Under the pieces are notes generated by a model. It made no database searches, was not told where the DNA came from, and worked only from the letters and a program-made list of their open reading frames with translations. From positions 1-64,000 of the forward strand of contig JADGCV010000026.1 in the NCBI GenBank assembly GCA_015228815.1: 64,000 bases of DNA, read 5' to 3'. The position numbers were made by a program, and so were the translations under genes. This DNA comes from Magnetococcales bacterium. GTDB taxonomy: Bacteria; Pseudomonadota; Magnetococcia; Magnetococcales; UBA8363. Below, piece by piece: positions 1 to 64,000 of this stretch; the stretch's first letter is position 1, and each line of letters opens with the position of its first letter.

Positions 1-77
1 CAAAATCAAAAACAAAATCAAAAACAAAAACAAAACCCTGGGGGCAATCCCCCAGACCCCTTTTTTCTTTCAATAAT
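1..77 (-). terminator. Terminator-like repeat element 3' of cpoB
   Basis: Read on the minus strand, downstream of the cpoB stop, there is a GAAAGAAAAAAGGGG lead, then a perfect 7-bp stem (CTGGGGG/CCCCCAG, positions 38-55, loop of four), then a T-rich tail of repeated GTTTTTG units (positions 1-35). Stem plus T-rich tail has the form of an intrinsic terminator for tolB-pal-cpoB. The same lead, stem and tail recur at 61512-61566, with related forms at 37101-37171 (other orientation) and 60262-60288. It is therefore one copy of a dispersed family. Confidence 0.65.
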
Positions 78-121
78 CCCGAATCCAGAAAGAGATCTGA
101 AAGTTACCCGAGGACGCAGCA

Positions 122-1207
122 TCAACGCTTGCCACCCTTTTCCTCAATCATTTCCAAACGCTGCTTGGCCATCGAAACCGCAGGAGATTCGGGAAAATCA
201 CTGATCAGACGGGTCAGACTGTTCCGGGCATTCTCCATGTCACCCAGTTCGAAAAAGGCAAAACCAATCTTGAGAAGACTCGCCGGAACCTTGCCGCTGT
301 TGGGCCAGCGGACCAAAACCTGATTGAACGCCATCAAGGCATCGGGAAACTTGCGCTGCACATAATAAAGTTCGCCAATCCAGTACTGGGCATTGTCGGC
401 CAGGGGATCGTTGGGAAACCACTCCATGAAATTCTTGAAGACCGCCAACGATTCATCATAACGCCCCCCCTTGAGAAGAAGAAACGCCTCCTCATAGGCC
501 TGTTTCGAATTCTCGGGCTTGGGCCGGGATGGCGCCGCCTTCTTTTCCGTGGATGTCACGACCCCCGCCTTTGCTGCCCCCTTCGCAGTCGGCGCCGTCG
601 CCCGTGCCGCCGCCCCCTGCGAAACACCCGTCACCCCCCCCGGTGGGACCGTCGCCGGAGCCTCCTCGTCCACCTCGACCGTATCACCATTCCCGTCAAC
701 CGCCCCCTGATCCGCCGGATCATCATCGGGATCGTTTGCGTCCAGCCCCGGAGCACCCTGTTGCGCCGCCTGTTGCGCCTGTTGCATCGCCAGCTTGTTC
801 TTCGCCTCCAACTCCGCCTCCAGACGGGTCTTGGCATGCTGCAAATGCTCCACCTCCCCACGCAACGACGTAATCTCCTTCTCCATCAACCCCAGCCGCT
901 TCTCCATGCTGGTGGCGACGTTGCGCTGAAGATCCTCGTACTTCTCGACGCGATTGGAAAGGGAATCGACCACCTCGGGCAGGGGCGGCTTCGGGGGCGC
1001 CGCAGGCGGTCCCGCCTCGGTGCGCACCGGAGGTCGCCGGGAATCCCCATAATAGTCCGGACCAGCATCTCCCGAGGGTCCGGAACTGACACAGGCATAA
1101 AGAGGAAAAAAGAATAAAACAAGAGCTGGAACCCATCCCTTGACCTTCCCGAGACGCATCAAGGTCACGAATACAGCCCGATCAAGGAAATTCTGGTTCC
1201 AGCCCAT
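122..1207 (-). CDS. cpoB: Tol-Pal system protein CpoB (YbgF), lipoprotein form
   Basis: CpoB is a cell-envelope factor that works with Tol-Pal and coordinates peptidoglycan synthesis with outer-membrane constriction. The 361-residue product has a hydrophobic N-terminus ending in a lipobox-like LYAC (Cys39), so it is predicted to be a lipoprotein; E. coli CpoB is a soluble periplasmic protein. Residues about 82-145 form a heptad-rich coiled coil for trimerisation. A Pro/Ala/Asp-rich linker follows (about 145-230). The C-terminal 125 residues carry three TPR-like repeats typical of YbgF (AYEEAFLLLKGGRYDESLAVF and two more). It starts 15 bp after pal ends, preceded by CCGGGAA, so it is co-transcribed. 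An internal Met17 is an alternative start that would give a shorter signal peptide. Confidence 0.9.
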   Translation of the reverse strand: MGWNQNFLDRAVFVTLMRLGKVKGWVPALVLFFFPLYACVSSGPSGDAGPDYYGDSRRPPVRTEAGPPAAPPKPPLPEVVDSLSNRVEKYEDLQRNVATSMEKRLGLMEKEITSLRGEVEHLQHAKTRLEAELEAKNKLAMQQAQQAAQQGAPGLDANDPDDDPADQGAVDGNGDTVEVDEEAPATVPPGGVTGVSQGAAARATAPTAKGAAKAGVVTSTEKKAAPSRPKPENSKQAYEEAFLLLKGGRYDESLAVFKNFMEWFPNDPLADNAQYWIGELYYVQRKFPDALMAFNQVLVRWPNSGKVPASLLKIGFAFFELGDMENARNSLTRLISDFPESPAVSMAKQRLEMIEEKGGKR

Positions 1208-1222
1208 CGTTGATTCCCGGAA

Positions 1223-1762
1223 TTATTTGGAAACGACTTCGGCGCGACGATTCTCGGCCCAGGAGGTCTCATCGTGACCCTTCACCACCGGACGCTCCTT
1301 GCCATAGGAAATGGTCTTGATCCGGCTTGCCTCGATCCCTTGCGAAATCAGATAACGCGCGGCAGCGTCGGCACGTTGTTGTCCCAGGGCCAAGTTGTAT
1401 TCGCGGGTGCCACGCTCGTCACAGTGACCTTCGACCGCCACCTGTCCCGAAGACTTGGAAAGCATGCGGGCATTGTGAGACAGAATCTCTTCCGCCTGCG
1501 CCGTCAAGGCCGACGAGTTGAAATCGAAATGGACGACATTGCCCGCGGCGCCACCCATGCCACCCATGCCACCGCCACGGCTCGGATCATCCAGATTGGA
1601 GCCATAACCACCCGCACGCCCCACCGAGGTCCCATCTCCCCCCATTCCCGCTGCCTGTGCCGACCCCGCGGCACCTTCCGGCCCTTCGTTTGGAACCGCG
1701 CCGCAACCCGACAGGACTCCAAGGAACAGTACCGTAATAATTAGAGTAGCCAAGCGTTTCAT
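1223..1762 (-). CDS. pal: Peptidoglycan-associated lipoprotein Pal
   Basis: Pal anchors the outer membrane to peptidoglycan and binds TolB. The 179-residue product has a lipoprotein signal peptide with lipobox LSGC (Cys20). A Gly/Ala/Met-rich low-complexity linker (about 21-75) leads into an OmpA-like C-terminal domain. That domain starts at VVHFDFNSSALT and contains the peptidoglycan-binding block VEGHCDERGTREYNLALGQQ, followed by the RADAAARYLISQGI helix and ENRRAEV at the end. These are diagnostic Pal signatures. It lies between tolB and cpoB in the usual order. The glycine-rich linker is longer than in the E. coli protein. Confidence 0.96.
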   Translation of the reverse strand: MKRLATLIITVLFLGVLSGCGAVPNEGPEGAAGSAQAAGMGGDGTSVGRAGGYGSNLDDPSRGGGMGGMGGAAGNVVHFDFNSSALTAQAEEILSHNARMLSKSSGQVAVEGHCDERGTREYNLALGQQRADAAARYLISQGIEASRIKTISYGKERPVVKGHDETSWAENRRAEVVSK

Positions 1763-1837
1763 GCAATCACCTCAAGAAGAATTGTTGTTGCCACCATGTT
1801 GCGCCTCTGGAATGCAAGGGTTCCCCGGAACCGCTTG

Positions 1838-3211
1838 TCAACGTACCAAAGGTGACCAGGAAGGATCGGAGCCATTGATGCCACCATCCAGATTTACCAA
1901 CCTTTCATTATGCCCTGTCAAATCGATCGTGTAAAGCCGTGTCTGACTGCCGGACTGCCTGGAAAACAAAATCACCCGGCCATTGGGTGACCATGTGGGG
2001 GATTCATCCATCCAGGAGTCGGTCAGGGAACGGCCATTGGTCCCCTTGGGATCGATGACCGAAATGCGAAAACGACCACCGCCACCACTGACATAAGCGA
2101 TCAAATCGCCACGGGGAGACCAGGAAGGGGCGGCATTGTAGTTGCCCTCGAACGTGATGCGCCGGACATTGCCGCCGCTCGTATCCATGATGTAGATCTG
2201 CGGCGATCCGGCGCGGTCGGAATTGAAAACGATCTGACTGCCGTCGGGAGAAAACGAGGGCGAAGTGTCGATGGCGTTGTTTTCGGTGAGACGGCGCAGG
2301 TCGCCGCTGCCGATGTCACGCAGATAAATTTCGGAGTTGCCATCCATGCTCAGGGTCAGGGCCATGAGACGCCCGTCGGGAGACCAGGCGGGAGCACTGT
2401 TGAGGCCAGGATAATCCCCCTGAATGGTCCGCTTGCCAGTATACAGATCCCAACGGAAAATCCTGGGGGGGCCCCGCTCGTAGGAGACATAAAACAACTG
2501 TTCCCCCGTCGGCGCAAACCTCGGCGTCAACACCAGGGTTCGATCACGGGTCAGATCGACCCGGTTGGCCCCATCCTGATCCATCAGCGCCAGCCATTTC
2601 ATGTCTCCCTTGCTGGCGACAAAGGCAATCCGCGAAGTGAAATAGCCGCTCTCGCCGGTCAGGCGGGTATAGATTTCATCGGCGATGCGATGGGCGACAT
2701 GGCGCCAGTCCCGAACCGGAGCGGTAAAACGCTTCCCTTTTCCCACCAGGGTTCCCTGGTAGACATCATGCAGGAAAAAATCGGCGATCAATTTACCGTC
2801 ACGTTCATGGACGGCCCCCGAGACCACCGCCTCGGCGCCGATCAGGCGCCAGTCGCGAAAATTGGGTCCCTGCTGCCAGAGTTGGACGGGGGTTTGCAAA
2901 AAGGTGCTGGGTTCCAGAGGCTTGAACAATCCCGAGCGTTCAAGATCGGCGGTGATGACCTCGTTGAGTTGGTGCCCGGTCGAGCCCTGGGACGAAATGG
3001 CCCCGCCGGAGGTCAAATCGACAAAATCGGACAGGGCGATCGGCATCGGTTGCAGACCACCCTTGGTGATGTCGATGCGCAGGGCCCCCTGCGCCGGCAG
3101 GGCGGCGACGAAAAAAAACAGCGACAGTACCAGGGCCTGAACCCCGACAATGCCGGAACGGACAATGCCCGCGGACGCAAAAAAAGTCCACAATCCCCGC
3201 ATCGGAGTCAT
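1838..3211 (-). CDS. tolB: Tol-Pal system beta-propeller protein TolB
   Basis: TolB is a periplasmic protein that connects the inner-membrane TolQRA complex with Pal. A hydrophobic export signal ends near AALPAQGA, followed by the N-terminal TolB domain (RIDITKGGLQPMPIALSDF). A six-bladed beta-propeller follows, with repeated WSPDGR / FSPDGSQIVF / WSPRGDLIAYVS motifs and NSDRAGSPQIYIMD, the classic TolB blade signature. The start is uncertain: ATG at 3211 or 3202 gives a plausible signal peptide, while ATG at 3277 would add 22 residues that look unlike one. pal and cpoB follow on the same strand. tolQ, tolR and tolA are not upstream, where many proteobacteria have them; an oxidoreductase on the other strand lies there instead. 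Confidence 0.95.
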   Translation of the reverse strand: MTPMRGLWTFFASAGIVRSGIVGVQALVLSLFFFVAALPAQGALRIDITKGGLQPMPIALSDFVDLTSGGAISSQGSTGHQLNEVITADLERSGLFKPLEPSTFLQTPVQLWQQGPNFRDWRLIGAEAVVSGAVHERDGKLIADFFLHDVYQGTLVGKGKRFTAPVRDWRHVAHRIADEIYTRLTGESGYFTSRIAFVASKGDMKWLALMDQDGANRVDLTRDRTLVLTPRFAPTGEQLFYVSYERGPPRIFRWDLYTGKRTIQGDYPGLNSAPAWSPDGRLMALTLSMDGNSEIYLRDIGSGDLRRLTENNAIDTSPSFSPDGSQIVFNSDRAGSPQIYIMDTSGGNVRRITFEGNYNAAPSWSPRGDLIAYVSGGGGRFRISVIDPKGTNGRSLTDSWMDESPTWSPNGRVILFSRQSGSQTRLYTIDLTGHNERLVNLDGGINGSDPSWSPLVR

Positions 3212-3277
3212 GGCCCCACGGATGAACGCCGACCCATTGCCACACACATTCCGATTCCCGCCGACTCTGCACTTCAT

Positions 3278-3620
3278 GTTCGCCCCAATCCACGATGCAA
3301 CCGACTCCTTGAAGGAAGGGTGCCGGCCCGTTGGCGCACACTATCGCAGGGAAGCGCCAACAATGCAAGCGTCCTTCATTCATGCCCGCGGCGCAATGCA
3401 AGGAAAAAAAGAATCACCAAACCCATCCCACGGTTGGGAGCCGTCGCCCCTTCTTCACGTGAAAACCTTTACCAAACCGGTCCGATTGGCGACAATGGAT
3501 ACGTGAAGACGGCCAGGGAACACGAATGCCGACCCCGTGTCCCGATTCAATCGGGGGGCCGGTCCCCAACGCCTCCCCCAAGACAACCATCATCGCCCAC
3601 CCCAAGCCGGAGGATTTGGC
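3278..3620. other. Intergenic region between divergent tolB and oxidoreductase genes
   Basis: This 343-bp stretch must hold the promoters of tolB-pal-cpoB (leftward) and of the oxidoreductase (rightward). I see no convincing coding sequence, repeat or strong -35/-10 pair. A GGAGG Shine-Dalgarno at 3609-3613 serves the GTG start at 3621. Confidence 0.5.
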
Positions 3621-4601
3621 GTGAAACCTGGACACACAATTCGCGTCGCGGTTTTGGGCGCCGGTCCGATGGGACGCAATCATCTTCGGATCTATTCCCA
3701 ACTCCGGGGAATCGAACTGGTCGGAGTCGTCGATCCCGATCCGGACAGGCTGCGTTTTGCCACATCTTCCTTCGGCTGTCCCGGATTTCCCGACGCAAGC
3801 CAACTTCCCGATTCCATCGATGCCGCCAGTATCGCCACCCCTCCGGCGACCCATGCCGAGCTTGGCATCCTGCTCATGAACCGGGGGGTTCATTGCCTGA
3901 TCGAAAAACCACTGGCCACATCGACCGATCAATGCCAGGCCTTGATCGATGCCGCCCGAAACAACAAAGTCATCCTCCTGGTCGGCCATGTCGAACGGTT
4001 CAATCCCGCCATTCGGGAACTGACCCGTCTTCTGACCTCGGGTCCGCGCATTCTGGCCCTTGACGCACGTCGCATGAGTCATGCCAGTTCCCGCATCACC
4101 GATGTCGATGTCATCGCCGATCTGATGGTTCATGACCTGGACCTCGTCATGAACCTGGTGCAACGTCCCATCGTCCGTGTCACCGCGGGCAATGTCCGCA
4201 CGACCGATTCCCCAGGTTCCGATCATGTCTGTGCCCTTCTTGGATTCGAGGGGGGAATTCTGGCCACGATCACCGCCAGCCGCATCACGCGCCATCGGGT
4301 GCGGCAATTGAGCGTCACCGCCGACATGGGCTGGATCACCGCCGATCTCATTGCCCAGGAACTTTGTATTTTTCGTCAGGGCGTTGGAATCGCCGCCTCC
4401 GGGGCATCGGGGACCGCCTGCCCCGTCGATCACTCCCTGGAGCGGGTCATGGTCCGACATGCCGAACCTCTGGCTCTGGAACTGCAACATTTCATCGATT
4501 GCGTCCAGGGCGAGGCCCAACCGTTGGTCACGGGACAGCAGGCGTTCGCGGTCCTCGAAATGGCCGAGACAATCCGCCGGAGCGCGACCGAAAAATCGTG
4601 A
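3621..4601 (+). CDS. Gfo/Idh/MocA family NAD(P)-dependent oxidoreductase
   Basis: This family uses NAD(P) to oxidise or reduce sugars, inositols and related compounds, often in making unusual sugars for surface polysaccharides. The 326-residue product opens with a Rossmann nucleotide-binding fold (VAVLGAGPMGRNHLRIY). It has the family's EKPLATS motif, whose lysine is the usual catalytic residue, and a GHVERFNPAIRELTRLL segment at the start of the C-terminal alpha/beta domain. The GTG start was chosen because GGAGG lies seven bases upstream and the Rossmann strand follows at once. The frame is open further upstream, but that part has no domain character. The gene is convergent with the deacetylase-glycosyltransferase gene (32-bp gap). 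The substrate cannot be told from sequence; the neighbours suggest nucleotide-sugar metabolism, which is inference. Confidence 0.88.
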   Translation: MKPGHTIRVAVLGAGPMGRNHLRIYSQLRGIELVGVVDPDPDRLRFATSSFGCPGFPDASQLPDSIDAASIATPPATHAELGILLMNRGVHCLIEKPLATSTDQCQALIDAARNNKVILLVGHVERFNPAIRELTRLLTSGPRILALDARRMSHASSRITDVDVIADLMVHDLDLVMNLVQRPIVRVTAGNVRTTDSPGSDHVCALLGFEGGILATITASRITRHRVRQLSVTADMGWITADLIAQELCIFRQGVGIAASGASGTACPVDHSLERVMVRHAEPLALELQHFIDCVQGEAQPLVTGQQAFAVLEMAETIRRSATEKS

Positions 4602-4633
4602 CGGGAATGGTTTTCTCAATCCCTTGGGATGCG

Positions 4634-6676
4634 TCAGCAGTTCGTGGGAATGAACCGTCCGCCCGCCATTCTCTGATGAATCGCCGCCAACGCCTCCATC
4701 CCCTGATGTCCGGTTGGCGCCTTCAACGGCGCCGGTCCCCCTCTGGCACGATCCATCCGTCCATTCAACGTCACGAAAATACGCTTGAGGGCGCCTACAT
4801 CCCCCGGAGAAACAATTTCCAACCGCGGTGATGTCAGCTCGAACAAATGCTCCCAGGCGGAAATGGCGGTGGTGATCACAAGACACTCGTGACACGCGGC
4901 ATCCAGCAATGCCCGCGGATACAACGGCGCCACCAGGGCGCTCCGATAGGGAAGGACCATGACATCCACCCGCCCCCCGATCCCGCCATCCACCCCGGAC
5001 TCCACCAGGTCCACCCGCTCCGTCAACCCAAGCTTCTGAAGGGTTTTCCGAACCGTTACCACCCTCTGCCCCTCCTCCACGACGAGAAGAAGACGCAACC
5101 GCGGATTGTCCGCCACCGCCATGGCCAACGCCCGCAACAGATCGTCGATCCCTTCCAACGGAGTCCCCATCCCCGAAAATCCCAACCGAATCACATCCGG
5201 TCCCGGTTTCCATTCCCCGAATGTCGGCCCCTGCCATGGACGCAACGGTTCGACCAACCCCGGACACTGAAAAACCTTCGCGCATCCCATGGCGGTCAGC
5301 GCCCGTGCCGTCGCCGCCTCCATCGTCAGATGCCCCCCCGCGACCCTTCCGGCGCGACGCGACAAAAATCCCGGATTGCCAAGCATCGCCCGTCCCACGA
5401 GCCAGGGATCATCGGCCAGAGACCGGAACGTCGCCCAATCCCATGCCACCGCCCTCCCCCCATAATGAAGCAGAATTCTTTCACCCGGAAAGGCCATCCA
5501 AGAAGTCACCCAGGCCCAGGCCGGAGAAGGAAGAAGCAGGTGCAATACCGCCAGGTCGTTGCCAATGCGTCGGTCGAGCGAACGCAGCCAGAACCACAGA
5601 TCCAAAATGCGCCGTCCCGTCGAAAAAGCCCGATACCGCTCGAAGTGATGCCGCTCCAGCCCATACAGGAGATCCGGCAGAAAATGACGTGGCGGATGGC
5701 CCTTGCGGGTCAATCCTTCGATGAGCCGGGTGTACAACACAACCTGATCCCAGGTTTGCGGCCATGCCAATGCCAGGACCACCTCCGAGGCATGGGAACG
5801 GGTGGCGAAGGTGGTGGACTCGCCGCCCCGCTCCCGGATCCTCATCGCCGCCACCAGCAGATCACATCCTTGCTGCTCGAAAAAACCCGTGACCGACTCC
5901 GATTCCAGAGCCGCCAATTCCTGGTCCCAATGGATGTTCCAATGGGCATAATGCTCCGCCGCGGCCCGATCCATGCGACCGGGATGGACGACAAGTTCCG
6001 GTATTTCCGTCCCCGTCCCCTCCCGGTGGGCCGCGAACATCTCCCGCGCCGCCTCCAGGGAAAAACGTCCCGCCCAGTCGAGGCCCATCGGTTTCAGGGA
6101 AAGGGCATGGCGCACCCGCGGGGCCAGACGCCAACTGATCCAGGAGGACAGATTGACCCGCCCCTGGGGCGTCCATCCCCGCCAATCCCAACCCCCGCAC
6201 CCGCGAATGGGCACCTTGTAGGATTCCAACAAAGATCGCAGGACAAACCACAGCGGCGGGAACAGGTGGACCTGCTGGTGGCTGTTGATGAAATCCAGAC
6301 TCAACCCCAATTCGACGAACCGATCGATCTGGTCCGCCACCTCCCGCCGCAGGGCAGGAAGAATCCAGGGCTTGAGCGCCACCAGGCGAAACAATCGCCC
6401 CCGACCATCAGGCAAGCGTCCACGCCGGTCGAGAATCGGTTTCAACCCCCGATCATCCCCGCGCAAGGGACGTTCCTCCGACAACACCAGATGGACCCCT
6501 GTCAGGACACCGGTATTTTTCAATTGCGAGACCCGCTCCAGACGGGCCGCCGGATGACACATGACACTGACACCGGTAATGGCCTGACGCCGCGCCAGGC
6601 TCAAGATTCCCTCGTTGATGCCGTCGGTCAAACCATAATCGTCGGCGGTGATCGCCAAGGGACCAAAAGGTGTCAT
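4634..6676 (-). CDS. YdjC/ChbG-type deacetylase fused to a glycosyltransferase-like domain
   Basis: The 680-residue product combines two activities. Residues about 1-290 are a YdjC/ChbG (HpnK-like) carbohydrate deacetylase: ITADDYGLTDGINEGIL carries the metal-binding aspartates, GVHLVL and INSHQQVHLFP the metal-binding histidines. Residues about 300-640 look like a GT-B glycosyltransferase. The C-terminal half has LGFSGMGTPLEGIDDLLRAL, a DVMVLPYRSALVAPLYPRAL acceptor/donor segment and LLDAACHECLVIT, as in GT4 proteins. The likely role is deacetylation and sugar transfer during polysaccharide or glycolipid assembly. It starts 22 bp after the exporter permease gene ends and is probably translated from the same mRNA. 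The fusion is one uninterrupted reading frame. The glycosyltransferase half is divergent, so its activity is less certain than the deacetylase. Confidence 0.8.
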   Translation of the reverse strand: MTPFGPLAITADDYGLTDGINEGILSLARRQAITGVSVMCHPAARLERVSQLKNTGVLTGVHLVLSEERPLRGDDRGLKPILDRRGRLPDGRGRLFRLVALKPWILPALRREVADQIDRFVELGLSLDFINSHQQVHLFPPLWFVLRSLLESYKVPIRGCGGWDWRGWTPQGRVNLSSWISWRLAPRVRHALSLKPMGLDWAGRFSLEAAREMFAAHREGTGTEIPELVVHPGRMDRAAAEHYAHWNIHWDQELAALESESVTGFFEQQGCDLLVAAMRIRERGGESTTFATRSHASEVVLALAWPQTWDQVVLYTRLIEGLTRKGHPPRHFLPDLLYGLERHHFERYRAFSTGRRILDLWFWLRSLDRRIGNDLAVLHLLLPSPAWAWVTSWMAFPGERILLHYGGRAVAWDWATFRSLADDPWLVGRAMLGNPGFLSRRAGRVAGGHLTMEAATARALTAMGCAKVFQCPGLVEPLRPWQGPTFGEWKPGPDVIRLGFSGMGTPLEGIDDLLRALAMAVADNPRLRLLLVVEEGQRVVTVRKTLQKLGLTERVDLVESGVDGGIGGRVDVMVLPYRSALVAPLYPRALLDAACHECLVITTAISAWEHLFELTSPRLEIVSPGDVGALKRIFVTLNGRMDRARGGPAPLKAPTGHQGMEALAAIHQRMAGGRFIPTNC

Positions 6677-6698
6677 CGCGCACCCCCAGACGGATTGT

Positions 6699-7583
6699 TC
6701 ATGCCCCCAACCGTTCCAGAATGACCGGTATCGCCAGGCGGTAATAGATCAGCGCCAGAAAGAAAACAACCACGATCCCTCCCGTCAACCACAGAAGCCC
6801 CCCAGGATCGGCCAGCGTTCCCCTGGCCAGGCAATCCCTGGCCGCCTGAAGGATCGGGGTGACGGGGTTGACGTTGACGATCATGGAATAGGGCCAGCTT
6901 TGTGGCGGCGGATAGACAATGGGCGTCAGGAAAAAGGCCAGGCGCAGAAAAATGGTGATCCCCTCCTTGACATCCTTGTACAGCGCGCCGATGGGGACCA
7001 GAAACAGACCCACCGTCGCCCCCAGAAGGATCAGCACCAGGATCACGAACGGAGCCAACGCCACCGTCCAATGCCATGCGACGCCAAAATAGAGCATGGC
7101 CGCGAAAGCGATCATCAGTTGCAGCACCGATACGAACAGGACCTGGCCAACCGCCGCCAGAATCGGCGCCTCCCGCGGCATGTTGATCTTGATCATGATC
7201 GGGACACACGATTCGAACAGGGTCATCGGCGCCATGACGCTTTCGGTGAATATTTGCCACAGGAGGGTCCCCAGCATGACATACACCGGATAGGGAATTT
7301 CGGTGGCGCCAAGATTCAGAATCGACTTTTCGTTGAGAAACACAAAAATGGCCGTGGTCACGATCGGCGGGATCAACAGCCAGAGAAATCCAAAAACCGA
7401 CTGCCGGTACCGCTGCTGGAGGTCACGCCGGAAAAGACGCCACGCCAGATCACGGGAATCGACGACATCACGCCACGCCAGGCGGAAAAAATCGAGGGGA
7501 TGACGCAGTGGCGATTCGGAGGAATACACCCGCTCCACCAGGATCGTTTTGCGCTCGGGTTCGGTCATATCGATGGTCCCCAT
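6699..7583 (-). CDS. ABC-2 type polysaccharide/lipid export permease (Wzm/KpsM-like)
   Basis: This is an inner-membrane permease of an ABC exporter for O-antigen, capsule or similar glycans. The 294-residue product has a cytosolic N-terminus of about 60 residues. The amphipathic DLAWRLFRRDLQQRYRQSVFGFLW block is typical of Wzm/TagG families; the first membrane helix and about five more follow. The IMIKINMPREAPILAAV cytosolic loop is the usual coupling element for the ATPase. The KpsT/Wzt ATPase gene expected next to it is absent, and the next gene upstream is an unrelated sensor-like protein. The ATPase must be elsewhere or shared. It lies in a two-gene unit with the downstream deacetylase-glycosyltransferase, which supports a polysaccharide role. 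Confidence 0.88.
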   Translation of the reverse strand: MGTIDMTEPERKTILVERVYSSESPLRHPLDFFRLAWRDVVDSRDLAWRLFRRDLQQRYRQSVFGFLWLLIPPIVTTAIFVFLNEKSILNLGATEIPYPVYVMLGTLLWQIFTESVMAPMTLFESCVPIMIKINMPREAPILAAVGQVLFVSVLQLMIAFAAMLYFGVAWHWTVALAPFVILVLILLGATVGLFLVPIGALYKDVKEGITIFLRLAFFLTPIVYPPPQSWPYSMIVNVNPVTPILQAARDCLARGTLADPGGLLWLTGGIVVVFFLALIYYRLAIPVILERLGA

Positions 7584-7646
7584 ATCACATCATCCGCTCA
7601 TGGTCCAAACGTAAGGATGAAACGCCAAGCAATATCATCCTCCCCT

Positions 7647-10600
7647 TCAGGCCCGTCCACCGACATTGAAACTCCAGCGTTTGTCGTAGAGTTCCAACAT
7701 TTTCCAGTGAACGATGGGAATTTCCATCAATCCCTCGTCGCGCATGCGAAACAGTTCGACCGGTTCGAGCGCCCGGACAACACAACCCCGCATCATGGGA
7801 TTGAGGAAATTGTTCTCGCCAAACGCCCCCCCCGACGCCAACACATCCACCTCGCCCCCCGCGGCATCCCCGAGACGCACACGCCCACTGCCGACCAGCC
7901 ATAACGTGTGCCGTTCATGAAGAGACAGTTCCTCTCCCGCCGCCAGAGCGATGGGGACGAGGCCACGGGCGAGACGGTCCAGGGTAAAGGAGGTCGTCGC
8001 CTCGCCAAAAAGCCAGGTCTTGCGCAAGAATCTGATTCTTTTCATGACCTCGACAAAATCCTGCTTCAATCCGTTTCGTTCCAGGAAATCAAGCATTCCC
8101 GCGTGCGACAGGCGAATGACCATGCAATCGGAAATGCTGCGCAGGGTCCATGAATCCTCCGATTCGAGCCCGAGAAAATCGATTCCTCCGAGAAACGATC
8201 CGATCGACAGATGGTTGACGACCTCGTTGCACGATTCCAGATAGGCCACGGTCCCCGAAAGGACCATTTCGAGATAATCGTTGGAATCCCTGGCGCGATG
8301 AATGATGGTTCCCGGATTGTAATGAACCAGTGGCGCCTGGATCAGGTGGTGAATCTGTTCATCCTCGACCTGCGGAAACATGGCCTTGAGAAAACCGAAC
8401 GCCTTGCCGGCCATCAGGTTTTTCTCGCCGCCGATCAGCACGTCCACCGCGCCGAAGGCCGCCTCGGAACCGATCTCCATCTCGGCGGGTGTCAATTTAC
8501 GGTCGATGTGGGCCAGGATCAGCCGGTCCGAGGGATCCTTGCGAAAATCCTCCGCCATTCCATGAATCATACCACCCCCGATGTCGAGTTTCTTCAGATT
8601 GGCAAATTCCAGATAGGTCCGTTTGATGTCCGCCACGACATGCGCCGGAATATCGTTCTCACCGGTACCGACCATGCCGTCCAATACCTTGAAGCCCGAA
8701 AGATCGGCCCAATGGGCATAGGTTTTCTCCGCCCCCTCCTCCCCGGCGCGGAACAGGAACATGGTATTTTCCACCGGATGCGGCGAATAGACCGGTTTGA
8801 CCCAAAGACCCTCACAATCGTTCCATTCCAGGGCCTTGAGATCATGGACATCGAAAAAATGATGAAACTGCCGTTCGTCGAGACTCATGAGGGCGGCAAA
8901 TTTTCGCGCGACCGACGCACGCACCACGGGAGCGGCAAAATAACGGACGCGCCGATCGGTCCGGATCAGGGCGGGCAATCCGGCGAAATGGTCATCGTGG
9001 GCATGGGTGTGGAATATGCCGTCCACCTCGGAGATGTCGATCCCCAGGGCAGTCAACACCTGCAATACCCCCGGCCCGGCATCGATCAAATAGACACGCC
9101 CATGAAAAAGAATGACGCTCGACATGCTGGGACGGGTACGATCCCAACCATCCCCCTGCCCGGTATGAAGGACGGCAAACGGGTGATGACGGGAAATGTT
9201 GTGCTGCCCCAGGGGATAGGGCGGATCGTAGGTCGCCCCCGGCGGCAGGTTGAGATCGACGTCCGCCGAGGCCCCGCGATAGAAAAAACGATAGGTGTTC
9301 AAAGCGATCCGCGCCACGCGAACGCCGTTGCGAATCTCGACCGCCTCGCCATCGACATACAGGGAATCGAGCATCTGCGACGGCTCGCGAATGGCTCCGA
9401 AGGCGAATTTCAGTTTAAACTTCATCATCAACCCGGCGGTGTCCTCGTCCATCCCCTCCGCCATCAGTTCCTCCCTGCCCAGAAGCCCGTAATTGCCACG
9501 GTGGATGTATTGCATCTGCGCCCGGACCTGGGATTCCCGTCCGATCAGCATCGGCTTGACACCGGTATTGTTGGGGTGTTTGGGAAGGATCATCCCCTGA
9601 CGGTACAACATCTGCAACACCGGAAACTCGGCCAAATTGGCAAAGCCACCGTTTTGAATCAGCAGGTCGGACAGAAGGATCACATTGGGTCCCGTTTCCC
9701 AGGTCATCCCATCCCTGCCGGTTCGCTGAATCAGTCCCCGATGCATCAAATGTTTGACGACCTCTCCGGGACAGCCGCACAAAATGTAGAGTCCCGCCTC
9801 GGGAATCTGCATCCAGATCACGCCGGGGATCACCTGAATCGTCCTCAGATTGTGCATGGCTTCGCGCAAGGCGCTTTCCGCCTGCTTGCGGACCGATATT
9901 TCCTTTTCCAGTTCACCGGTTCGCGCCCGAACCTGCCGCCGCAACACCAGGTTGACGGCGAACAGAAAAACCACCGTCCCGCCACCCGCGCTCAAGGCCC
10001 ACCAGAACCATGGAGGAATCAATACCTTTTTCTCGCCGCCGAACCATTGATTGAACGCGGCATGATAAATCGACGATTCATCCCCCTTGAGCGCCTTGAG
10101 ATGACGGTCGATCGTGGCGATCAACCCGGCATGGGTCCCCTCCTTGACGGCATAACGAATTTCCATGGCACAACAAACGATCGGACTCTTGAACACCGCG
10201 TAGGCATGATCGATGACCATCCCTGTCGCCCGGGAGATGATCCCCGCATCGGCATCCCCCTCCTCGACCCGGGAAAGGACTTCGTCATAACTGTTGACAT
10301 AAATCATGTCATAGGAAAAATCAAAATCGTGCAGCAGTTTCTCGATTCCGGAAGTATAGATATCCCCCGTGACCCCGACGAGAAGTCGGTCCTTGAGCCA
10401 TAATACGGAATCGGCTTCCTTTTCAGTGGTATAAACCTGACCCCAGTTGGAAAACACCGTCTGTCTGGTGAAATCGAAGGCCCGGTCGCGTTCCTCGGTA
10501 TAGGCGATGGCGGGCAACAGGTCGATCTCCCCCTGTTCGAGACGCTTGAGGCACTCCTCCCAGGTCCCCGGAATAAAATGAAGATTCCATCCTTCCTCCC

Positions 10601-10796
10601 GGGCGATGTACTTGAGGATGTCGATATAGAATCCCTGGGTTTCTCCGTTGTCATCGACGGAAAGACCCGGAGGATTCTGATAGACCCCGACACGAACCGA
10701 GGTCGTCTGCACGGCCCGGGCCACGGAAACCAAACCCGTCAACACCACGCAAACCACGAGAATCCGTACCGCCCCGTTCACCCAGTTGTGCGCCAT
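7647..10796 (-). CDS. Membrane protein with solute-binding sensor, metallo-beta-lactamase and cNMP-binding-like domains
   Basis: From ATG 10796 the product is 1049 residues, with a signal peptide ending ARA. Residues about 30-255 are a family-3 solute-binding domain (VRVGVYQNPPGLSVDDNGE, LEQGEIDLLPAIAYTEERDR). One membrane helix (about 262-285) and a short coiled coil (about 290-318) follow, so the rest should be cytoplasmic. After a domain of about 200 residues I do not recognise comes a metallo-beta-lactamase fold with the metal motif HTHAHDDH (about 596-603), DAGPGVLQVL and later histidines. The C-terminus has two cyclic-nucleotide-binding-like beta-barrels, the first with YNPGTIIHRARDSNDYLEMVLSG and the second with AAGEELSLHERHTLWLVGSG and GGAFGE. 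An upstream ATG at 10922 adds 42 residues without signal character. It looks like a one-protein receptor with an enzymatic output; ligand and substrate are unknown. Confidence 0.78.
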   Translation of the reverse strand: MAHNWVNGAVRILVVCVVLTGLVSVARAVQTTSVRVGVYQNPPGLSVDDNGETQGFYIDILKYIAREEGWNLHFIPGTWEECLKRLEQGEIDLLPAIAYTEERDRAFDFTRQTVFSNWGQVYTTEKEADSVLWLKDRLLVGVTGDIYTSGIEKLLHDFDFSYDMIYVNSYDEVLSRVEEGDADAGIISRATGMVIDHAYAVFKSPIVCCAMEIRYAVKEGTHAGLIATIDRHLKALKGDESSIYHAAFNQWFGGEKKVLIPPWFWWALSAGGGTVVFLFAVNLVLRRQVRARTGELEKEISVRKQAESALREAMHNLRTIQVIPGVIWMQIPEAGLYILCGCPGEVVKHLMHRGLIQRTGRDGMTWETGPNVILLSDLLIQNGGFANLAEFPVLQMLYRQGMILPKHPNNTGVKPMLIGRESQVRAQMQYIHRGNYGLLGREELMAEGMDEDTAGLMMKFKLKFAFGAIREPSQMLDSLYVDGEAVEIRNGVRVARIALNTYRFFYRGASADVDLNLPPGATYDPPYPLGQHNISRHHPFAVLHTGQGDGWDRTRPSMSSVILFHGRVYLIDAGPGVLQVLTALGIDISEVDGIFHTHAHDDHFAGLPALIRTDRRVRYFAAPVVRASVARKFAALMSLDERQFHHFFDVHDLKALEWNDCEGLWVKPVYSPHPVENTMFLFRAGEEGAEKTYAHWADLSGFKVLDGMVGTGENDIPAHVVADIKRTYLEFANLKKLDIGGGMIHGMAEDFRKDPSDRLILAHIDRKLTPAEMEIGSEAAFGAVDVLIGGEKNLMAGKAFGFLKAMFPQVEDEQIHHLIQAPLVHYNPGTIIHRARDSNDYLEMVLSGTVAYLESCNEVVNHLSIGSFLGGIDFLGLESEDSWTLRSISDCMVIRLSHAGMLDFLERNGLKQDFVEVMKRIRFLRKTWLFGEATTSFTLDRLARGLVPIALAAGEELSLHERHTLWLVGSGRVRLGDAAGGEVDVLASGGAFGENNFLNPMMRGCVVRALEPVELFRMRDEGLMEIPIVHWKMLELYDKRWSFNVGGRA

Positions 10797-11135
10797 TCCC
10801 CAACCTTTCACCAATTCCAACCCCCATATCGCTAAAACCCGCCCAAGCATCACCGTGCCGTCACATTTTCTCATTAATGCAATTCTCGCGCCAGCAATTT
10901 CCTTGCCCCGAAACGGTTTCAACGGATCGACCTCGGGTCATGAAACAACATGACCCTTGGCCGTCATCGAAGCAATACCATTAATTTATGATTTAAATAT
11001 ATTATCGAATCAATATTTCCATTTTTCAGGCACACGATCATGCCAAGAGAAAAATTTGATTGAAATACTCCAATAGATGATTCAGGATGATGGACTGGAC
11101 GTTTTTGATCATCGATCATCCCGAAAGAAAAAATC
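10797..11135. other. AT-rich divergent intergenic region
   Basis: 339 bp separate the sensor-hydrolase gene from the giant repeat-protein gene. The stretch from about 10970 to 11120 is clearly more AT-rich than its surroundings and probably holds the promoters of both genes. The repeat-protein start at 11136 is preceded only by a weak AAAG. I see no gene or repeat here. Confidence 0.45.
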
Positions 11136-14100
11136 ATGAAACTCTTCCGCAGGAATCGCCAACGGTTCGATGACCAGAACATTGCGCAGCGAAATGCCCC
11201 CGCGCCGATCGCCTTTGCCCTGGAGCCAAGGATCATGTTCGATGGCGCCGCCCCGGAAACGTGGAGCGACCTCCAGGTACCACCGCACCCCGAGGCGGAG
11301 GCAATTTCGGAGCCGCAACCGGTGCAATCCGGTCCACACTCCGGGGAACAGGAAGGAAATCACCCCCTGCGGGAGGTGGCCGTCATCGATACCGGAATCG
11401 CCGAATATCAATCCCTGATCGACGCCCTGAAGGGAAAAGAAAACGATGGCGCGGACACCATCGAAGTGGTTTTGATCGAAGGGGGACAGAGTGGTCTGGC
11501 GCGGTTGGCGGCGTGGGCACAACATCGGGAACAGGTCGATACCCTGCACCTATTCACCCACGGTTCCCCCGGATTGATCACCCTGGGAAGCGATGTCCTG
11601 ACCTTCGACACCCTGAAGAATTCAGAGACGGCTGCGGTTTTGGCAGCGTTGGGTCATGCCTTGACCGAGGATGGAAACATTTTGATCCATGGTTGCACCG
11701 TGGCGGCCCATGCCGAAGGGAACGACTTCATCACCCTCCTGGCGCACGAGACCGGAGCCGACGTGGCCGCATCCATCGACGCCACGGGAGCCTCCCGCCT
11801 TGGAGGAGATTGGGACCTTGAACGGGCGACCGGTCCGATCGAGTCGAACATCCTGGAACATCTTGCCCGAAACGACCCCTTCGACCATCTCCTGGAGACC
11901 GTCACCTTCGTCGCCGGCGATCTTGTCAACAACACCGATGCGTTCACCAAATCCATCGGCGGTCAGACGTTCACGATCACCCCCGGGTCCAGCCCTTTTA
12001 TCAACATTCAGACCGACATCCCCGCCTTGACCGGACTGTATGTCCTGAACTCCGACCTGAGTGCCGGAAACGGTACTGAATTCACCCTTGCCGCCCCCAC
12101 CAACTACACCTTCGACCTGGGGTCCTTTCAATATACCAGCGACCGGGGCGCCCAATCCCTGACGCTGACCCTGACCCTCATCGACAACACGACCGATGCC
12201 CAAACCTATGCCACCACCGGGAACTCCACCGTCCAAACCTTCAATACCTTCACCACGGCGGCGGAAGATGTGAGAAGCATCAAATTCGTCACCAACGAAT
12301 TGATCTACTACAACAATTTCGTCATCACCGACGTCAAGCCGATCCCGACCGCCCCCACCGTTGCCTCGGTCAGTTCCGACACCGCCAACGGCTCCTACAA
12401 GGTTGGGGATACGGTCGATGTCAAGGTCACCTTTTCCGAAGCGGTCACCGTGACCGGGACGCCGCAAATCACCCTGGAAACCGGGACCACCGACCGGACC
12501 GTCGATTATTCCAGCGGCTCGGGGACCACCGAGCTTCATTTCACCTATACCGTGCAGGCTTCCGATACCTCCAGCGACCTTGACGTCACCGGGACCACGG
12601 CCCTCGCGCTCAATGGCGGAACCATCGCCAGTACCGCGACCACCACCAACGCCACCCTGACACTGGCGGCGCCGGGGGCCGCCAACTCCCTGGGCAATGC
12701 CAAGGCCCTGGTCATCGACACCACCGCGCCCACCGTGGCATCGGTCACCTCCACCACGGCCAACGGTACCTACAAAACGGGCGACGCCGTCAACGTCACC
12801 GTCAACTTTTCGGAAAACGTCACCGTCACCGGGACCCCGACCCTCACCCTGGAGACCGGGACCACCGACCGCACCATCGATTATGTCAGTGGTTCGGGAA
12901 CCAGCGCCCTCGTCTTCACCTATACCGTCCAGGCGGGCGATACCAGCGCCGACCTGGACTATACCGCCACAACCGCCCTGGCCCTCGGTGGAGGAAGCAT
13001 CAACGATACCGCTGGCAACGCCGCGACCCTCACCCTCGCCACCCCCGGCGCCGCCAATTCGCTCGGCAACGCCAAGGCCCTCGTCATCGACACCACCGCG
13101 CCCACCGTCTCCTCGGTCACCTCCACCACGGCCAACGGTACCTACAAGACAGGCGACGCCGTCAACGTCACCGTCAATTTTTCGGAAAACGTCACCGTCA
13201 CCGGGACCCCGACCCTCACCCTGGAGACCGGGACTACCGACCGCACCGTCGATTATGTCAGTGGTTCGGGAACCAGCGCCCTCGTCTTCACCTATACCGT
13301 GCAGGCGGGCGACTCCAGCGCCGATCTTGACACGACCGCCACCACCGCCCTGGCCCTCAACGGAGGCAGCATCAATGATGGCGCCGGCAACAGTGCAACC
13401 CTTACCCTCGCCGCCCCAGGGGCCGCCAATTCGCTGGGCAATGCCAAGGCCCTTGTCATCGATGGCGTCGCGCCGACGGTCGCCTCGGTCTCGTCCAGCA
13501 CCGCCGATGGTTCCTACAAGGCGGGAGACGCCGTCAACATCACAGTCAACTTTTCGGAAAACGTCACCGTCACCGGCACCCCGACCCTCACCCTGGAGAC
13601 GGGGACCACCGACCGCACCATCGATTATGTCAGCGGCACGGGATCATCGGCTCTGGTGTTCACCTACACGGTTTCCGCCGGAGATACCGCCAGCGACCTC
13701 GACTACACCGCGACAAACGCCTTGAGCCTGAATGGTGGTGGCATCGCCGACAGTGCCGGCAACAGCGCGACCCTCACGCTCGCCGCCCCCGGCGCCGCCA
13801 ATTCGCTGGGCAATTCCAAGGCCCTCGTCATCGACACCACCGTCCCCACGGTAACCTCAGTCACCTCGACCAGCAACAACGGCACCTATTATCCCGGCAA
13901 CACCATCAACGTCACCGTCACTTTTTCCGAGGCCGTCACCGTCACCGGCACCCCGACCATCACCCTGGAAACGGGAACCACCGACCGTGACGTCGCCTAT
14001 GCCAGCGGCTCCGGAACGAACACCCTGGTCTTTACCTATACGGTGCAGAGCGGCGACAACAGCGCCGACCTGGACTATACCGCCACCACTGCCCTTTCCC

Positions 14101-17100
14101 TCGGAGGCGGCAGTATCAACGATACCGCCGGCAACGCCGCGACCCTCACCCTTGCCGCCCCCGGCGCCGCCAATTCCCTCGGCGCCAACAAGGCATTGGT
14201 TGTGGCCCTGGCCCCTTCGGTCACATCGGTTTCCGCCACCACCGCCAACGGAAGTTACAAGAGCGGTGACGCCATCGCGGTAACGGTCACCTTTTCGGAG
14301 GCAGTGACCGTCACCGGAACGCCGACGATCACCCTGGAAACGGGCACCACCGACCGCAACGCCACCTATGCGAGCGGTTCCGGAACCACAACCTTGACCT
14401 TTAATTACACCGTTCAGGCCGGCGACGGCAGCGGCGATCTCGATTATACCGCGACCAACGCCCTGGGCCTGAACGGCGGCACCATCCAAAACGGCCAAGC
14501 CGTCGCCGCGAGCCTCACCCTCGCCAGTCCCGGCGCCGCCAACTCCCTCGGCGCCAACAAGGCGATCGTCATCGACACCACCAGTCCCACCGTTTCCTCG
14601 GTCAACGCCACCACCGGCGACGGTTCCTACAAACAGGGCGATACGATCAACATAATCGTCAACTTCTCCGAAGCCATCACCGTCGCCACCGGCGGCGGCA
14701 CCCCCTACCTGACCCTGGAGACGGGAACCACCGACCGCAACGCCACCTATGCCAGCGGCACGGGATCGACCACGCTTGTCTTTTCCTACACCGTCCAGGC
14801 AGGCGACACTTCGAGCGATCTTGAGGCCGTTTCCACCGCTGCCCTCGTGTCCAACGGCGGCACCCTCAAGGATACCGCCGGAAACGACGCCACCCTCACC
14901 CTCGCAAGCCCCGGCGCCGCCAACTCCCTTGGTGCCAACAGGGCGATCGTCATCGATACCACCAGCCCTACTGTTTCGTCGGTCAGCGCCTTCACCGCCA
15001 ACGGCTCCTATAATGGCGGTATCGTCATCGTGACCGTCACCTTTTCCGAGGCCATCACCGTCGCCTCCGGTATTGGCGCCCCCTACCTGACCCTGGAGAC
15101 GGGAACCATCGACCGCAATGCCATTTATATCAATGGTTCGGGATCGACTTCTCTTGCCTTTCTTTACATCGTTCAGGCGGGTGACACATCGAGCGACCTG
15201 GACGCCGTGTCCACCGCGGCCCTCGTATTGAACGGCAGCACCTTCAAGGATGCCGCCGGCAACGACGCCACCCTCACCCTTGCCAGCCCCGGCGCCGCCA
15301 ACTCCCTCGGCGCCAACAAGGCGATCGTCATCGACACCACCAGCCCCACGGTTTCCTCGGTCACCTCCACCACCGCCAACGGCTCCTACAAACAAGGCGA
15401 TACCGTCAACGTGACCGTCACCTTTTCCGAGGCCATCACCGTCGCCACCGGTGGTGGCACCCCCTACCTGACCCTGGAGACGGGGACCACCGACCGCAAC
15501 GCCACCTATGCCAGTGGCTCCGGATCAACCGACCTTGTCTTTTCCTACACCGTCCAGGCAGGCGACACTTCGAGCGACCTTGATGCCGTTTCCACCGCCG
15601 CCCTCGTGTCCAACGGCGGCACGCTCAGGGATGCCGCCGGCAACGACGCCACCCTCACCCTGGCCAGTCCTGGCGCCGCCAATTCGTTCGGTGCCAACAA
15701 GGCGATCGTCATCGATACCACCAGTCCCACAGTCACTTCGGTCGGTTCGACAACCGCCAATGGCACCTATTTTCCAGGGAATACCATCGACATTACGGTA
15801 CTGTTCTCGGAAGCGGTGACCGTCACCGGAACACCGACACTCACCCTCGAAACCGGAACCACCGATCGCAGCGTCAATTATTCCAGCGGATCCGGGACCA
15901 CGACCCTTGTTTTTTCTTATACCGTGCAAACAGGGGATCTGAGCAATGATCTGGATTATACCACGACGACCGCCCTGGCCTTGAATGGCGGCACCATCAA
16001 CGATGCCGCAGGAAATGCCGCGACCCTCACCCTGGCGACCCCGGGAAATGCCAACTCCCTGGGAAATGCCAAGGCCATCGTTCTGGCGTCGCTACCCACC
16101 GTCACGGATGTTACCTCAAGCACTGCCAATGGCCTGTACAAGGTGGGTGATACCCTTGCCCTCACCGTCACCTTTACAGAGGCCGTGACCGTCACCGGAA
16201 CCCCAACGATCACCCTGGAAACGGGAACCACCGACCGCAGCGCCACCTATGCCAGTGGTTCCGGAACCACGACCTTGACCTTTAATTACACCGTTCAGGC
16301 CGGCGACGGCAGCGGCGATCTCGATTATACCGCGACCAACGCCCTTGGCCTGAACGGCGGCACCATCCAAAACGGCCAAGCCGTCGCCGCGAGCCTCACC
16401 CTCGCCAGTCCCGGCGCCGCCAACTCCCTCGGCGCCAACAAGGCGATCGTCATCGACACCACCAGCCCCACGGTTTCCTCGGTCACCTCCACCACCGCCG
16501 ACGGTTCCTACAAACAGGGCGATACCGTCAACGTAACCGTCACCTTTTCCGAAGCCATCACCGTCACCACCGGCGGCGGCACCTCCTATTTGACATTGGA
16601 AACGGGGACCACCGACCGCAATGCCACTTATGCCAGTGGTTCGGGATCGACTTCTCTTGTCTTTTCTTACATCGTTCAGGCGGGTGACACATCGAGCGAC
16701 CTGGACGCCGTGTCCACCGCGGCCCTCGTATTGAACGGCAGCACCTTCAAGGATGCCGCCGGCAACGACGCCACCCTCACCCTTGCCAGCCCCGGCGCCG
16801 TCAATTCTCTTGGCAATGCCAAGGCGATCGTCATCGACACCACCCCGGCGGTCGTCAATCGGGTATCCTCCATCACGAGCAATGGCACCTACAAGGAAGG
16901 AGATACCCTGAGGATCACCGTCCATTTTTCCGAAAACGTCACGGTCACGCAAACCCCCACCCTGACACTCGAAACAGGAAAGACCGATCGCGCCGTGAAT
17001 TATGCCAGTGGTTCGGGAACCGACACACTGACATTCACCTACACGATACAACCGGGAGATGTCAGCGAAGACCTTGACACCATCGCCACCACCGCGCTCG

Positions 17101-19154
17101 CACTGAATGGCGGCACGATTGCCGATGCCGCCGGCAACGCCGCTTCGCTCCTCCTTCCCACCCCCGGTTCAAGCCGTTCCCTCGGTCAAAACAAGGATTT
17201 CCTCATCGATACCACCCCTCCCGCCGTCGTCCAGATCACCTCCACCGCTGCCGACACAACCTTCAAGAGCGGAGAGACCATCCCCATATCCGTCCATTTT
17301 TCCGAAACGGTTTTCGTCACCGCCACCCCCGGACTCACCCTGGAGACGGGAACGACCGATCGAACGGCGCGATACCGCCAGGGATCGGGTTCATCGACGT
17401 TGGTGTTCGACTATACGGTGGCTGAGGGTGATTTCAATGGCGATCTGGACCTTGTCGCCTTGAACCCGCTTTCACTTGACGGGGCAACCATCAAGGATGG
17501 CGCGGGACACGCCGCATCCACCCTGCTGCCGGATCCGGGAACCCCGCTTTCGCTCGGTGGATCGAAGAACATCGTCGCCGACGGGATGGCCCCGGCCATT
17601 CTGTCCATCACCTCGCCCGCGGTCGATGGAACCTACAAGGAAGCGGATCGGATCACGGTGACCCTTCATTTTTCGGAGGCGGTCCTGGTAACCGGAACGC
17701 CAACCCTGACGTTGGAGACGGGAACGACCGATCGGGAGGCCATTTTTTCGGGAGGGTCCGGGACTACGGCGATCGATTTTTCCTATACCGTGCAACAAGG
17801 CGATGCCAGTTCGAATCTTGACATCACAGGACCCTCGGCACTGTCTTACAATGGCGGAGCCATTCGCGATCCAGCCGGCAACCCTGCCGATCTTGCGTTG
17901 CCGTCCCCAGGATCCACCCGTTCCCTTGGCCATGGCAGAACGATCATCATCGATACCGCCGCGACGACCCCATCAACGCCCGTCACCCCTGAAACCGCGC
18001 CATCGACCGCGGCAACGACCACCCCTGCCGCATCGTCATCGAATACAACACCCACTGCCTCCACCCCGAATCCGACCCCTCTGATTCCCGTGCCGCCCGT
18101 TTCGACGCCCCTGGTGACCTCATCCGTTGCCGCGCCAAGCACAACCGCCACACCCGGTATCGCCCCCACGGGGCCAATTTTATCCTCTTCCACCAACGTG
18201 GCTGCCGTCGTCACCTTCGCCTCCACGGGGGCCAATCTGGATATCAACAACGGTCCGATCGCCCCCATCGTCACTTTTACCACCTCGACACCGCCACCGA
18301 CGACACTCCCCGCCACCAGCAACCCATCAGCCCCCACCTCCATCCTGGCACCATCCACGGTCGTGTCGCCCAGTCCGCTCGTCGATACCGTCCTGACGAC
18401 GTTTCCGTCCCTGATTCTTCAGCCCTCCACCACGGCAACCGCCCCATCCAGCCCCCCCCCGGTCCCACCCGCCGCGCCAACACCAACAACGCCAGGGCCA
18501 ACCGCGCCCACGGTTTCCCCTTCGGGTACCGGGACCACACCCCCATCCCCCTCCGGAATCACCCTGACTTCCAATGCCGGATTTCCTGTCGCCTCGGGTA
18601 CGCCCGCCATCCCCCCCGGAGCGTCGGGACTGTTTCTGGCCGATGGCATTCCCGACATGAACGCCACCATTGGCGGCAATGTCGATTTTTCCGTCCCTTC
18701 GACCGCCTTTGCCCACTCGGATGGCAACGCGGTCGTACAACTGTCGGCACAGCAGGCGGATGGCCAGTCCCTGCCCAACTGGCTGCAATTCGATCCAAGG
18801 ACGGGAAAGTTTTCCGGCCAGCCCCCGGAAGGATTCGACGGCAATCTGAACATCAAGGTCATCGCTCGGGACAACAATGGCCGCGAAGCGGTCGCGGTAT
18901 TCCGGGTCAAGATGGGTCAGGAACGGACCGGAAACACCGACCGCGGGGCTTCATGGCTGCATCCGTCGGCGATTCGACCCGTTCTGGCTCGCTGGGGGGC
19001 GATGGACAGGGACCAACCCATTCAGGAAGGATCGCCCGGCCTTTCCCGTCAACTGGCACACCATGGCCGGACAGGATGGATCGAGCGTACCCTGCGCTTG
19101 CAACACGCCGCTGAAAGAATGGCTACGTCACGGAACATGGTATCGAAAGGATGA
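11136..19154 (+). CDS. Giant DUF4347/Ig-like repeat surface or secreted protein
   Basis: The 2672-residue product is a large adhesin-like exoprotein. The N-terminus has no classical signal peptide but has the LEPRIMFDGA motif (residues 29-38), found at the start of many giant secreted proteins. A DUF4347 domain follows (about 85-240: LHLFTHGSPGLITLGS, ILIHGCTVA, TGADVAAS, GGDWDLE). After a spacer (about 250-400) come 15 tandem Ig-like repeats (see repeat feature). A Pro/Thr/Ser-rich linker of about 240 residues leads to a cadherin/He_PIG-type domain near the C-terminus (PNWLQFDPRTGKFSGQPPEG, ARDNNGREAVAVFRV). No RTX GGxGxD repeats were seen and no type I secretion genes are adjacent. The role is inferred: surface attachment or biofilm matrix. 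Confidence 0.85.
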   Translation: MKLFRRNRQRFDDQNIAQRNAPAPIAFALEPRIMFDGAAPETWSDLQVPPHPEAEAISEPQPVQSGPHSGEQEGNHPLREVAVIDTGIAEYQSLIDALKGKENDGADTIEVVLIEGGQSGLARLAAWAQHREQVDTLHLFTHGSPGLITLGSDVLTFDTLKNSETAAVLAALGHALTEDGNILIHGCTVAAHAEGNDFITLLAHETGADVAASIDATGASRLGGDWDLERATGPIESNILEHLARNDPFDHLLETVTFVAGDLVNNTDAFTKSIGGQTFTITPGSSPFINIQTDIPALTGLYVLNSDLSAGNGTEFTLAAPTNYTFDLGSFQYTSDRGAQSLTLTLTLIDNTTDAQTYATTGNSTVQTFNTFTTAAEDVRSIKFVTNELIYYNNFVITDVKPIPTAPTVASVSSDTANGSYKVGDTVDVKVTFSEAVTVTGTPQITLETGTTDRTVDYSSGSGTTELHFTYTVQASDTSSDLDVTGTTALALNGGTIASTATTTNATLTLAAPGAANSLGNAKALVIDTTAPTVASVTSTTANGTYKTGDAVNVTVNFSENVTVTGTPTLTLETGTTDRTIDYVSGSGTSALVFTYTVQAGDTSADLDYTATTALALGGGSINDTAGNAATLTLATPGAANSLGNAKALVIDTTAPTVSSVTSTTANGTYKTGDAVNVTVNFSENVTVTGTPTLTLETGTTDRTVDYVSGSGTSALVFTYTVQAGDSSADLDTTATTALALNGGSINDGAGNSATLTLAAPGAANSLGNAKALVIDGVAPTVASVSSSTADGSYKAGDAVNITVNFSENVTVTGTPTLTLETGTTDRTIDYVSGTGSSALVFTYTVSAGDTASDLDYTATNALSLNGGGIADSAGNSATLTLAAPGAANSLGNSKALVIDTTVPTVTSVTSTSNNGTYYPGNTINVTVTFSEAVTVTGTPTITLETGTTDRDVAYASGSGTNTLVFTYTVQSGDNSADLDYTATTALSLGGGSINDTAGNAATLTLAAPGAANSLGANKALVVALAPSVTSVSATTANGSYKSGDAIAVTVTFSEAVTVTGTPTITLETGTTDRNATYASGSGTTTLTFNYTVQAGDGSGDLDYTATNALGLNGGTIQNGQAVAASLTLASPGAANSLGANKAIVIDTTSPTVSSVNATTGDGSYKQGDTINIIVNFSEAITVATGGGTPYLTLETGTTDRNATYASGTGSTTLVFSYTVQAGDTSSDLEAVSTAALVSNGGTLKDTAGNDATLTLASPGAANSLGANRAIVIDTTSPTVSSVSAFTANGSYNGGIVIVTVTFSEAITVASGIGAPYLTLETGTIDRNAIYINGSGSTSLAFLYIVQAGDTSSDLDAVSTAALVLNGSTFKDAAGNDATLTLASPGAANSLGANKAIVIDTTSPTVSSVTSTTANGSYKQGDTVNVTVTFSEAITVATGGGTPYLTLETGTTDRNATYASGSGSTDLVFSYTVQAGDTSSDLDAVSTAALVSNGGTLRDAAGNDATLTLASPGAANSFGANKAIVIDTTSPTVTSVGSTTANGTYFPGNTIDITVLFSEAVTVTGTPTLTLETGTTDRSVNYSSGSGTTTLVFSYTVQTGDLSNDLDYTTTTALALNGGTINDAAGNAATLTLATPGNANSLGNAKAIVLASLPTVTDVTSSTANGLYKVGDTLALTVTFTEAVTVTGTPTITLETGTTDRSATYASGSGTTTLTFNYTVQAGDGSGDLDYTATNALGLNGGTIQNGQAVAASLTLASPGAANSLGANKAIVIDTTSPTVSSVTSTTADGSYKQGDTVNVTVTFSEAITVTTGGGTSYLTLETGTTDRNATYASGSGSTSLVFSYIVQAGDTSSDLDAVSTAALVLNGSTFKDAAGNDATLTLASPGAVNSLGNAKAIVIDTTPAVVNRVSSITSNGTYKEGDTLRITVHFSENVTVTQTPTLTLETGKTDRAVNYASGSGTDTLTFTYTIQPGDVSEDLDTIATTALALNGGTIADAAGNAASLLLPTPGSSRSLGQNKDFLIDTTPPAVVQITSTAADTTFKSGETIPISVHFSETVFVTATPGLTLETGTTDRTARYRQGSGSSTLVFDYTVAEGDFNGDLDLVALNPLSLDGATIKDGAGHAASTLLPDPGTPLSLGGSKNIVADGMAPAILSITSPAVDGTYKEADRITVTLHFSEAVLVTGTPTLTLETGTTDREAIFSGGSGTTAIDFSYTVQQGDASSNLDITGPSALSYNGGAIRDPAGNPADLALPSPGSTRSLGHGRTIIIDTAATTPSTPVTPETAPSTAATTTPAASSSNTTPTASTPNPTPLIPVPPVSTPLVTSSVAAPSTTATPGIAPTGPILSSSTNVAAVVTFASTGANLDINNGPIAPIVTFTTSTPPPTTLPATSNPSAPTSILAPSTVVSPSPLVDTVLTTFPSLILQPSTTATAPSSPPPVPPAAPTPTTPGPTAPTVSPSGTGTTPPSPSGITLTSNAGFPVASGTPAIPPGASGLFLADGIPDMNATIGGNVDFSVPSTAFAHSDGNAVVQLSAQQADGQSLPNWLQFDPRTGKFSGQPPEGFDGNLNIKVIARDNNGREAVAVFRVKMGQERTGNTDRGASWLHPSAIRPVLARWGAMDRDQPIQEGSPGLSRQLAHHGRTGWIERTLRLQHAAERMATSRNMVSKG
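12351..17946 (+). repeat. Fifteen tandem ~124-codon Ig-like repeats
   Basis: Each unit runs from a (A/S)PTVxSVxSxTANGxYKxGD opening, through VTFSEAVTVTGTPxLTLETGT, to AAPGAANSLGxxKAxVID. I count 15 starts. Most units are about 372 nt; units with a GGGTPYLTLETGT insertion are slightly longer. The last three (from about 16850) are the most diverged. Several units are nearly identical in DNA. About 185 nt from 14400 match the segment 1881 bp further on with a single difference, and about 135 nt around 15163-15298 match exactly the segment 1503 bp further on. This indicates recent duplication or gene conversion. Confidence 0.9.
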
Positions 19155-19236
19155 TCACGATAACGATTTCCTTTGACATTACATGCGTTGGCAGATCGTC
19201 ACAGACTCAATGATCGTGCGTCCACCTTGACAAAAA

Positions 19237-19884
19237 ATGAAAAATCCAGCGATGCTCAACAGAATCAACGTAACCGCCTTTGTGGATTGGAACTCCCAGT
19301 TCCATAATGCGGGTCAGTCGAATCAAAAACATCCTGATCGCCAAGCAGAGAAAACGATCGACTACGTTTCCGAGAAACTTGCATCCCTTTTGACAGGAAT
19401 GGATCAAAATTCCCTATTTCACGTTGTCATGCGCATTTACCATGGATGGTATCAGGGACTGACAATGACGAAGCATCGCATCGCTCTTGGCAACCTCATC
19501 AAAGACGAATTGGTCCCCAGAAAACGATCCAATGTCCGTTTCGACTGGTCCCGTCCCTTTGGCGACACGCTTGCCGACGCATTCGATCACAGAAAACACA
19601 AACGATTGGGAATTCATCTTCCGGATACATTACGCAGCGACGCGAAAGGTGAAAAACGTGAAAAAATGGTAGACACCGCGCTCGCCTGCGATCTTCTCCA
19701 CGCAGCACGTTTCGAATCAGACTCATGGCGAATCGTCATGGCCGAGGACGATGACCTTGTTCCTGCGGTATTTGTGGCGGAAAAGTGGTCCAAGGAAAAG
19801 GGCGGGCGCACCATTATTCTCCGCAAGAGAGACAATAACGGACATCTGAACCTGAACGGAATATTCTCGAAGATGGAGTCCTGA
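19237..19884 (+). CDS. NYN-domain (PIN-like) putative ribonuclease
   Basis: The 215-residue product resembles NYN-domain nucleases, a PIN-like family of metal-dependent RNases. The expected acidic positions are present: Asp17 in FVDWNSQ, Asp146 and Asp152 in KMVDTALACDLL, and the cluster 171-173 in RIVMAEDDDLVPAV. Spacing and order match NYN proteins such as LabA/Limkain-type members. Residues about 60-140 are a longer, charged insertion between the first and second motifs. No good Shine-Dalgarno precedes ATG 19237; ATG 19252 is possible. The next gene begins 2 bp after the stop and its Shine-Dalgarno (GGAG, about 19874) lies inside this gene, so the two are translationally coupled. The AT content is higher than in flanking genes, suggesting transfer. 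Likely function: the RNA-cleaving effector of a two-gene system (inference). Confidence 0.7.
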   Translation: MKNPAMLNRINVTAFVDWNSQFHNAGQSNQKHPDRQAEKTIDYVSEKLASLLTGMDQNSLFHVVMRIYHGWYQGLTMTKHRIALGNLIKDELVPRKRSNVRFDWSRPFGDTLADAFDHRKHKRLGIHLPDTLRSDAKGEKREKMVDTALACDLLHAARFESDSWRIVMAEDDDLVPAVFVAEKWSKEKGGRTIILRKRDNNGHLNLNGIFSKMES

Positions 19885-19886
19885 AA

Positions 19887-22106
19887 ATGGATAAAGATGC
19901 CTTCCTGAAGGAACTTGGCCTGTTTGCGGATCTTGATTCACAGCCTGATTCCGTCCTCAATGGAAACAATATAATCATCAGGTTCCATCAATATGGTGCC
20001 CCTGTTCAGCTTACCCTCGATACCCGAGAAGGATCCGTCATTGAACGTCGTGACGGGAACGAAGTTCGCCACAACACGTACAAAGGATTGCTCGCCTCAC
20101 CTTCTTTCGGCGATCTGAGGCGTTTCACGGAAGTGCAGAAAACGCTGTTGAAAACGGAGTTCCCCTATATCGAAGACACTGCTGCACATCTTCCAATCAT
20201 AGGTGAACTCGCAACGGATGGAACCGAAACAGACACAAACCTTCTTGACGCCATCAAAAGCTGGCTGAACAACACGGCTCCACCGGGATCGCCGGTTCGG
20301 GCACTTGTCATTGACGGTCCCGCCGGGATCGGCAAAACCCACCTGATCAGAAGATTATGTCATGATCGAGTCATGGGTTTCAGCGCCGGTTCGCCACCGC
20401 CGATCCTGCATGTTCAGAGTCGTGGAAAACAATTGACCTCCTTGAACGATGTCATCGCCGGCACACTTCAATTCCTGCGACTGCGCCTGACCTACTTCCA
20501 GGTTCCAATACTGGTTCGGCATGGTTTGATTCAGGTCGCCATCGATGGATTCGATGAAATGGCCGATCCCAATGGCTATAATACGGCATGGGGGACGCTC
20601 GGGGAGTTCATCAAGGACTGCGCGGGCGGCACCTTACTGCTGGCCGGTCGCGATACGTTCATCGATGTCGAAACGGTCAAGAATGCGCCGATTGGTCTGA
20701 ATTCCTCCGTCATCTCGGCCGTTCATCTGCGCCATCTGAGGGCGGACGAAGCCAGGGAATGGCTTGGGTCTCAGGGATGGGACAAAAGCAAAATCAAGGA
20801 CATGGACAACCTTCTCGAAGAGGGATCCTACACCTTGCGTCCTTTTTTCATCAGCGAAATCAACAAAAAATTAAAAAACGAAGAAGAATGCGGCTTCTTT
20901 CTTTCTTTTCCGCTTCGCTCATTGATCGATTCCATTCTTGAACGCGAAGCAAAAATACTCGCCAGAACGAATACCAGCCCGGAACAAACAGATAAAATAA
21001 AAGAGCGATTATCCGCCTTTTTCATTGAAGTCGCCCGGGATATGGCAGATTGCGAAAGCGAATCCATCGATCAAGACAACCTTGTTCTCATTCTGGAACT
21101 GGTATTCAAAGATCATGTCCCAGAGGATGTCCTCCGATCCCTGCGCCACAGGGTGCAATCGTTTCCCCTTCTTGAAAGAGAGGGAAACAACGAAAATCGC
21201 CGCTTCCCACATTCCCAAGTCCAGGATTATTTCCTGGGCCTTGCCTATCTGTCCCTCCTGGCGACAGGTTGCGAACGTCCCAAATCCTTGCGCCGCAATG
21301 TCATCGGTATCGACTTCCTCGACATATTTCACGATATTGCCTCAAGCGCCTTTCCCGATGACGTGATCCGTTTCCGCGATGGTGCAATAAGATTGCTCGC
21401 GGATCACGGGTTCGCGGACCGCAGCAGGCAAAACATTGCCGCCATTCTTCTTGCGGCGCTTCCGGCAACCGCCAAACCTGCGTCCAAGACGTGCCTCATC
21501 GAAAACATCTGGTTCGGTGACGTGCTTCTGCGCGGGACCCTGCCTTCGTGCCGTCTTGCACATGTTGGCATTTCATACCTGGATGCCCGTGGCGCGGATC
21601 TTTCGCAAATCCATTTTGAGAACAGCTCGGTCACAAGTCTTGTCGCCGACATGCAGACACGTCTGCCAGACTCATTTCCCGATCCACACTCCCTTTCCAT
21701 CGATGAACACGGACGATCGCGGAAATTACCCAACGAGGATATGTCGAAATGGATCGAAAAACAGAAACCCGGCCAGGAAAAGGCACGGAATGGCACGCAA
21801 GAACATTTTTACAACGAATACCTTGACTACTTTGAACGGCTTTGCCGCGTGATCATTCGCCAGGGATGGATTCGTATGGCAAAAGACGACAGTGCGGGAA
21901 AACTGCTGGAGGATGATCGATGGCCAAACATTCGTGATGAACTTGACAGGCTGAAATTTCTTGAGGCGTCCTTTACGAAGCCTGCCTCCGGACAAAACGC
22001 ACCCTTTGTCCGTATTCGGCGCGCTCGTGAATTGCTGACGCGGCAAACGGACGATCCAGAGATCACTCAGGTCCGCAAAGCCATTATCAATCTTGGGTCG
22101 TCATAA
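19887..22106 (+). CDS. NACHT/STAND-type NTPase
   Basis: The 739-residue product has a Walker A GPAGIGKT (144-151) and a Walker B VAIDGFDEMAD (217-227), with the DGFDE form typical of NACHT NTPases. RFPHSQVQDYFLGLAYLSLL (about 440) matches the FxHxxFQEYF motif that ends the NACHT winged-helix region. The N-terminal 130 residues are an unrecognised domain. The C-terminal half contains a short pentapeptide-like stretch (YLDARGADLSQIHFENSSV, around 565-585) and then a helical region of unknown type. STAND proteins act as sensors that assemble on a trigger and activate an effector; bacterial NACHT proteins are known in phage defence. No nuclease or TIR domain is fused, so the coupled NYN protein is the natural effector candidate. 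Base composition resembles that of its partner and differs from the flanking genes. Confidence 0.8.
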   Translation: MDKDAFLKELGLFADLDSQPDSVLNGNNIIIRFHQYGAPVQLTLDTREGSVIERRDGNEVRHNTYKGLLASPSFGDLRRFTEVQKTLLKTEFPYIEDTAAHLPIIGELATDGTETDTNLLDAIKSWLNNTAPPGSPVRALVIDGPAGIGKTHLIRRLCHDRVMGFSAGSPPPILHVQSRGKQLTSLNDVIAGTLQFLRLRLTYFQVPILVRHGLIQVAIDGFDEMADPNGYNTAWGTLGEFIKDCAGGTLLLAGRDTFIDVETVKNAPIGLNSSVISAVHLRHLRADEAREWLGSQGWDKSKIKDMDNLLEEGSYTLRPFFISEINKKLKNEEECGFFLSFPLRSLIDSILEREAKILARTNTSPEQTDKIKERLSAFFIEVARDMADCESESIDQDNLVLILELVFKDHVPEDVLRSLRHRVQSFPLLEREGNNENRRFPHSQVQDYFLGLAYLSLLATGCERPKSLRRNVIGIDFLDIFHDIASSAFPDDVIRFRDGAIRLLADHGFADRSRQNIAAILLAALPATAKPASKTCLIENIWFGDVLLRGTLPSCRLAHVGISYLDARGADLSQIHFENSSVTSLVADMQTRLPDSFPDPHSLSIDEHGRSRKLPNEDMSKWIEKQKPGQEKARNGTQEHFYNEYLDYFERLCRVIIRQGWIRMAKDDSAGKLLEDDRWPNIRDELDRLKFLEASFTKPASGQNAPFVRIRRARELLTRQTDDPEITQVRKAIINLGSS

Positions 22107-22163
22107 TATTCAGTATGATTATCAAGCAATAACCAATAAACCTACCCAAAGGGTTTTTGATTA

Positions 22164-23804
22164 TCAATTTATCAACAAACCAACAACCCGATCCAGATGT
22201 TCCTCGACCGGTCGCATCACCCCTTCATCCTTCAATCGTTGCGCCGGTTGTACCGGTTGGGCTTTCTTCCCTTCTTCCGCCGTGACCTCGGGATAGAACA
22301 CCTGGGCGACCTGTCGTCGCCACTCCGCCACCGCATCCTCCCAGACCTGTTCCTGTTCCGTCTTTTGCCAACCTGTCTTCAGGTATTCAAGAATCTTTCC
22401 GTGCAACGATGAAATCACCTTCCGATCCCTGGGCAACCATGCGCCCAAGGCCTGGGCCTCGAAAAGACGTCCCTGGCCACGCAGGATCCGTCCCAGATCG
22501 ATCCAAAGGGGATACTCCGATGGCGGCAAAAGCCATCCCGGCGCCCCATGCCCGTGACCTGCATTCTCCTTTTCCTCCAACATCACTCGAACCCCCAGCT
22601 TGCCAAGGAAAACCGCCCCATCCAGTTTCCCCATCCGAACCAGCAACCGCAGCGCCAAATGGGAAAAACTGGTTTGCATCCAGGATAATTCCCTGATCTG
22701 CAATAGAATCATCCCCTGACGCAACAATTTTATTCCCTGTTGCCAATCATCATCATGAACGGCCAGCCACATTCGCAAATAAATGTTGATCAAAAATGCA
22801 GGGTGCGCCGGTTTGTCCACCCGTTCCAGAATGGAACGTCCCTCCTCCACCATCTCCCGCGCTGCGGAAATACGGTCAATTTTCATTTTCAAACAGGAAA
22901 ATTGATTTAAAAATTCGCCGACGAACAAATGCCCTGGACCAAAATGATCGCGAACGATGCCAAGCATACATTCATGGAGCCCTTCCGATTTTTCATGGAA
23001 TCCCTTGCGCAGATAAAACCGCCCCAAGGCGTTCAGCGCCGGAAGAACTCCCGGATGGTCCGGACCGTGCAACGCCCGGGTGGAGGCCACCACCTCCTGC
23101 AACAACCGCTCGGCTTCGTCAAGATTGCCCAACTGCTGGTGGGTTTCGGCCAAAAGTTCCTTGGCCAGCAAGGTTTCAGGATAATTGGGCAACAAGGAAT
23201 GCAGGGCGATGTCCCGGGCCCGTCCCAAAACTTCAAGGGCCTTGCCGTAGGCACCGGTCCGCAGATGCGCCCGGGCCAGATTGTTGAGCACATGCACCAT
23301 CTGCGGCGCTCGCTCCCCAAGGCCCGAGGAGAAAATCTTCATGGATCGCCGGATCATCTTCATCGCCCGATCCTGACGACCCGTCTCCAGACACAACAGG
23401 GCATAATTGTTCAGGGTGAATGCAATATCAAAGGTTGCCCAAACACTGTTTTTCCTGAAAAAAGACAGCGCACGGGTAAAATTTTCCTCCGATTCCTTGA
23501 ATCGACCCAGGCGGAAACAGCAATATCCCAGTTCGTTGTGGACCTGACCGAGAAAACCGGGACGCGGTTTGGAACTGTCGGATTCCATGAAGGCAGACTG
23601 ATTCCATTTTTCCAGGGCCTTGGCAAAACTGCCCCTGGATTGCAGATCAACCGCATCCTTCCACAATGTTTCGGCCCGGTTTCGCTTCCAATCCTGGGCC
23701 TCGACCGGCTTTTGGTTCAAGCGGCGCCAGGCGATGACAATCACCCCCATCGCCAGCAAAAATCCGGTAACGACAAGAACGATCATCCAATTGAGGTTCA
23801 ACAT
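22164..23804 (-). CDS. Membrane-anchored TPR protein
   Basis: The 546-residue product starts with one membrane helix (about residues 7-26, IVLVVTGFLLAMGVIVIAW). Cytoplasmic TPR repeats follow across about residues 45-330. They include kinesin-light-chain-like units such as ELGYCCFRLGRFKESEENF, NNLARAHLRTGAYGKALEVL and LAETHQQLGNLDEAERLLQE. The C-terminal 200 residues are helical and not recognised. Such proteins are scaffolds; no partner can be named. Its start is only 5 bp from the start of the divergent radical SAM gene, so the two promoters must overlap the opposing coding sequences unless a later start is used (ATG at 23786 is available). It is convergent with the NACHT gene. Confidence 0.75.
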   Translation of the reverse strand: MLNLNWMIVLVVTGFLLAMGVIVIAWRRLNQKPVEAQDWKRNRAETLWKDAVDLQSRGSFAKALEKWNQSAFMESDSSKPRPGFLGQVHNELGYCCFRLGRFKESEENFTRALSFFRKNSVWATFDIAFTLNNYALLCLETGRQDRAMKMIRRSMKIFSSGLGERAPQMVHVLNNLARAHLRTGAYGKALEVLGRARDIALHSLLPNYPETLLAKELLAETHQQLGNLDEAERLLQEVVASTRALHGPDHPGVLPALNALGRFYLRKGFHEKSEGLHECMLGIVRDHFGPGHLFVGEFLNQFSCLKMKIDRISAAREMVEEGRSILERVDKPAHPAFLINIYLRMWLAVHDDDWQQGIKLLRQGMILLQIRELSWMQTSFSHLALRLLVRMGKLDGAVFLGKLGVRVMLEEKENAGHGHGAPGWLLPPSEYPLWIDLGRILRGQGRLFEAQALGAWLPRDRKVISSLHGKILEYLKTGWQKTEQEQVWEDAVAEWRRQVAQVFYPEVTAEEGKKAQPVQPAQRLKDEGVMRPVEEHLDRVVGLLIN

Positions 23805-23809
23805 CCGTC

Positions 23810-25330
23810 ATGTCCATGTTCGATGCCACCGCGACACGGTCTGTCCCCATGAATCCGGGTGGCATCCTCCTCACCACCCTCAACGCCCGTTATCGTCATA
23901 CCGCCCTGGGCTTGCGTTGCCTCAAGGCCAATCTTGAAGAACTCGCCCCCGACTGTCGCATCATGGAATTCGACATCCATGACCGTCCGGTCGATATTGC
24001 CGAAAGCCTTCTGCACCATCGTCCCGCCATCATCGGCATCGGGGTCTACGTCTGGAACGTGGAACCGGTGGCGCAACTCCTGGAAATCCTGAAAGCCATC
24101 GCCCCCGAAACACTTCTGATCCTGGGCGGACCCGAGGCGGGTTACGCCCCCGACAACGCCGCCTGGCACGCCCCCGCCGACCTGCGCGTCGCCGGCGAGG
24201 GCGAATGGATCTTTCGCGACCTGTGCCGCCAACACCGCGCCAACCGCCGGATCCAACCACCCGCAAACAAACGGATCGTCGCGCCACCCATCGATCTTTC
24301 CCAGGCAATCCTCCCCTATGGACTCTACGATGTCCAGGATATTAAACACCGGTTCACCTACGTCGAGGCCTGCCGGGGTTGTCCATGCGGCTGCATCTTC
24401 TGCCTTTCGGCCAACGATGCCCCCATGCGACAGGTTCCCATCGACCGTTTTCTCGACGCCATGGAAAACCTGCTCGACCGCGGGGCGCGACAGTTCAAGT
24501 TTGTCGATCGCTCCTTCAATCTGAACAGCGCCCATGCCCTGGCCATCCTCGATTTTTTCCTCGAACGCCTCTCCCCCGAGCTGTTCTTGCACTTCGAAAT
24601 GCTTCCCGGACATCTGCCCCGACCCCTGAAAGACCGACTGGCCCTGTTCCCAAAAGGGACCGTGCAACTGGAAATCGGTCTGCAAACCTTCAATGCCACC
24701 ACCCACCGTCACATCCAACGCCGCCAGAACAACAACAGCGCCGACAAAACCCTTTCCTGGCTCCGCACCCATACCCAGGTCCACCTGCACACCGACCTGA
24801 TTCTGGGCCTGCCCGGAGAATCGCTGCCCTCGATGGCCCAGGGCTTCGATCGATTGCTGCGTCTCCAACCCCACGAAATTCAGGTCGGTCTGCTCAAACG
24901 ATTGCACGGAACCGCCCTGGCACGTCGCGATGACCTCAAGCACATCACCTTCAATCCCTGCCCCCCCTACGACATTCTTGAAAACGACCAGATCGATTTC
25001 GCCACCATGCAGCGATTGCGCCGGTTCGCACGCTATTGGGACCTGATCGGAAATTCAGGCCGCTTTCCCCATTTCATCGACTGGCTGCGTGGCCAGAAAA
25101 CCCCGTTCGCCTCATTCCTGACCCTTTCCGACTGGTTGTTCGCCACCACCCGGCAAACCCACCGGATCGCCCTGCCACGATTGTTCCGATTGATGGCCCA
25201 GGGTTTGATCCAATCCTTGAAACTGGATCCCGACACGGCCCATCCGATCCTGCAACAGGACTGGAAGGTTTGCGGATACGGGGAAGACCCGGTCTGGGAA
25301 ATGGATGGACGCTCCGGACAACCGGACTGA
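23810..25330 (+). CDS. B12-binding domain radical SAM protein (DUF4080 family)
   Basis: The 506-residue product has an N-terminal cobalamin-binding-like Rossmann domain (about 15-140: ILLTTLNARYRHTALGLRCL, IIGIGVYVWN, LILGGPEAGY). A radical SAM TIM-barrel follows, with the [4Fe-4S] ligands in CPCGCIFC (Cys191, Cys195, Cys198; CxxxCxxC). KFVDRSFNLN and LEIGLQTFN are typical of the Elp3/MiaB-like branch. The C-terminal part is a DUF4080-type extension ending near residue 506. DUF4080 proteins are widespread but their reaction is not established to my knowledge. Start choice is uncertain: ATG 23810 or ATG 23849 (MNPGGILL), the latter directly in front of the conserved first strand. Confidence 0.87.
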   Translation: MSMFDATATRSVPMNPGGILLTTLNARYRHTALGLRCLKANLEELAPDCRIMEFDIHDRPVDIAESLLHHRPAIIGIGVYVWNVEPVAQLLEILKAIAPETLLILGGPEAGYAPDNAAWHAPADLRVAGEGEWIFRDLCRQHRANRRIQPPANKRIVAPPIDLSQAILPYGLYDVQDIKHRFTYVEACRGCPCGCIFCLSANDAPMRQVPIDRFLDAMENLLDRGARQFKFVDRSFNLNSAHALAILDFFLERLSPELFLHFEMLPGHLPRPLKDRLALFPKGTVQLEIGLQTFNATTHRHIQRRQNNNSADKTLSWLRTHTQVHLHTDLILGLPGESLPSMAQGFDRLLRLQPHEIQVGLLKRLHGTALARRDDLKHITFNPCPPYDILENDQIDFATMQRLRRFARYWDLIGNSGRFPHFIDWLRGQKTPFASFLTLSDWLFATTRQTHRIALPRLFRLMAQGLIQSLKLDPDTAHPILQQDWKVCGYGEDPVWEMDGRSGQPD

Positions 25331-25608
25331 TCGCCGGCAGTTACAAAGAATATACTGTCACTAGATTCACCCATGGAACGACACTCATCTGGAGAACATC
25401 ATACGAGCGGATGGCGACGACAAGAGAAAATCTGAATGCACGATGGCAAAAACGAGCAACAGAGGGGCGGAGAAACAACGATCTGTCGGAACAGAATTGA
25501 AAAAATTCATACTGGAATAAACTTCATATAATAAAAATTAGAAACATGTATAAACATAAGATGTTCAAACTTTCGATAACATGGGTTGCACTGGACCACC
25601 GATGACCC

Positions 25609-25821
25609 TCAGGAAATATCGTTGGCGGAAACGATTTTCAGGAGACGGTTCAGGTCGCTGGCAGAGAGTCTGGTATTGAAAGACAGAGAAAGCAAACGGA
25701 CCGTTTCATCACGGTCGGATGATGTTTCATCGGTCGCGATGGAGACGTGAAGCGGGCACGGATGGCTGGCAATCGCATCGTGGTTTTTGATCAAGCCGCT
25801 ATTTTTATTGAAGTTTTCCAT
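25609..25821 (-). CDS. Small hypothetical protein (70 residues)
   Basis: I do not recognise this product. ATG 25821 is preceded by AAGAGGAGG about nine bases upstream, one of the best Shine-Dalgarno sequences in the window, which supports real translation. The peptide is polar, begins MENFNKNSG, contains a single Cys-Pro (HPCPLHV) and ends with SFNTRLSASDLNRLLKIVSA, a plausible amphipathic helix. There is no membrane segment. It stands alone between the radical SAM gene and yejE. The surrounding DNA from about 25340 to 26070 is otherwise empty and AT-rich. It could be a small regulatory protein or a peptide precursor, but nothing in the sequence proves either. Confidence 0.45.
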   Translation of the reverse strand: MENFNKNSGLIKNHDAIASHPCPLHVSIATDETSSDRDETVRLLSLSFNTRLSASDLNRLLKIVSANDIS

Positions 25822-26132
25822 GGTTCTCAACCTCCTCTTAAGTTGGTCCATGTTCCGATTTCGAAGGAAAGGATCCTAGCAGAGTATGGTCGCCATTGCC
25901 CGAAAATTCGCGCATGCCACGGGCGAAAAACGGGTGGAGAAAGGGTAACTCCTTGAGGAGAGAGACAAAAAAAAATCGCCTGGAGTAAACTTGTTTTCGG
26001 CACTGGAAATGCATCGATGACGGGGCAATTCATTGGCAATGGAAATTAGAAAAAGAATTTTTCCGGTCATGAATGGCGGCGATCAGGGACACCTTCCGTT
26101 CGCCGACCCAGTTGCCCTATAATGTCGCTCCC
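25822..26132. other. Non-coding stretch upstream of yejE
   Basis: This 311-bp stretch holds the likely promoters of the small leftward gene and of yejEF. No yejA or yejB remnant could be seen in it. In-frame codons from 26073 precede the chosen yejE start without domain character. I see no repeat or RNA gene. Confidence 0.4.
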
Positions 26133-27161
26133 ATGGCCTTCTCCTTCTCACCCATAGCCCGGCAACGTTGGCGGCGATTCAAGGCCCATCGACGGGGCCT
26201 TGTGTCACTGTGGCTGTTTTCGATTCTGTTCCTCCTTTCCCTGGGGGCGGAGTTGATCGCCAACGACAAACCGATCCTCCTGAATTATCAGGGTCGATTG
26301 TATTTTCCCCTTTTTCAAAGCTATCCCGAAACGGAGTTCGGTGGATTTTTCGAGACCGAAGCGGACTACAAGGATCCTTTTCTGCTCGAAACCCTGACGA
26401 CCAACGGCAACTGGATGCTCTTTCCGCTCAATCCACACAGTTTCGATTCGATCAATTCCCGTCTGGCCCGCCCTGCCCCATCCCCGCCCGATGCCGTCAA
26501 CCTTCTGGGAACCGATGATCGCGCCCGGGATGTCCTGGCGCGTTTGATCTATGGCTTTCGCCTGTCGGTGCTGTTCGCCCTGACCTTGACCTTCATCGGT
26601 GTCGTGGTCGGGATTTTCGCGGGGGCGATTCAGGGGTACTTCGGGGGGCGGGTCGATCTTGTGCTGCAACGGTTCATGGAGGTGTGGGGCAGCATGCCGG
26701 AACTGTATCTGCTGCTCATCTTCGCCAGCCTGTTCGAACCGGGCGTCTGGCTGCTGGTGACCTTGCTGTCGCTGTTCGGCTGGATGGGCCTGGCCGATTA
26801 TGTCCGGGCCGAATTTCTGCGGGCGCGCAATCAGGTCTATGTCAAATCGGCGCGGGCCCTGGGGGCCGCAGATGCCTCGATCATGTTCCGCCATGTCCTG
26901 CCCAATGCCCTGACCCCGGTCATCACCTTCTTGCCGTTTCGGATTTCCGGCGCCATCCTCGCCTTGACCAGCCTTGATTTCCTGGGATTGGGCGTCCCCC
27001 CCGCAACCCCCAGTCTGGGTGAACTCCTCGCCCAGGGCAAGGCCAACATCGATGCCTGGTGGCTTTCCCTGGCCGCCTTCGTCGTCCTGGTCGGCATGAT
27101 GCTGCTCCTCAATTTTATCGGCGAGGCCCTGCGCGATGCCATGGATCCCGGCAAGGAGTGA
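26133..27161 (+). CDS. yejE: YejE-type oligopeptide/microcin C ABC transporter permease
   Basis: YejE is the second permease of the YejABEF peptide importer. The product (342 residues from ATG 26133) begins as YejE proteins do: RQRWRRFKAHRRGLVSLWLF, then a membrane helix and GAELIANDKPILLNYQGRLY. It has the long periplasmic loop between the first helix and the BPD_transp_1 core (LLGTDDRARDVLARLIYGFR), which is YejE-specific. The EAA coupling loop is ARALGAADASIMFRHVLPNA. There are six helices in total. An in-frame ATG at 26073 is less likely because homology begins at 26133. yejF follows after 7 bp. The binding protein gene yejA and first permease gene yejB, normally just upstream, are not here, so the operon is split or incomplete. 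Confidence 0.9.
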   Translation: MAFSFSPIARQRWRRFKAHRRGLVSLWLFSILFLLSLGAELIANDKPILLNYQGRLYFPLFQSYPETEFGGFFETEADYKDPFLLETLTTNGNWMLFPLNPHSFDSINSRLARPAPSPPDAVNLLGTDDRARDVLARLIYGFRLSVLFALTLTFIGVVVGIFAGAIQGYFGGRVDLVLQRFMEVWGSMPELYLLLIFASLFEPGVWLLVTLLSLFGWMGLADYVRAEFLRARNQVYVKSARALGAADASIMFRHVLPNALTPVITFLPFRISGAILALTSLDFLGLGVPPATPSLGELLAQGKANIDAWWLSLAAFVVLVGMMLLLNFIGEALRDAMDPGKE

Positions 27162-27168
27162 TCAAGGC

Positions 27169-28782
27169 ATGGATTCATGGTTGTTGGAAGTCAGCGATCT
27201 TTCCGTCACCTTCGGCGATGCGGCGGTTCGGGCGGTGGATGGCGTTTCCTTCGCGATCGCCCCAGGAGAAACGCTCGGATTGGTGGGAGAGTCGGGAAGT
27301 GGCAAAACCTTGGCCGCTTTGTCCCTCCTGCGTCTGCTGCCCCCTTCGGCCCGATTGACGGCGGCCAGGATCCGTTTTCAGGGGGTCTCCCTGGAAACCC
27401 TGACGGAACACGAACTGATGCGGATCCGCGGCGGCGGAATCGGCATGATTTTCCAGGAACCCATGACTGCCCTCAATCCGGTGATGCCGATTTTTCGGCA
27501 GTTGTCGGAAAACATGGAACGCAACCCCGACATGGAGGTCGGCTCATTGCGCGACGCGGCGGCCAATCTGCTCGACCTGACCGGAATTGCCAATCCCCAA
27601 TACCATCTGGACGCCTATCCCCATCAACTGTCGGGTGGGCAACGTCAACGGGTGATGATCGCCATGGCCCTGGCACGAAAACCCGCCCTCCTGATCGCCG
27701 ACGAGCCGACAACCGCCCTGGATGTCACCATCCAGGCCCAGATCCTCGACCTGCTCGCGTCGATCCAGAAACGGTTCGGAATGGCCTTGTTGCTCATTTC
27801 CCATGACCTGCACATGGTACGCAAGGTCGCCTCGCGGGTGGTGGTCATGCATGCGGGACGGATCGTGGAACAGGGAACCACCGCGACAATCTTTCAGGCC
27901 CCCCGTGACCCTTATACCCAAAAACTGATCCAGAGCCTTCCCGATGCCGAAGGTCCCGTCGCCCCATCCCATCCGGCCCCGCTCCTTCGCGCCAGCCATC
28001 TGACGTGCCATTTCCCGGTGAAAAAAGGAGTGTTCCGGCAAACGGTGGGGCTGATCAAGGCGGTCGATGACGTGTCCCTGACCATCGGTCGCGGTGAAAC
28101 CCTGGGGGTGGTGGGAGAATCGGGCAGTGGCAAAACGACGCTTGGAGAATTGATCCTGCGCCTCAACGATGGCGGAGGAACTCTGGAGTTCGACGGGGTC
28201 GATCTGTTTTCACTCAATCGCGCCGCGCTCAGGCACATGCGCCGCCGGATCCAGGTGGTCTTCCAGGACCCCTTCTCCTCGCTTTCTCCCCGGTGGACGG
28301 TGGGACGCATCCTGGAGGAAGGTTTGATCATCCACGAGGCAAAGGACGATCCCGTTCAGCGTCGCCAGAAGGTATTGTCGATGGTCAAGGAAGTGGGACT
28401 CGATTCCAAGGTTCTAGATCGTTATCCACATCAGTTTTCCGGGGGCCAGCGACAGAGAATCGCCATCGCCCGCGCCATGGTCCTCAACCCGAGCCTCCTG
28501 GTGCTCGATGAACCCACCAGCGCCCTCGATCTGACGGTCCAGGCGCAAATATTGAACCTCCTGAAAGGTCTGCAACAGCGCCACCAACTCTCCTTTCTAT
28601 TCATTTCCCATGATCTGCGGGTCATTCGCGCCATGTCACATCGTGTCATGGTCCTCCACCAGGGCAAGGTCGTGGAAGAGGGACCAACCCGGCAATTGTT
28701 TCAGGCGCCACGCCATCCCTACACGAAAAACCTGTTGCGGGCCGCCCTGGACCTGTCGGCGGAGACCATGGAAAAGGACTGA
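27169..28782 (+). CDS. yejF: YejF-type dual ATP-binding protein of peptide ABC transporter
   Basis: YejF powers YejBE and contains two nucleotide-binding domains in one chain. In the 537-residue product each half is complete. The first has [15 protein letters not shown], then [18 protein letters not shown] and [16 protein letters not shown]. The second has [16 protein letters not shown], then [14 protein letters not shown] and [16 protein letters not shown]. Each half also has the oligopeptide-transporter C-terminal zinc-free OppD/F extension ([30 protein letters not shown]). All Walker and signature residues look intact, so the ATPase should be functional. It is in an operon with yejE; a DUF1016 nuclease gene begins 3 bp after its stop. 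Confidence 0.94.
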
Positions 28783-28785
28783 ACC

Positions 28786-29829
28786 TTGCCCGACATCGTC
28801 CCCCTGCCCTCCGACTATGCGCTCTGGCTCGCCGAACTCAAAAATCGCATCCACGAAGCCCAGCAACGGGCTTCGTTGGCGGTCAACCGGGAATTGGTGC
28901 TGCTCTACTGGCGGATCGGTCAGGACATCCTGGCACGGCAGGGACGTGAAGGATGGGGCGCCAAGGTCATCGACCGGCTGGCCCAGGACCTGCGTACCGC
29001 CTTTCCGCAAATGAAGGGATTTTCCCGGGCCAACCTTTTGTACATGCGCGCTTTCGCCGAGGCTTGGCCCGATCCGGAAATTGTCCAACAGGCTGTTGGA
29101 CAGTTGCCCTGGGGACACAATCTGGTATTGATCACCAAACTTAAAACGCCCGAGCTTCGTTTGGCCTATGCCCGCCGCGCCATGGCGCATGGTTGGTCGC
29201 GTAATGTGTTGACCATCCACATCGAACGACGTTTGTTGGAACGGGAGGGGCAGGCCATCAGCAATTTTGCGTTTCGTCTTCCTGAACACCAATCGGACTT
29301 GGTGCGTGAATCACTCAAGGATCCCTACCTTTTCGACTTCCTTGGAGTAGGCAACGAGGCCCAGGAACGGGCCATCGAGGAAGCGATCGTCAGACATATC
29401 ACCGATTTTCTTTTGGAACTGGGGGCAGGTTTTGCATTCGTCGGACGGCAGGTTCACCTGGAAGTGGGGGGCGAGGATTTTTTCATCGATCTGCTTTTCT
29501 ACCATCTGAAGCTGCGTTGTTATGTGGTGATCGAACTCAAAGCAGGAGCCTTCAAACCGGAACACACCGGCCAACTTGGTTTCTACCTCAGCGCCGTGGA
29601 CGGCGAAATGAAGTCGCAACACGACAATCCGACCATCGGTTTGCTGCTGTGCAAGAGCAAGAACAAGGTGGTGGCGGAGTACGCCTTGCGCGATTCCACC
29701 CAGCCCATCGGCATTGCCGAATACCAACTGATGGCCGCCCTGCCCGCCGAGTTGCAAACCAGTCTGCCCAGCATCGAGGCCATCGAGAAAGCCCTTTCCG
29801 GAGAATCCGATGCCGGGGAACATTCTTGA
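28786..29829 (+). CDS. DUF1016 (YhcG) family PD-(D/E)XK nuclease
   Basis: The 347-residue product has the two YhcG domains. The N-terminal DUF1016_N helical domain (about 10-150) has VNRELVLLYWRIGQDILARQ, AQDLRTAFPQMKGFSRANLL and LPWGHNLVLITKL. The C-terminal nuclease domain (about 180-330) has FVGRQVHLEVGGEDFFIDLL followed by CYVVIELKAGAFKPEHTGQL, the D-x(n)-ExK core of PD-(D/E)XK nucleases. Family members often accompany type I restriction or other defence genes, but no restriction-modification gene is adjacent here. The start codon is TTG, with AAAGGA seven bases upstream inside the end of yejF, so it appears to be read with the yej genes. Confidence 0.9.
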   Translation: MPDIVPLPSDYALWLAELKNRIHEAQQRASLAVNRELVLLYWRIGQDILARQGREGWGAKVIDRLAQDLRTAFPQMKGFSRANLLYMRAFAEAWPDPEIVQQAVGQLPWGHNLVLITKLKTPELRLAYARRAMAHGWSRNVLTIHIERRLLEREGQAISNFAFRLPEHQSDLVRESLKDPYLFDFLGVGNEAQERAIEEAIVRHITDFLLELGAGFAFVGRQVHLEVGGEDFFIDLLFYHLKLRCYVVIELKAGAFKPEHTGQLGFYLSAVDGEMKSQHDNPTIGLLLCKSKNKVVAEYALRDSTQPIGIAEYQLMAALPAELQTSLPSIEAIEKALSGESDAGEHS

Positions 29830-29855
29830 TCTTTTCCTCCTCCGGAAGCGCCGGA

Positions 29856-30092
29856 TCAGTTGCCGCCGGAAAGGATACGGGAGGCCTGATCCAGGACCGA
29901 ATCGGGCATGCGCCGGTTGGCCTTTCGGGTTTCACGTTTGATCTTGTCGTAGATTTCCTCGCGGTGTACCTGGACATCGCGCGGCGCCTCGATGCCAATG
30001 CGCACCTGATTGCCCTTGATCCCCAGAAGGGTGATCTTGATGTCGTCGCCAATGTTCAGGCTTTCACCGATTCTCCGTGTCAAAATCAACAT
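29856..30092 (-). CDS. csrA: Carbon storage regulator CsrA
   Basis: CsrA is a dimeric RNA-binding protein that blocks or stabilises mRNAs by binding GGA motifs, controlling motility and central metabolism. The 78-residue product is almost consensus at the N-terminus ([40 protein letters not shown]). It has a C-terminal extension of about 20 residues beyond the common 60-residue form. It is the last gene after flgM and flgN on the minus strand, as in many bacteria where CsrA is tied to flagellar assembly. A 273-bp gap separates it from flgN, so it may have its own promoter. Confidence 0.97.
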
Positions 30093-30365
30093 GGTTCACG
30101 TCCCCGCGTCAAAACTTGTGCCAGTGGGAAAAACCGCGGCAGAATCGCCGTTGCCGGGGAGGTCATGGTGTGGAGGCATTGACGAAAGCATTCCATGAGT
30201 GACAGGCTTTCAGGCCACATCCTGTGCCCCGTGCTGATGAAACAAGACCCAACGCCGTATCGGGCGCGTCTCAAACGCCATCGATGGTTCAAGCGCCATT
30301 CGCAAAACCGGATCTCCAATGTTCGTCTTCTCCCGCAGGCCGCGTCCAGAGCGCCGCCGGGGGGG

Positions 30366-30896
30366 CTACAATTGTTTGGAGATGAAATGAAATCGTGACC
30401 CCGAGGCATGACGCCCCCCTCTGCGATTGTAGGAGGCGACCGGTCCCTGGGTGCTTTCCTTGACAGCCCGCAAAATCGATTCGGTCGCCGCCAGAACCCC
30501 CTTGAAGGCGGCTTGATTGTGCCGGTTTGTCTTGTCCGCCTTGTCGATTTCCGTCTTCAGTCGTTCGCGCAGGGTGAGAAGGCCGGTATTTCCTCCCAGT
30601 GACTGATCCAGAGACATCAGGTTGAGCCGGTCTCCCGCCAACCCCAGTTTCGCCCCGAGTTGCCGCGTGATTTTCTGTCGCAGGCGATCACCGGCCTGGA
30701 TTTCTTCCAGAACCCTCCCGATCTGGAGCGCCAAGTGTTCCATCGCCTCGGGGTTGCGTTGTTCCAGGGCAACCCGTTCCTGTTCGAGAAGGCGGGTCAG
30801 GTTCTTGTAAAGTTCCACCAGGGGGGCGACCACTTTCACAAGATGTTCCAACTCCGCCTTGTGGATGTGGTGCGCGTCGGATCGGGAGGCGGCCAT
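30366..30896 (-). CDS. flgN: FlgN-family flagellar chaperone
   Basis: FlgN is the export chaperone for hook-filament junction proteins FlgK and FlgL. The 176-residue product is nearly all helical and heptad-rich (LEHLVKVVAPLVELYKNLTR, ALEQRNPEAMEHLALQIGRV), matching the FlgN fold. Family sequence conservation is low, so position strengthens the call: it starts 8 bp after the flgM stop and the block is followed by csrA. The C-terminal tail is basic (SYNRRGGRHASGSRFHF), a feature often seen at the end of alphaproteobacterial FlgN-like proteins. Confidence 0.82.
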   Translation of the reverse strand: MAASRSDAHHIHKAELEHLVKVVAPLVELYKNLTRLLEQERVALEQRNPEAMEHLALQIGRVLEEIQAGDRLRQKITRQLGAKLGLAGDRLNLMSLDQSLGGNTGLLTLRERLKTEIDKADKTNRHNQAAFKGVLAATESILRAVKESTQGPVASYNRRGGRHASGSRFHFISKQL

Positions 30897-30904
30897 GGCG
30901 ACGA

Positions 30905-31216
30905 TTACATCACCTTTCTGCGTTCCTGCAACACATGACGCAGTATTTTGTCCGCCACGGCAACGCTATCGACCTGGTATTGGCCATTGGCGATCGCCTC
31001 GCGTATGGGAGCAACCACCGCCGCACGTATGTTCGGGGCGGTATGGGCCACCTCGTCGGCCATGTTGATGGTCCGGGAGATCCGCGAAACGGCAACATCG
31101 TCCTGGCGGTTGGATGCGGTGGTCCGCGCCGCCCCCTTGCCCCTGGCTCCCGAAATTCTGCGACCGGTGATGCGGTTGAGACGGTTGCCATCGGAACTCT
31201 TGATTTTGGTGACCAT
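30905..31216 (-). CDS. flgM: Anti-sigma-28 factor FlgM
   Basis: FlgM binds sigma-28 (FliA) until the hook is complete and is then exported, releasing late flagellar genes. From ATG 31216 the product has 103 residues, the normal size. It has a disordered basic N-terminal half and the conserved C-terminal sigma-binding helices (APIREAIANGQYQVDSVAVA, then DKILRHVLQERRKVM). GAGGG lies six bases before this ATG. The reading frame is open further upstream to 31285, but that extension would lengthen the protein atypically. It lies between flgJ and flgN, a conserved order. Confidence 0.88.
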   Translation of the reverse strand: MVTKIKSSDGNRLNRITGRRISGARGKGAARTTASNRQDDVAVSRISRTINMADEVAHTAPNIRAAVVAPIREAIANGQYQVDSVAVADKILRHVLQERRKVM

Positions 31217-31342
31217 GGAATCCCTCATCTTTCGACCCGCGGTCGAGTCGCGTGGTGTTGGACGATCGGACGGGGCTTGCGTCAAAATTTTGATGCTTTG
31301 ACGTTCATCGCTCCGATGACCCGCCGAATCGGCTCATTGTCG

Positions 31343-31789
31343 TTATTTTGATGCATTTTTTGGTCCAAACTGAGTTGCCTGAATGGAACCGGCCTCCGAC
31401 CGCAGTCTTTGGACCTCCGCCGCAGCCTGTGTGACCGGAGATGGACCGCCGGATCCTGCCGCCTGGAGCTGGTAGCGTTTGATCAATTGCTGGAACATCA
31501 TCTCGCCGAGGCCCATTCCGCGCCCACTCCTCTGGCTCATCATATTAGCATACTCGCCGTCCAACATATCACGAAATATTTTCTCCCCCTGGCTTTCACG
31601 GATCAGCCCTTCGCCAGTCTCATCCTTGGGGATGGTTTTGCGCATGCTGGAAAGCATCTGCTTGATGAAGAGCGATTCAAAATCGGCGGCGGCGGCACGC
31701 AGACGTTGTTCGTCCCTGGGAGAAAGGGTGGTCAACCGCGGCGTGGTGGCGGTCGGAGCGAGACGGGAATCGGCAATGGGTTGACTCAC
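31343..31789 (-). CDS. flgJ: Rod-binding protein, FlgJ N-terminal type (no muramidase)
   Basis: This 148-residue protein contains only the rod-binding domain of FlgJ: LRAAAADFESLFIKQMLSSM, GEKIFRDMLDGEYANMMSQR and the GLGEMMFQQLIKRY ending. It helps assemble the proximal rod in the periplasm. The glucosaminidase domain found in gammaproteobacterial FlgJ is missing, as is usual in many other lineages, where a separate lytic enzyme opens the wall. Its ATG overlaps the flgI stop (ATGA), so translation is coupled. Confidence 0.93.
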   Translation of the reverse strand: MSQPIADSRLAPTATTPRLTTLSPRDEQRLRAAAADFESLFIKQMLSSMRKTIPKDETGEGLIRESQGEKIFRDMLDGEYANMMSQRSGRGMGLGEMMFQQLIKRYQLQAAGSGGPSPVTQAAAEVQRLRSEAGSIQATQFGPKNASK

Positions 31790-32895
31790 AGGATCTCCAG
31801 TTCGGCCTGAAGGGCCCCGGCTGCCTTGATGGATTGCAGAATGGTGATCAGATCACGGGGGGTGACGCCAATCTTGTTCAGATTGCGCACCAGGTCGCCG
31901 AGGGTGACGCCCTGGTTCATCTGGATGACGCGGGCATCCGCCTCCTGCATTTGCACGTCGGTGTTGGGAACGATCGCCGTATCGCCGCCGCTCAGGGGAC
32001 CCGGTTGGCTGACGGTGGGATTTTCAGTCACCTTGATGCTCAGGTTGCCGTGGGCCAGGGCGACCGTGGAAACACGCACGTTCTCTCCCATGACGATGGT
32101 CCCTGTCCGTTCGTTGACGACCACCCGCGCCGGCTGATCGGGTTCGACCTGAAGGTTTTCCATGCGCGAAATCAGGCCGACCATCTTTCCCTGATAGTTC
32201 GGAGGAATGACCAGTTCGATGGTTCCCGAGTCGATGGCGCTGGCAGGGGTTCCACCCAGCATTTCGTTGATGCTGGTCACGACGCGGTTGGCGGTGGTGA
32301 AGTCGGGATTTCTCAGGGAAAGTTGCAGGGTGTTTTCGCGGTTCAGGGCGAAGGGAATTTCACGTTCGATGATGGCCCCGCCCGCGATGCGGGCCACGGT
32401 CGGATGGTTTTTCTGCTGCGTCTGATTGGCCCCGGCGGCGAAGGATCCTCCCAGGATGACCCCACCCTGGGCGACGGCATAAACCCGCCCATCCGCCCCC
32501 TTGAGCGGCGTCATGATCAGGGTCCCTCCCTGCAACGATTTGGCATCGCCGACCGAAGACAGGGTGACATCGAGGCGCGATCCCTGGCGCGCGAAGGGCG
32601 GCATGGTCGCGGTGACCATCACCGAGGCGACGTTGGCCATGCGACTCGCCTCTTCCATCGAGATGCCGAGCCGTTCCAACATGACCCGCAGGGATTGATT
32701 GGTGAAGACGGCGCTGCTGTCGCCGGTGCCGCTCAGGCCAACCACCAGACCAAAGCCGGTGAGGGGGTTGTCCCGCACCCCCTCGATATCGACGACATCC
32801 TTGAGCCGGGCCGCCTGGGCGGTTTCCATCCAAAGGAGCGGCAACAGCAGGAGCAAAATCCACGACAGAAGTGTTCTCGGTTTCATGGGAATCAC
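31786..32895 (-). CDS. flgI: Flagellar P-ring protein FlgI
   Basis: FlgI forms the periplasmic P ring around the rod. The 369-residue product has a Sec signal peptide ending TAQAA, followed by the family hallmark RLKDVVDIEGVRDNPLTGFG. LVVGLSGTGDSS, MANVASVMVTATMPPFARQG, NERTGTIVMGENVRVSTVAL and the C-terminal TPRDLITILQSIKAAGAL block follow. Length and motifs are canonical. The start codon overlaps the flgH stop by an ATGA, and its stop overlaps the flgJ start in the same way. Confidence 0.98.
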   Translation of the reverse strand: MIPMKPRTLLSWILLLLLPLLWMETAQAARLKDVVDIEGVRDNPLTGFGLVVGLSGTGDSSAVFTNQSLRVMLERLGISMEEASRMANVASVMVTATMPPFARQGSRLDVTLSSVGDAKSLQGGTLIMTPLKGADGRVYAVAQGGVILGGSFAAGANQTQQKNHPTVARIAGGAIIEREIPFALNRENTLQLSLRNPDFTTANRVVTSINEMLGGTPASAIDSGTIELVIPPNYQGKMVGLISRMENLQVEPDQPARVVVNERTGTIVMGENVRVSTVALAHGNLSIKVTENPTVSQPGPLSGGDTAIVPNTDVQMQEADARVIQMNQGVTLGDLVRNLNKIGVTPRDLITILQSIKAAGALQAELEIL

Positions 32896-33593
32896 AGAAG
32901 GTTGAGCGTGGACAGGGTACGGAAAATGATATTGGGCCGTTGGACATCGGACAGGTCGCCCTCGCCCGAATATTCGATCCGGGCATCGGCGATCATGTCG
33001 GAATTGATCGAATTCTTGTTGTCGATGTCCTCCGGACGGACGATTCCCGAAATGATGATGAACTGGTTTTCATTGTCCATGGTGATGTCGCGCCGTCCCT
33101 CGATGCGCAGATTGCCATTGGCCAGAACCTCGGTGACCAGGCAGGAGATGGTCGCGGTCAGTTTGGCGGCCCGCTCGCTCTTGCCATCCGCCTTGCTTTC
33201 GCCCGATCCGGTCGCCTGGGCGATCTGGTTGAGCGAAATACCCTTGTTGGCATCGATCTTGAGCAATTTGTCCAGATCGGGACTGGTCATGCCGAAGGTG
33301 GCGGTATTGTCCTTGGAAACATCGGTCTTGGCCTTGTTGGTGGAAGAGGCACTTTCAAGGATCCGCACCTTGACGATATCTCCGACATAACGCGCCTTGT
33401 TGTCCTCGAAGAGCGAATTGCGTCTCGTGGTTTGCCAGATGGAACCCTTGTTGGGGGCCAGGGTTTCGGGCGGGGTCGGTTGGATGATGGCCACGGGATC
33501 GGAAGGGCGTTGCGATGCCCGCGTCATGCCGCAGCCGCCGAGCGGGATGGCCAGGACCAACGCCAAACCCGCCGCCATGCCGGAATAGTTCAT
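32892..33593 (-). CDS. flgH: Flagellar L-ring lipoprotein FlgH
   Basis: FlgH forms the outer-membrane L ring. From ATG 33593 the product has 233 residues with a lipoprotein signal peptide (LVLAIPLGGC). The conserved core follows: GSIWQTTRRNSLFEDNKARY, VGDIVKVRILESASSTNKAK, and NGNLRIEGRRDITMDNENQF in the C-terminal half, ending SGIVRPEDIDNKNSINSDMI. AAGGAGG seven bases upstream fixes this start; the open frame running up to 33890 is not part of the gene. It lies 19 bp after flgA. Confidence 0.97.
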   Translation of the reverse strand: MNYSGMAAGLALVLAIPLGGCGMTRASQRPSDPVAIIQPTPPETLAPNKGSIWQTTRRNSLFEDNKARYVGDIVKVRILESASSTNKAKTDVSKDNTATFGMTSPDLDKLLKIDANKGISLNQIAQATGSGESKADGKSERAAKLTATISCLVTEVLANGNLRIEGRRDITMDNENQFIIISGIVRPEDIDNKNSINSDMIADARIEYSGEGDLSDVQRPNIIFRTLSTLNLL

Positions 33594-33612
33594 GTTCGAT
33601 CCTCCTTTGGCT

Positions 33613-34326
33613 TCACCACGTTCCCACCCGTACCAATCCCGGAGCGGCGATGCGTGCCTCATAACGCATCTGGCTGTCGGGATTGCGCAGCTGGATGACA
33701 TCTCCCACCCGTCCCTTGTCAAGGGCGACGGCGGTCGCTTCGATCTGAAGACCCGGACCGCCCGCAACCACCACCCGGACCCGTTCACCACGCGCCACCG
33801 CCAGCGGACGCTCGAACCACGATCCCAGCAGGGGAACCCCGGAAGGGATGCGGCGGTTGGCCGCCAATCCGACAACCTCGCCAACGTCACGAATCATGTC
33901 GGAAGCGGTCCGTGTCACGGCGATGGTGCGCCAGTCCAGGTCATCGGCACCGACGACCGCGCCCCGTTGCAACGTGGTCCGGGCGACGGGAATCTTGAAT
34001 TCAAGTTTCAGGCTGACCGGAATGCGCAACCGTTTTTCCGTCCGACCGTTGACGCGAAACGCCACGGCGACCGATTGCTGCCCCGCCACCCCCTTGAGGG
34101 AATCCGATTCCACCAGGCAATCGATCTCGCCATCGGGAAGACGCAATGAATAACGGTAGCGGGCCTCCTCGACGGTCAGTTCCGCCCCCTGTTGCGCCAG
34201 GATGTCTTGCAATTTTTCCGCCACCATCCGGTTGATCGTGTCGGAGTGGACCTCCTGCGCCCGGACTGGCGCAGGAAAAAGGAGATGCAGAAAAATGAAC
34301 AGTCCCGCGAATACCGAGTGTACCAT
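33613..34326 (-). CDS. flgA: Flagellar P-ring assembly chaperone FlgA
   Basis: FlgA is a periplasmic chaperone needed for FlgI polymerisation. The 237-residue product has a signal peptide ending APVRAQ. The C-terminal half is the SAF/ChapFlgA domain: RGAVVGADDLDWRTIAVTRT, VVGLAANRRIPSGVPLLGSW, GERVRVVVAGGPGLQIEATA and GDVIQLRNPDSQMRYEARIA are the family markers. It begins one base after the flgG stop, and flgH follows 19 bp later, so it is read within the operon. Confidence 0.95.
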   Translation of the reverse strand: MVHSVFAGLFIFLHLLFPAPVRAQEVHSDTINRMVAEKLQDILAQQGAELTVEEARYRYSLRLPDGEIDCLVESDSLKGVAGQQSVAVAFRVNGRTEKRLRIPVSLKLEFKIPVARTTLQRGAVVGADDLDWRTIAVTRTASDMIRDVGEVVGLAANRRIPSGVPLLGSWFERPLAVARGERVRVVVAGGPGLQIEATAVALDKGRVGDVIQLRNPDSQMRYEARIAAPGLVRVGTW

Positions 34327-34327
34327 A

Positions 34328-35137
34328 TTACCTCTTGAGCTGTGTCACATAGCCCAGCATGCTGTCGGCGGTCTGAATCGACTTGGTGCCGATTTCGTAG
34401 GCGCGCTGGGTGGTGATCATGTCCACCATTTCCGTCACCATGTTGACGTTGGACTGTTCGAGGGCGTGCTGCCGCAGGCTCCCCATGCCGTTTTCCATGG
34501 GATTGGAAACGATCGGCGTCCCCGAGGCGACGCTTTCGACGAACAGGTTGTTGCCAATGGCGGTCAGACCGGCGGGATTGACAAAATTGGCCAGTTGAAG
34601 CTGTCCCTGGTTGGCGATGAATCCCGGATCGGTATTGATGGCAAAACCGATGCTGCCGCTTTGTTCGATGGAAATGCGGGTATGGGTATTGGGATCGACG
34701 CCGACCTGCCCGCCGATCAGAGGATAGCCATCGGCAGTGACAATGTTGCCATCCTTGTTGATGTGGAAGGAACCGTCACGGGTATAGGCAGTGCTGCCAT
34801 CGGGAAGCTCAATCTGAAAAAATCCCTGACCGGTGACCATCATATCGACATTGAACGGCGCTTCGCTGGTGGGAACGGCGCTGCCCTGGGAAAATTCCTT
34901 GCTGACCCCGGATACCTTGACGCCATGTCCCAGCTGAATGCCGACCGGGACCTGAGTTCCGGTCTGGGAAGTTTCGGAGCCGGCGGGACGAAGGTTGGCA
35001 TAGAGCAAATCCTGGAAATCGGTCCGGGATTGCTTGAATCCGGTGGTATTGACGTTGGCCAGGTTGTTGGCGATCGTGTCGATGCTGGTCTGTTGCGCCT
35101 GCATGCCGGTGGCGGCGGTCCAAAGTGCGCGAATCAT
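34328..35137 (-). CDS. flgG: Flagellar distal rod protein FlgG
   Basis: FlgG builds the distal rod. The 269-residue product has the N-terminal rod/hook signature DTIANNLANVNTTGFKQSRT and the FlgG-specific QVPVGIQLGHGVKVSGVSKE. FINGER-like ADGYPLIGGQVGVDPNTHTR and the C-terminal flagellar motif TEMVDMITTQRAYEIGTKSI follow. Length equals typical FlgG (about 260). It lies 42 bp downstream of flgF and is followed directly by flgA. Confidence 0.98.
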   Translation of the reverse strand: MIRALWTAATGMQAQQTSIDTIANNLANVNTTGFKQSRTDFQDLLYANLRPAGSETSQTGTQVPVGIQLGHGVKVSGVSKEFSQGSAVPTSEAPFNVDMMVTGQGFFQIELPDGSTAYTRDGSFHINKDGNIVTADGYPLIGGQVGVDPNTHTRISIEQSGSIGFAINTDPGFIANQGQLQLANFVNPAGLTAIGNNLFVESVASGTPIVSNPMENGMGSLRQHALEQSNVNMVTEMVDMITTQRAYEIGTKSIQTADSMLGYVTQLKR

Positions 35138-35179
35138 TCACTCATTCTCCTGACTTGGGATGGATGCAATCCGTATGGG

Positions 35180-35983
35180 TCAACCCAACCGACCGATCTG
35201 ATTGGCCTGGGCATCGAGTCCATCCAGGGTTTGGATGGCTTTCATGTAGCTTTCGAAGGCGCGGTTGGCGTCGATCATCTGGGTCATGCCGCGGACGACA
35301 TTGGCGTTGGAGGCTTCGAGATATCCTTGATGAAACCCCCCTTTGGCCTCGGTCAGATTGGTCACGGTCCCTTCGGGGGCCTCGAACAGGTTCTGTCCGG
35401 CCCTTTTGAGGGATTCTTCCGGCACGCCCGCGCGCATGAACCTGCCAATGATACCGTTTTTGTTGGAAATGGTTCCATCCTTGGCGATGGAAATCGGATC
35501 GCTGCCGACGACCAGGGGACCGCCATTGTCGCCTTGCACCTGGAATCCGCTTTTGTTGACCAGTTCACCAAAGCTGTTGACCTCGAACGCCCCATCCCGG
35601 GTATAACGTGGTCCCTGGGGGGTGTTGACGACAAAAAATCCCTCCCCTTCGATGGCAACGTCCAATGAATTGCTGGTCATCTGCAAAGCCCCCTGATCAA
35701 CCTTGGTGACCGTGCTGGGGGCGGCAGGATAGGTGACGGCCATGGCGTTGGTGGCGGGACTGCTGAACGGAAAGGGGATGTCCCCCGGCCCCCGAAGGCC
35801 CAGAAAACTGTCGTCGGGCATGGGAAACTGTTCGGGACCGGGACCGGTGAGGTAGGAATCGAAGGTGATGTCGTTTTCCTTGTAGCCGGTGGTGTTGACG
35901 TTGGCCAGGTTGTTGGCCAGGACATCCAGGCGCATTTCGGTTCTGAGGGCACCGTTGACGGCGGCCCAGGCACCACTATCCAT
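35180..35983 (-). CDS. flgF: Flagellar basal-body rod protein FlgF
   Basis: FlgF is a proximal rod subunit. From ATG 35983 the product has 267 residues with the rod signature RLDVLANNLANVNTTGYKEN. QGALQMTSNSLDVAIEGEGF and TPQGPRYTRDGAFEVNSFGE follow, then a C-terminal DANRAFESYMKAIQTLDGLD helix. AAGGAG eight bases upstream supports this ATG; the frame is open up to 36172 but without domain content. It is the first gene of the flgF-G-A-H-I-J-M-N cluster. The 231 bp between it and divergent mazG should hold the operon promoter, though I found no well-spaced sigma-54 or sigma-28 site there. Confidence 0.96.
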   Translation of the reverse strand: MDSGAWAAVNGALRTEMRLDVLANNLANVNTTGYKENDITFDSYLTGPGPEQFPMPDDSFLGLRGPGDIPFPFSSPATNAMAVTYPAAPSTVTKVDQGALQMTSNSLDVAIEGEGFFVVNTPQGPRYTRDGAFEVNSFGELVNKSGFQVQGDNGGPLVVGSDPISIAKDGTISNKNGIIGRFMRAGVPEESLKRAGQNLFEAPEGTVTNLTEAKGGFHQGYLEASNANVVRGMTQMIDANRAFESYMKAIQTLDGLDAQANQIGRLG

Positions 35984-36214
35984 GAGGGTTCTCCTTCGTG
36001 CGCAAAGTGTATGTTGCCACGCAATCCTTGAGCAAAGGGAAGATGCAATTCCCGCGCCGTAAATCACGTCGCGGCGTTTCCCTGCGGCGAAACCATGGGG
36101 GATGCGGGTGAATCCTTCTTTCCCGGATGATTTCGTGGCACACTCCGCGTCACCCGTCAGGCAGGTTTTCAAGTCATCCTGTCGTCACCCTCCCGCAGCG
36201 GATGTCTTCGATCC

Positions 36215-37078
36215 ATGATACCACCCAGCCAGAAATCGGCGCATGAATTGGCCCCGTCTCGGGAGGTCGTGGACGATGGTCCGGCCCAATCATGGCAGGG
36301 ATTGTTGCGTTTGATGGATCGGCTCCGTGGACCCGAGGGGTGCCCCTGGGACCGGGAGCAGACCTGGAATTCCCTGATTCCCCATACCATCGAGGAGGCC
36401 TATGAAGTCGCCGAGGCAGTGGAAACGGGCGATTGGCGGCATCTTCGCGATGAACTGGGAGACCTGTTGTTCCATGTGGTTTTTTACAGCCGCATTGGCC
36501 GGGAGCAGAATCTTTTTGACATGGAGGATGTGGTTCGCGGCGTCACGGAAAAGATGATTCGCCGTCATCCCCATGTGTTCGGCACCCGAGACCGGGACAT
36601 CGGGGCCGGGGAGGTTCCGCGCCGTTGGGAGGAGATCAAGCGCCAGGAAAAAATGGCCCAGGCCGTGGACGGGAAAAAAATTCCCTCGATCTTCGATGAC
36701 CGCGACCACCGTCTGCCGGCACTGCTCTGGGCGGCCAAGGTGCAACGCAAGATGGCCCAGGTGGGATTCGACTGGTCCGAGCTTCGCGGTGTGATCGGCA
36801 AGGTGCGGGAAGAGTTGGACGAGCTGGAGCAGGGGGTGTCCCGGGATGATCGGGCCAACATCGAGGAAGAGCTTGGCGATGTCCTGTTCACCATGGTCAA
36901 TCTGGCGCGCCATCTCAAAGTCAATCCCGAAACCGCCCTGCGCGCCGCAACGCGCAAATTTCAGAATCGGTTTCGTTTCATGGAGGAACGCCTGCACCGT
37001 GAAGGCCGCCACCCGAACGCCACGCCTCTGGAAGAACTGGAAGCCCTGTGGCTGGAAAGCAAAAAACACTGTCCTTGA
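36215..37078 (+). CDS. mazG: Nucleoside triphosphate pyrophosphohydrolase MazG
   Basis: MazG hydrolyses (d)NTPs to the monophosphate and pyrophosphate, cleaning the pool or modulating stress nucleotides. The 287-residue product has the two tandem MazG domains. The first has LRGPEGCPWDREQTWNSL and EEAYEVAEAVETGDWRHLRD followed by ELGDLLFHVVFYS, giving the EExxE...ExxD metal site. The second has REELDELEQGVSRDDRANIE and ELGDVLFTMVNLARHL. GTRDRDIG and RWEEIKRQEK are further family markers. It is divergent from flgF. A hairpin element with a T-rich tail follows at 37101-37171. Confidence 0.95.
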   Translation: MIPPSQKSAHELAPSREVVDDGPAQSWQGLLRLMDRLRGPEGCPWDREQTWNSLIPHTIEEAYEVAEAVETGDWRHLRDELGDLLFHVVFYSRIGREQNLFDMEDVVRGVTEKMIRRHPHVFGTRDRDIGAGEVPRRWEEIKRQEKMAQAVDGKKIPSIFDDRDHRLPALLWAAKVQRKMAQVGFDWSELRGVIGKVREELDELEQGVSRDDRANIEEELGDVLFTMVNLARHLKVNPETALRAATRKFQNRFRFMEERLHREGRHPNATPLEELEALWLESKKHCP

Positions 37079-37100
37079 GAAGTCTCGAAAAAAAATCCAT

Positions 37101-37171
37101 TGCAAAGAAAAAAGGGGGTCCCGCCTTTGCGGGAATGACGAGGATCGTCCCCAGGGTTTTGGTTTTGTGTG
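37101..37171 (+). terminator. Terminator-like repeat element 3' of mazG
   Basis: In the direction of mazG transcription: AAAGAAAAAAGGGGG, a perfect 6-bp stem TCCCGC/GCGGGA (37119-37134), then CCCCAGGGTTTTGGTTTTG. Lead and tail match the minus-strand elements at 1-77 and 61512-61566, but the middle is replaced by a CCCGCCTTTGCGGGAATGAC block. That block resembles the common proteobacterial CGTCATTCCCGC palindromic repeat. It is probably the mazG terminator. Confidence 0.55.
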
Positions 37172-37219
37172 CCACCCCTTCCCGACAGTCGGAACGGCTG
37201 ACACGCTCATTTTCATATT

Positions 37220-37483
37220 TTAGAGGATTTTGATCAATACGCCCATGACCGAAAAACCGACCACCGTGAGTCCACCCAGGCGGGTGATGATACGGTATTC
37301 CAGATCTTTAAGATGGGCTTTCATTTCCCGGTCCAGCAGGTCGATATCCTGTTTTGTGGCGAGTCGTTCTTCGATGAGTTCCGCCTGCGACTGGGCAAGG
37401 GCCTCAGCCTGTTCATTGGTAAATCCTGCCGCCTTCATTTTTTTTGTGAAGGCAAGGGTATCGAAAACGATTGCGCACGACAC
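37220..37483 (-). CDS. DUF1640-like coiled-coil membrane protein
   Basis: This small protein (87 residues) has the layout of the DUF1640/CCDC90 family. It begins with IVFDTLAFTKKMKAAGFTNE, followed by QAEALAQSQAELIEERLATK and QDIDLLDREMKAHLKDLEYR, a coiled coil. One C-terminal membrane helix follows (LGGLTVVGFSVMGVLIKIL). Bacterial members occur in many proteobacteria; the precise role is unknown. The start is taken as GTG 37483, which puts the FDTLxF motif near residue 7 as in relatives; ATG 37546 would add 21 residues. The frame continues antisense through typA, but only this end has protein-like character. Confidence 0.75.
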   Translation of the reverse strand: MSCAIVFDTLAFTKKMKAAGFTNEQAEALAQSQAELIEERLATKQDIDLLDREMKAHLKDLEYRIITRLGGLTVVGFSVMGVLIKIL

Positions 37484-37615
37484 AGTCTTTTTTCCCAGCC
37501 CGACGGAATGAAAACCGCTTGAAATGAAAACTTCCTCTTGAAGCATACCATGAAATCCCTGGAACGCTCCATCAATTCTACATTGAACGTCCATCAACGG
37601 ACCCCATAAGTCAGG

Positions 37616-39445
37616 ATGCCGATTATGATTGAACACCTTCGCAACATTGCCATCATCGCTCATGTCGATCATGGCAAGACCACTCTGGTGGATCGGTTGC
37701 TGCAACAATCGGGGACGTTGCAGTCCCGCGGGGAGATTCGCGAGCGAATCATGGATTCCAACGACCTGGAGCGGGAGCGGGGCATCACGATTCTGGCGAA
37801 GAACACCGCCATTCGCTGGCGGGATTTTCACATCAACATTGTCGATACCCCAGGGCATGCCGATTTTGGCGGCGAGGTGGAACGGGTGTTGTCGATGGTC
37901 GATTCGGTCCTGTTGCTGGTGGATGCGGTCGATGGCCCGATGCCGCAGACCCGGTTCGTGACGCGCAAGGCTTTTGCCATGGGATTCAAGCCGATTGTGG
38001 TCATCAACAAGGTGGACCGGCCTGGAGCGCGTCCGCATTGGGTACACGAGCAGACGTTCGAATTGTTCGATCGATTGGGCGCCACCGAGGAGCAACTTGA
38101 TTTTCCGGTGATCTATGCCTCGGCGCTGGAAGGATATGCGTCCCGGGACGAGGAGGTTCGTTCCGGAGACATGACGCCTCTTTTCGAGGCGATCGTGGGA
38201 TACACCCCGCCGCCGACGACCGATTTCGCCGGTCCGTTCCAGATGCGTGTTTCGTCGCTGGATTACAGTCCCTATGTCGGGCTGATCGGCATCGGTCGCG
38301 TCCAGCGCGGGCGCCTGCCCGTCAACGGCATGGTGACGATCGTGGGGCCGGATGGCGGAAAAAGAAGCGCCAAAATCAACAACATCTATGGCTTTCTGGG
38401 CCTGGAAAAGGTATCGATCGACGAGGCCCATGCGGGACAGATCATCGCTTTTACCGGATCGGAGAGCCTGGTCATCTCCGACACCTTGTGTCACCCGGAA
38501 CATCCCGACCCCTTGCCGCCGTTGACGGTCGATGAACCGACGGTGGTGATGACCTTTCAGGTCAACGATTCGCCGTTGTCGGGACGGGATGGCAAGTATG
38601 TCACCTCGCGCAAACTCAGGGAGCGGTTGTTTCTCGAAGCGATCCACAACGTGGCGCTGCGGGTGGAGGAGACGGACAATCCGGACCGGTTCCGGGTTTC
38701 GGGGCGTGGGGAGTTGCATTTGGGAATCTTGATCGAAAACATGCGCCGCGAGGGATACGAACTGGGCGTGTCACGTCCCGAGGCGATCATTCGCCAGGTC
38801 GATGGCGTGTCGATGGAGCCTTACGAACAATTGACGGTGGATGTGGAGGATCGCCATCAGGGGGCGATCATGGAGGCGTTGGGGGAGCGCAAGGGGTTGA
38901 TTCAGGACATGGTGCCCGATGGACGGGGGCGGGTACGTCTGGACTATATCATTCCGGCGCGTGGTCTCATCGGTTTCCAGACCGAATTTCGCACACTGAC
39001 CTCCGGCACCGGCATCATGCACCATTTGTTCGACCATTATGGCCCATTGGTCCACAAGACCATCGGCCAGCGCAAGAATGGCGTGTTGATCGCGAAGGAA
39101 GCGGGAAAGGCGGTCGCCTATGCCTTGTGGAACCTACAGGAGCGGGGGCGGCATCTGATCAATCCCGGAGAGGAAGTTTACGAAGGTATGATCATCGGTT
39201 TGCACAGTCGCGACAACGATCTGGTGGTCAATGTCCTGAAGGCCAAACAATTGACCAACATTCGCGCCGCCGGTTCCGACGAAAACATTGTCCTGACGCC
39301 GCCGATCCGCCTGGGGTTGGAGCAGGCGTTGGAATTCATCGACGACGACGAGCTGGTCGAAGTCACTCCGAAAACAATCCGCTTGCGGAAAAAACTGTTG
39401 AAGGAACATGAACGCAAACGCGATCGCCGCGCAATCAGTGAATGA
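37616..39445 (+). CDS. typA: Ribosome-associated GTPase TypA/BipA
   Basis: TypA is a translational GTPase that assists 50S assembly and stress or low-temperature growth. The 609-residue product has all G motifs: HVDHGKTT (G1), ERERGITI (G2), [12 protein letters not shown] (G3), [10 protein letters not shown] (G4) and YASALEG (G5). EF-G-like domains II, III and V follow, then the BipA-specific C-terminal domain ([20 protein letters not shown]). Length matches the family. ATG 37616 or 37625 could be the start; both precede the [12 protein letters not shown] strand. A hairpin element follows the stop. Confidence 0.97.
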
Positions 39446-39484
39446 TTGCACGTAAGCGTTCCTCCCTTTTGATTCGAGTCCAAT

Positions 39485-39532
39485 GGATGGGTTTGGGAAG
39501 GGGCAAGCCCCTTCCCAATGGGGTTTGAGGCA
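39485..39532 (+). terminator. Hairpin element 3' of typA
   Basis: A perfect 11-bp stem TTGGGAAGGGG/CCCCTTCCCAA with loop CAAG lies at 39493-39518, 40 bp after the typA stop. Flanks GGATGGGT and TGGGGTTTGAGG match, in the orientation of the upstream gene, the first hairpin of the minus-strand elements at 44742-44902 and 53745-53905. There is no U tract, so termination strength is doubtful; it is a member of the same element family. Confidence 0.55.
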
Positions 39533-39549
39533 ATGACAGTATATTCATA

Positions 39550-40410
39550 TCAGATCGTGTGGGGATCTGAACGGCGACGCCGAAATACAAATTGATTGCA
39601 AGCGTTATGTTTTGTCAGTTTCATATTCAATAAATCAAACCCACAATTTTTAAAATGATTGAAAATCTGCTCCGGTTTTGCAAATTCATAGGGGTATCCA
39701 CCAATCCAATCGATCCAATCATGAAAACGAGTCATACCGCGTTTTTGGTGGAACTCCTTGTAACGTCGTAGTGGGTTTTGCAGTTTCATCAGATCGCGAA
39801 GAAAAGGCAGGATGAATTCTCTGGGTGCGAAGAGTGCCATGACAGTCCACCGACCGAACGGGCCTGAACAATAGAATTTCTTCACTTTTCTCCATCTTCG
39901 GGCAGAAGATCCGGTATCGTGATAAATGGCGATGAACAGGCGTCCGCCAGGTTTGACCCTGGGATATACCAGATCAAATGCCCGGTACATCTGACCTGTA
40001 TGATGCAGGACGCCCCAGGAATAGACGACATCTGCCTGAGGTAATGCCGCCACAAACGTTTCATCAAGTATCGACCCCTCCGAGATGGTCCAGTTTGCAT
40101 CTCCAGGTGCAAATTTCTCCCGCATGTTCCGGGTCGATGCCACCGAGACAGGATCATAGTCGAAGGAGTGAACACGGGCACCCATGCGTCGTGCCGCCAG
40201 GCTTGACAGACCACTCCCCGAACCTACGTCCAGAAAGTCACATCCTTCCAAAGTGTCGGTGTCCAGCATTTCCTGCATTGAACCCACGGCATTTTGGATG
40301 TGGGCCTCGGTGACTCCAGCCAGAAAGCGATGCCAATTGGCACCGAAATCAAAGCGTCCTCCCTGGCGTATTTCGTCACTGTGTTGACTTTTCACGGTTT
40401 GCGAAGACAT
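39550..40410 (-). CDS. Class I SAM-dependent methyltransferase
   Basis: The 286-residue product is a Rossmann-fold methyltransferase. Motif I is FLDVGSGSGLSSLAARRMGA, the ribose-binding acid lies in VHSFDYDPVS, and motif IV/post-IV is VVYSWGVLHHTGQMYRAFDL followed by VKPGGRLFIAIYHD. The C-terminal 110 residues (aromatic and basic, with HDWIDWIGGYPYEFAKPEQI) are typical of ubiquinone/natural-product or glycan methyltransferases, so the substrate is open. It stands alone, 140 bp convergent to typA and followed upstream by the AAA-DUF4276 module. The AT content is higher than that of typA, suggesting this block was acquired. Confidence 0.85.
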   Translation of the reverse strand: MSSQTVKSQHSDEIRQGGRFDFGANWHRFLAGVTEAHIQNAVGSMQEMLDTDTLEGCDFLDVGSGSGLSSLAARRMGARVHSFDYDPVSVASTRNMREKFAPGDANWTISEGSILDETFVAALPQADVVYSWGVLHHTGQMYRAFDLVYPRVKPGGRLFIAIYHDTGSSARRWRKVKKFYCSGPFGRWTVMALFAPREFILPFLRDLMKLQNPLRRYKEFHQKRGMTRFHDWIDWIGGYPYEFAKPEQIFNHFKNCGFDLLNMKLTKHNACNQFVFRRRRSDPHTI

Positions 40411-40521
40411 TACGATCTTTCCTCTCTTTTTATAAAAATAACTTGAACATGATTCCTGTAACAGGAATCGATTTTATTGATGAATCGACGGCAATCGTGT
40501 CCCCCTGATTGTTCATGTTTC

Positions 40522-41184
40522 TCATGTTCCCCTTTCCGCCAAAGCAAGCAACCGGTCCCGGAAATAGGCGAAACTCCCGGAACGGTTGGTGGCCACGTCC
40601 ATGTGGGGAGCAATTTGTTCCGCCCACTCCGATTTCTCGGCACCGATGGCCTGCCAGCCTTTTGCGGAAAGCCTGGCGGAGCCTCCCAGGTAGATGGCAT
40701 CGGCCAGCTTTTCCCATGTTCCACAAATGCTGTCTTGAACATAACCGTTGAGAACGTCGTCTTTGGCACTGGGATAGGCGGCCTTGACTGCGGGAATGTC
40801 CCCGAGGAACCACGCCTCGCCCTCTTCAATGGCCACGCAGAATCGTGTTTCGGGAACAGGGTTGCAGCTGTTCAAAATATTGCGGAGTTCGTTACGGAAC
40901 GCCTTCAGGCATTTGTCGTCCAGATCGCAGACGACAATCACTGCGGCAAGGTAGTCGGCTGGGTAACTGGAAAAGGTGTTTCCGTATCCTCGCAGCAGCC
41001 TGGGAAGTCGATCAAGAAGAATCCTCTTGCCTGGATCCGATGTACCACGCAGATCCTTGGGAACCCGACCTATCCCCTTGTATGGGTGGACAACGAATGT
41101 ATGGCCAGTCCCGATGATTTTCGGGACCAGAACATCCAGGGCCTTTTTCCCGGATTGATCTTCCACGAGAATTTCAAAATGCAT
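40522..41184 (-). CDS. DUF4276-like (TOPRIM-related) protein, module 1
   Basis: The 220-residue product starts at ATG 41184 (MHFEILVEDQSG). This opening strand with Glu in LVEDQSG, the acidic VVCDLDDK and the EEGEAWFLGD motif are the positions expected of DUF4276 proteins. DUF4276 is regarded as TOPRIM-like, with the acidic residues binding metal. It starts 5 bp after the AAA ATPase gene ends and is translationally linked to it. ATPase plus TOPRIM-like partner recalls OLD-type systems such as Gabija (fused) and PARIS (two genes), so a defence nuclease role is reasonable but inferred. The sequence is a divergent version of the protein encoded at 51767-52438. Confidence 0.7.
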   Translation of the reverse strand: MHFEILVEDQSGKKALDVLVPKIIGTGHTFVVHPYKGIGRVPKDLRGTSDPGKRILLDRLPRLLRGYGNTFSSYPADYLAAVIVVCDLDDKCLKAFRNELRNILNSCNPVPETRFCVAIEEGEAWFLGDIPAVKAAYPSAKDDVLNGYVQDSICGTWEKLADAIYLGGSARLSAKGWQAIGAEKSEWAEQIAPHMDVATNRSGSFAYFRDRLLALAERGT

Positions 41185-41189
41185 GGCGG

Positions 41190-42479
41190 TCACCGGGCAT
41201 CCAGGTAGTCGCTGTACCACAAGCCACCAAGAGGTATCCCTTCTTTCACCATGTTTTGGACGATGGGATTATCACTTACCCGGCGAATGCTGGAAAAGCC
41301 ATCCGGACCCTTTTCAAGGACCCAAACTTCATCGGGCTCCAAGGCATCCACGAAATAGGGCTGGTGGGTTGTGATGAAGACCTGAGATCCGCCTTTTCGG
41401 CCCGTGGCATGCTCCCGAAACTCCCTGGCCAGGGTTTCCAGCAACTTGTGATAGAGCCCGTTTTCCGGCTCCTCGATGCAAAGGAAGGGCGATGGCGTGG
41501 GATCATCCAGCAACAGGAGATAGGCGAAGACCTTCAAAGTTCCGTCCGACATCTGCTGGGCATAGAAGGGATCTTTGAAGCCCTTGTCGTTGAACCGCAA
41601 CAAAAGCCTGCCATCATCTGTTTTTCTGGTGTCAATCCTGTCGATTCCAGGGATGCGTTCGGCAATCCGGGACAGAATTCGCCTGAGCTTGTCCTTGTGT
41701 TCCCGTTCCATGAACTGGACAACGTTACCGAGATTGTCGCCATGAAGATTCAAATGCTTTTGCGGCCCGGCAAGAGGCAATCCTCGTGCCGCATCAGGAG
41801 TAAAGTAGCTGAGATACCAGCCTTCGATGAACTGGCGAAACGCCGAGACCCGGGGATGTTGCTTCAAGGAACCAAGCGTGGCAATACCAAGTTTTCTGTT
41901 GTCGGAAAGTTCCACCACTTCCGTCTCGGTACTCTCTTCGCTGTGATCTTGAAACAGGTCGCGGAACAAGGCGTCCATATCAAGATCCCCCTGGTCCTCC
42001 TCGATTTGCTGCCCCTCCCGATCACCTTTCCATGCAACGCCATTGCCGCTGTTGAGGATCAGGAATGAAAAGGGCCAGCCATGTTTCTGCCCGCGCCGGC
42101 GCTGGCGTAACCGCTCCTTCCGTACAAATGGGCGGCCATCCTTGTCCAGATCGATTTCAAGCTCATAGGTGATGGGGCGGGCATTCCCGTCCTCCTTATA
42201 ATAAACAATAAACCCGATGGGCTCATGCACACCCTGGGAGCGGATACGCTCAAAACCGCCGCGTTCACGCAGGTCGCACGCCTCTTCAACGCCCACTTTC
42301 AGGCAATCCGCCAGAAAACCAAAAGCATCGAACAAGGTGCTTTTGCCAACACCATTCTTGCCGATCACGGCAGTCATTGGCGTCAACGGCGATGCGGTCT
42401 GCATGTTCCACAGTTTGCCCAATGTCACGTCGCGTAGGGCCCTGAAATTTCTTATTCGGAAACCTTCGATTCTGGCCAT
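41190..42479 (-). CDS. AAA ATPase (OLD/RecF-like, AAA_21), module 1
   Basis: The 429-residue product is an ABC/SMC-type ATPase of the OLD/RecF kind. It has an N-terminal strand pair IEGFRIRNFRALRDVTLG and Walker A GKNGVGKST (40-48). A middle insertion of about 200 residues follows, then the signature QMSDGTLKVFAYLLLL, Walker B FLCIEEPENGLYH and the switch QVFITTHQPYFVDALEPDEV. All catalytic features appear intact. There is no fused nuclease domain; the DUF4276 gene 5 bp downstream would supply it. The pair is flanked by a methyltransferase gene and an empty AT-rich stretch, between the housekeeping genes typA and sulP, which fits an inserted accessory block. Confidence 0.88.
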   Translation of the reverse strand: MARIEGFRIRNFRALRDVTLGKLWNMQTASPLTPMTAVIGKNGVGKSTLFDAFGFLADCLKVGVEEACDLRERGGFERIRSQGVHEPIGFIVYYKEDGNARPITYELEIDLDKDGRPFVRKERLRQRRRGQKHGWPFSFLILNSGNGVAWKGDREGQQIEEDQGDLDMDALFRDLFQDHSEESTETEVVELSDNRKLGIATLGSLKQHPRVSAFRQFIEGWYLSYFTPDAARGLPLAGPQKHLNLHGDNLGNVVQFMEREHKDKLRRILSRIAERIPGIDRIDTRKTDDGRLLLRFNDKGFKDPFYAQQMSDGTLKVFAYLLLLDDPTPSPFLCIEEPENGLYHKLLETLAREFREHATGRKGGSQVFITTHQPYFVDALEPDEVWVLEKGPDGFSSIRRVSDNPIVQNMVKEGIPLGGLWYSDYLDAR

Positions 42480-42869
42480 CGAGCATCTTCCGTCCTGGTC
42501 ATCGCATGGTCATGCCACATCATGAATATTGTTTATTTTTGACAGGATGCACTTTCTGGAAGAATTGTAACATGCTGCCATGGAGCAGAATAGATTTCCG
42601 ATAACTACAAAGTTTAATCTGGTTATGGTCAATAATGAACAATAAAATAATGTTACTATATTAACGTGCGTGCAACGTCGGAAAATCGGGGGAGCGTCAT
42701 GGGGGTTGTTGACCGGAAGGCGATTCCCTGGCATTGTTAAAAGTTGGTTAATTACTGTAGAATCGGTTCAACGAAGGTGGATCCATCCCGTTGGGGCGTC
42801 GTGGTATCCGGCGTAACGCTTCCCGGGGAGAGACCCTGTTCCCGAACCCTGCGCAGACCGGAAATCACG
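42480..42869. other. AT-rich intergenic region between AAA gene and sulP
   Basis: 390 bp without a gene. The part from about 42520 to 42670 is strongly AT-rich (for example around TTAATCTGGTTATGGTCAAT) and should contain the divergent promoters of module 1 and the transporter. A TTGACA at 42543 lacks a good -10 at normal distance. There is no repeat and no RNA gene. Confidence 0.4.
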
Positions 42870-44594
42870 ATGACCGCAATCATGAAAAAAATTTTCCCCT
42901 TCCTCGTCTGGATGCCGCAACTGAATCGACGCAACCTGGGCAACGATTTCATCGCCGGCATCACGGTGGCCCTGGTCTTGATTCCTCAATCCATGGCCTA
43001 TGCCAATCTGGCGGGACTGCCTGCCTATTACGGTCTCTATGCCGCCTTTCTTCCGGGGGCGGTAGCGGGATTGTTCGGATCTTCCCGGCAACTGGCCACG
43101 GGACCGGTGGCGGTGGTCTCACTGCTGACTGCCTCGGCCCTGGCGCCGCTGGCGACCCTCGGATCGGACGGATACATCGCCCTGGCGGTCGCGCTTTCCC
43201 TCATGGTCGGCCTGGTTCAGATCTCGCTGGGTTTGATGCGCCTGGGGGTGGTGGTCAACTTTCTGTCTCACCCGGTCATCATCGGTTTCACCAATGCCGC
43301 GGCCATCATCATCGGCCTGTCGCAACTGTCCAAGATTTTCGGCGTCCAGATGGGACGCAGCGAACATTTTCTGGTCGATATTCTGGGCGTGCTGCAACAG
43401 ATTGGCCAAACACATCTTCCCAGCCTGATTTTCGGTGTGGCAGCCTTCGTGATCATGATGGCCCTGAAAAAATATCGGCCCAAACTGCCCAACGTCCTCA
43501 TCGCCGTCAGTCTGACGACCCTGCTCAGCTGGTTGATCGGATTCCAGAACATGGGGGGAAAAGTGGTCGGAACCATCCCCGCGGGTCTGCCAAGCCTTTC
43601 CCTGCCGCACATCGATGGCTCCATGATCGCATCGCTTCTCGCCAACGCCGTCATCATCTCCCTGGTCGGCTTCATGGAGGCCATTTCCATCGCCAAGGCC
43701 ATGGCCGCACGGACCAAGACCGCCCTCGATCCCAATCAGGAACTCATCGGTCAGGGTCTCGCCAACATGGTCGGCTCCCTGACTCAAGCCTATCCCGTTT
43801 CCGGGTCCTTCTCCCGCTCAGCCGTCAACATCAACGCCGGGGCATTCAGCGGCGCCTCATCCCTGTTTACCGCCATTTCCGTCCTGATCACCCTGTTGTT
43901 CCTCACCCCGCTGCTCTATCACCTCCCTGAGGCGGTCCTGGCGGCGGTCATCATGATGGCCGTGGTCGGGCTGGTCAATTTCAAGGCCATTTCTCATGCT
44001 TGGCACGCCTCGCGTCATGATGGCGTCGCCTCCGTGGTCACCTTCCTGGCGACACTGGGCTTCGCCCCTCATCTGGATCATGGAATTCTTCTTGGCGCCG
44101 GACTCTCCATCCTGTTGTTCCTCTACCGGACCATGCAACCCAGGGTCGCCTTTCTCGGACGGTATCAGGATGGAACCTTGAGGGATCTGCTCATTCACCC
44201 CCAACTTCCCGATGATGATCGAATCATCGTCATGCGTTTCGATGGACAACTCTATTTCGCCAACGTTTCCTATTTCGAGGATTCCCTGCTGTCGGCGCTG
44301 GAAAAAAAACCAAAAGCCAAATATTTGCTGGTGGTCGGCGATGGCATCAATCAACTCGACGCCTCGGGGGAAGAGGTGATCCGACACCTGGTCGAACGGT
44401 TACAGGAACATGGAATGGCGTTGATGTTCTCCGGTCTGAAACGCCAGGTCCTGACCGTGATGCGCAACACCGGATTGTTCGATTTGCTGGGGGGCGATGA
44501 CAACATCTTCGCTTCCGATGACATTGCCCTGAGATCCATCTATCAACGGATCGGCGACCCCGATGGTCCCTGTCCGTTGATGCCCGGAAGGTAA
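42870..44594 (+). CDS. SulP family anion transporter with STAS domain
   Basis: SulP proteins carry sulfate, bicarbonate or other anions across the inner membrane. From ATG 42870 the product has 574 residues. The transport domain of about 12-14 helices opens with the family signature LVLIPQSMAYANLAGLPAYYG LYAAFLPG region (residues about 35-65) and has SRQLATGPVAVVSLLT and QELIGQGLANMVGSLTQAYP. A cytoplasmic C-terminal STAS domain follows (IIVMRFDGQLYFANVSYFED, VVGDGINQLDASGEEVIRHL). Substrate cannot be assigned from sequence alone. An in-frame ATG at 42744 and another at 42882 exist; 42870 gives the usual short N-terminus. Confidence 0.92.
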   Translation: MTAIMKKIFPFLVWMPQLNRRNLGNDFIAGITVALVLIPQSMAYANLAGLPAYYGLYAAFLPGAVAGLFGSSRQLATGPVAVVSLLTASALAPLATLGSDGYIALAVALSLMVGLVQISLGLMRLGVVVNFLSHPVIIGFTNAAAIIIGLSQLSKIFGVQMGRSEHFLVDILGVLQQIGQTHLPSLIFGVAAFVIMMALKKYRPKLPNVLIAVSLTTLLSWLIGFQNMGGKVVGTIPAGLPSLSLPHIDGSMIASLLANAVIISLVGFMEAISIAKAMAARTKTALDPNQELIGQGLANMVGSLTQAYPVSGSFSRSAVNINAGAFSGASSLFTAISVLITLLFLTPLLYHLPEAVLAAVIMMAVVGLVNFKAISHAWHASRHDGVASVVTFLATLGFAPHLDHGILLGAGLSILLFLYRTMQPRVAFLGRYQDGTLRDLLIHPQLPDDDRIIVMRFDGQLYFANVSYFEDSLLSALEKKPKAKYLLVVGDGINQLDASGEEVIRHLVERLQEHGMALMFSGLKRQVLTVMRNTGLFDLLGGDDNIFASDDIALRSIYQRIGDPDGPCPLMPGR

Positions 44595-44741
44595 GTCGTG
44601 GGTACGAGGAGTCGCAATCGCCGACAAAATGCTCCCGCCGCCAGATGAATTCCTGGTGACAGTTTCCGTCGTTCGGTGTCAAAATTGGGTACCTGGGCAG
44701 TTACGAAATTTGTATGGATAATGAGGAACGCCGCATCAAAA

Positions 44742-44902
44742 GAACATGATACCCTTCGGGTAAAAAAGTCAAAGGCAAAGTCAAAAACATTGGGGGCTTC
44801 GCCCCCAAACCCCCACTGGGAAGGGGAAACCCCTTCCCAGACCCATCCTGATGACTAAAAGACCACAAACACCACGACCGAAACTTTGTTTTTCCGATAC
44901 AT
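44742..44902 (-). repeat. 161-bp multi-hairpin element, copy 1 (3' of hupE)
   Basis: This segment is a near copy of 53745-53905, with two differences noticed in 161 bp. Read on the minus strand, after hupE, it has an 11-bp perfect stem CTGGGAAGGGG/CCCCTTCCCAG with a three-base loop (44816-44840). Next comes an 8-bp stem TTGGGGGC/GCCCCCAA (44790-44808), then a T-rich tail (GTTTTTGACTTTGCCTTTG) and a short TACCC/GGGTA hairpin. The stem-plus-T-tail order suggests a terminator. It lies between the ends of sulP and hupE and carries no gene. Confidence 0.85.
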
Positions 44903-44909
44903 GAACTTC

Positions 44910-45494
44910 TCAACCCAGAAGAGAAACGCCCGCCACGGCAATCAGTCCGCCCCCCGCGCGAATCGTTACCGGCGCGACCGACCGGAAAAACTTGTGGACG
45001 ACCATGAAAAGCGCGATGCCAATAAGATGAAGAAGGCTCGTCGCCAGAGCGAATCCAAAACCATACAGGATGCCCATGGCGTTCACTGGCATTTCGGTGC
45101 CATGCGCGTGCCCGTGAAAAACGGCCATGAGCGCAATCAGCGACAACGCCAGGGGTAACGAAAGCGTTTTCCCCAATGCGAGCACCATTCCAAGGACAAT
45201 GACCGAACCTGCGATGCCAAGTTCGATCAACGGAAGCGATACCCCCACCACGCCAAACGATCCGCCAACGACCATCATGCCGACAAACATGCAGGGAATG
45301 GCCCACAAGGCACGACCACCCTGTCGGGCTGCCAATATCCCCGCCGCCATCATGGCCAGAAGATGATCCAGTCCGCCAAGGGGATGAAAAAATCCCGGAA
45401 CCAATCCATTGACCTCGCCGATTCCGGTATGCGCCAGGGCATCATGCGACAGTCCGGTAAGGACCAGGGACAACAGTAGAATATAAAGTTTCAT
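44910..45494 (-). CDS. hupE: HupE/UreJ family nickel-type metal transporter
   Basis: HupE/UreJ proteins are membrane permeases linked to nickel or cobalt supply for hydrogenase and urease. The 194-residue product has a signal-like first segment ending DALAH, then HTGIGEVNGLVPGFFHPLGG and LDHLLAMMAAG, the first family motif. FHGHAHGTEMP is the second His-rich motif. About six helices follow the pattern of the family. ATG 45494 was chosen because AAGGGG lies upstream and the signal segment starts there; the open frame beyond is not coding. No hydrogenase or urease gene is nearby, so the metal is inferred from family only. Confidence 0.88.
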   Translation of the reverse strand: MKLYILLLSLVLTGLSHDALAHTGIGEVNGLVPGFFHPLGGLDHLLAMMAAGILAARQGGRALWAIPCMFVGMMVVGGSFGVVGVSLPLIELGIAGSVIVLGMVLALGKTLSLPLALSLIALMAVFHGHAHGTEMPVNAMGILYGFGFALATSLLHLIGIALFMVVHKFFRSVAPVTIRAGGGLIAVAGVSLLG

Positions 45495-45711
45495 CGGAGA
45501 TTCCCCTTTTCCTGGATGGATTGGATGGCGCAAGACAGACTGAACTGCAAAACATTCACAGCGTACCATCACCACGAAAACAAACGCAATCATGGATGCT
45601 TCCAGAACCTCTGGAAAAACCGGTCGAACCATGGGCATCCCGTGAGGGTCACCGCTTTTGGACAATTCCTGTCCGAGGAGTTTCCTGTCGCGGAAACAAG
45701 GGACAAGGATG

Positions 45712-47781
45712 TTACACGATGAATCGGTCCAACTGCATGTTGAGTTCGCGACCGACCTCGATGAGACGATTGGCCTGATCCCTGACCGACTGGCTCAAGG
45801 CCTGGATGTTCTGTGTCGATTGGGTTGTCGTTTCCATGGCATCGACGATTTCCTGGGAGGACCGCGCCACCTCGATGACGGTTTCGGCGGATCGGGTCCC
45901 TTTCCGGGCGCTTTCATTGACGGCATCCGACATTTCACTGATGTTGGCGGTGATGACCGACACGTTCCTGGTGACCTCGTCCATTCCCGAGGAAATTTCA
46001 CTGGTGCTTCGCGCCGTTTCCGCAATGCCGTCCGACGAATCATCGATGAGCGCAGTGACCTTTTCCACTTCCAACACCGCCTGTGAAATGGCCTTGTGGA
46101 TTTCCTGCAACTGATCGTTCTGTTCATCGACCGAATAGGTGATTTTCTTGTTGATGGAACCGACCGTTCCGACCATCTTGGCGACCTCCAGCGCGACATC
46201 GAACGCCTTTCTGGTCCGTTCCTGTATGGCCTGGACGTCGTCGGTCACCGTTTCCGTGGCCGAGGCGGTCCGCTGCGCCAATTGTTTGACCTCGTTGGAA
46301 ACCACCGCGAACCCTTTTCCCGCCTCTCCCGCTCCGGCAGCCTCGATGGCGGCATTCAGGGAAAGCATGTTCGTCTGCTCGGCGATTTCCCGAATTTCGC
46401 TGACGACGTTGTTGATCGTCTGCGCCGCCGCCATCAATTCCTCCATGACCCCGGAGGCCTCGTTGGCCAGGTCGATGGCCCGGGTCGATTCCTTCTGCGC
46501 CAACTCACAATCGTCCTGGACCGCATTGAAGGACGATCCCAGCTCCTTGACCGAGTCCTCGATGGTGTTGAAATTGGCACTGTTGCGCACCACCGCATCC
46601 CGAATTCCCTCCATGTGCCGGCTGATGGTGATCGAATGATCGGCGACATTGCGCAGATTGACATTCGATTCTTCCACCGCCGAGGAAATCGTCACCATCC
46701 CCCGGTTGATGCCCGCAACCGTTTCCACGGTGGATTCGAGCATGGCCACCGCAGCCATCGTCGAGGTCGAAACCACCTCCATCTCTTCCTTCATGCTTCT
46801 GGCCTTCAGGGTCGATGCCCGGGTCTGGTTGTTGACCTCATCGATGCCATCGCCCATATATTCCGAAGCGGTTTCCAGCTTCGTTGCCAGGGATTCCAGC
46901 GATTGGGCATTTTTTTTCACATTGCCCACGATGCCATGGATGACTTCCAGAAACTTGTTGAACCAATGAGCCAACTCTCCCATCTCGTCCTTCGAGGAAA
47001 AATCAAGCGGTCGCGTCAGATCCGGGCGTTCTCCCTCGGCAAACTCACGCATCTTGCCCTTGACCTCATTGATCGGGACAATCACCAGCTTCCTGATCAC
47101 CCCGCCCAGGAAAACAAGAAACATCACATTGCTTACCAGAAGAACGAAAATAAGCTCCAGGCGCGTCTCCTTGATGTTGTCGATCATGTTCTTCAAGGAT
47201 ACCGTGACCTTCAATACCCCGCGCACCTCATGTCCGCCGCCATGACAGGCGTGACACGGCTCCTTGTTCAGGATGGGAATCAGATAGGTCTTCAACAGGT
47301 CTCCCTCCGTCGAGCGATGATCGATGGTGATGGTCGTTCGCGTGGTCACCGCCGCGTTGAATTCACTGCTGACCTTGGCAGGGTCATACCGGGTATGACC
47401 GGCCCATTCGCTGGATTCCGCCACGGCCTGGTCCGGTTTGTCCTCGGCAAAGGCCTCCTGTTCGTCGAGCCGCAGGATCCGGAAACTTTCCAGATCTTTC
47501 ATCTCCTTGAGACGGTTGGAAAGATTCCTGGCCACCGCTGCGTCCCCGCCCAGCATGATGCTCTCCAGTCCGTTCAGGACACCGGTCGTCAGCTGGTTGA
47601 CACCTTGAATATTCTCTTGCAAAATCGCCTGTTCCATCTTATGAATGGCAAAAAGGCCCATGCAAAGCAGGGCCAGCGTGCCCGTCAAACCCGCCATCGC
47701 CAGAATCTTGAGTCCAAGCGACCCCCTCATGTCGATCATAAACGTCCCACTTTCTTTCATGATGCCGTTCCTGGAATTCAT
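45712..47781 (-). CDS. Methyl-accepting chemotaxis protein with c-type heme motif
   Basis: The 689-residue product is a two-helix transmembrane receptor (helices about 25-47 and 208-232). Its periplasmic domain (about 48-207) ends with CHACH at 176-180, a CxxCH c-type heme attachment motif in LNKEPCHACHGGGHEVRGVL. A HAMP domain (about 233-290) is followed by a long cytoplasmic signalling domain. The tip is EIAEQTNMLSLNAAIEAAGA followed by GEAGKGFAVVSNEVKQLAQR. The heme makes redox, oxygen or NO sensing likely; DcrA-type receptors are a precedent for c-heme MCPs. It is alone, without che genes. ATG 47781 or 47760 could be the start. Confidence 0.92.
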   Translation of the reverse strand: MNSRNGIMKESGTFMIDMRGSLGLKILAMAGLTGTLALLCMGLFAIHKMEQAILQENIQGVNQLTTGVLNGLESIMLGGDAAVARNLSNRLKEMKDLESFRILRLDEQEAFAEDKPDQAVAESSEWAGHTRYDPAKVSSEFNAAVTTRTTITIDHRSTEGDLLKTYLIPILNKEPCHACHGGGHEVRGVLKVTVSLKNMIDNIKETRLELIFVLLVSNVMFLVFLGGVIRKLVIVPINEVKGKMREFAEGERPDLTRPLDFSSKDEMGELAHWFNKFLEVIHGIVGNVKKNAQSLESLATKLETASEYMGDGIDEVNNQTRASTLKARSMKEEMEVVSTSTMAAVAMLESTVETVAGINRGMVTISSAVEESNVNLRNVADHSITISRHMEGIRDAVVRNSANFNTIEDSVKELGSSFNAVQDDCELAQKESTRAIDLANEASGVMEELMAAAQTINNVVSEIREIAEQTNMLSLNAAIEAAGAGEAGKGFAVVSNEVKQLAQRTASATETVTDDVQAIQERTRKAFDVALEVAKMVGTVGSINKKITYSVDEQNDQLQEIHKAISQAVLEVEKVTALIDDSSDGIAETARSTSEISSGMDEVTRNVSVITANISEMSDAVNESARKGTRSAETVIEVARSSQEIVDAMETTTQSTQNIQALSQSVRDQANRLIEVGRELNMQLDRFIV

Positions 47782-47929
47782 GACATCCCACCCGATATCG
47801 CCATGATACCGTTTTTCTTCCCTGGTGTACCATGAGAGTTTTTTATCGACCGATTATTCATGGAGGGACACCATTATGATTCAAGACGACGTCCCTGATG
47901 GGTTCGATGATTCGCTGGAGGAGCGTTCC

Positions 47930-48889
47930 ATGAGAGGGCTTGTCTTCGCGGACGGAAAGGCCAGGGTTGCATCGGTGGACAAACCGTCATGTGGCGCCGA
48001 GGCCCTGATTCGTGTCCACCTTGCGGGCATTTGCGCCACAGACCGGGAAATCCTCCGCGGGTATGGCGCGTTTTCGGGGATCATGGGGCACGAGTTCGTC
48101 GGTACCGTGGAGGAATGCCGCGATTCGCGCTGGGTTGGCCGGAGAGTGGTCGGGGAAATCAACTGTCCCTGCAATACCTGTCCCGTGTGCCGGCGCGGTG
48201 ATGGGATTCATTGTCCTTCGCGCCAGGTGCTCGGCATTCATGGCAGAAACGGCGCCATGGCCGAATATTGTCTTCTCCCGCTGGACAATCTGCACGAGGT
48301 TCCCGATTCCGTTTCCGATCGCCAGGCAGTATTCGTCGAACCTCTGGCCGCCGCTGTCGCCATCCTCCAGCGCGCCCCGATCGCCCCATCCTCCCAGGTC
48401 GCGGTGATCGGTGATGGACGATTGGGCCTCCTCGTCGCCCAGGTCGTGGCGCTCGGTGGCGCCGAGGTGACGCTGGTGGGACGCCATCCCGAAAAATGGT
48501 CCAGGATTCCCCCGGTCGGGACTCTGTGCGGCCTGCGCCCCGAAGAATGGCCGAAACAGCAAAAAGTCGATGTCGTCATCGAATGCAGCGGATCACCCGA
48601 TGGATTGCCTTTCGCCCTCGATCGGGTCCGTCCCCGTGGCAGCATCATCCTGAAATCCACCTTTCAGGGGACCCCCTCCTTCGATATGACCGCGATCGCC
48701 CTCCATGAAATCACCATCCAGGGATCCCGCTGCGGTCCCTTCAAACCCGCGCTGAACCTTCTGCAACGGCGTCTGGTGACCGTCGAATCCCTGATCGATG
48801 CCACCTTTCCCCTGAACCGCGCCGGGGAAGCCTTGGCGCTCGCCTTCAAACCCGGGACCCTCAAGGTCCTCCTCGATCCCCGTTCCTGA
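47930..48889 (+). CDS. Zinc-type medium-chain dehydrogenase (alcohol/polyol dehydrogenase-like)
   Basis: The 319-residue product is an MDR-family NAD(P)-dependent dehydrogenase. GICATDREILRGYGAFSGIM followed by GHEFVG contains the catalytic-zinc Cys and His-Glu. CPCNTCPVCRRGDGIHCPSR gives four structural-zinc cysteines. QVAVIGDGRLGLLVAQVVAL is the nucleotide-binding motif with GDGRLG in place of GxGxxG. It is shorter than typical MDR enzymes (about 340-350). ATG 47930 was chosen because GGAGGAG lies six bases upstream and MRGLVFADGKA is the usual first strand; ATG 47876 lies upstream in frame. Related proteins are annotated only as alcohol dehydrogenase-like; the substrate is unknown. It is divergent from the MCP gene. 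Confidence 0.88.
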   Translation: MRGLVFADGKARVASVDKPSCGAEALIRVHLAGICATDREILRGYGAFSGIMGHEFVGTVEECRDSRWVGRRVVGEINCPCNTCPVCRRGDGIHCPSRQVLGIHGRNGAMAEYCLLPLDNLHEVPDSVSDRQAVFVEPLAAAVAILQRAPIAPSSQVAVIGDGRLGLLVAQVVALGGAEVTLVGRHPEKWSRIPPVGTLCGLRPEEWPKQQKVDVVIECSGSPDGLPFALDRVRPRGSIILKSTFQGTPSFDMTAIALHEITIQGSRCGPFKPALNLLQRRLVTVESLIDATFPLNRAGEALALAFKPGTLKVLLDPRS

Positions 48890-49189
48890 CCTTCGCGATC
48901 GGCTGTCAATCATGTGACAAAAAATGAACAAATCATATCCGTTTATTTGTCTTTTTCCGCTTTTCTTGAACGATTCCAATGACAAAAAATGATTGGCAAC
49001 GGAATTGCTTTCGATAAAGCCGGTGAAAGGCAACCCTTTTTCAAAACATGCCGGGATGGTATTAGGTATCACTGTCGTTTCAAGGCGTGGCTCATGTGAA
49101 GAAGGGTTGATGTTTCCCGAAGGATCGGTCGCCCATCTGGAAGCAATCGGGATGTCACGAAACCAACCCAGCCGTGTGGTGTCATACTC
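48890..49189. other. Intergenic region upstream of the carboxypeptidase gene
   Basis: About 300 bp with AT-rich patches and two copies of TGACAAAAAATGA (near 48914 and 48978). A short open frame reaches into the next gene but has no ribosome site or protein character. It probably holds the promoter of the downstream gene. No RNA gene seen. Confidence 0.4.
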
Positions 49190-50563
49190 ATGAAAAAAAC
49201 TTCAAGGAAGCCGTTTCTCTGTGTCGCTTTGGCATTGGTGATGCTGCCGTTCGCCGCCGAGGCGACCGATGGATCATCCCGTTTGATCGGCAAGCCCGTG
49301 CAAAAAGTTCAAAAGTTCCAAAAGGTGGGCGCCCAATCGACCATCAGGCAGGGGAAACTGAAGCCTTTCGTGAAAAAATCGGCCAACCGGTCGAAAAAGG
49401 GACGCACGGTCGCTTCCGGAAAGTCGGGGATCGATGCTTCGCCCAATTATGCCGACCTGGTGATGGATGCCCGGACAGGGCGGATTCTCCATGCCACATC
49501 TCCGGACGCGCTGCGCTATCCCGCCTCCCTGACAAAAATGATGACCCTCTATCTGGCATTCGATGCCTTGAAAAAGGGAAAACTGCATCTGAATGACCTC
49601 CTCCCCGTATCCCATACCGCCTCCATTCAGGAGCCTTCAAAGCTCGGACTGCGCCCAGGACAACAGATACGGGTCGAGGATGCCCTGTTGGGGTTGGCGA
49701 TCAAATCCGCCAACGATGCCACCGTCGTCTTTGCCGAGGCGCTCGGCGGCAGCGTTGAAGGTTTTGCCCGCATGATGACTCAGAAGGCGCGTGATCTGGG
49801 GATGACCCGGAGCGTCTTTCGCAATCCTTCCGGCCTGCCCAATCCGGAACAGGTGACGACCGCACGGGACATGGCGATTCTCGGTTACGCCCTGATCTAC
49901 CATTTTCCACAGTTCTATCCTTATTTCAGCCGCGACCGGTTTTCCTATGCCGGGGTTTCTCATCGCAATCACAATCGTCTGATGAGCCGTTATCAGGGAA
50001 TGGACGGCATCAAGACCGGATTCATTCGTGCCTCGGGTTTCAATCTGGTCGCATCGACGGTACGCGGATCGGACCGGTTGATCGCGGTTGTGTTTGGTGG
50101 GCGTTCCGCGGTTGAACGGGACAACCGGATGGCGGCACTGCTGGATCAATCCTTTGCCCAATTGCAAAACACCAATGGCCGCAGGGTCGATACCGCCGAC
50201 AATCGTCCTCTTGAAGGCAGTGACAATCAAATCACGGTCCCCGCGGGCACCGCAGTCACCGATCAGGTCTCCGCGATCGTCCCGACCCGGGCGCCACAAG
50301 CGGGGCCGCAGCTTGAGAACGTCTCTTCCGAGTCGATTTCCGGGCAACTCACCGCCGCTTCCAAGTTGCATCAACCACAACTGGCCAGCGCCAACGATCG
50401 CTCCCGATACAAGGATTACGCCCTGTCTCTGAGCTTCGTGGGGATGATGGGAGTTCTGATCTTCTTGAAACAGAAAGGATACCCTTATCTTGGCGTCATC
50501 CGCTCCCAGAATGGACCCCTGTCGGGACGCAGAGGATCGTCGCACCGGATGGGTTGGACGTGA
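49190..50563 (+). CDS. D-alanyl-D-alanine carboxypeptidase (PBP5/6 type)
   Basis: This penicillin-binding enzyme trims the terminal D-Ala from peptidoglycan stem peptides in the periplasm. The 457-residue product has a signal peptide ending FAAEA and a basic linker (30-80). The S11 peptidase domain has SLTK (Ser113, Lys116), SAN (173-175) and KTG (275-277), all catalytic motifs present. After the catalytic domain, instead of a normal PBP5 beta domain plus amphipathic anchor, there is a low-complexity stretch. One predicted membrane helix lies near the C-terminus (YALSLSFVGMMGVLIFLKQ), suggesting membrane anchoring. A very strong terminator follows. Confidence 0.92.
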   Translation: MKKTSRKPFLCVALALVMLPFAAEATDGSSRLIGKPVQKVQKFQKVGAQSTIRQGKLKPFVKKSANRSKKGRTVASGKSGIDASPNYADLVMDARTGRILHATSPDALRYPASLTKMMTLYLAFDALKKGKLHLNDLLPVSHTASIQEPSKLGLRPGQQIRVEDALLGLAIKSANDATVVFAEALGGSVEGFARMMTQKARDLGMTRSVFRNPSGLPNPEQVTTARDMAILGYALIYHFPQFYPYFSRDRFSYAGVSHRNHNRLMSRYQGMDGIKTGFIRASGFNLVASTVRGSDRLIAVVFGGRSAVERDNRMAALLDQSFAQLQNTNGRRVDTADNRPLEGSDNQITVPAGTAVTDQVSAIVPTRAPQAGPQLENVSSESISGQLTAASKLHQPQLASANDRSRYKDYALSLSFVGMMGVLIFLKQKGYPYLGVIRSQNGPLSGRRGSSHRMGWT

Positions 50564-50578
50564 TCGATTGCCGGGTGG

Positions 50579-50619
50579 CCCCCTGGATGTTCCCAAACGG
50601 GAACATCCAGGGGGTTTTT
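50579..50619 (+). terminator. Strong intrinsic terminator
   Basis: A perfect 16-bp stem (50579-50594 paired with 50599-50614) with loop AAAC is followed at once by TTTTT. It lies 15 bp after the carboxypeptidase stop and insulates the following AAA-DUF4276 module. It is unrelated in sequence to the dispersed hairpin family. Confidence 0.95.
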
Positions 50620-50699
50620 GCGTTTCCGGAAACTCAGGAAGCGGGTATCATAAAGGTGACGGTTCCACATCCTTGGGAAAATCATTCCGATATACGATC

Positions 50700-51770
50700 A
50701 TGGAAACCTTGCGCAAGGTCAGGATCGAGGGGTTCAAGTCGATTGCCTACACGGAATTGGCATTGGGTGATCTCAATGTCGTGATTGGTGCCAACGGTTC
50801 CGGGAAATCAAATTTTATCGGTGCATTTCGTCTTCTGGAACGGGTTCTATCGAAAAATCTCCAACTCTTCGTGGCCAGTGAGCCGGATCGTTTGCTGCAT
50901 CACGGACGCAGGGTGACGTCTGCCATCTCTCTTGATTTTGTATTTCTCCAGAATGCCTACGGCTTCAAGCTCAAAGCCGTGCAGGATGCGTTGATCTTTG
51001 AAGAGGAACGGGTTGAGTACAGCAGTTTCTGGAGTTATGGCAAACCAATCGCACGTGGTCACAAGGAAAGCAGGCTGGAAGAAGCCGCGGCATCGTATCA
51101 CAACAAAATCCCTCGATACGTCTTTCCACAGGTGCGCGATCTGGTTGTCTACCACTTCCACGATACATCCGACACCTCTCCCGCCAAGCAGGCCAGCGAC
51201 ATCGACGATAATCGACTCTTCCGGACAAACGCCGCCAATCTTCCAGCTTACCTGTACTGGTTGCAGGAAAAACATCCGGTCCAGTTCCGTCATATCGAAG
51301 AACACGTCCGACTGGTGACTCCTTTCTTTGATGGGTTCGTTTTATCGCCTTCCAGACTGAACGAAAGAAAGATCAAACTGGAGTGGCGTCAGAAAGGATC
51401 GGATGCCTATTTCGATGCCTATTCGTTGTCCGATGGAACATTACGATTCATCTGCCTGGCAACGCTGTTGCTCCAGAACTCGCCGCCAGGTCTCATTCTG
51501 CTTGACGAACCGGAACTCGGTCTGCATCCCTTTGCCATCCGTATCCTGGCAGAAATGCTGGAAGCGACCGCCAAACGGGTGCAGGTGGTGTTGGCGACAC
51601 AGTCCGTGACTTTGCTCAACCATTTTTCCCCAAAAGACGTGATCGTCGCGGAGAACGATGGCCTGAAAACGACCTTCCAACGACTCGATGAAGAAAAGCT
51701 GAAAGGATGGTTGGAGGAGTTCAGCATCGGTGAACTTTGGGAGAAGAATGTATTGGGAGGACGCCCATGA
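50700..51770 (+). CDS. AAA ATPase (OLD/RecF-like, AAA_21), module 2
   Basis: The 356-residue product is an OLD/RecF-type ATPase: strand pair KVRIEGFKSIAYTELALGDL, Walker A GANGSGKSN (30-38), a long insertion (60-250), signature SLSDGTLRFICLATLLL, Walker B LILLDEPELGLHP and the switch region QVVLATQSVTLLNHFSPKDV. The Walker and signature motifs are complete. The DUF4276 gene downstream overlaps by ATGA. It is the same gene type and order as at 40522-42479 but the proteins are only distantly similar. It begins about 80 bp after a strong terminator, so it has its own promoter. Function is inferred as the NTPase part of a defence-type module. Confidence 0.88.
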   Translation: METLRKVRIEGFKSIAYTELALGDLNVVIGANGSGKSNFIGAFRLLERVLSKNLQLFVASEPDRLLHHGRRVTSAISLDFVFLQNAYGFKLKAVQDALIFEEERVEYSSFWSYGKPIARGHKESRLEEAAASYHNKIPRYVFPQVRDLVVYHFHDTSDTSPAKQASDIDDNRLFRTNAANLPAYLYWLQEKHPVQFRHIEEHVRLVTPFFDGFVLSPSRLNERKIKLEWRQKGSDAYFDAYSLSDGTLRFICLATLLLQNSPPGLILLDEPELGLHPFAIRILAEMLEATAKRVQVVLATQSVTLLNHFSPKDVIVAENDGLKTTFQRLDEEKLKGWLEEFSIGELWEKNVLGGRP

Positions 51771-52438
51771 CGCGGCTTCTCCTGCTGGTGGAGGGCCAAT
51801 CCGAAGAAATATTCGTCAAGCAGACCCTCACCCCGTTCCTGGCCGAACGGGGTGTGTACGTGCAGTCACCCATCGTACTCTGGACAAAACGTATGCTCAG
51901 CGGCGGGGGATTCAGAGGCGGAGTGTCGAACTGGAACCAGATTCGCAAAAACCTGCAACCTTTAACCCGCGACACGAATGCCTGGGTCACCACGCTACTC
52001 GACGTCCACGGACTTCCTGAAGATTTCCCAGGCTATCGGAATGCGTTCGGATCTGGTCATCCTCGCGACAAGGTTATCGCATTACAGGAACGGTTTGGCA
52101 TCGAAGTCGGGCATCCACGTTTCATCCCGTTTCTGGCTTTGCACGAGTTCGAAGCCTGGTTGTTTTCTTCGCCCAAAACAGTCGCGGAGCACTTCGGGGC
52201 TACGAGCCTGATCGACAAGGTAAGCAAAGCGGTACAGGAGGCTGGCGAACCAGAACTCATCAATCATGGCGAGCAGACGCATCCGAAGGCCAGGCTGCAA
52301 GGAATGGGCTGTGGCTATAAGGAAACGTCCGATGGTCCCACGCTGATGGGTAAGATTGGCATTCCTGCAATCCGGAAGGCATGCCCTCATTTTTCAGGTT
52401 GGCTGGATCGACTTGAAAGCCTGGGAGAAATGGCGTAG
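51767..52438 (+). CDS. DUF4276 (TOPRIM-related) protein, module 2
   Basis: The 223-residue product fits DUF4276 well. It has LLLLVEGQSEEIFVKQTLTP (conserved Glu), VTTLLDVHGLPEDFPGYRNA (acid after strand), FIPFLALHEFEAWLFSSP (the EAW motif) and HPKARLQGMGCGYKETSDGP near the end. These acidic positions are thought to bind metal in a TOPRIM-like fold. Its ATG lies inside the ATPase stop (ATGA, 51767-51770), meaning coupled translation. It is closer to the family consensus than the counterpart at 40522-41184. Confidence 0.85.
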   Translation: MTRLLLLVEGQSEEIFVKQTLTPFLAERGVYVQSPIVLWTKRMLSGGGFRGGVSNWNQIRKNLQPLTRDTNAWVTTLLDVHGLPEDFPGYRNAFGSGHPRDKVIALQERFGIEVGHPRFIPFLALHEFEAWLFSSPKTVAEHFGATSLIDKVSKAVQEAGEPELINHGEQTHPKARLQGMGCGYKETSDGPTLMGKIGIPAIRKACPHFSGWLDRLESLGEMA

Positions 52439-52628
52439 TGACAGACGTGCAATTTCAGCTACAGTCAAAACCACACGGCGCATGCCTGCAATATCACTAT
52501 TTGACACAATCCAAGGTCGCATCCATCTGTTTCTCGATGAAAAGCTGACGCAGATTGCACGAACTGCCGGTAAAGTCGATGACCAAGGAATCGTCGCTGA
52601 AACTCCTCGGGCACGGATTCTCGGCCAA

Positions 52629-53453
52629 TTATTTCAATTTTCCGAAACAAGGGCTTCCCTTCCACGATGGAATCTGACTCCGACAGGACACCACGCGGTC
52701 CTTGTCGATTGTCCCCAGGACAAACCCCGGTCCATCGGGACACTGCGCCACGATGGTCCCCCACGGCTCCACCAACATCGAATGACCATGCGTCACCCTG
52801 CCACCCGGATGACGCCCGCTCTGCCCCGGAGCCAACATGTAACAAAAATTTTCCACCGCCCGACCACGAACCAGCAACTCCCAATGGGCCGCCCCGGTAA
52901 CCGCGGTAAAGGCCGATGGCAAAGCGATCATCGTCGCCCCCACACCGACCAGACGGTTGAAGAGTTCCGGAAAACGGACATCATAACAGATCGCCAACCC
53001 CAATCGCCCCCAGGGGGTGTCGCAGACGACCGGTTGCGTCCCCCCAACCACCAGATTGGATTCGCGATAGCCACGGTCCGAAGGAAGAACGACATCAAAA
53101 AGATGAATCTTATCGTAGCGGCACTGAACCACACCGCGATCATCGACGACAAAACAGGTATTGGTCATCTTTTCCCCATCCAAGGTCCGTATCGGAATCG
53201 ACCCTCCCACGATCCAGACCTGATGACGCCGGGCAAATTCACGAAGGAACGAAAGCGACGGGCCATCCTCGGGATCTTCGGCATGGGCGCGTTTTTCCTC
53301 TTCACTCCCCCCCATGTGAGAAAAGTTCTCCGGCAAGGCCATCAACCCCGCCCCCAGGCCCAGGGCCTGCTCCATCAACCCCCCCGCCTGTCGCAGATTG
53401 TCGGCGCGATCGGACCCCGAATTCATTTGGATGATGGCGACCGGGGTCTTCAT
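52629..53453 (-). CDS. Carbon-nitrogen hydrolase (Nit/deaminated glutathione amidase-like)
   Basis: The 274-residue product has the Glu-Lys-Cys triad of nitrilase-superfamily enzymes in context: ALPENFSHMG (Glu), CRYDKIHLFDV (Lys) and LAICYDVRFPELFNRL (Cys). The IHLFDV plus CYDVRFPEL wording is typical of the Nit1/Nit2 branch that hydrolyses deaminated glutathione. omega-Amidase activity is an alternative. The start overlaps the glutaredoxin stop by ATGA, and pairing with a glutaredoxin fits a glutathione-related role. It is convergent with the DUF4276 gene; the 190 bp between them are empty. Confidence 0.92.
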   Translation of the reverse strand: MKTPVAIIQMNSGSDRADNLRQAGGLMEQALGLGAGLMALPENFSHMGGSEEEKRAHAEDPEDGPSLSFLREFARRHQVWIVGGSIPIRTLDGEKMTNTCFVVDDRGVVQCRYDKIHLFDVVLPSDRGYRESNLVVGGTQPVVCDTPWGRLGLAICYDVRFPELFNRLVGVGATMIALPSAFTAVTGAAHWELLVRGRAVENFCYMLAPGQSGRHPGGRVTHGHSMLVEPWGTIVAQCPDGPGFVLGTIDKDRVVSCRSQIPSWKGSPCFGKLK

Positions 53454-53710
53454 GGATCAACCAACAGGGGATCGAGTTGTCCTTCCAGATCCAGTTCATA
53501 CAGATCATCACAACCGCCAACATGCCTGCCATCGATAAAAATTTGCGGAACCGTCTTGCGACCGTTGGCCCGGGCCAGCATCTGGTCCCGCAGTTCGGGA
53601 TTGTGCGTCAGATTGTACTCGGTATAAGAAACCTTCTTCTTGTCGAGCAACATCTTCGCCCGAACACAGAACGGGCAAACCGTCGTGGAATAGATTTCAA
53701 TTTTCGGCAT
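53450..53710 (-). CDS. grxC: Glutaredoxin 3 (GrxC-type)
   Basis: The 86-residue product is a dithiol glutaredoxin: IEIYSTTVCPFCVRAKMLLD carries the CPFC active site. TVPQIFIDGRHVGGCDDLYE contains the cis-proline TVPQ and the GG(C/S)DD glutathione-binding motif. It reduces disulfides and glutathionylated proteins in the cytoplasm. Length is standard. The downstream nitrilase gene overlaps its stop. Confidence 0.96.
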   Translation of the reverse strand: MPKIEIYSTTVCPFCVRAKMLLDKKKVSYTEYNLTHNPELRDQMLARANGRKTVPQIFIDGRHVGGCDDLYELDLEGQLDPLLVDP

Positions 53711-53744
53711 GCTTCAGGCTCCGCTTGTCAATGTTTTCGGTTTG

Positions 53745-53905
53745 GAACATGATACCCTTCGGGTAAAAAAGTCAAAGGCAAAGTCAAAAACATTGGGGGC
53801 TTCGCCCCCAAATCCCCACTGGGAAGGGGAAACCCCTTCCCAGACCCATCCTGATGATTAAAAGACCACAAACACCACGACCGAAACTTTGTTTTTCCGA
53901 TACAT
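53745..53905 (-). repeat. 161-bp multi-hairpin element, copy 2 (3' of comF)
   Basis: This near-identical copy of 44742-44902, exactly 9003 bp away and in the same orientation, ends at the first base of the comF stop codon. Stems are at 53819-53843 (11 bp) and 53793-53811 (8 bp), with the T-rich tail toward 53765 on the minus strand. The two differences seen are a C/T between the stems and a C/T near the comF end. Terminator-like for comF. Confidence 0.85.
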
Positions 53906-54660
53906 CAATGATCCACACGCGCCAGACAACAAACCACCACCCGCGTGGCCCCGCCCTTTTTCAGCGCCCGGGTCGCGGCCCAGACCGTCGAGCCGGTCGT
54001 GAACACATCGTCCACCAACAATACGGAACGGTTGCCAATCACATCCCGACGCGCCAGAAAGGCATCCTGGACATTGGACCTTCGTTCGTCCTGTCGCAAC
54101 CGGACTTGCGGTCGTGTCCTCCTGATTCGATGGAGTCCATGGGTCACCAAAGGGCGATCGAGCCGCCGCGCCATCACCCCGGCCAACAATGCCGATTGAT
54201 TGTACCCGCGCCACAACAGGCGCGACGGGTGCAACGGCACCGGGACCACCAATGCCACATCCTCCCACATCAGATCGATCCCCACCCGCTCCATGGCCAG
54301 ATCGGCAAGCCCCGACGCCCATTCGGTATGATCGAAAAACTTGAACCCGACAATGATCTCGGCCACGGAATCCAGATAACAAAACGGGAAATAGACCCGG
54401 TCCGGCAAATCGCCTTCATGAAGACAAAGCCCACATCCCCACACGGGTTCCGACGTGGTCCCGCCACAGCGAAGACAATGCTGTTCCGGCATCGGTGGAA
54501 GGGATCGAAAACAATCGCGACAAAACCATCGGGGATGCGTGACGTGTGTGCCACAAACAGGACAGAATTTCGGAAAAAGCAGGTCCAAAACATCATTCAC
54601 CACCGGCGCGAACCGTTGCACCCTGCGTCGCAACCCCTGCCCCCATCGAAAAACCATCAT
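53905..54660 (-). CDS. ComF family amidophosphoribosyltransferase-like protein
   Basis: The 251-residue product has a zinc-ribbon start (CPVCGTHVTHPRWFCRDC, then CLRCGGTT and CGLC) and a phosphoribosyltransferase domain. The PRPP motif is NRSVLLVDDVFTTGSTVWAA. LVVPVPLHPSRLLWRGYNQS is the hallmark ComF segment. ComF helps bring single-stranded DNA into the cell during natural transformation in some bacteria, but it is also found in non-competent species. It is divergent from the BioC-like gene (91 bp). The 161-bp hairpin element abuts its stop. Confidence 0.93.
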   Translation of the reverse strand: MMVFRWGQGLRRRVQRFAPVVNDVLDLLFPKFCPVCGTHVTHPRWFCRDCFRSLPPMPEQHCLRCGGTTSEPVWGCGLCLHEGDLPDRVYFPFCYLDSVAEIIVGFKFFDHTEWASGLADLAMERVGIDLMWEDVALVVPVPLHPSRLLWRGYNQSALLAGVMARRLDRPLVTHGLHRIRRTRPQVRLRQDERRSNVQDAFLARRDVIGNRSVLLVDDVFTTGSTVWAATRALKKGGATRVVVCCLARVDH

Positions 54661-54751
54661 CCCCCTGCTCGCGGAAAAACCTTTCGGTCAAAAATACATT
54701 GCCTCATAGTTCGCGGGCCAACCCATCCGCCCCGATACCTGGAGAAACCAC

Positions 54752-55768
54752 TTGGATTCCATTCCGATCAAACCCATTCCGTTCGAACCCGGCCCGATCG
54801 ACCCAGGGCTGCCCGATCGCGGCCAGGCCACTCCATCCTTCTGCCCTTCCGGTGCCGCCCCCGCGGTCACGACCGATGCCGCCATCGATTTCTTGCGTGT
54901 CCGCAGGGGATGGGAACGGGCAGGACAACAAAAAAAGGAATTCTGGAACGGCTCGCTTCTTCATGCCACGGGCACGGCCCTGGCGGAACGACTGCTGGAG
55001 CTGCGCCGGCAACCCGCAATCATCCTTGATCTGGGATGCCGCAGCGGCTGGATGCGACAAGAAGTGCAGCGCGTCTCCCGTGGCATCCCGCGGACATCGA
55101 AAACGCACCAGGACCCCCGCATCGTTTCCGCCACGTTTGCCACCAGTCCTGCCCGGGCAATCGCCCGCCCGCCGTCACGATTCGGTCGATTCGATCCACT
55201 GGGGCCACTGGGACCATTCCGGAAACAACCTGCGGTCCTTTGCGCCGATCCGACCTTTCTCCCCTTTGCCGCCCACACCTTCGATGCCGTATTCTCCAAC
55301 ATGGCCCTGCACTGGATCGCCGATCGCCGCGCCGCCTTGAAGGAAATACGCAGGGTATTGAAACCCGAGGGTGTTTTTTTCTTTTCCATGGCGGGAGCGG
55401 AAACCCTTATCGAGTTGCGCACCTGTCTGGCATGGATCGACCAGAAACATCACCAGCAGGTCCGACGCCGCATCCTCCCCTTGCCAACGCTCCAGCCTTT
55501 GGGCGATGAACTCCTGTCCCTGGGATTCCGCCAGCCGGTGGTCGATCGGGAACTCCTCCACGCGACCTTTCCCGATCCCTGGACCCTGATCCGTCATCTG
55601 CACCGGATGGGAGGATGCAGTCCATTGGCCGACCAGGGAAAAACACCGACGGGAAAACGTTTTTTCCGCGAGATGAGCGACCTGTATCAAGCCCGGCATG
55701 CCCCGAACCGGGGGCCCATCCCCGTGACGGTGGAAATCCTGTTCGGCCATGGGTGGTGTCCTTCCTGA
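54752..55768 (+). CDS. BioC/NDUFAF5-like SAM-dependent methyltransferase
   Basis: The 338-residue product resembles BioC (malonyl-ACP methyltransferase of biotin synthesis) and NDUFAF5. N-terminal FLRVRRGWERAGQQ is followed by motif I ILDLGCRSGWM. LCADPTFLPFAAHTFDAVFS followed by NMALHWIADRRAALKEIRRV is the family core, then LKPEGVFFFSMAGAETLIEL. An unusual segment of about 60 residues separates motif I from ADPTFLPF. The aspartate expected after motif I (xDxS, SAM ribose binding) is not evident (SATFATSPA). The start is TTG with GGAG seven bases before it. No other bio gene is adjacent. Confidence 0.75.
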   Translation: MDSIPIKPIPFEPGPIDPGLPDRGQATPSFCPSGAAPAVTTDAAIDFLRVRRGWERAGQQKKEFWNGSLLHATGTALAERLLELRRQPAIILDLGCRSGWMRQEVQRVSRGIPRTSKTHQDPRIVSATFATSPARAIARPPSRFGRFDPLGPLGPFRKQPAVLCADPTFLPFAAHTFDAVFSNMALHWIADRRAALKEIRRVLKPEGVFFFSMAGAETLIELRTCLAWIDQKHHQQVRRRILPLPTLQPLGDELLSLGFRQPVVDRELLHATFPDPWTLIRHLHRMGGCSPLADQGKTPTGKRFFREMSDLYQARHAPNRGPIPVTVEILFGHGWCPS

Positions 55769-55846
55769 ACTCAAGGCCGGACAGGGGATGCCGAACGACA
55801 GCCGAACCAAACCCCAGCGCATCTTTAACGGATCATTTTTTCCGGA

Positions 55847-56494
55847 TCACAGGACCTTTTTCAAGGATTGCTCGATCTTGTTGGACATGGAAGAAATTTC
55901 GCTGATGACCCGATCGATGTCTCCGGCCAGATCCCTGGCGACGCGGGCGGTGCTCTTGACCTCGCCGGCGACGACGGCGAATCCCTTGCCGAATTCTCCG
56001 GCCCGGGAAGCCTGAATCCCGGCATTGATGGCCAAGACTTCCAGTTCGTTGGAGATTTTCTCGATCCCATGCAGGGTCTTGGAAACATCACGGGTATTGC
56101 GGTCGATCTCCTGGCGGACACTCGACAGATCGGTAAAGACCTGATCGTTGGCCTTGCTGCGGTTTTCCTCCATGATGTCGAGGAACATCATCGCGGCATC
56201 GATGTCGATGATCCGCGCCTGGCCACGATTGTCATGAAGAAACGCGGAGGTTTCCGCCGATCCGGCGGCATCGAGGATCATGTCGGCGGAAAAGTTCTTG
56301 ATGGCCATTTCCGGCTTGGTCAGTGTTTTGATCCCCAGCTTCATCGCCAGGCTCATGGCGGGGGCGTTGGCATCGGGATCGACGACATAGACCGGGTCAG
56401 CCCCTTTGCTCTTGTGAAAGATTTCCAGGAGTTCCTTGCTCCGTTCCCCACCGCCGACAATACCGATTTTTTTCTTGCCTTCGTTTTTTTCCAT
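55847..56494 (-). CDS. Soluble Rossmann-like/MCP signalling-tip fusion protein
   Basis: From ATG 56494 (GGGAG seven bases upstream) the product has 215 residues. Residues about 8-110 look like a nucleotide- or metabolite-binding Rossmann fold: KIGIVGGGERSKELLEIF with a GxGG turn and DPVYVVDPDANAPAM after strand 2. The C-terminal 80 residues are a shortened MCP hairpin: LEVLAINAGIQASRAGEFGK followed by GFAVVAGEVKSTARVARDLA, equivalent to the receptor tip that contacts CheA/CheW. There is no membrane segment or HAMP domain. It could be a cytoplasmic receptor that reports a metabolite or redox cofactor to the chemotaxis arrays. Function is inferred. Confidence 0.75.
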   Translation of the reverse strand: MEKNEGKKKIGIVGGGERSKELLEIFHKSKGADPVYVVDPDANAPAMSLAMKLGIKTLTKPEMAIKNFSADMILDAAGSAETSAFLHDNRGQARIIDIDAAMMFLDIMEENRSKANDQVFTDLSSVRQEIDRNTRDVSKTLHGIEKISNELEVLAINAGIQASRAGEFGKGFAVVAGEVKSTARVARDLAGDIDRVISEISSMSNKIEQSLKKVL

Positions 56495-56773
56495 GGTGTA
56501 CTCCCAGCGTATCGCCCTTGCATGGCCCCCATCTCGGGAGGTCGTCTGTTTGTTGATCGGGTCGGCGAACTTCAATCGCGGATCGGGTGTCCAAAGGTCC
56601 ATCGCGGGCCTGGACCCAGGGTCCATTTTCGGTTAAGGATTCAGGACGCACCCTGACCGACCACGATGCCGAATCTATCATGGTTCGCAAGAAATTGGGT
56701 ACCTTTCATCGTTGTCACGCAACGTTTTCCCCATGTCGTCGCTTCCCCGGCCATCCCTTGTGGAGTCACCCCC

Positions 56774-57052
56774 ATGAAACCGAAGTTGATCATCTGCGTC
56801 AAACATCGCGCCATGAATCCCGACTCCTGCGCCGGACGCGGCAGCCAGTCCCTGGTGGAACAGTTTGGCACGATCATCCGCCAACGCAATCTGGCCATCG
56901 ACATCGAGACCGTCCACTGCCTTGGCCAATGCAAAAACGGTCCCAACATGCGTTTGGCCCCTGGAGGGGAATTTTTTCAAGGTGTCGGCCCCGAAAAGGT
57001 CGAAGAGATCATCGGCAAGGCGTTGGCCATGGGAGATTCCGCCCGATCATGA
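56774..57052 (+). CDS. Thioredoxin-like [2Fe-2S] ferredoxin domain protein
   Basis: The 92-residue product has cysteines at 9, 19, 50 and 54 (ICVKHRAMNPDSCAGRGS and VHCLGQCKNGPNMRLAPGG), the ligand pattern of thioredoxin-like [2Fe-2S] ferredoxins. GxFF...VGPEKVEEII near the end is common to the family. It should be a small electron carrier or cluster donor. ATG 56774 has GGAG upstream. It is convergent with the RND pump gene and upstream of it lies the divergent Rossmann-MCP gene. Confidence 0.85.
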   Translation: MKPKLIICVKHRAMNPDSCAGRGSQSLVEQFGTIIRQRNLAIDIETVHCLGQCKNGPNMRLAPGGEFFQGVGPEKVEEIIGKALAMGDSARS

Positions 57053-57062
57053 TTTTTTCCCG

Positions 57063-60000
57063 TCATGAGCGCCGCAAGGAAAACAACCGTATCGCCAGGG
57101 ATCGTGCATCCTCCATGATCATGTATCCCGCGGGGATGAGAAGCAGACTCAAAAAAGCGCCGTACAGAACGCCACCCCCCAGGGAAACCGCCATCGGAAT
57201 GAGAAATTGCGCCTGGGTGCTTTTTTCCAGGATCAGCGGCGCCAGCCCGAGGAAAATGGTCAGGGAGGTGAGAAAAATCGCGCGAAACCGGGCAACGCCA
57301 CACCCGCGAACCGCTTCCATCGCCCCTTCTCCGAGCCGCCGCCGCTGATTGATCCAATCCATCAACACCAGGCTGTCGTTGACCACCACCCCCGCCAGGG
57401 CCAACATCCCCATAAGGCTCATCAGGCTCAGATTCATCCCCAGAAGAATGTGTCCCAGGATGGCGCCGACGACACTGAACGGGATCACCAGCATGACAAG
57501 CAACGGCTGGGTATAGGATTGCAGCGGAATGGCCAACAGCGCATAGATGGAAAACAGGGTGAACAGAACCCCGTAAAACAGACTGCCGAAGGATTCCGAC
57601 TGCTCGCGCACCTCTCCTTCGAAAGAAAAGCGAACTCCAGGATACTGGGCAATCAACCGGGTCAGAAAGACCTCCATGTCGGCAACGATGCGACTTGAGT
57701 CAACCTTTTCCTTGCGCAGATCGGCTGTGACTTCCACCGTCCGTTGCCGATCGACCCGGTCGATCCGGGCCAGACCGGTCCCCTGATGGACCTCGGCCAC
57801 GGAAAGAAGAGGAACCTCCCTTCCATCGGCGGTACGGATCGCCATGGTCTCCAGGCTCGCCAGGGAATGGCGTTCTTCCCGGGGAAAACGGACCATGACC
57901 CGGAGATCCTCCTCCCCCCGGACAAACCGTTGCACTTCGGCGCCAAAAAAAGCCTGACGCACCTGCCGTCCCAGATCAAGGGTGGTCAATCCAAGCCCTT
58001 CCGCTTCGGGACGAAGCCTCAGGGTCATTTCTTTTTTGCGGTCGTCCAGAGAATCCTGGATGTCAAACACCCCCTCGTAGTCCGCCAAACGTTCCCGTAC
58101 CACTTTTGCGACCCGAGCAAGCGTGGCAAAATCCTGTCCCGTCAGACGAATGGCGATGGGATCGCCGCCGCGGCCAATTTCCGCGCGGAAATTGAGTTCC
58201 TTCGCCCCGGGTATGGGACCGATGGCCTCGCGCCATTCGTGGACCAGACGGGTGGTATCGACCGGCAAGGTCCGTTCCTCGGGCGCAACCAGTTCCAGAC
58301 TGACCGATCCCAGCGCAGCATTCCCACCCGCCGACCTTCCCCCGGAATCCCCCGAGGTGGTTCCAAGAGTGGCAAGCATGTTGCGGATGACCGATTCCCC
58401 GGTGGCAGGATCACGATATTTGACGGCAAGGGCCGCGGCCGCGCTGGTGATCCGATCCAGATGGCGCGATGTGACCGTCTCGGGCGTTCCCGTTTCCATG
58501 GTCAGACTCGCCCGTGCCACCTCGCTCTGGATCCGGGGAAAGAAGGTAAAACCGTACCGGCCACTCTGAACATAGGCCAGAATGATGAAGGAACCACCGA
58601 TAAATACCGCCAGGGTCAGATATCGATACGCGAGTACCCCTTCCAGGAACGGGCGATAGACCCCCAGAATGAACCGTTCCAAGGTGGTCGCGAACGGGTT
58701 GATCCAATCGGTGACCCTGAAGGAAAATCCCCGTTCCCCTTTGCCCACGGGACGGGGGGGCGGGATATGGACATGACGCATGTGCGCGGGCAGGATCAAC
58801 TTTGTTTCGATCCAGGAAGCGATCAGCACCGGGATGACAATCATGGGGATTTCGGCGTAGATCGGTCCCCGCACCCCCCCAACGAACAAAAGCGGCAAAA
58901 AGGCCACCACCGTCGTCAAAAAACCGAAGGTGACCGGTACCGACACCTCGCGGGTCCCCTGAATGGCGGCGGTCAGGCCATCGCTGCCACGGCTCAGGTG
59001 GGCGTGAATGTTTTCGCTGGTGATGATGGAATCGTCCACGACGATCCCCTCGACAAGAATAAAAGCAAACAGACTCATCAGGTTCAGGGTGATCCCCATC
59101 TCCGGCATGATGGCCAGGGCGCCCATGAAAGAAATGGGAATGCCGATGCAGACCCAGATGGCCACGGACACCCGTAAAAACATCGACAGGCAGATGAAGA
59201 TCAGGATCCCCCCCTGGATGGCGTTGTCCAACAAGGTGTCAAGCCGCAGTTTGACCACGCGGGAACGGTCACGCCAATAGTCCAGGTGAATCCCCGGAGG
59301 AAGAGATTCCCGTTTGGCCACGACATAGTCCCGGACCGCTTCGGCGACCTTCAAGACACTCTGCCCACCGCCACGATAGACCGACAGCATCACCGCCGGT
59401 TGCCCGTTGAAGCGCGACGACAGCGGTTCCTCCTCGAACCCGTCGCGAATGGTAGCGATCTCCCCCAAGGTAAGACGGGCGCCCTCGACGTCGGAAATGA
59501 TGGGAATGCGGGCAAAATCGGCCACGGTGCGCCCCTGTCCCCGCGTCGCCAGAAGAATTTCCCCGGTCCCGGTCCGGATCGACCCCGAAGGAAGATCGGT
59601 CGAATACCGGCCAATCACCTGGGCGATCCCATCGAGGGAAAGTCCATGGCGCAACAGGGTATTTTCCGATATTTCGATGGAAATTTCCGCCGGACGCAGT
59701 CCCGACAGTTCCACCTGCCGCACCTCGGGAAGGGCAATCAGATCATCGCGCACCTCCCGGCCCAGGCGGCGCAATTGCGCCTCGGGAAGGGATCCCGCCA
59801 CGACCACCCCGATCACCTCGCGTTTGAACTCCTGGACACGATAGACCGGGCGTTCCATGTCGGCGGGAAAGGAGCCGATGGCATCGACCCGACTCTTGAT
59901 GTCGTCAAGCAGTTCCCGCGCTCTTCCCGGAGCGACCTCAATCGTCACCCCGCCACTCCCTTCGCGGGCGGTGGCGGTTATTTTTTCGATCCCTTCCAGA

Positions 60001-60227
60001 TCGGCGATGGCCTCCTCGATCCGAACGATCGCCCCCTCCTCGACCTCGGTCGGCGTCGCCCCCCGATAGGTCAGGGCCACCGACACCACATCACGTTCGA
60101 ATTCGGGAAACACCTCCAGAACGATGCGATCCAACGCCGCCCACAATCCCAGCAGGCAGATGACCACCATCAGAAGATTTGCGGCAACGCCATTGCGGGC
60201 AAACCATGCGATCATCCCCGATTCCAT
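57063..60227 (-). CDS. RND efflux transporter, HAE/AcrB-like permease
   Basis: This 1054-residue inner-membrane pump uses the proton gradient to export substrates through the tripartite complex. It has twelve predicted helices with two large periplasmic loops. The conserved helix-4 acid pair is present in EGIVVDDSIITSENIHAHLS (HAE1-type VDD), with IPISFMGALAIMPEMGITLN before it and GMLALAGVVVNDSLVLMDWI in helix 10-11. The sequence is nearer to the HAE branch than to heavy-metal CusA pumps. The adaptor gene ends 62 bp upstream, in an operon with the outer-membrane factor and hydrolase. Drug or solvent substrate cannot be deduced. Confidence 0.93.
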   Translation of the reverse strand: MESGMIAWFARNGVAANLLMVVICLLGLWAALDRIVLEVFPEFERDVVSVALTYRGATPTEVEEGAIVRIEEAIADLEGIEKITATAREGSGGVTIEVAPGRARELLDDIKSRVDAIGSFPADMERPVYRVQEFKREVIGVVVAGSLPEAQLRRLGREVRDDLIALPEVRQVELSGLRPAEISIEISENTLLRHGLSLDGIAQVIGRYSTDLPSGSIRTGTGEILLATRGQGRTVADFARIPIISDVEGARLTLGEIATIRDGFEEEPLSSRFNGQPAVMLSVYRGGGQSVLKVAEAVRDYVVAKRESLPPGIHLDYWRDRSRVVKLRLDTLLDNAIQGGILIFICLSMFLRVSVAIWVCIGIPISFMGALAIMPEMGITLNLMSLFAFILVEGIVVDDSIITSENIHAHLSRGSDGLTAAIQGTREVSVPVTFGFLTTVVAFLPLLFVGGVRGPIYAEIPMIVIPVLIASWIETKLILPAHMRHVHIPPPRPVGKGERGFSFRVTDWINPFATTLERFILGVYRPFLEGVLAYRYLTLAVFIGGSFIILAYVQSGRYGFTFFPRIQSEVARASLTMETGTPETVTSRHLDRITSAAAALAVKYRDPATGESVIRNMLATLGTTSGDSGGRSAGGNAALGSVSLELVAPEERTLPVDTTRLVHEWREAIGPIPGAKELNFRAEIGRGGDPIAIRLTGQDFATLARVAKVVRERLADYEGVFDIQDSLDDRKKEMTLRLRPEAEGLGLTTLDLGRQVRQAFFGAEVQRFVRGEEDLRVMVRFPREERHSLASLETMAIRTADGREVPLLSVAEVHQGTGLARIDRVDRQRTVEVTADLRKEKVDSSRIVADMEVFLTRLIAQYPGVRFSFEGEVREQSESFGSLFYGVLFTLFSIYALLAIPLQSYTQPLLVMLVIPFSVVGAILGHILLGMNLSLMSLMGMLALAGVVVNDSLVLMDWINQRRRLGEGAMEAVRGCGVARFRAIFLTSLTIFLGLAPLILEKSTQAQFLIPMAVSLGGGVLYGAFLSLLLIPAGYMIMEDARSLAIRLFSLRRS

Positions 60228-60261
60228 GTCAACGCCCCCGCCGATGGGACGGAGCGTCCGG

Positions 60262-60288
60262 CCCCAGCCCCCTTTTTTCTTTCAATAG
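60262..60288 (-). repeat. Partial hairpin-element fragment between adaptor and pump genes
   Basis: CCCCAGCCCCCTTTTTTCTT plus TCAATAG matches the lead part of the elements at 1-77 and 61512-61566, in the same orientation and again directly 3' of a minus-strand stop codon (adaptor stop at 60290). The stem and T-rich tail are not preserved, so it is a decayed or partial copy and unlikely to terminate. Confidence 0.5.
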
Positions 60289-60289
60289 T

Positions 60290-61438
60290 TTATTTAGAGA
60301 CATGAACCTTCATCCCCGCGACGGCATACGGAAGCATCGTCCGACAGATCACCTCTCCCCGGCGCAATCCCGCCGTCACCACCACCTCCTCCCGATCCTG
60401 CCAGATCGTCGTCACCGGACGGGACTCCAGTTCCCCCTTTTCGGAAACCAGCCACACCCGCCCCGCATCAACCACCTCCCGGGGAAGGACAAACACCCCC
60501 TTGAGAATCGGTCCCTGAATGGCCGCCACGACATGCCGACCCACCTTGAGCGGTCCCTGACCATCGGCGGAACGGGCATAGGGGGCATCGACCTGGGCAA
60601 TGACGAACACCTGCCGGGTACGGGTATCGATGGTCCCTTCGGTGCGAACGATCCGTCCCAACCATCGGCCCATCACCCCACCCGAATCCCCCTCGATCCG
60701 GACGACCGGCCCCACCGGAGTCGCTTCGCCCGGATAACTTTCAGGCAGACGCAACATGCCAAACTGCCGTTCGGAGATGGGAAGACGAACCTCGACGCTG
60801 TCCACGGCATAAAGAGTGGCCACCGAAGTCCCGCGGGCGACGAACTGTCCCACATCGACCATCTTTTCCAGGACCCGCCCGGAAAACGGCGCCTCGATCC
60901 GGGTCCGATCCCGATCGACCTTTGCCTGGTCGAGACGGGCCTGGGCCGCTGCCAAAAGCGCCCGAGCCTGTTCCAGTTGCGGTTGTTGCAGAACCAACGC
61001 CCCCGGCGATCCCGTCAGACCCGACTTTTCCCAATCGCGCTTCGCCTGCTCCGCCTGGGCCTCGGTTTCACGAAGGGACAGGCGGGCCTTGGCCACCTCG
61101 GCCGCGGCAATGGTGATGGCATGTTCATGATCGGTGGCATCGATACGGGCCAGAATCCGTCCCTTGTCGAAAAAACCACCGTTGCGCAGACTGGGATGGA
61201 TGTCCACAATGACGCCGGAAACCTGGGCCGACAACGTCATCCGCGTCCGCGGCGCCACCGTCCCCTGGCTGAAAACCCGAATTCGATAGGGCGATGGCTG
61301 GGCCTCAATCACCTCCACCACCGGAATCATCGGCGGCATCCCTTTTTTCTCAACCTTGGGAGGGGTCCGAAGCAAATGGAAACCAAAGACCAGCGCCCCC
61401 CCCAATACAGCCACGAACAGCAGAATCCGCAGGAGCAT
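60290..61438 (-). CDS. Periplasmic adaptor (membrane fusion protein) of RND efflux
   Basis: The adaptor links the RND pump with the outer-membrane channel. From ATG 61438 the product has 382 residues: a membrane-anchor helix (LLRILLFVAVLGGALVFGF), then barrel and lipoyl halves VAPRTRMTLSAQVSGVIVDI and APFSGRVLEKMVDVGQFVAR. A coiled-coil hairpin lies between them (KARLSLRETEAQAEQAKRDW). Membrane-proximal strands near the end include LKVGRHVVAAIQG. AAGGG precedes the chosen start; the frame runs further upstream across the hairpin element at 61512-61566 without domain content. It is placed between the channel and pump genes. Confidence 0.93.
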   Translation of the reverse strand: MLLRILLFVAVLGGALVFGFHLLRTPPKVEKKGMPPMIPVVEVIEAQPSPYRIRVFSQGTVAPRTRMTLSAQVSGVIVDIHPSLRNGGFFDKGRILARIDATDHEHAITIAAAEVAKARLSLRETEAQAEQAKRDWEKSGLTGSPGALVLQQPQLEQARALLAAAQARLDQAKVDRDRTRIEAPFSGRVLEKMVDVGQFVARGTSVATLYAVDSVEVRLPISERQFGMLRLPESYPGEATPVGPVVRIEGDSGGVMGRWLGRIVRTEGTIDTRTRQVFVIAQVDAPYARSADGQGPLKVGRHVVAAIQGPILKGVFVLPREVVDAGRVWLVSEKGELESRPVTTIWQDREEVVVTAGLRRGEVICRTMLPYAVAGMKVHVSK

Positions 61439-61511
61439 GAAGCCCTTCTGGCAGAGGATTGAAGTTAAAATTCTTGGGGATTGCCTTTGAGAATATAAAT
61501 CTGGAAATGCA

Positions 61512-61566
61512 ACGTCAAAATCAAAACCCTGGAGGCAATCCCCCAGACCCCTTTTTTCTTTTAATA
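61512..61566 (-). terminator. Terminator-like repeat element 3' of the outer-membrane channel gene
   Basis: On the minus strand: AAAAGAAAAAAGGGGTC, then stem CTGGGGG/CCTCCAG with one mismatch (61529-61546), then GGGTTTTGATTTTGACG. It matches the element at 1-77 over most of its length. It sits inside an operon (channel gene before, adaptor after), so it would act as an attenuator or partial terminator rather than an operon end. Confidence 0.55.
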
Positions 61567-61571
61567 ATTGA

Positions 61572-62933
61572 TTATTCGGCAAAATCTCCTCCCAGGGCCA
61601 GATGCAGGGAGACCCGATTGTCCAAGACCGCCCGGGCGACGCCAAGACGGGCACTTTCCGCCTGGAAAAGACGACGCTCCGTTTCAAGCAGCGTCAGAAT
61701 GTCGGTCAGCCCTTCCCGATAACGTTCCATCGCCTCCTGAACAGCTTTTCGCGCCTCCCGGACCTGCCCCTCCAGGGCATGTTCCCGTTCGGCCAGAAGG
61801 GTGGTGGCGGCCAGGGTGGTCTCGACCTCACGGAAGGCCACCAGCACCGCCTTGGCATATCCGCTCCAGGCCTGGCGGTGTTCGACCCGAGCCAGGGCCT
61901 CTTCGGCCCGCAACCGTCCCCCCTGGAACAGCGGTTGCGTCAGCCCCCCCACCATGCTCCAAACCAGGTTGTCCCAATCCAGAAGGTCCCGCAACGCATC
62001 GCTTGCCATTCCCCCGGTGGTGGTCAGGCGGATCGTCGGCAGCCGGTTGCGCCGTGCACTCTCGAAACGGAGCCGGGTCCCGGTCAATTGTTGTCGCGCC
62101 GCCTTCAGATCACAGCGGCGGTCGAGCAGTTGGGCCGGAAGCCCCGCCGGGACCTGGCGCGACAGACGCGGCAAGGCCCGAGCAGATGTCGTCATTCTTC
62201 CCTCGGGGTATCGTCCAAGAAGAGTTTCCAGGGTCCGTTGCGCCGCATCCCACTCCATTCCGCGCGCCGCGAGCTGTTCCTCGCCCTGGGCACGGTCGGT
62301 ACGGGCAAGACGAAGATCCAACGGTGTCGTCAAGCCGCCACGGTAACGTTCCTCGATGATTTTCAGGGATTGATCGAGCAGGTCAAGGTTATGTCCTGCC
62401 TGTTGAATCTGGCCTTCCAGTTCCACGACCCGAAACCATCCGCGGGCCACATTGGCAGCCAAGGAAAACCGTGCGCCACACCATTCTGCTTCGGCCCCCT
62501 TCAACTCAGCCTGCGCCACATCGCGATTCAAGGAGAGGCGCCGCCACAAATCGATCTCCCAGGAGATGGTTCCGTCGATGCCATGAACAGTCCGTTCCGG
62601 TTCAGGTCCGCTGCGCCGGACCTCGCCATCGAGCGACACGCCAGGCCAAAGCGACCCCGAAGCGATGGCCATCCGCTGCCGGGCCGCATCTATTTTAAGG
62701 GCCGCGGAACGCAGATCGGGACTTTCCCGAAGCGCCTGGGCGACCAGTGTATCCAGTTGCGGAGCGGCAAAATCGCCCAACCAGCCCGCGACAACCTCCC
62801 CGGACACTGCCCATGGCGCATGCCACGCATCCGGGACATCAAGCGTCCGTTCCGGCCCCAGGGATTCTCCAAGACAACCGCCGAGACCCATGGAAACAAA
62901 AAGAAAACAGGTAAAATACCAATGAGACGTCAT
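61572..62933 (-). CDS. Outer-membrane efflux channel, TolC/NodT (OprM) family lipoprotein
   Basis: The 453-residue product has a lipoprotein signal peptide with lipobox LGGC (Cys20). Two OEP repeats follow, with the typical helices SPDLRSAALKIDAARQRMAI, YRGGLTTPLDLRLARTDRAQ and the equivalent YREGLTDILTLLETERRLFQ near the end. WEIDLWRRLSLNRDVAQAEL is the standard NodT-type block. Length and anchor agree with OprM-type channels. It starts 7 bp after the hydrolase gene and lies upstream of adaptor and pump, so the whole exporter is in one cluster. Confidence 0.93.
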   Translation of the reverse strand: MTSHWYFTCFLFVSMGLGGCLGESLGPERTLDVPDAWHAPWAVSGEVVAGWLGDFAAPQLDTLVAQALRESPDLRSAALKIDAARQRMAIASGSLWPGVSLDGEVRRSGPEPERTVHGIDGTISWEIDLWRRLSLNRDVAQAELKGAEAEWCGARFSLAANVARGWFRVVELEGQIQQAGHNLDLLDQSLKIIEERYRGGLTTPLDLRLARTDRAQGEEQLAARGMEWDAAQRTLETLLGRYPEGRMTTSARALPRLSRQVPAGLPAQLLDRRCDLKAARQQLTGTRLRFESARRNRLPTIRLTTTGGMASDALRDLLDWDNLVWSMVGGLTQPLFQGGRLRAEEALARVEHRQAWSGYAKAVLVAFREVETTLAATTLLAEREHALEGQVREARKAVQEAMERYREGLTDILTLLETERRLFQAESARLGVARAVLDNRVSLHLALGGDFAE

Positions 62934-62940
62934 GATACCG

Positions 62941-63792
62941 TCAACGGGATGGACCCTTCGCCAATTTCCGGATCAATTGTTGCAAGACCATGCCATCGCC
63001 GGGATGGAGTGGATGGTCGCCGGGAACAAGAACCACCTCCGCTTTTCCCGCCAACGCCGGAATCCGGTTCATGTCCTGACTGAATCCTGGCACAAGGGTA
63101 TCCCCGAACAGAAAAGGCTGGGTGCGAATGACGCTGATGTAGCGAATGTCGGGGTGCGGGGCCAGATTAAGCGCGAAGAGAAGGGATCCGGGAAAAGGTC
63201 GGGCCAGATCGAACAGAAGACCACTGGATTCACGCAACAACGGGTAGGGTCCACCGACGAAAAAGTCCTTGAAGACCTCCAGGGGCCAGGGATCGGAAAT
63301 GGCGTCCAGTGCCATCTCGGCCCGCGGTGTTCCCAGATGGGGCGCGGCGATGGTGATCAATGCCCTGACCGGTGGAAGTTGTCCCCGAACGAGGGCCAAC
63401 CGAGCCACGACCCCACCCGCCGAATGACCGACGATGATCAGGGGTTGCCCGGGATGACGCCGCCCCAGATGGACCAGTTCCGACTCCAGGACCAGGGCCT
63501 GGACCGCCAGCGGCGCCAGGGAAGGAAGCTCCGCCAGAAAGACGGTGTGCTCCGGGACCTGTCCCCCCTTTTCCCGAGTGTCATCGATGACGAACGGCGG
63601 CTGAGGAAGAAGCGCTCCCCCCAGAGGCCAACGCTGGGATTGAAACATGGAAACAATGCCGCTGCCGTGCCAGGAACGCCCATCACTCAAATAACCGTGG
63701 ACCAGAACGATCAGATCGGCCCGGGCATTCACGCTCCACAAAGACAGGATCGCCGCAACAACGACAGTCAGGGTTCGGAACAGGGGGGACAT
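62941..63792 (-). CDS. Exported alpha/beta hydrolase (lipase/PGAP1-like)
   Basis: From ATG 63792 (GAGG six bases upstream) the product has 283 residues with a signal peptide ending NARAD. The strand ADLIVLVHGYLSDGRSWHGS contains the oxyanion HG turn. LIIVGHSAGGVVARLALVRG carries the nucleophile GHSAGG, and the loop AAPHLGTPRAEMALDAI is typical of lipase/PGAP1-type esterases. The catalytic His is probably near VLVPGDHPLHPGDGMV. It is the first gene of the efflux cluster, 7 bp before the channel gene. The native substrate is unknown; a lipid ester in the envelope would fit. Confidence 0.85.
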   Translation of the reverse strand: MSPLFRTLTVVVAAILSLWSVNARADLIVLVHGYLSDGRSWHGSGIVSMFQSQRWPLGGALLPQPPFVIDDTREKGGQVPEHTVFLAELPSLAPLAVQALVLESELVHLGRRHPGQPLIIVGHSAGGVVARLALVRGQLPPVRALITIAAPHLGTPRAEMALDAISDPWPLEVFKDFFVGGPYPLLRESSGLLFDLARPFPGSLLFALNLAPHPDIRYISVIRTQPFLFGDTLVPGFSQDMNRIPALAGKAEVVLVPGDHPLHPGDGMVLQQLIRKLAKGPSR

Positions 63793-64000
63793 GGGTCGCC
63801 TCGAAATAAAGATGGCCGGGAATATCCGGACGCCTTCCATGATCCCAGGATCCAATATTATTCACGAAAAATCAAACGAAATGGCACGTCGCAACGCACA
63901 TCCGGAGGGATCGATCACCCGATCATGACCCATCGATCATCATTGTCTATCCCCCCATTTTGCGCCGTGGCGCGAAGAAAGGCTGGCTGCCGCCGGTCGA

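Follow-up and report, generated by a model that had tools for sequence, protein, structure and literature searches.

The long form of tRNase Z, ELAC2, carries a degenerate metallo-β-lactamase (MBL) domain and, behind it in the same chain, an active one. Flavodiiron proteins show the pattern HxExDH, and some diiron MBL-fold proteins serve as sensors. In Dictyostelium GbpA and GbpB, an MBL phosphodiesterase domain precedes two cyclic nucleotide-binding (CNB) domains, and binding of cyclic nucleotide monophosphates (cNMP) to these CNB domains activates the enzymes (PMC11988041). Apyc1 and YhfI cleave cyclic mononucleotides, and Apyc1 is a homodimer in which each chain has one MBL domain (PMC9117128). 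The gene described here belongs to a Magnetococcales bacterium, related to magnetic bacteria, and lies in a 64,000-nucleotide stretch of its genome (referred to as the window). It combines an MBL and two CNB domains with a periplasmic solute-binding protein (SBP) domain, and would thus encode a one-component transmembrane receptor-enzyme.

Domain layout of the candidate receptor-enzyme

The gene is an uninterrupted frame that starts at ATG. Its features, together with the gene that follows it, are listed below in window coordinates.

7647..10796 (-), whole gene, receptor-enzyme of 1049 aa; intact in 16 further Magnetococcales genomes
10713..10796 (-), residues 1-28, hydrophobic N-terminus, either signal peptide or anchor; read from the sequence
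10038..10697 (-), periplasmic SBP_bac_3 domain, residues 34-253, with invariant C208-C209; Pfam PF00497, E 1.5e-19, and structure 3h7m, E 7.7e-12
9942..10016 (-), single transmembrane helix, residues ∼261-285; read from the sequence, in all SBP fusions compared
9843..9941 (-), signalling coiled coil, residues ∼286-318; linker of the type seen in REC-core proteins
9192..9854 (-), residues 315-535, N-domain, probably a pseudo-MBL, degenerate and lacking metal ligands; AF2 pLDDT 93.5, Foldseek
8400..9191 (-), catalytic-type MBL domain, residues 536-799; Pfam, and profile against PDB with Apyc1 at E 5.1e-7
8988..9005 (-), HxHxDH metal motif, residues 598-603; invariant, 113/113
8778..8780 (-), probable metal ligand H673 (SPHP); 113/113
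8703..8705 (-), probable metal ligand D698 (YAHWAD); 113/113
8508..8510 (-), probable metal ligand H763 (LAH); 113/113
8073..8327 (-), residues 824-908, CNB1, no conserved phosphate-binding Arg; Pfam PF00027, alignment
7692..7991 (-), CNB2, residues ∼936-1035; second Pfam stretch, AF2, Foldseek to tandem CNB domains of PKA-R and PKG
6699..7583 (-), gene for an ABC-2 type permease, same strand, 63 bp after the receptor-enzyme gene; Pfam PF01061

The order of SBP_bac_3, helix, coiled coil, MBL, and two CNB domains that an earlier note had read from the DNA was confirmed, with Pfam placing the SBP, MBL, and CNB domains. The cytoplasmic core (residues 310-1049) was modelled with a mean pLDDT of 87.6 and a pTM of 0.90, and the Foldseek matches of this model were mostly tandem CNB domains of PKA-R and PKG.

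The periplasmic domain matched SBP_bac_3 with 70.5 versus 26.4 bits over profile positions 1-131 of 132. Its best solved relative is the sensor protein 3h7m, and polar amino-acid binders are also among the nearest. The adjacent cysteines C208-C209 (CCxxEIRYA) are invariant in the 17 fusions, also occur in the SBP-kinase relatives seen, and could possibly constitute a vicinal disulfide or a metal site. That SBP_bac_3 usually drives kinases or cyclases, as had been noted before, agrees with the relatives, in which histidine kinases and a GGDEF-EAL protein are coupled to this SBP type.

Conservation of the fusion and its neighbourhood

Full-length SBP fusions were present in all eight of the eight genomes of the window's genus (71-80% identity) and, with the same domain order, in nine from a second family (∼53-56% identity), irrespective of the genome as single frames. 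A tree built from 113 core sequences places the 17 SBP fusions (the window's included) in one clade with a support of 96, inside a larger group of REC-core proteins. One exchange of SBP for REC within Magnetococcales would account for this clade, the direction being our reading of a tree without an outgroup. The earlier note had considered that a sequencing error might have joined two separate genes. Such an artefact is ruled out by the 17 intact orthologues, 16 of them in other genomes, and the occurrence of the same fusion throughout the genus and in another family, in one clade, leaves it a negligible chance. A search for a plasmid or phage origin gave no match; likewise, PADLOC found no defence system match for the window protein, and its relatives yielded weak, CNB-driven matches to Pycsar/TIR effectors.

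The ABC-2 type permease gene, which is possibly cotranscribed with the receptor-enzyme gene, is followed by a YdjC-type gene that weakly matches a glycosyltransferase (the two span 4637-7583 on the minus strand). This pair follows the receptor-enzyme gene, with the order kept, in 5/5 same-genus loci examined, and was not seen beside the SBP fusions of the second family. An effect of the receptor-enzyme on polysaccharide export is possible but unsupported. On the other side, a divergent gene (11136-19154, plus strand) encodes a protein of 2672 aa with DUF4347 and many ∼110-residue repeats, probably a large surface or secreted protein; 19887-22103 (plus strand) encodes a protein of 739 aa with a weak NACHT/AAA match.

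The cytoplasmic core is a widespread module

The core (∼730 aa, residues ∼315-1041) is conserved as one unit. Scanning species genomes yielded at least 344 matches, 80 of which were compared and found to be 43-83% identical across nearly all 730 residues (∼43-58% outside the window's genus); these 80 stem from Pseudomonadota, Thermodesulfobacteriota, Planctomycetota, Bacteroidota, Campylobacterota, and SAR324. All of the 48 Magnetococcales genomes examined contain the core, mostly in multiple copies; in a sample of 350 other genomes from the phylum, 7 had it. The window's own genome encodes two paralogues (L002 and L003), both with a C-terminal hemerythrin domain. No curated family was found for the module, and the literature search, which covered open-access texts and is weak evidence of absence, found no description of a hemerythrin/MBL/CNB/SBP module.

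The core occurs in the architectures REC-core, REC-core-hemerythrin, SBP-core, CHASE2-core, core-Zn_protease, and alone. Being joined to REC, SBP, CHASE2, and hemerythrin domains fits the expectation for a signalling output. The earlier note had read the individual domains correctly but missed that the cytoplasmic part is a widespread module with interchangeable sensors. Hemerythrin is very often placed C-terminally of the core (many of loci L088-L135), among others in anammox Planctomycetota, Desulfobacterales, Campylobacterota, and Magnetospirillum, and one SAR324 protein (L125:5995-8679) has a C-terminal Zn_protease domain (PF05618) in its place.

Gene pairs show the same combination split over two proteins. 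At locus L037, an SBP-TM-HisKA-HATPase gene overlaps a REC-core gene by one base, a pair that is the two-component version of the window's fusion, and at loci L038 and L050, an SBP gene overlaps a core gene without an obvious receiver. At L048, an SBP-GGDEF-EAL gene lies 57 bp upstream of a core-hemerythrin gene; elsewhere, REC-core genes are found near genes for hybrid kinases, CheA, CheB, CheY-like proteins, and MCPs. The coiled-coil linker ahead of the core is of one type in SBP-core and REC-core proteins. Gene pairs, neighbours, and shared linker together support a signal-transduction output that would be controlled by the SBP domain.

The catalytic-type MBL domain

The HTHAHDDH motif highlighted previously corresponds to residues 596-603, and the metal site of the MBL domain is intact, with H598, H600, D602, H603, H673, D698, and H763 invariant in 113/113 aligned family members. 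Pfam assigned Lactamase_B (PF00753) to residues 555-613 (E 2.7e-9) and Lactamase_B_2 (PF12706) to residues 569-650 (E 1.6e-9), both above cut-off. This ligand set bears on whether the domain turns over a substrate at all: it could instead sense metal or oxygen, or be purely regulatory, with the core signalling through protein contact. The frequent fusion to hemerythrin and the precedent of sensory diiron MBL-fold proteins would suit such a role, but the standard set of HxHxDH plus H, D, and H, unlike the HxExDH of flavodiiron proteins, and its full conservation across phyla make it improbable.

When the MBL profile was compared with solved structures, Apyc1 was the best match (7u2s at E 5.1e-7, 7u2r at E 1.8e-6), ahead of RNase Z, and comparison with the Apyc1-family proteins of Magnetococcales gave 95.6% probability (E 1.2e-8). 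The likeness is confined mainly to the N-terminal half of the MBL domain, and the window protein scores 18.7 bits against the Apyc1 family PF23023, below its curated cut-off of 50 bits. Separate Apyc1-family proteins above the Pfam cut-off (L136-L142) were found in 7 of 61 genomes searched, all from Magnetococcales.

The N-domain resembles a second MBL

Between the coiled coil and the MBL domain, Pfam has no match, consistent with the earlier note, which had left these ∼200 residues unassigned; what it missed is a probable second, degenerate MBL fold. Modelled alone, this N-domain retrieved MBL-fold proteins as its first 27 Foldseek matches in the PDB. Apyc1 came first, with modest scores (E 1.4e-3, probability 1.00, TM ∼0.4), followed by arylsulfatase, PqqB, RNase J, ELAC1, and RNase Z, and the order of strands and helices parallels, in the models, the first part of the active MBL. 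The sequence-profile match to MBL was not significant (18.8, with shuffled controls reaching 22.0), nor was that of the N-domain profile aligned directly to the active MBL or to Apyc1-type MBLs, although the register agrees with the structural idea. On the strength of the models, the N-domain is probably a degenerate MBL in which ILLSDxxxQNG replaces the HxHxDH segment. It contains 28 invariant residues and is as conserved as the MBL domain itself, which suggests a role in shaping the active site, like a partner subunit in MBL dimers.

A pseudo-MBL followed by an active MBL is also the layout of ELAC2, and RNase Z and ELAC1 are among both the sequence matches of the MBL domain and the structural matches of the N-domain, so that the core might be a receptor-controlled enzyme of RNA processing or a nuclease resembling RNase Z, built like the long tRNase Z. 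Against this speak the weaker profile scores for RNase Z than for Apyc1, the failure to identify an RNA-binding arm, and the fusion to REC, SBP, and hemerythrin domains, which would be unusual in tRNA maturation; we therefore hold such an activity to be hardly likely.

The CNB domains lack a conserved phosphate-binding arginine

The Pfam family cNMP_binding (PF00027) matched in two stretches (E 2.6e-16; 59.8 bits versus a cut-off of 27.5 bits), and Foldseek assigned the fold of a CNB tandem. In the phosphate-binding cassette of CNB1, Glu is present in 60/113 sequences and Arg is not among the eight commonest residues; in that of CNB2, Glu is present in 106/113 and Arg in only 12/113. The signature of cNMP-responsive domains, Glu and Arg in the cassette, is thus conserved in neither CNB1 nor CNB2 of the family of 113 sequences. 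As the phosphate-binding Arg is not conserved, control by cNMP via the CNB barrels, which the earlier note had proposed, is doubtful, and the barrels may have a different ligand or a structural role. A trypanosome-type nucleoside-binding CNB, second in the Foldseek ranking, was considered as well, using Glu at the position of A202 of PKA RI-alpha as the criterion. It was rejected: this key Glu is absent, and position +3 is mostly occupied by S, A, T, G, or N.

The loss of the CNB Arg from barrels that were nevertheless retained raises the question of whether the core, gated by its receptor, hydrolyzes some other signal, be it a cyclic dinucleotide, a linear nucleotide, or a new messenger, with CNB domains that bind a ligand other than cAMP or cGMP. 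The invariant residues of the N-domain, the one core gene adjoining an SBP-GGDEF-EAL gene, and the REC-core genes near CheA, CheB, and MCP genes point in the same direction. The nearest solved relatives of the MBL domain, however, use cyclic mononucleotides, and the nucleoside-binding Glu of trypanosome PKA-R is not the common residue at the matching position. Taken together, we regard such a hydrolase as unlikely, though not far-fetched.

Proposed mechanism

In the proposed mechanism, the periplasmic SBP_bac_3 domain would bind a small solute, and the resulting movement would pass via the one membrane helix and the coiled coil to the cytoplasmic core, consisting of pseudo-MBL, metal-dependent MBL, and two CNB barrels. 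The core would most likely hydrolyze a phosphodiester bond in a signalling nucleotide, like class IIb (MBL) phosphodiesterases, under presumed control by the SBP domain and with the CNB pair as a putative allosteric or structural part. Class III cyclases were found in 48/48 Magnetococcales genomes, with four matches in the window's genome, so that a cNMP substrate could be available. With Apyc1 as the nearest solved relative, the layout of GbpA/GbpB, and cyclases in every Magnetococcales genome, a cNMP phosphodiesterase is the most economical reading, and the phosphodiesterase idea of the earlier note gains support from the first two, by sequence and by analogy (PMC11988041). A receptor-gated class IIb-like phosphodiesterase is hence our best reading, to which we would give an even chance. 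Similarity of the MBL domain does not fix the substrate, and the 28 invariant residues of the N-domain are not explained by the GbpA/GbpB precedent; the substrate may be a different one. More tentatively, and on balance doubtfully, the core may represent an undescribed class of bacterial signalling enzymes, with tandem pseudo-MBL/MBL and CNB domains, that breaks down (or produces) a messenger distinct from cAMP and cGMP and is turned on or off by oxygen through hemerythrin, by phosphorelay through REC, or, in the window protein, by a periplasmic solute.

The core would be a signalling output module, found in all 48 Magnetococcales genomes and in several phyla, that is joined to solute-receptor, receiver, CHASE2, and hemerythrin domains. 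Should its activity be that of a phosphodiesterase, oxygen, phosphorelay, or a solute would directly control an MBL enzyme, in host bacteria that need to find their place along oxygen gradients.

Comparison with known systems

The SBP_bac_3 histidine kinases and GGDEF-EAL proteins (L004, L037, L048) share the SBP type, the one helix, and the coiled coil with the window protein, whose output is the MBL-CNB core instead. The regulatory CNB domains of PKA and PKG resemble those of the core in fold and tandem arrangement, but the window's family lacks a conserved phosphate-binding Arg and has no kinase. ELAC2 likewise combines a degenerate and an active MBL in one chain; sequence gives no evidence of membership, and the CNB and sensor domains are absent from ELAC2. 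Apyc1 (PF23023) is both the nearest solved relative of the active MBL and the best structural match of the N-domain; in contrast to the Apyc1 homodimer (PMC9117128), the window protein has two MBL-like domains per chain, and CNB domains in addition.

As to function, the window protein most likely works like a phosphodiesterase of the GbpA/GbpB type with receptor input, a likeness drawn from layout that does not establish family membership. In layout, GbpA/GbpB (PMC11988041) and the window protein share an MBL with two CNB domains behind it. The window protein differs from GbpA/GbpB by a conserved N-terminal MBL-like domain, and its family by CNB pockets in which no phosphate Arg is conserved and by fused SBP, REC, hemerythrin, and CHASE2 sensors. 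Should it prove to be a phosphodiesterase, it would be a bacterial counterpart to the Dictyostelium layout.
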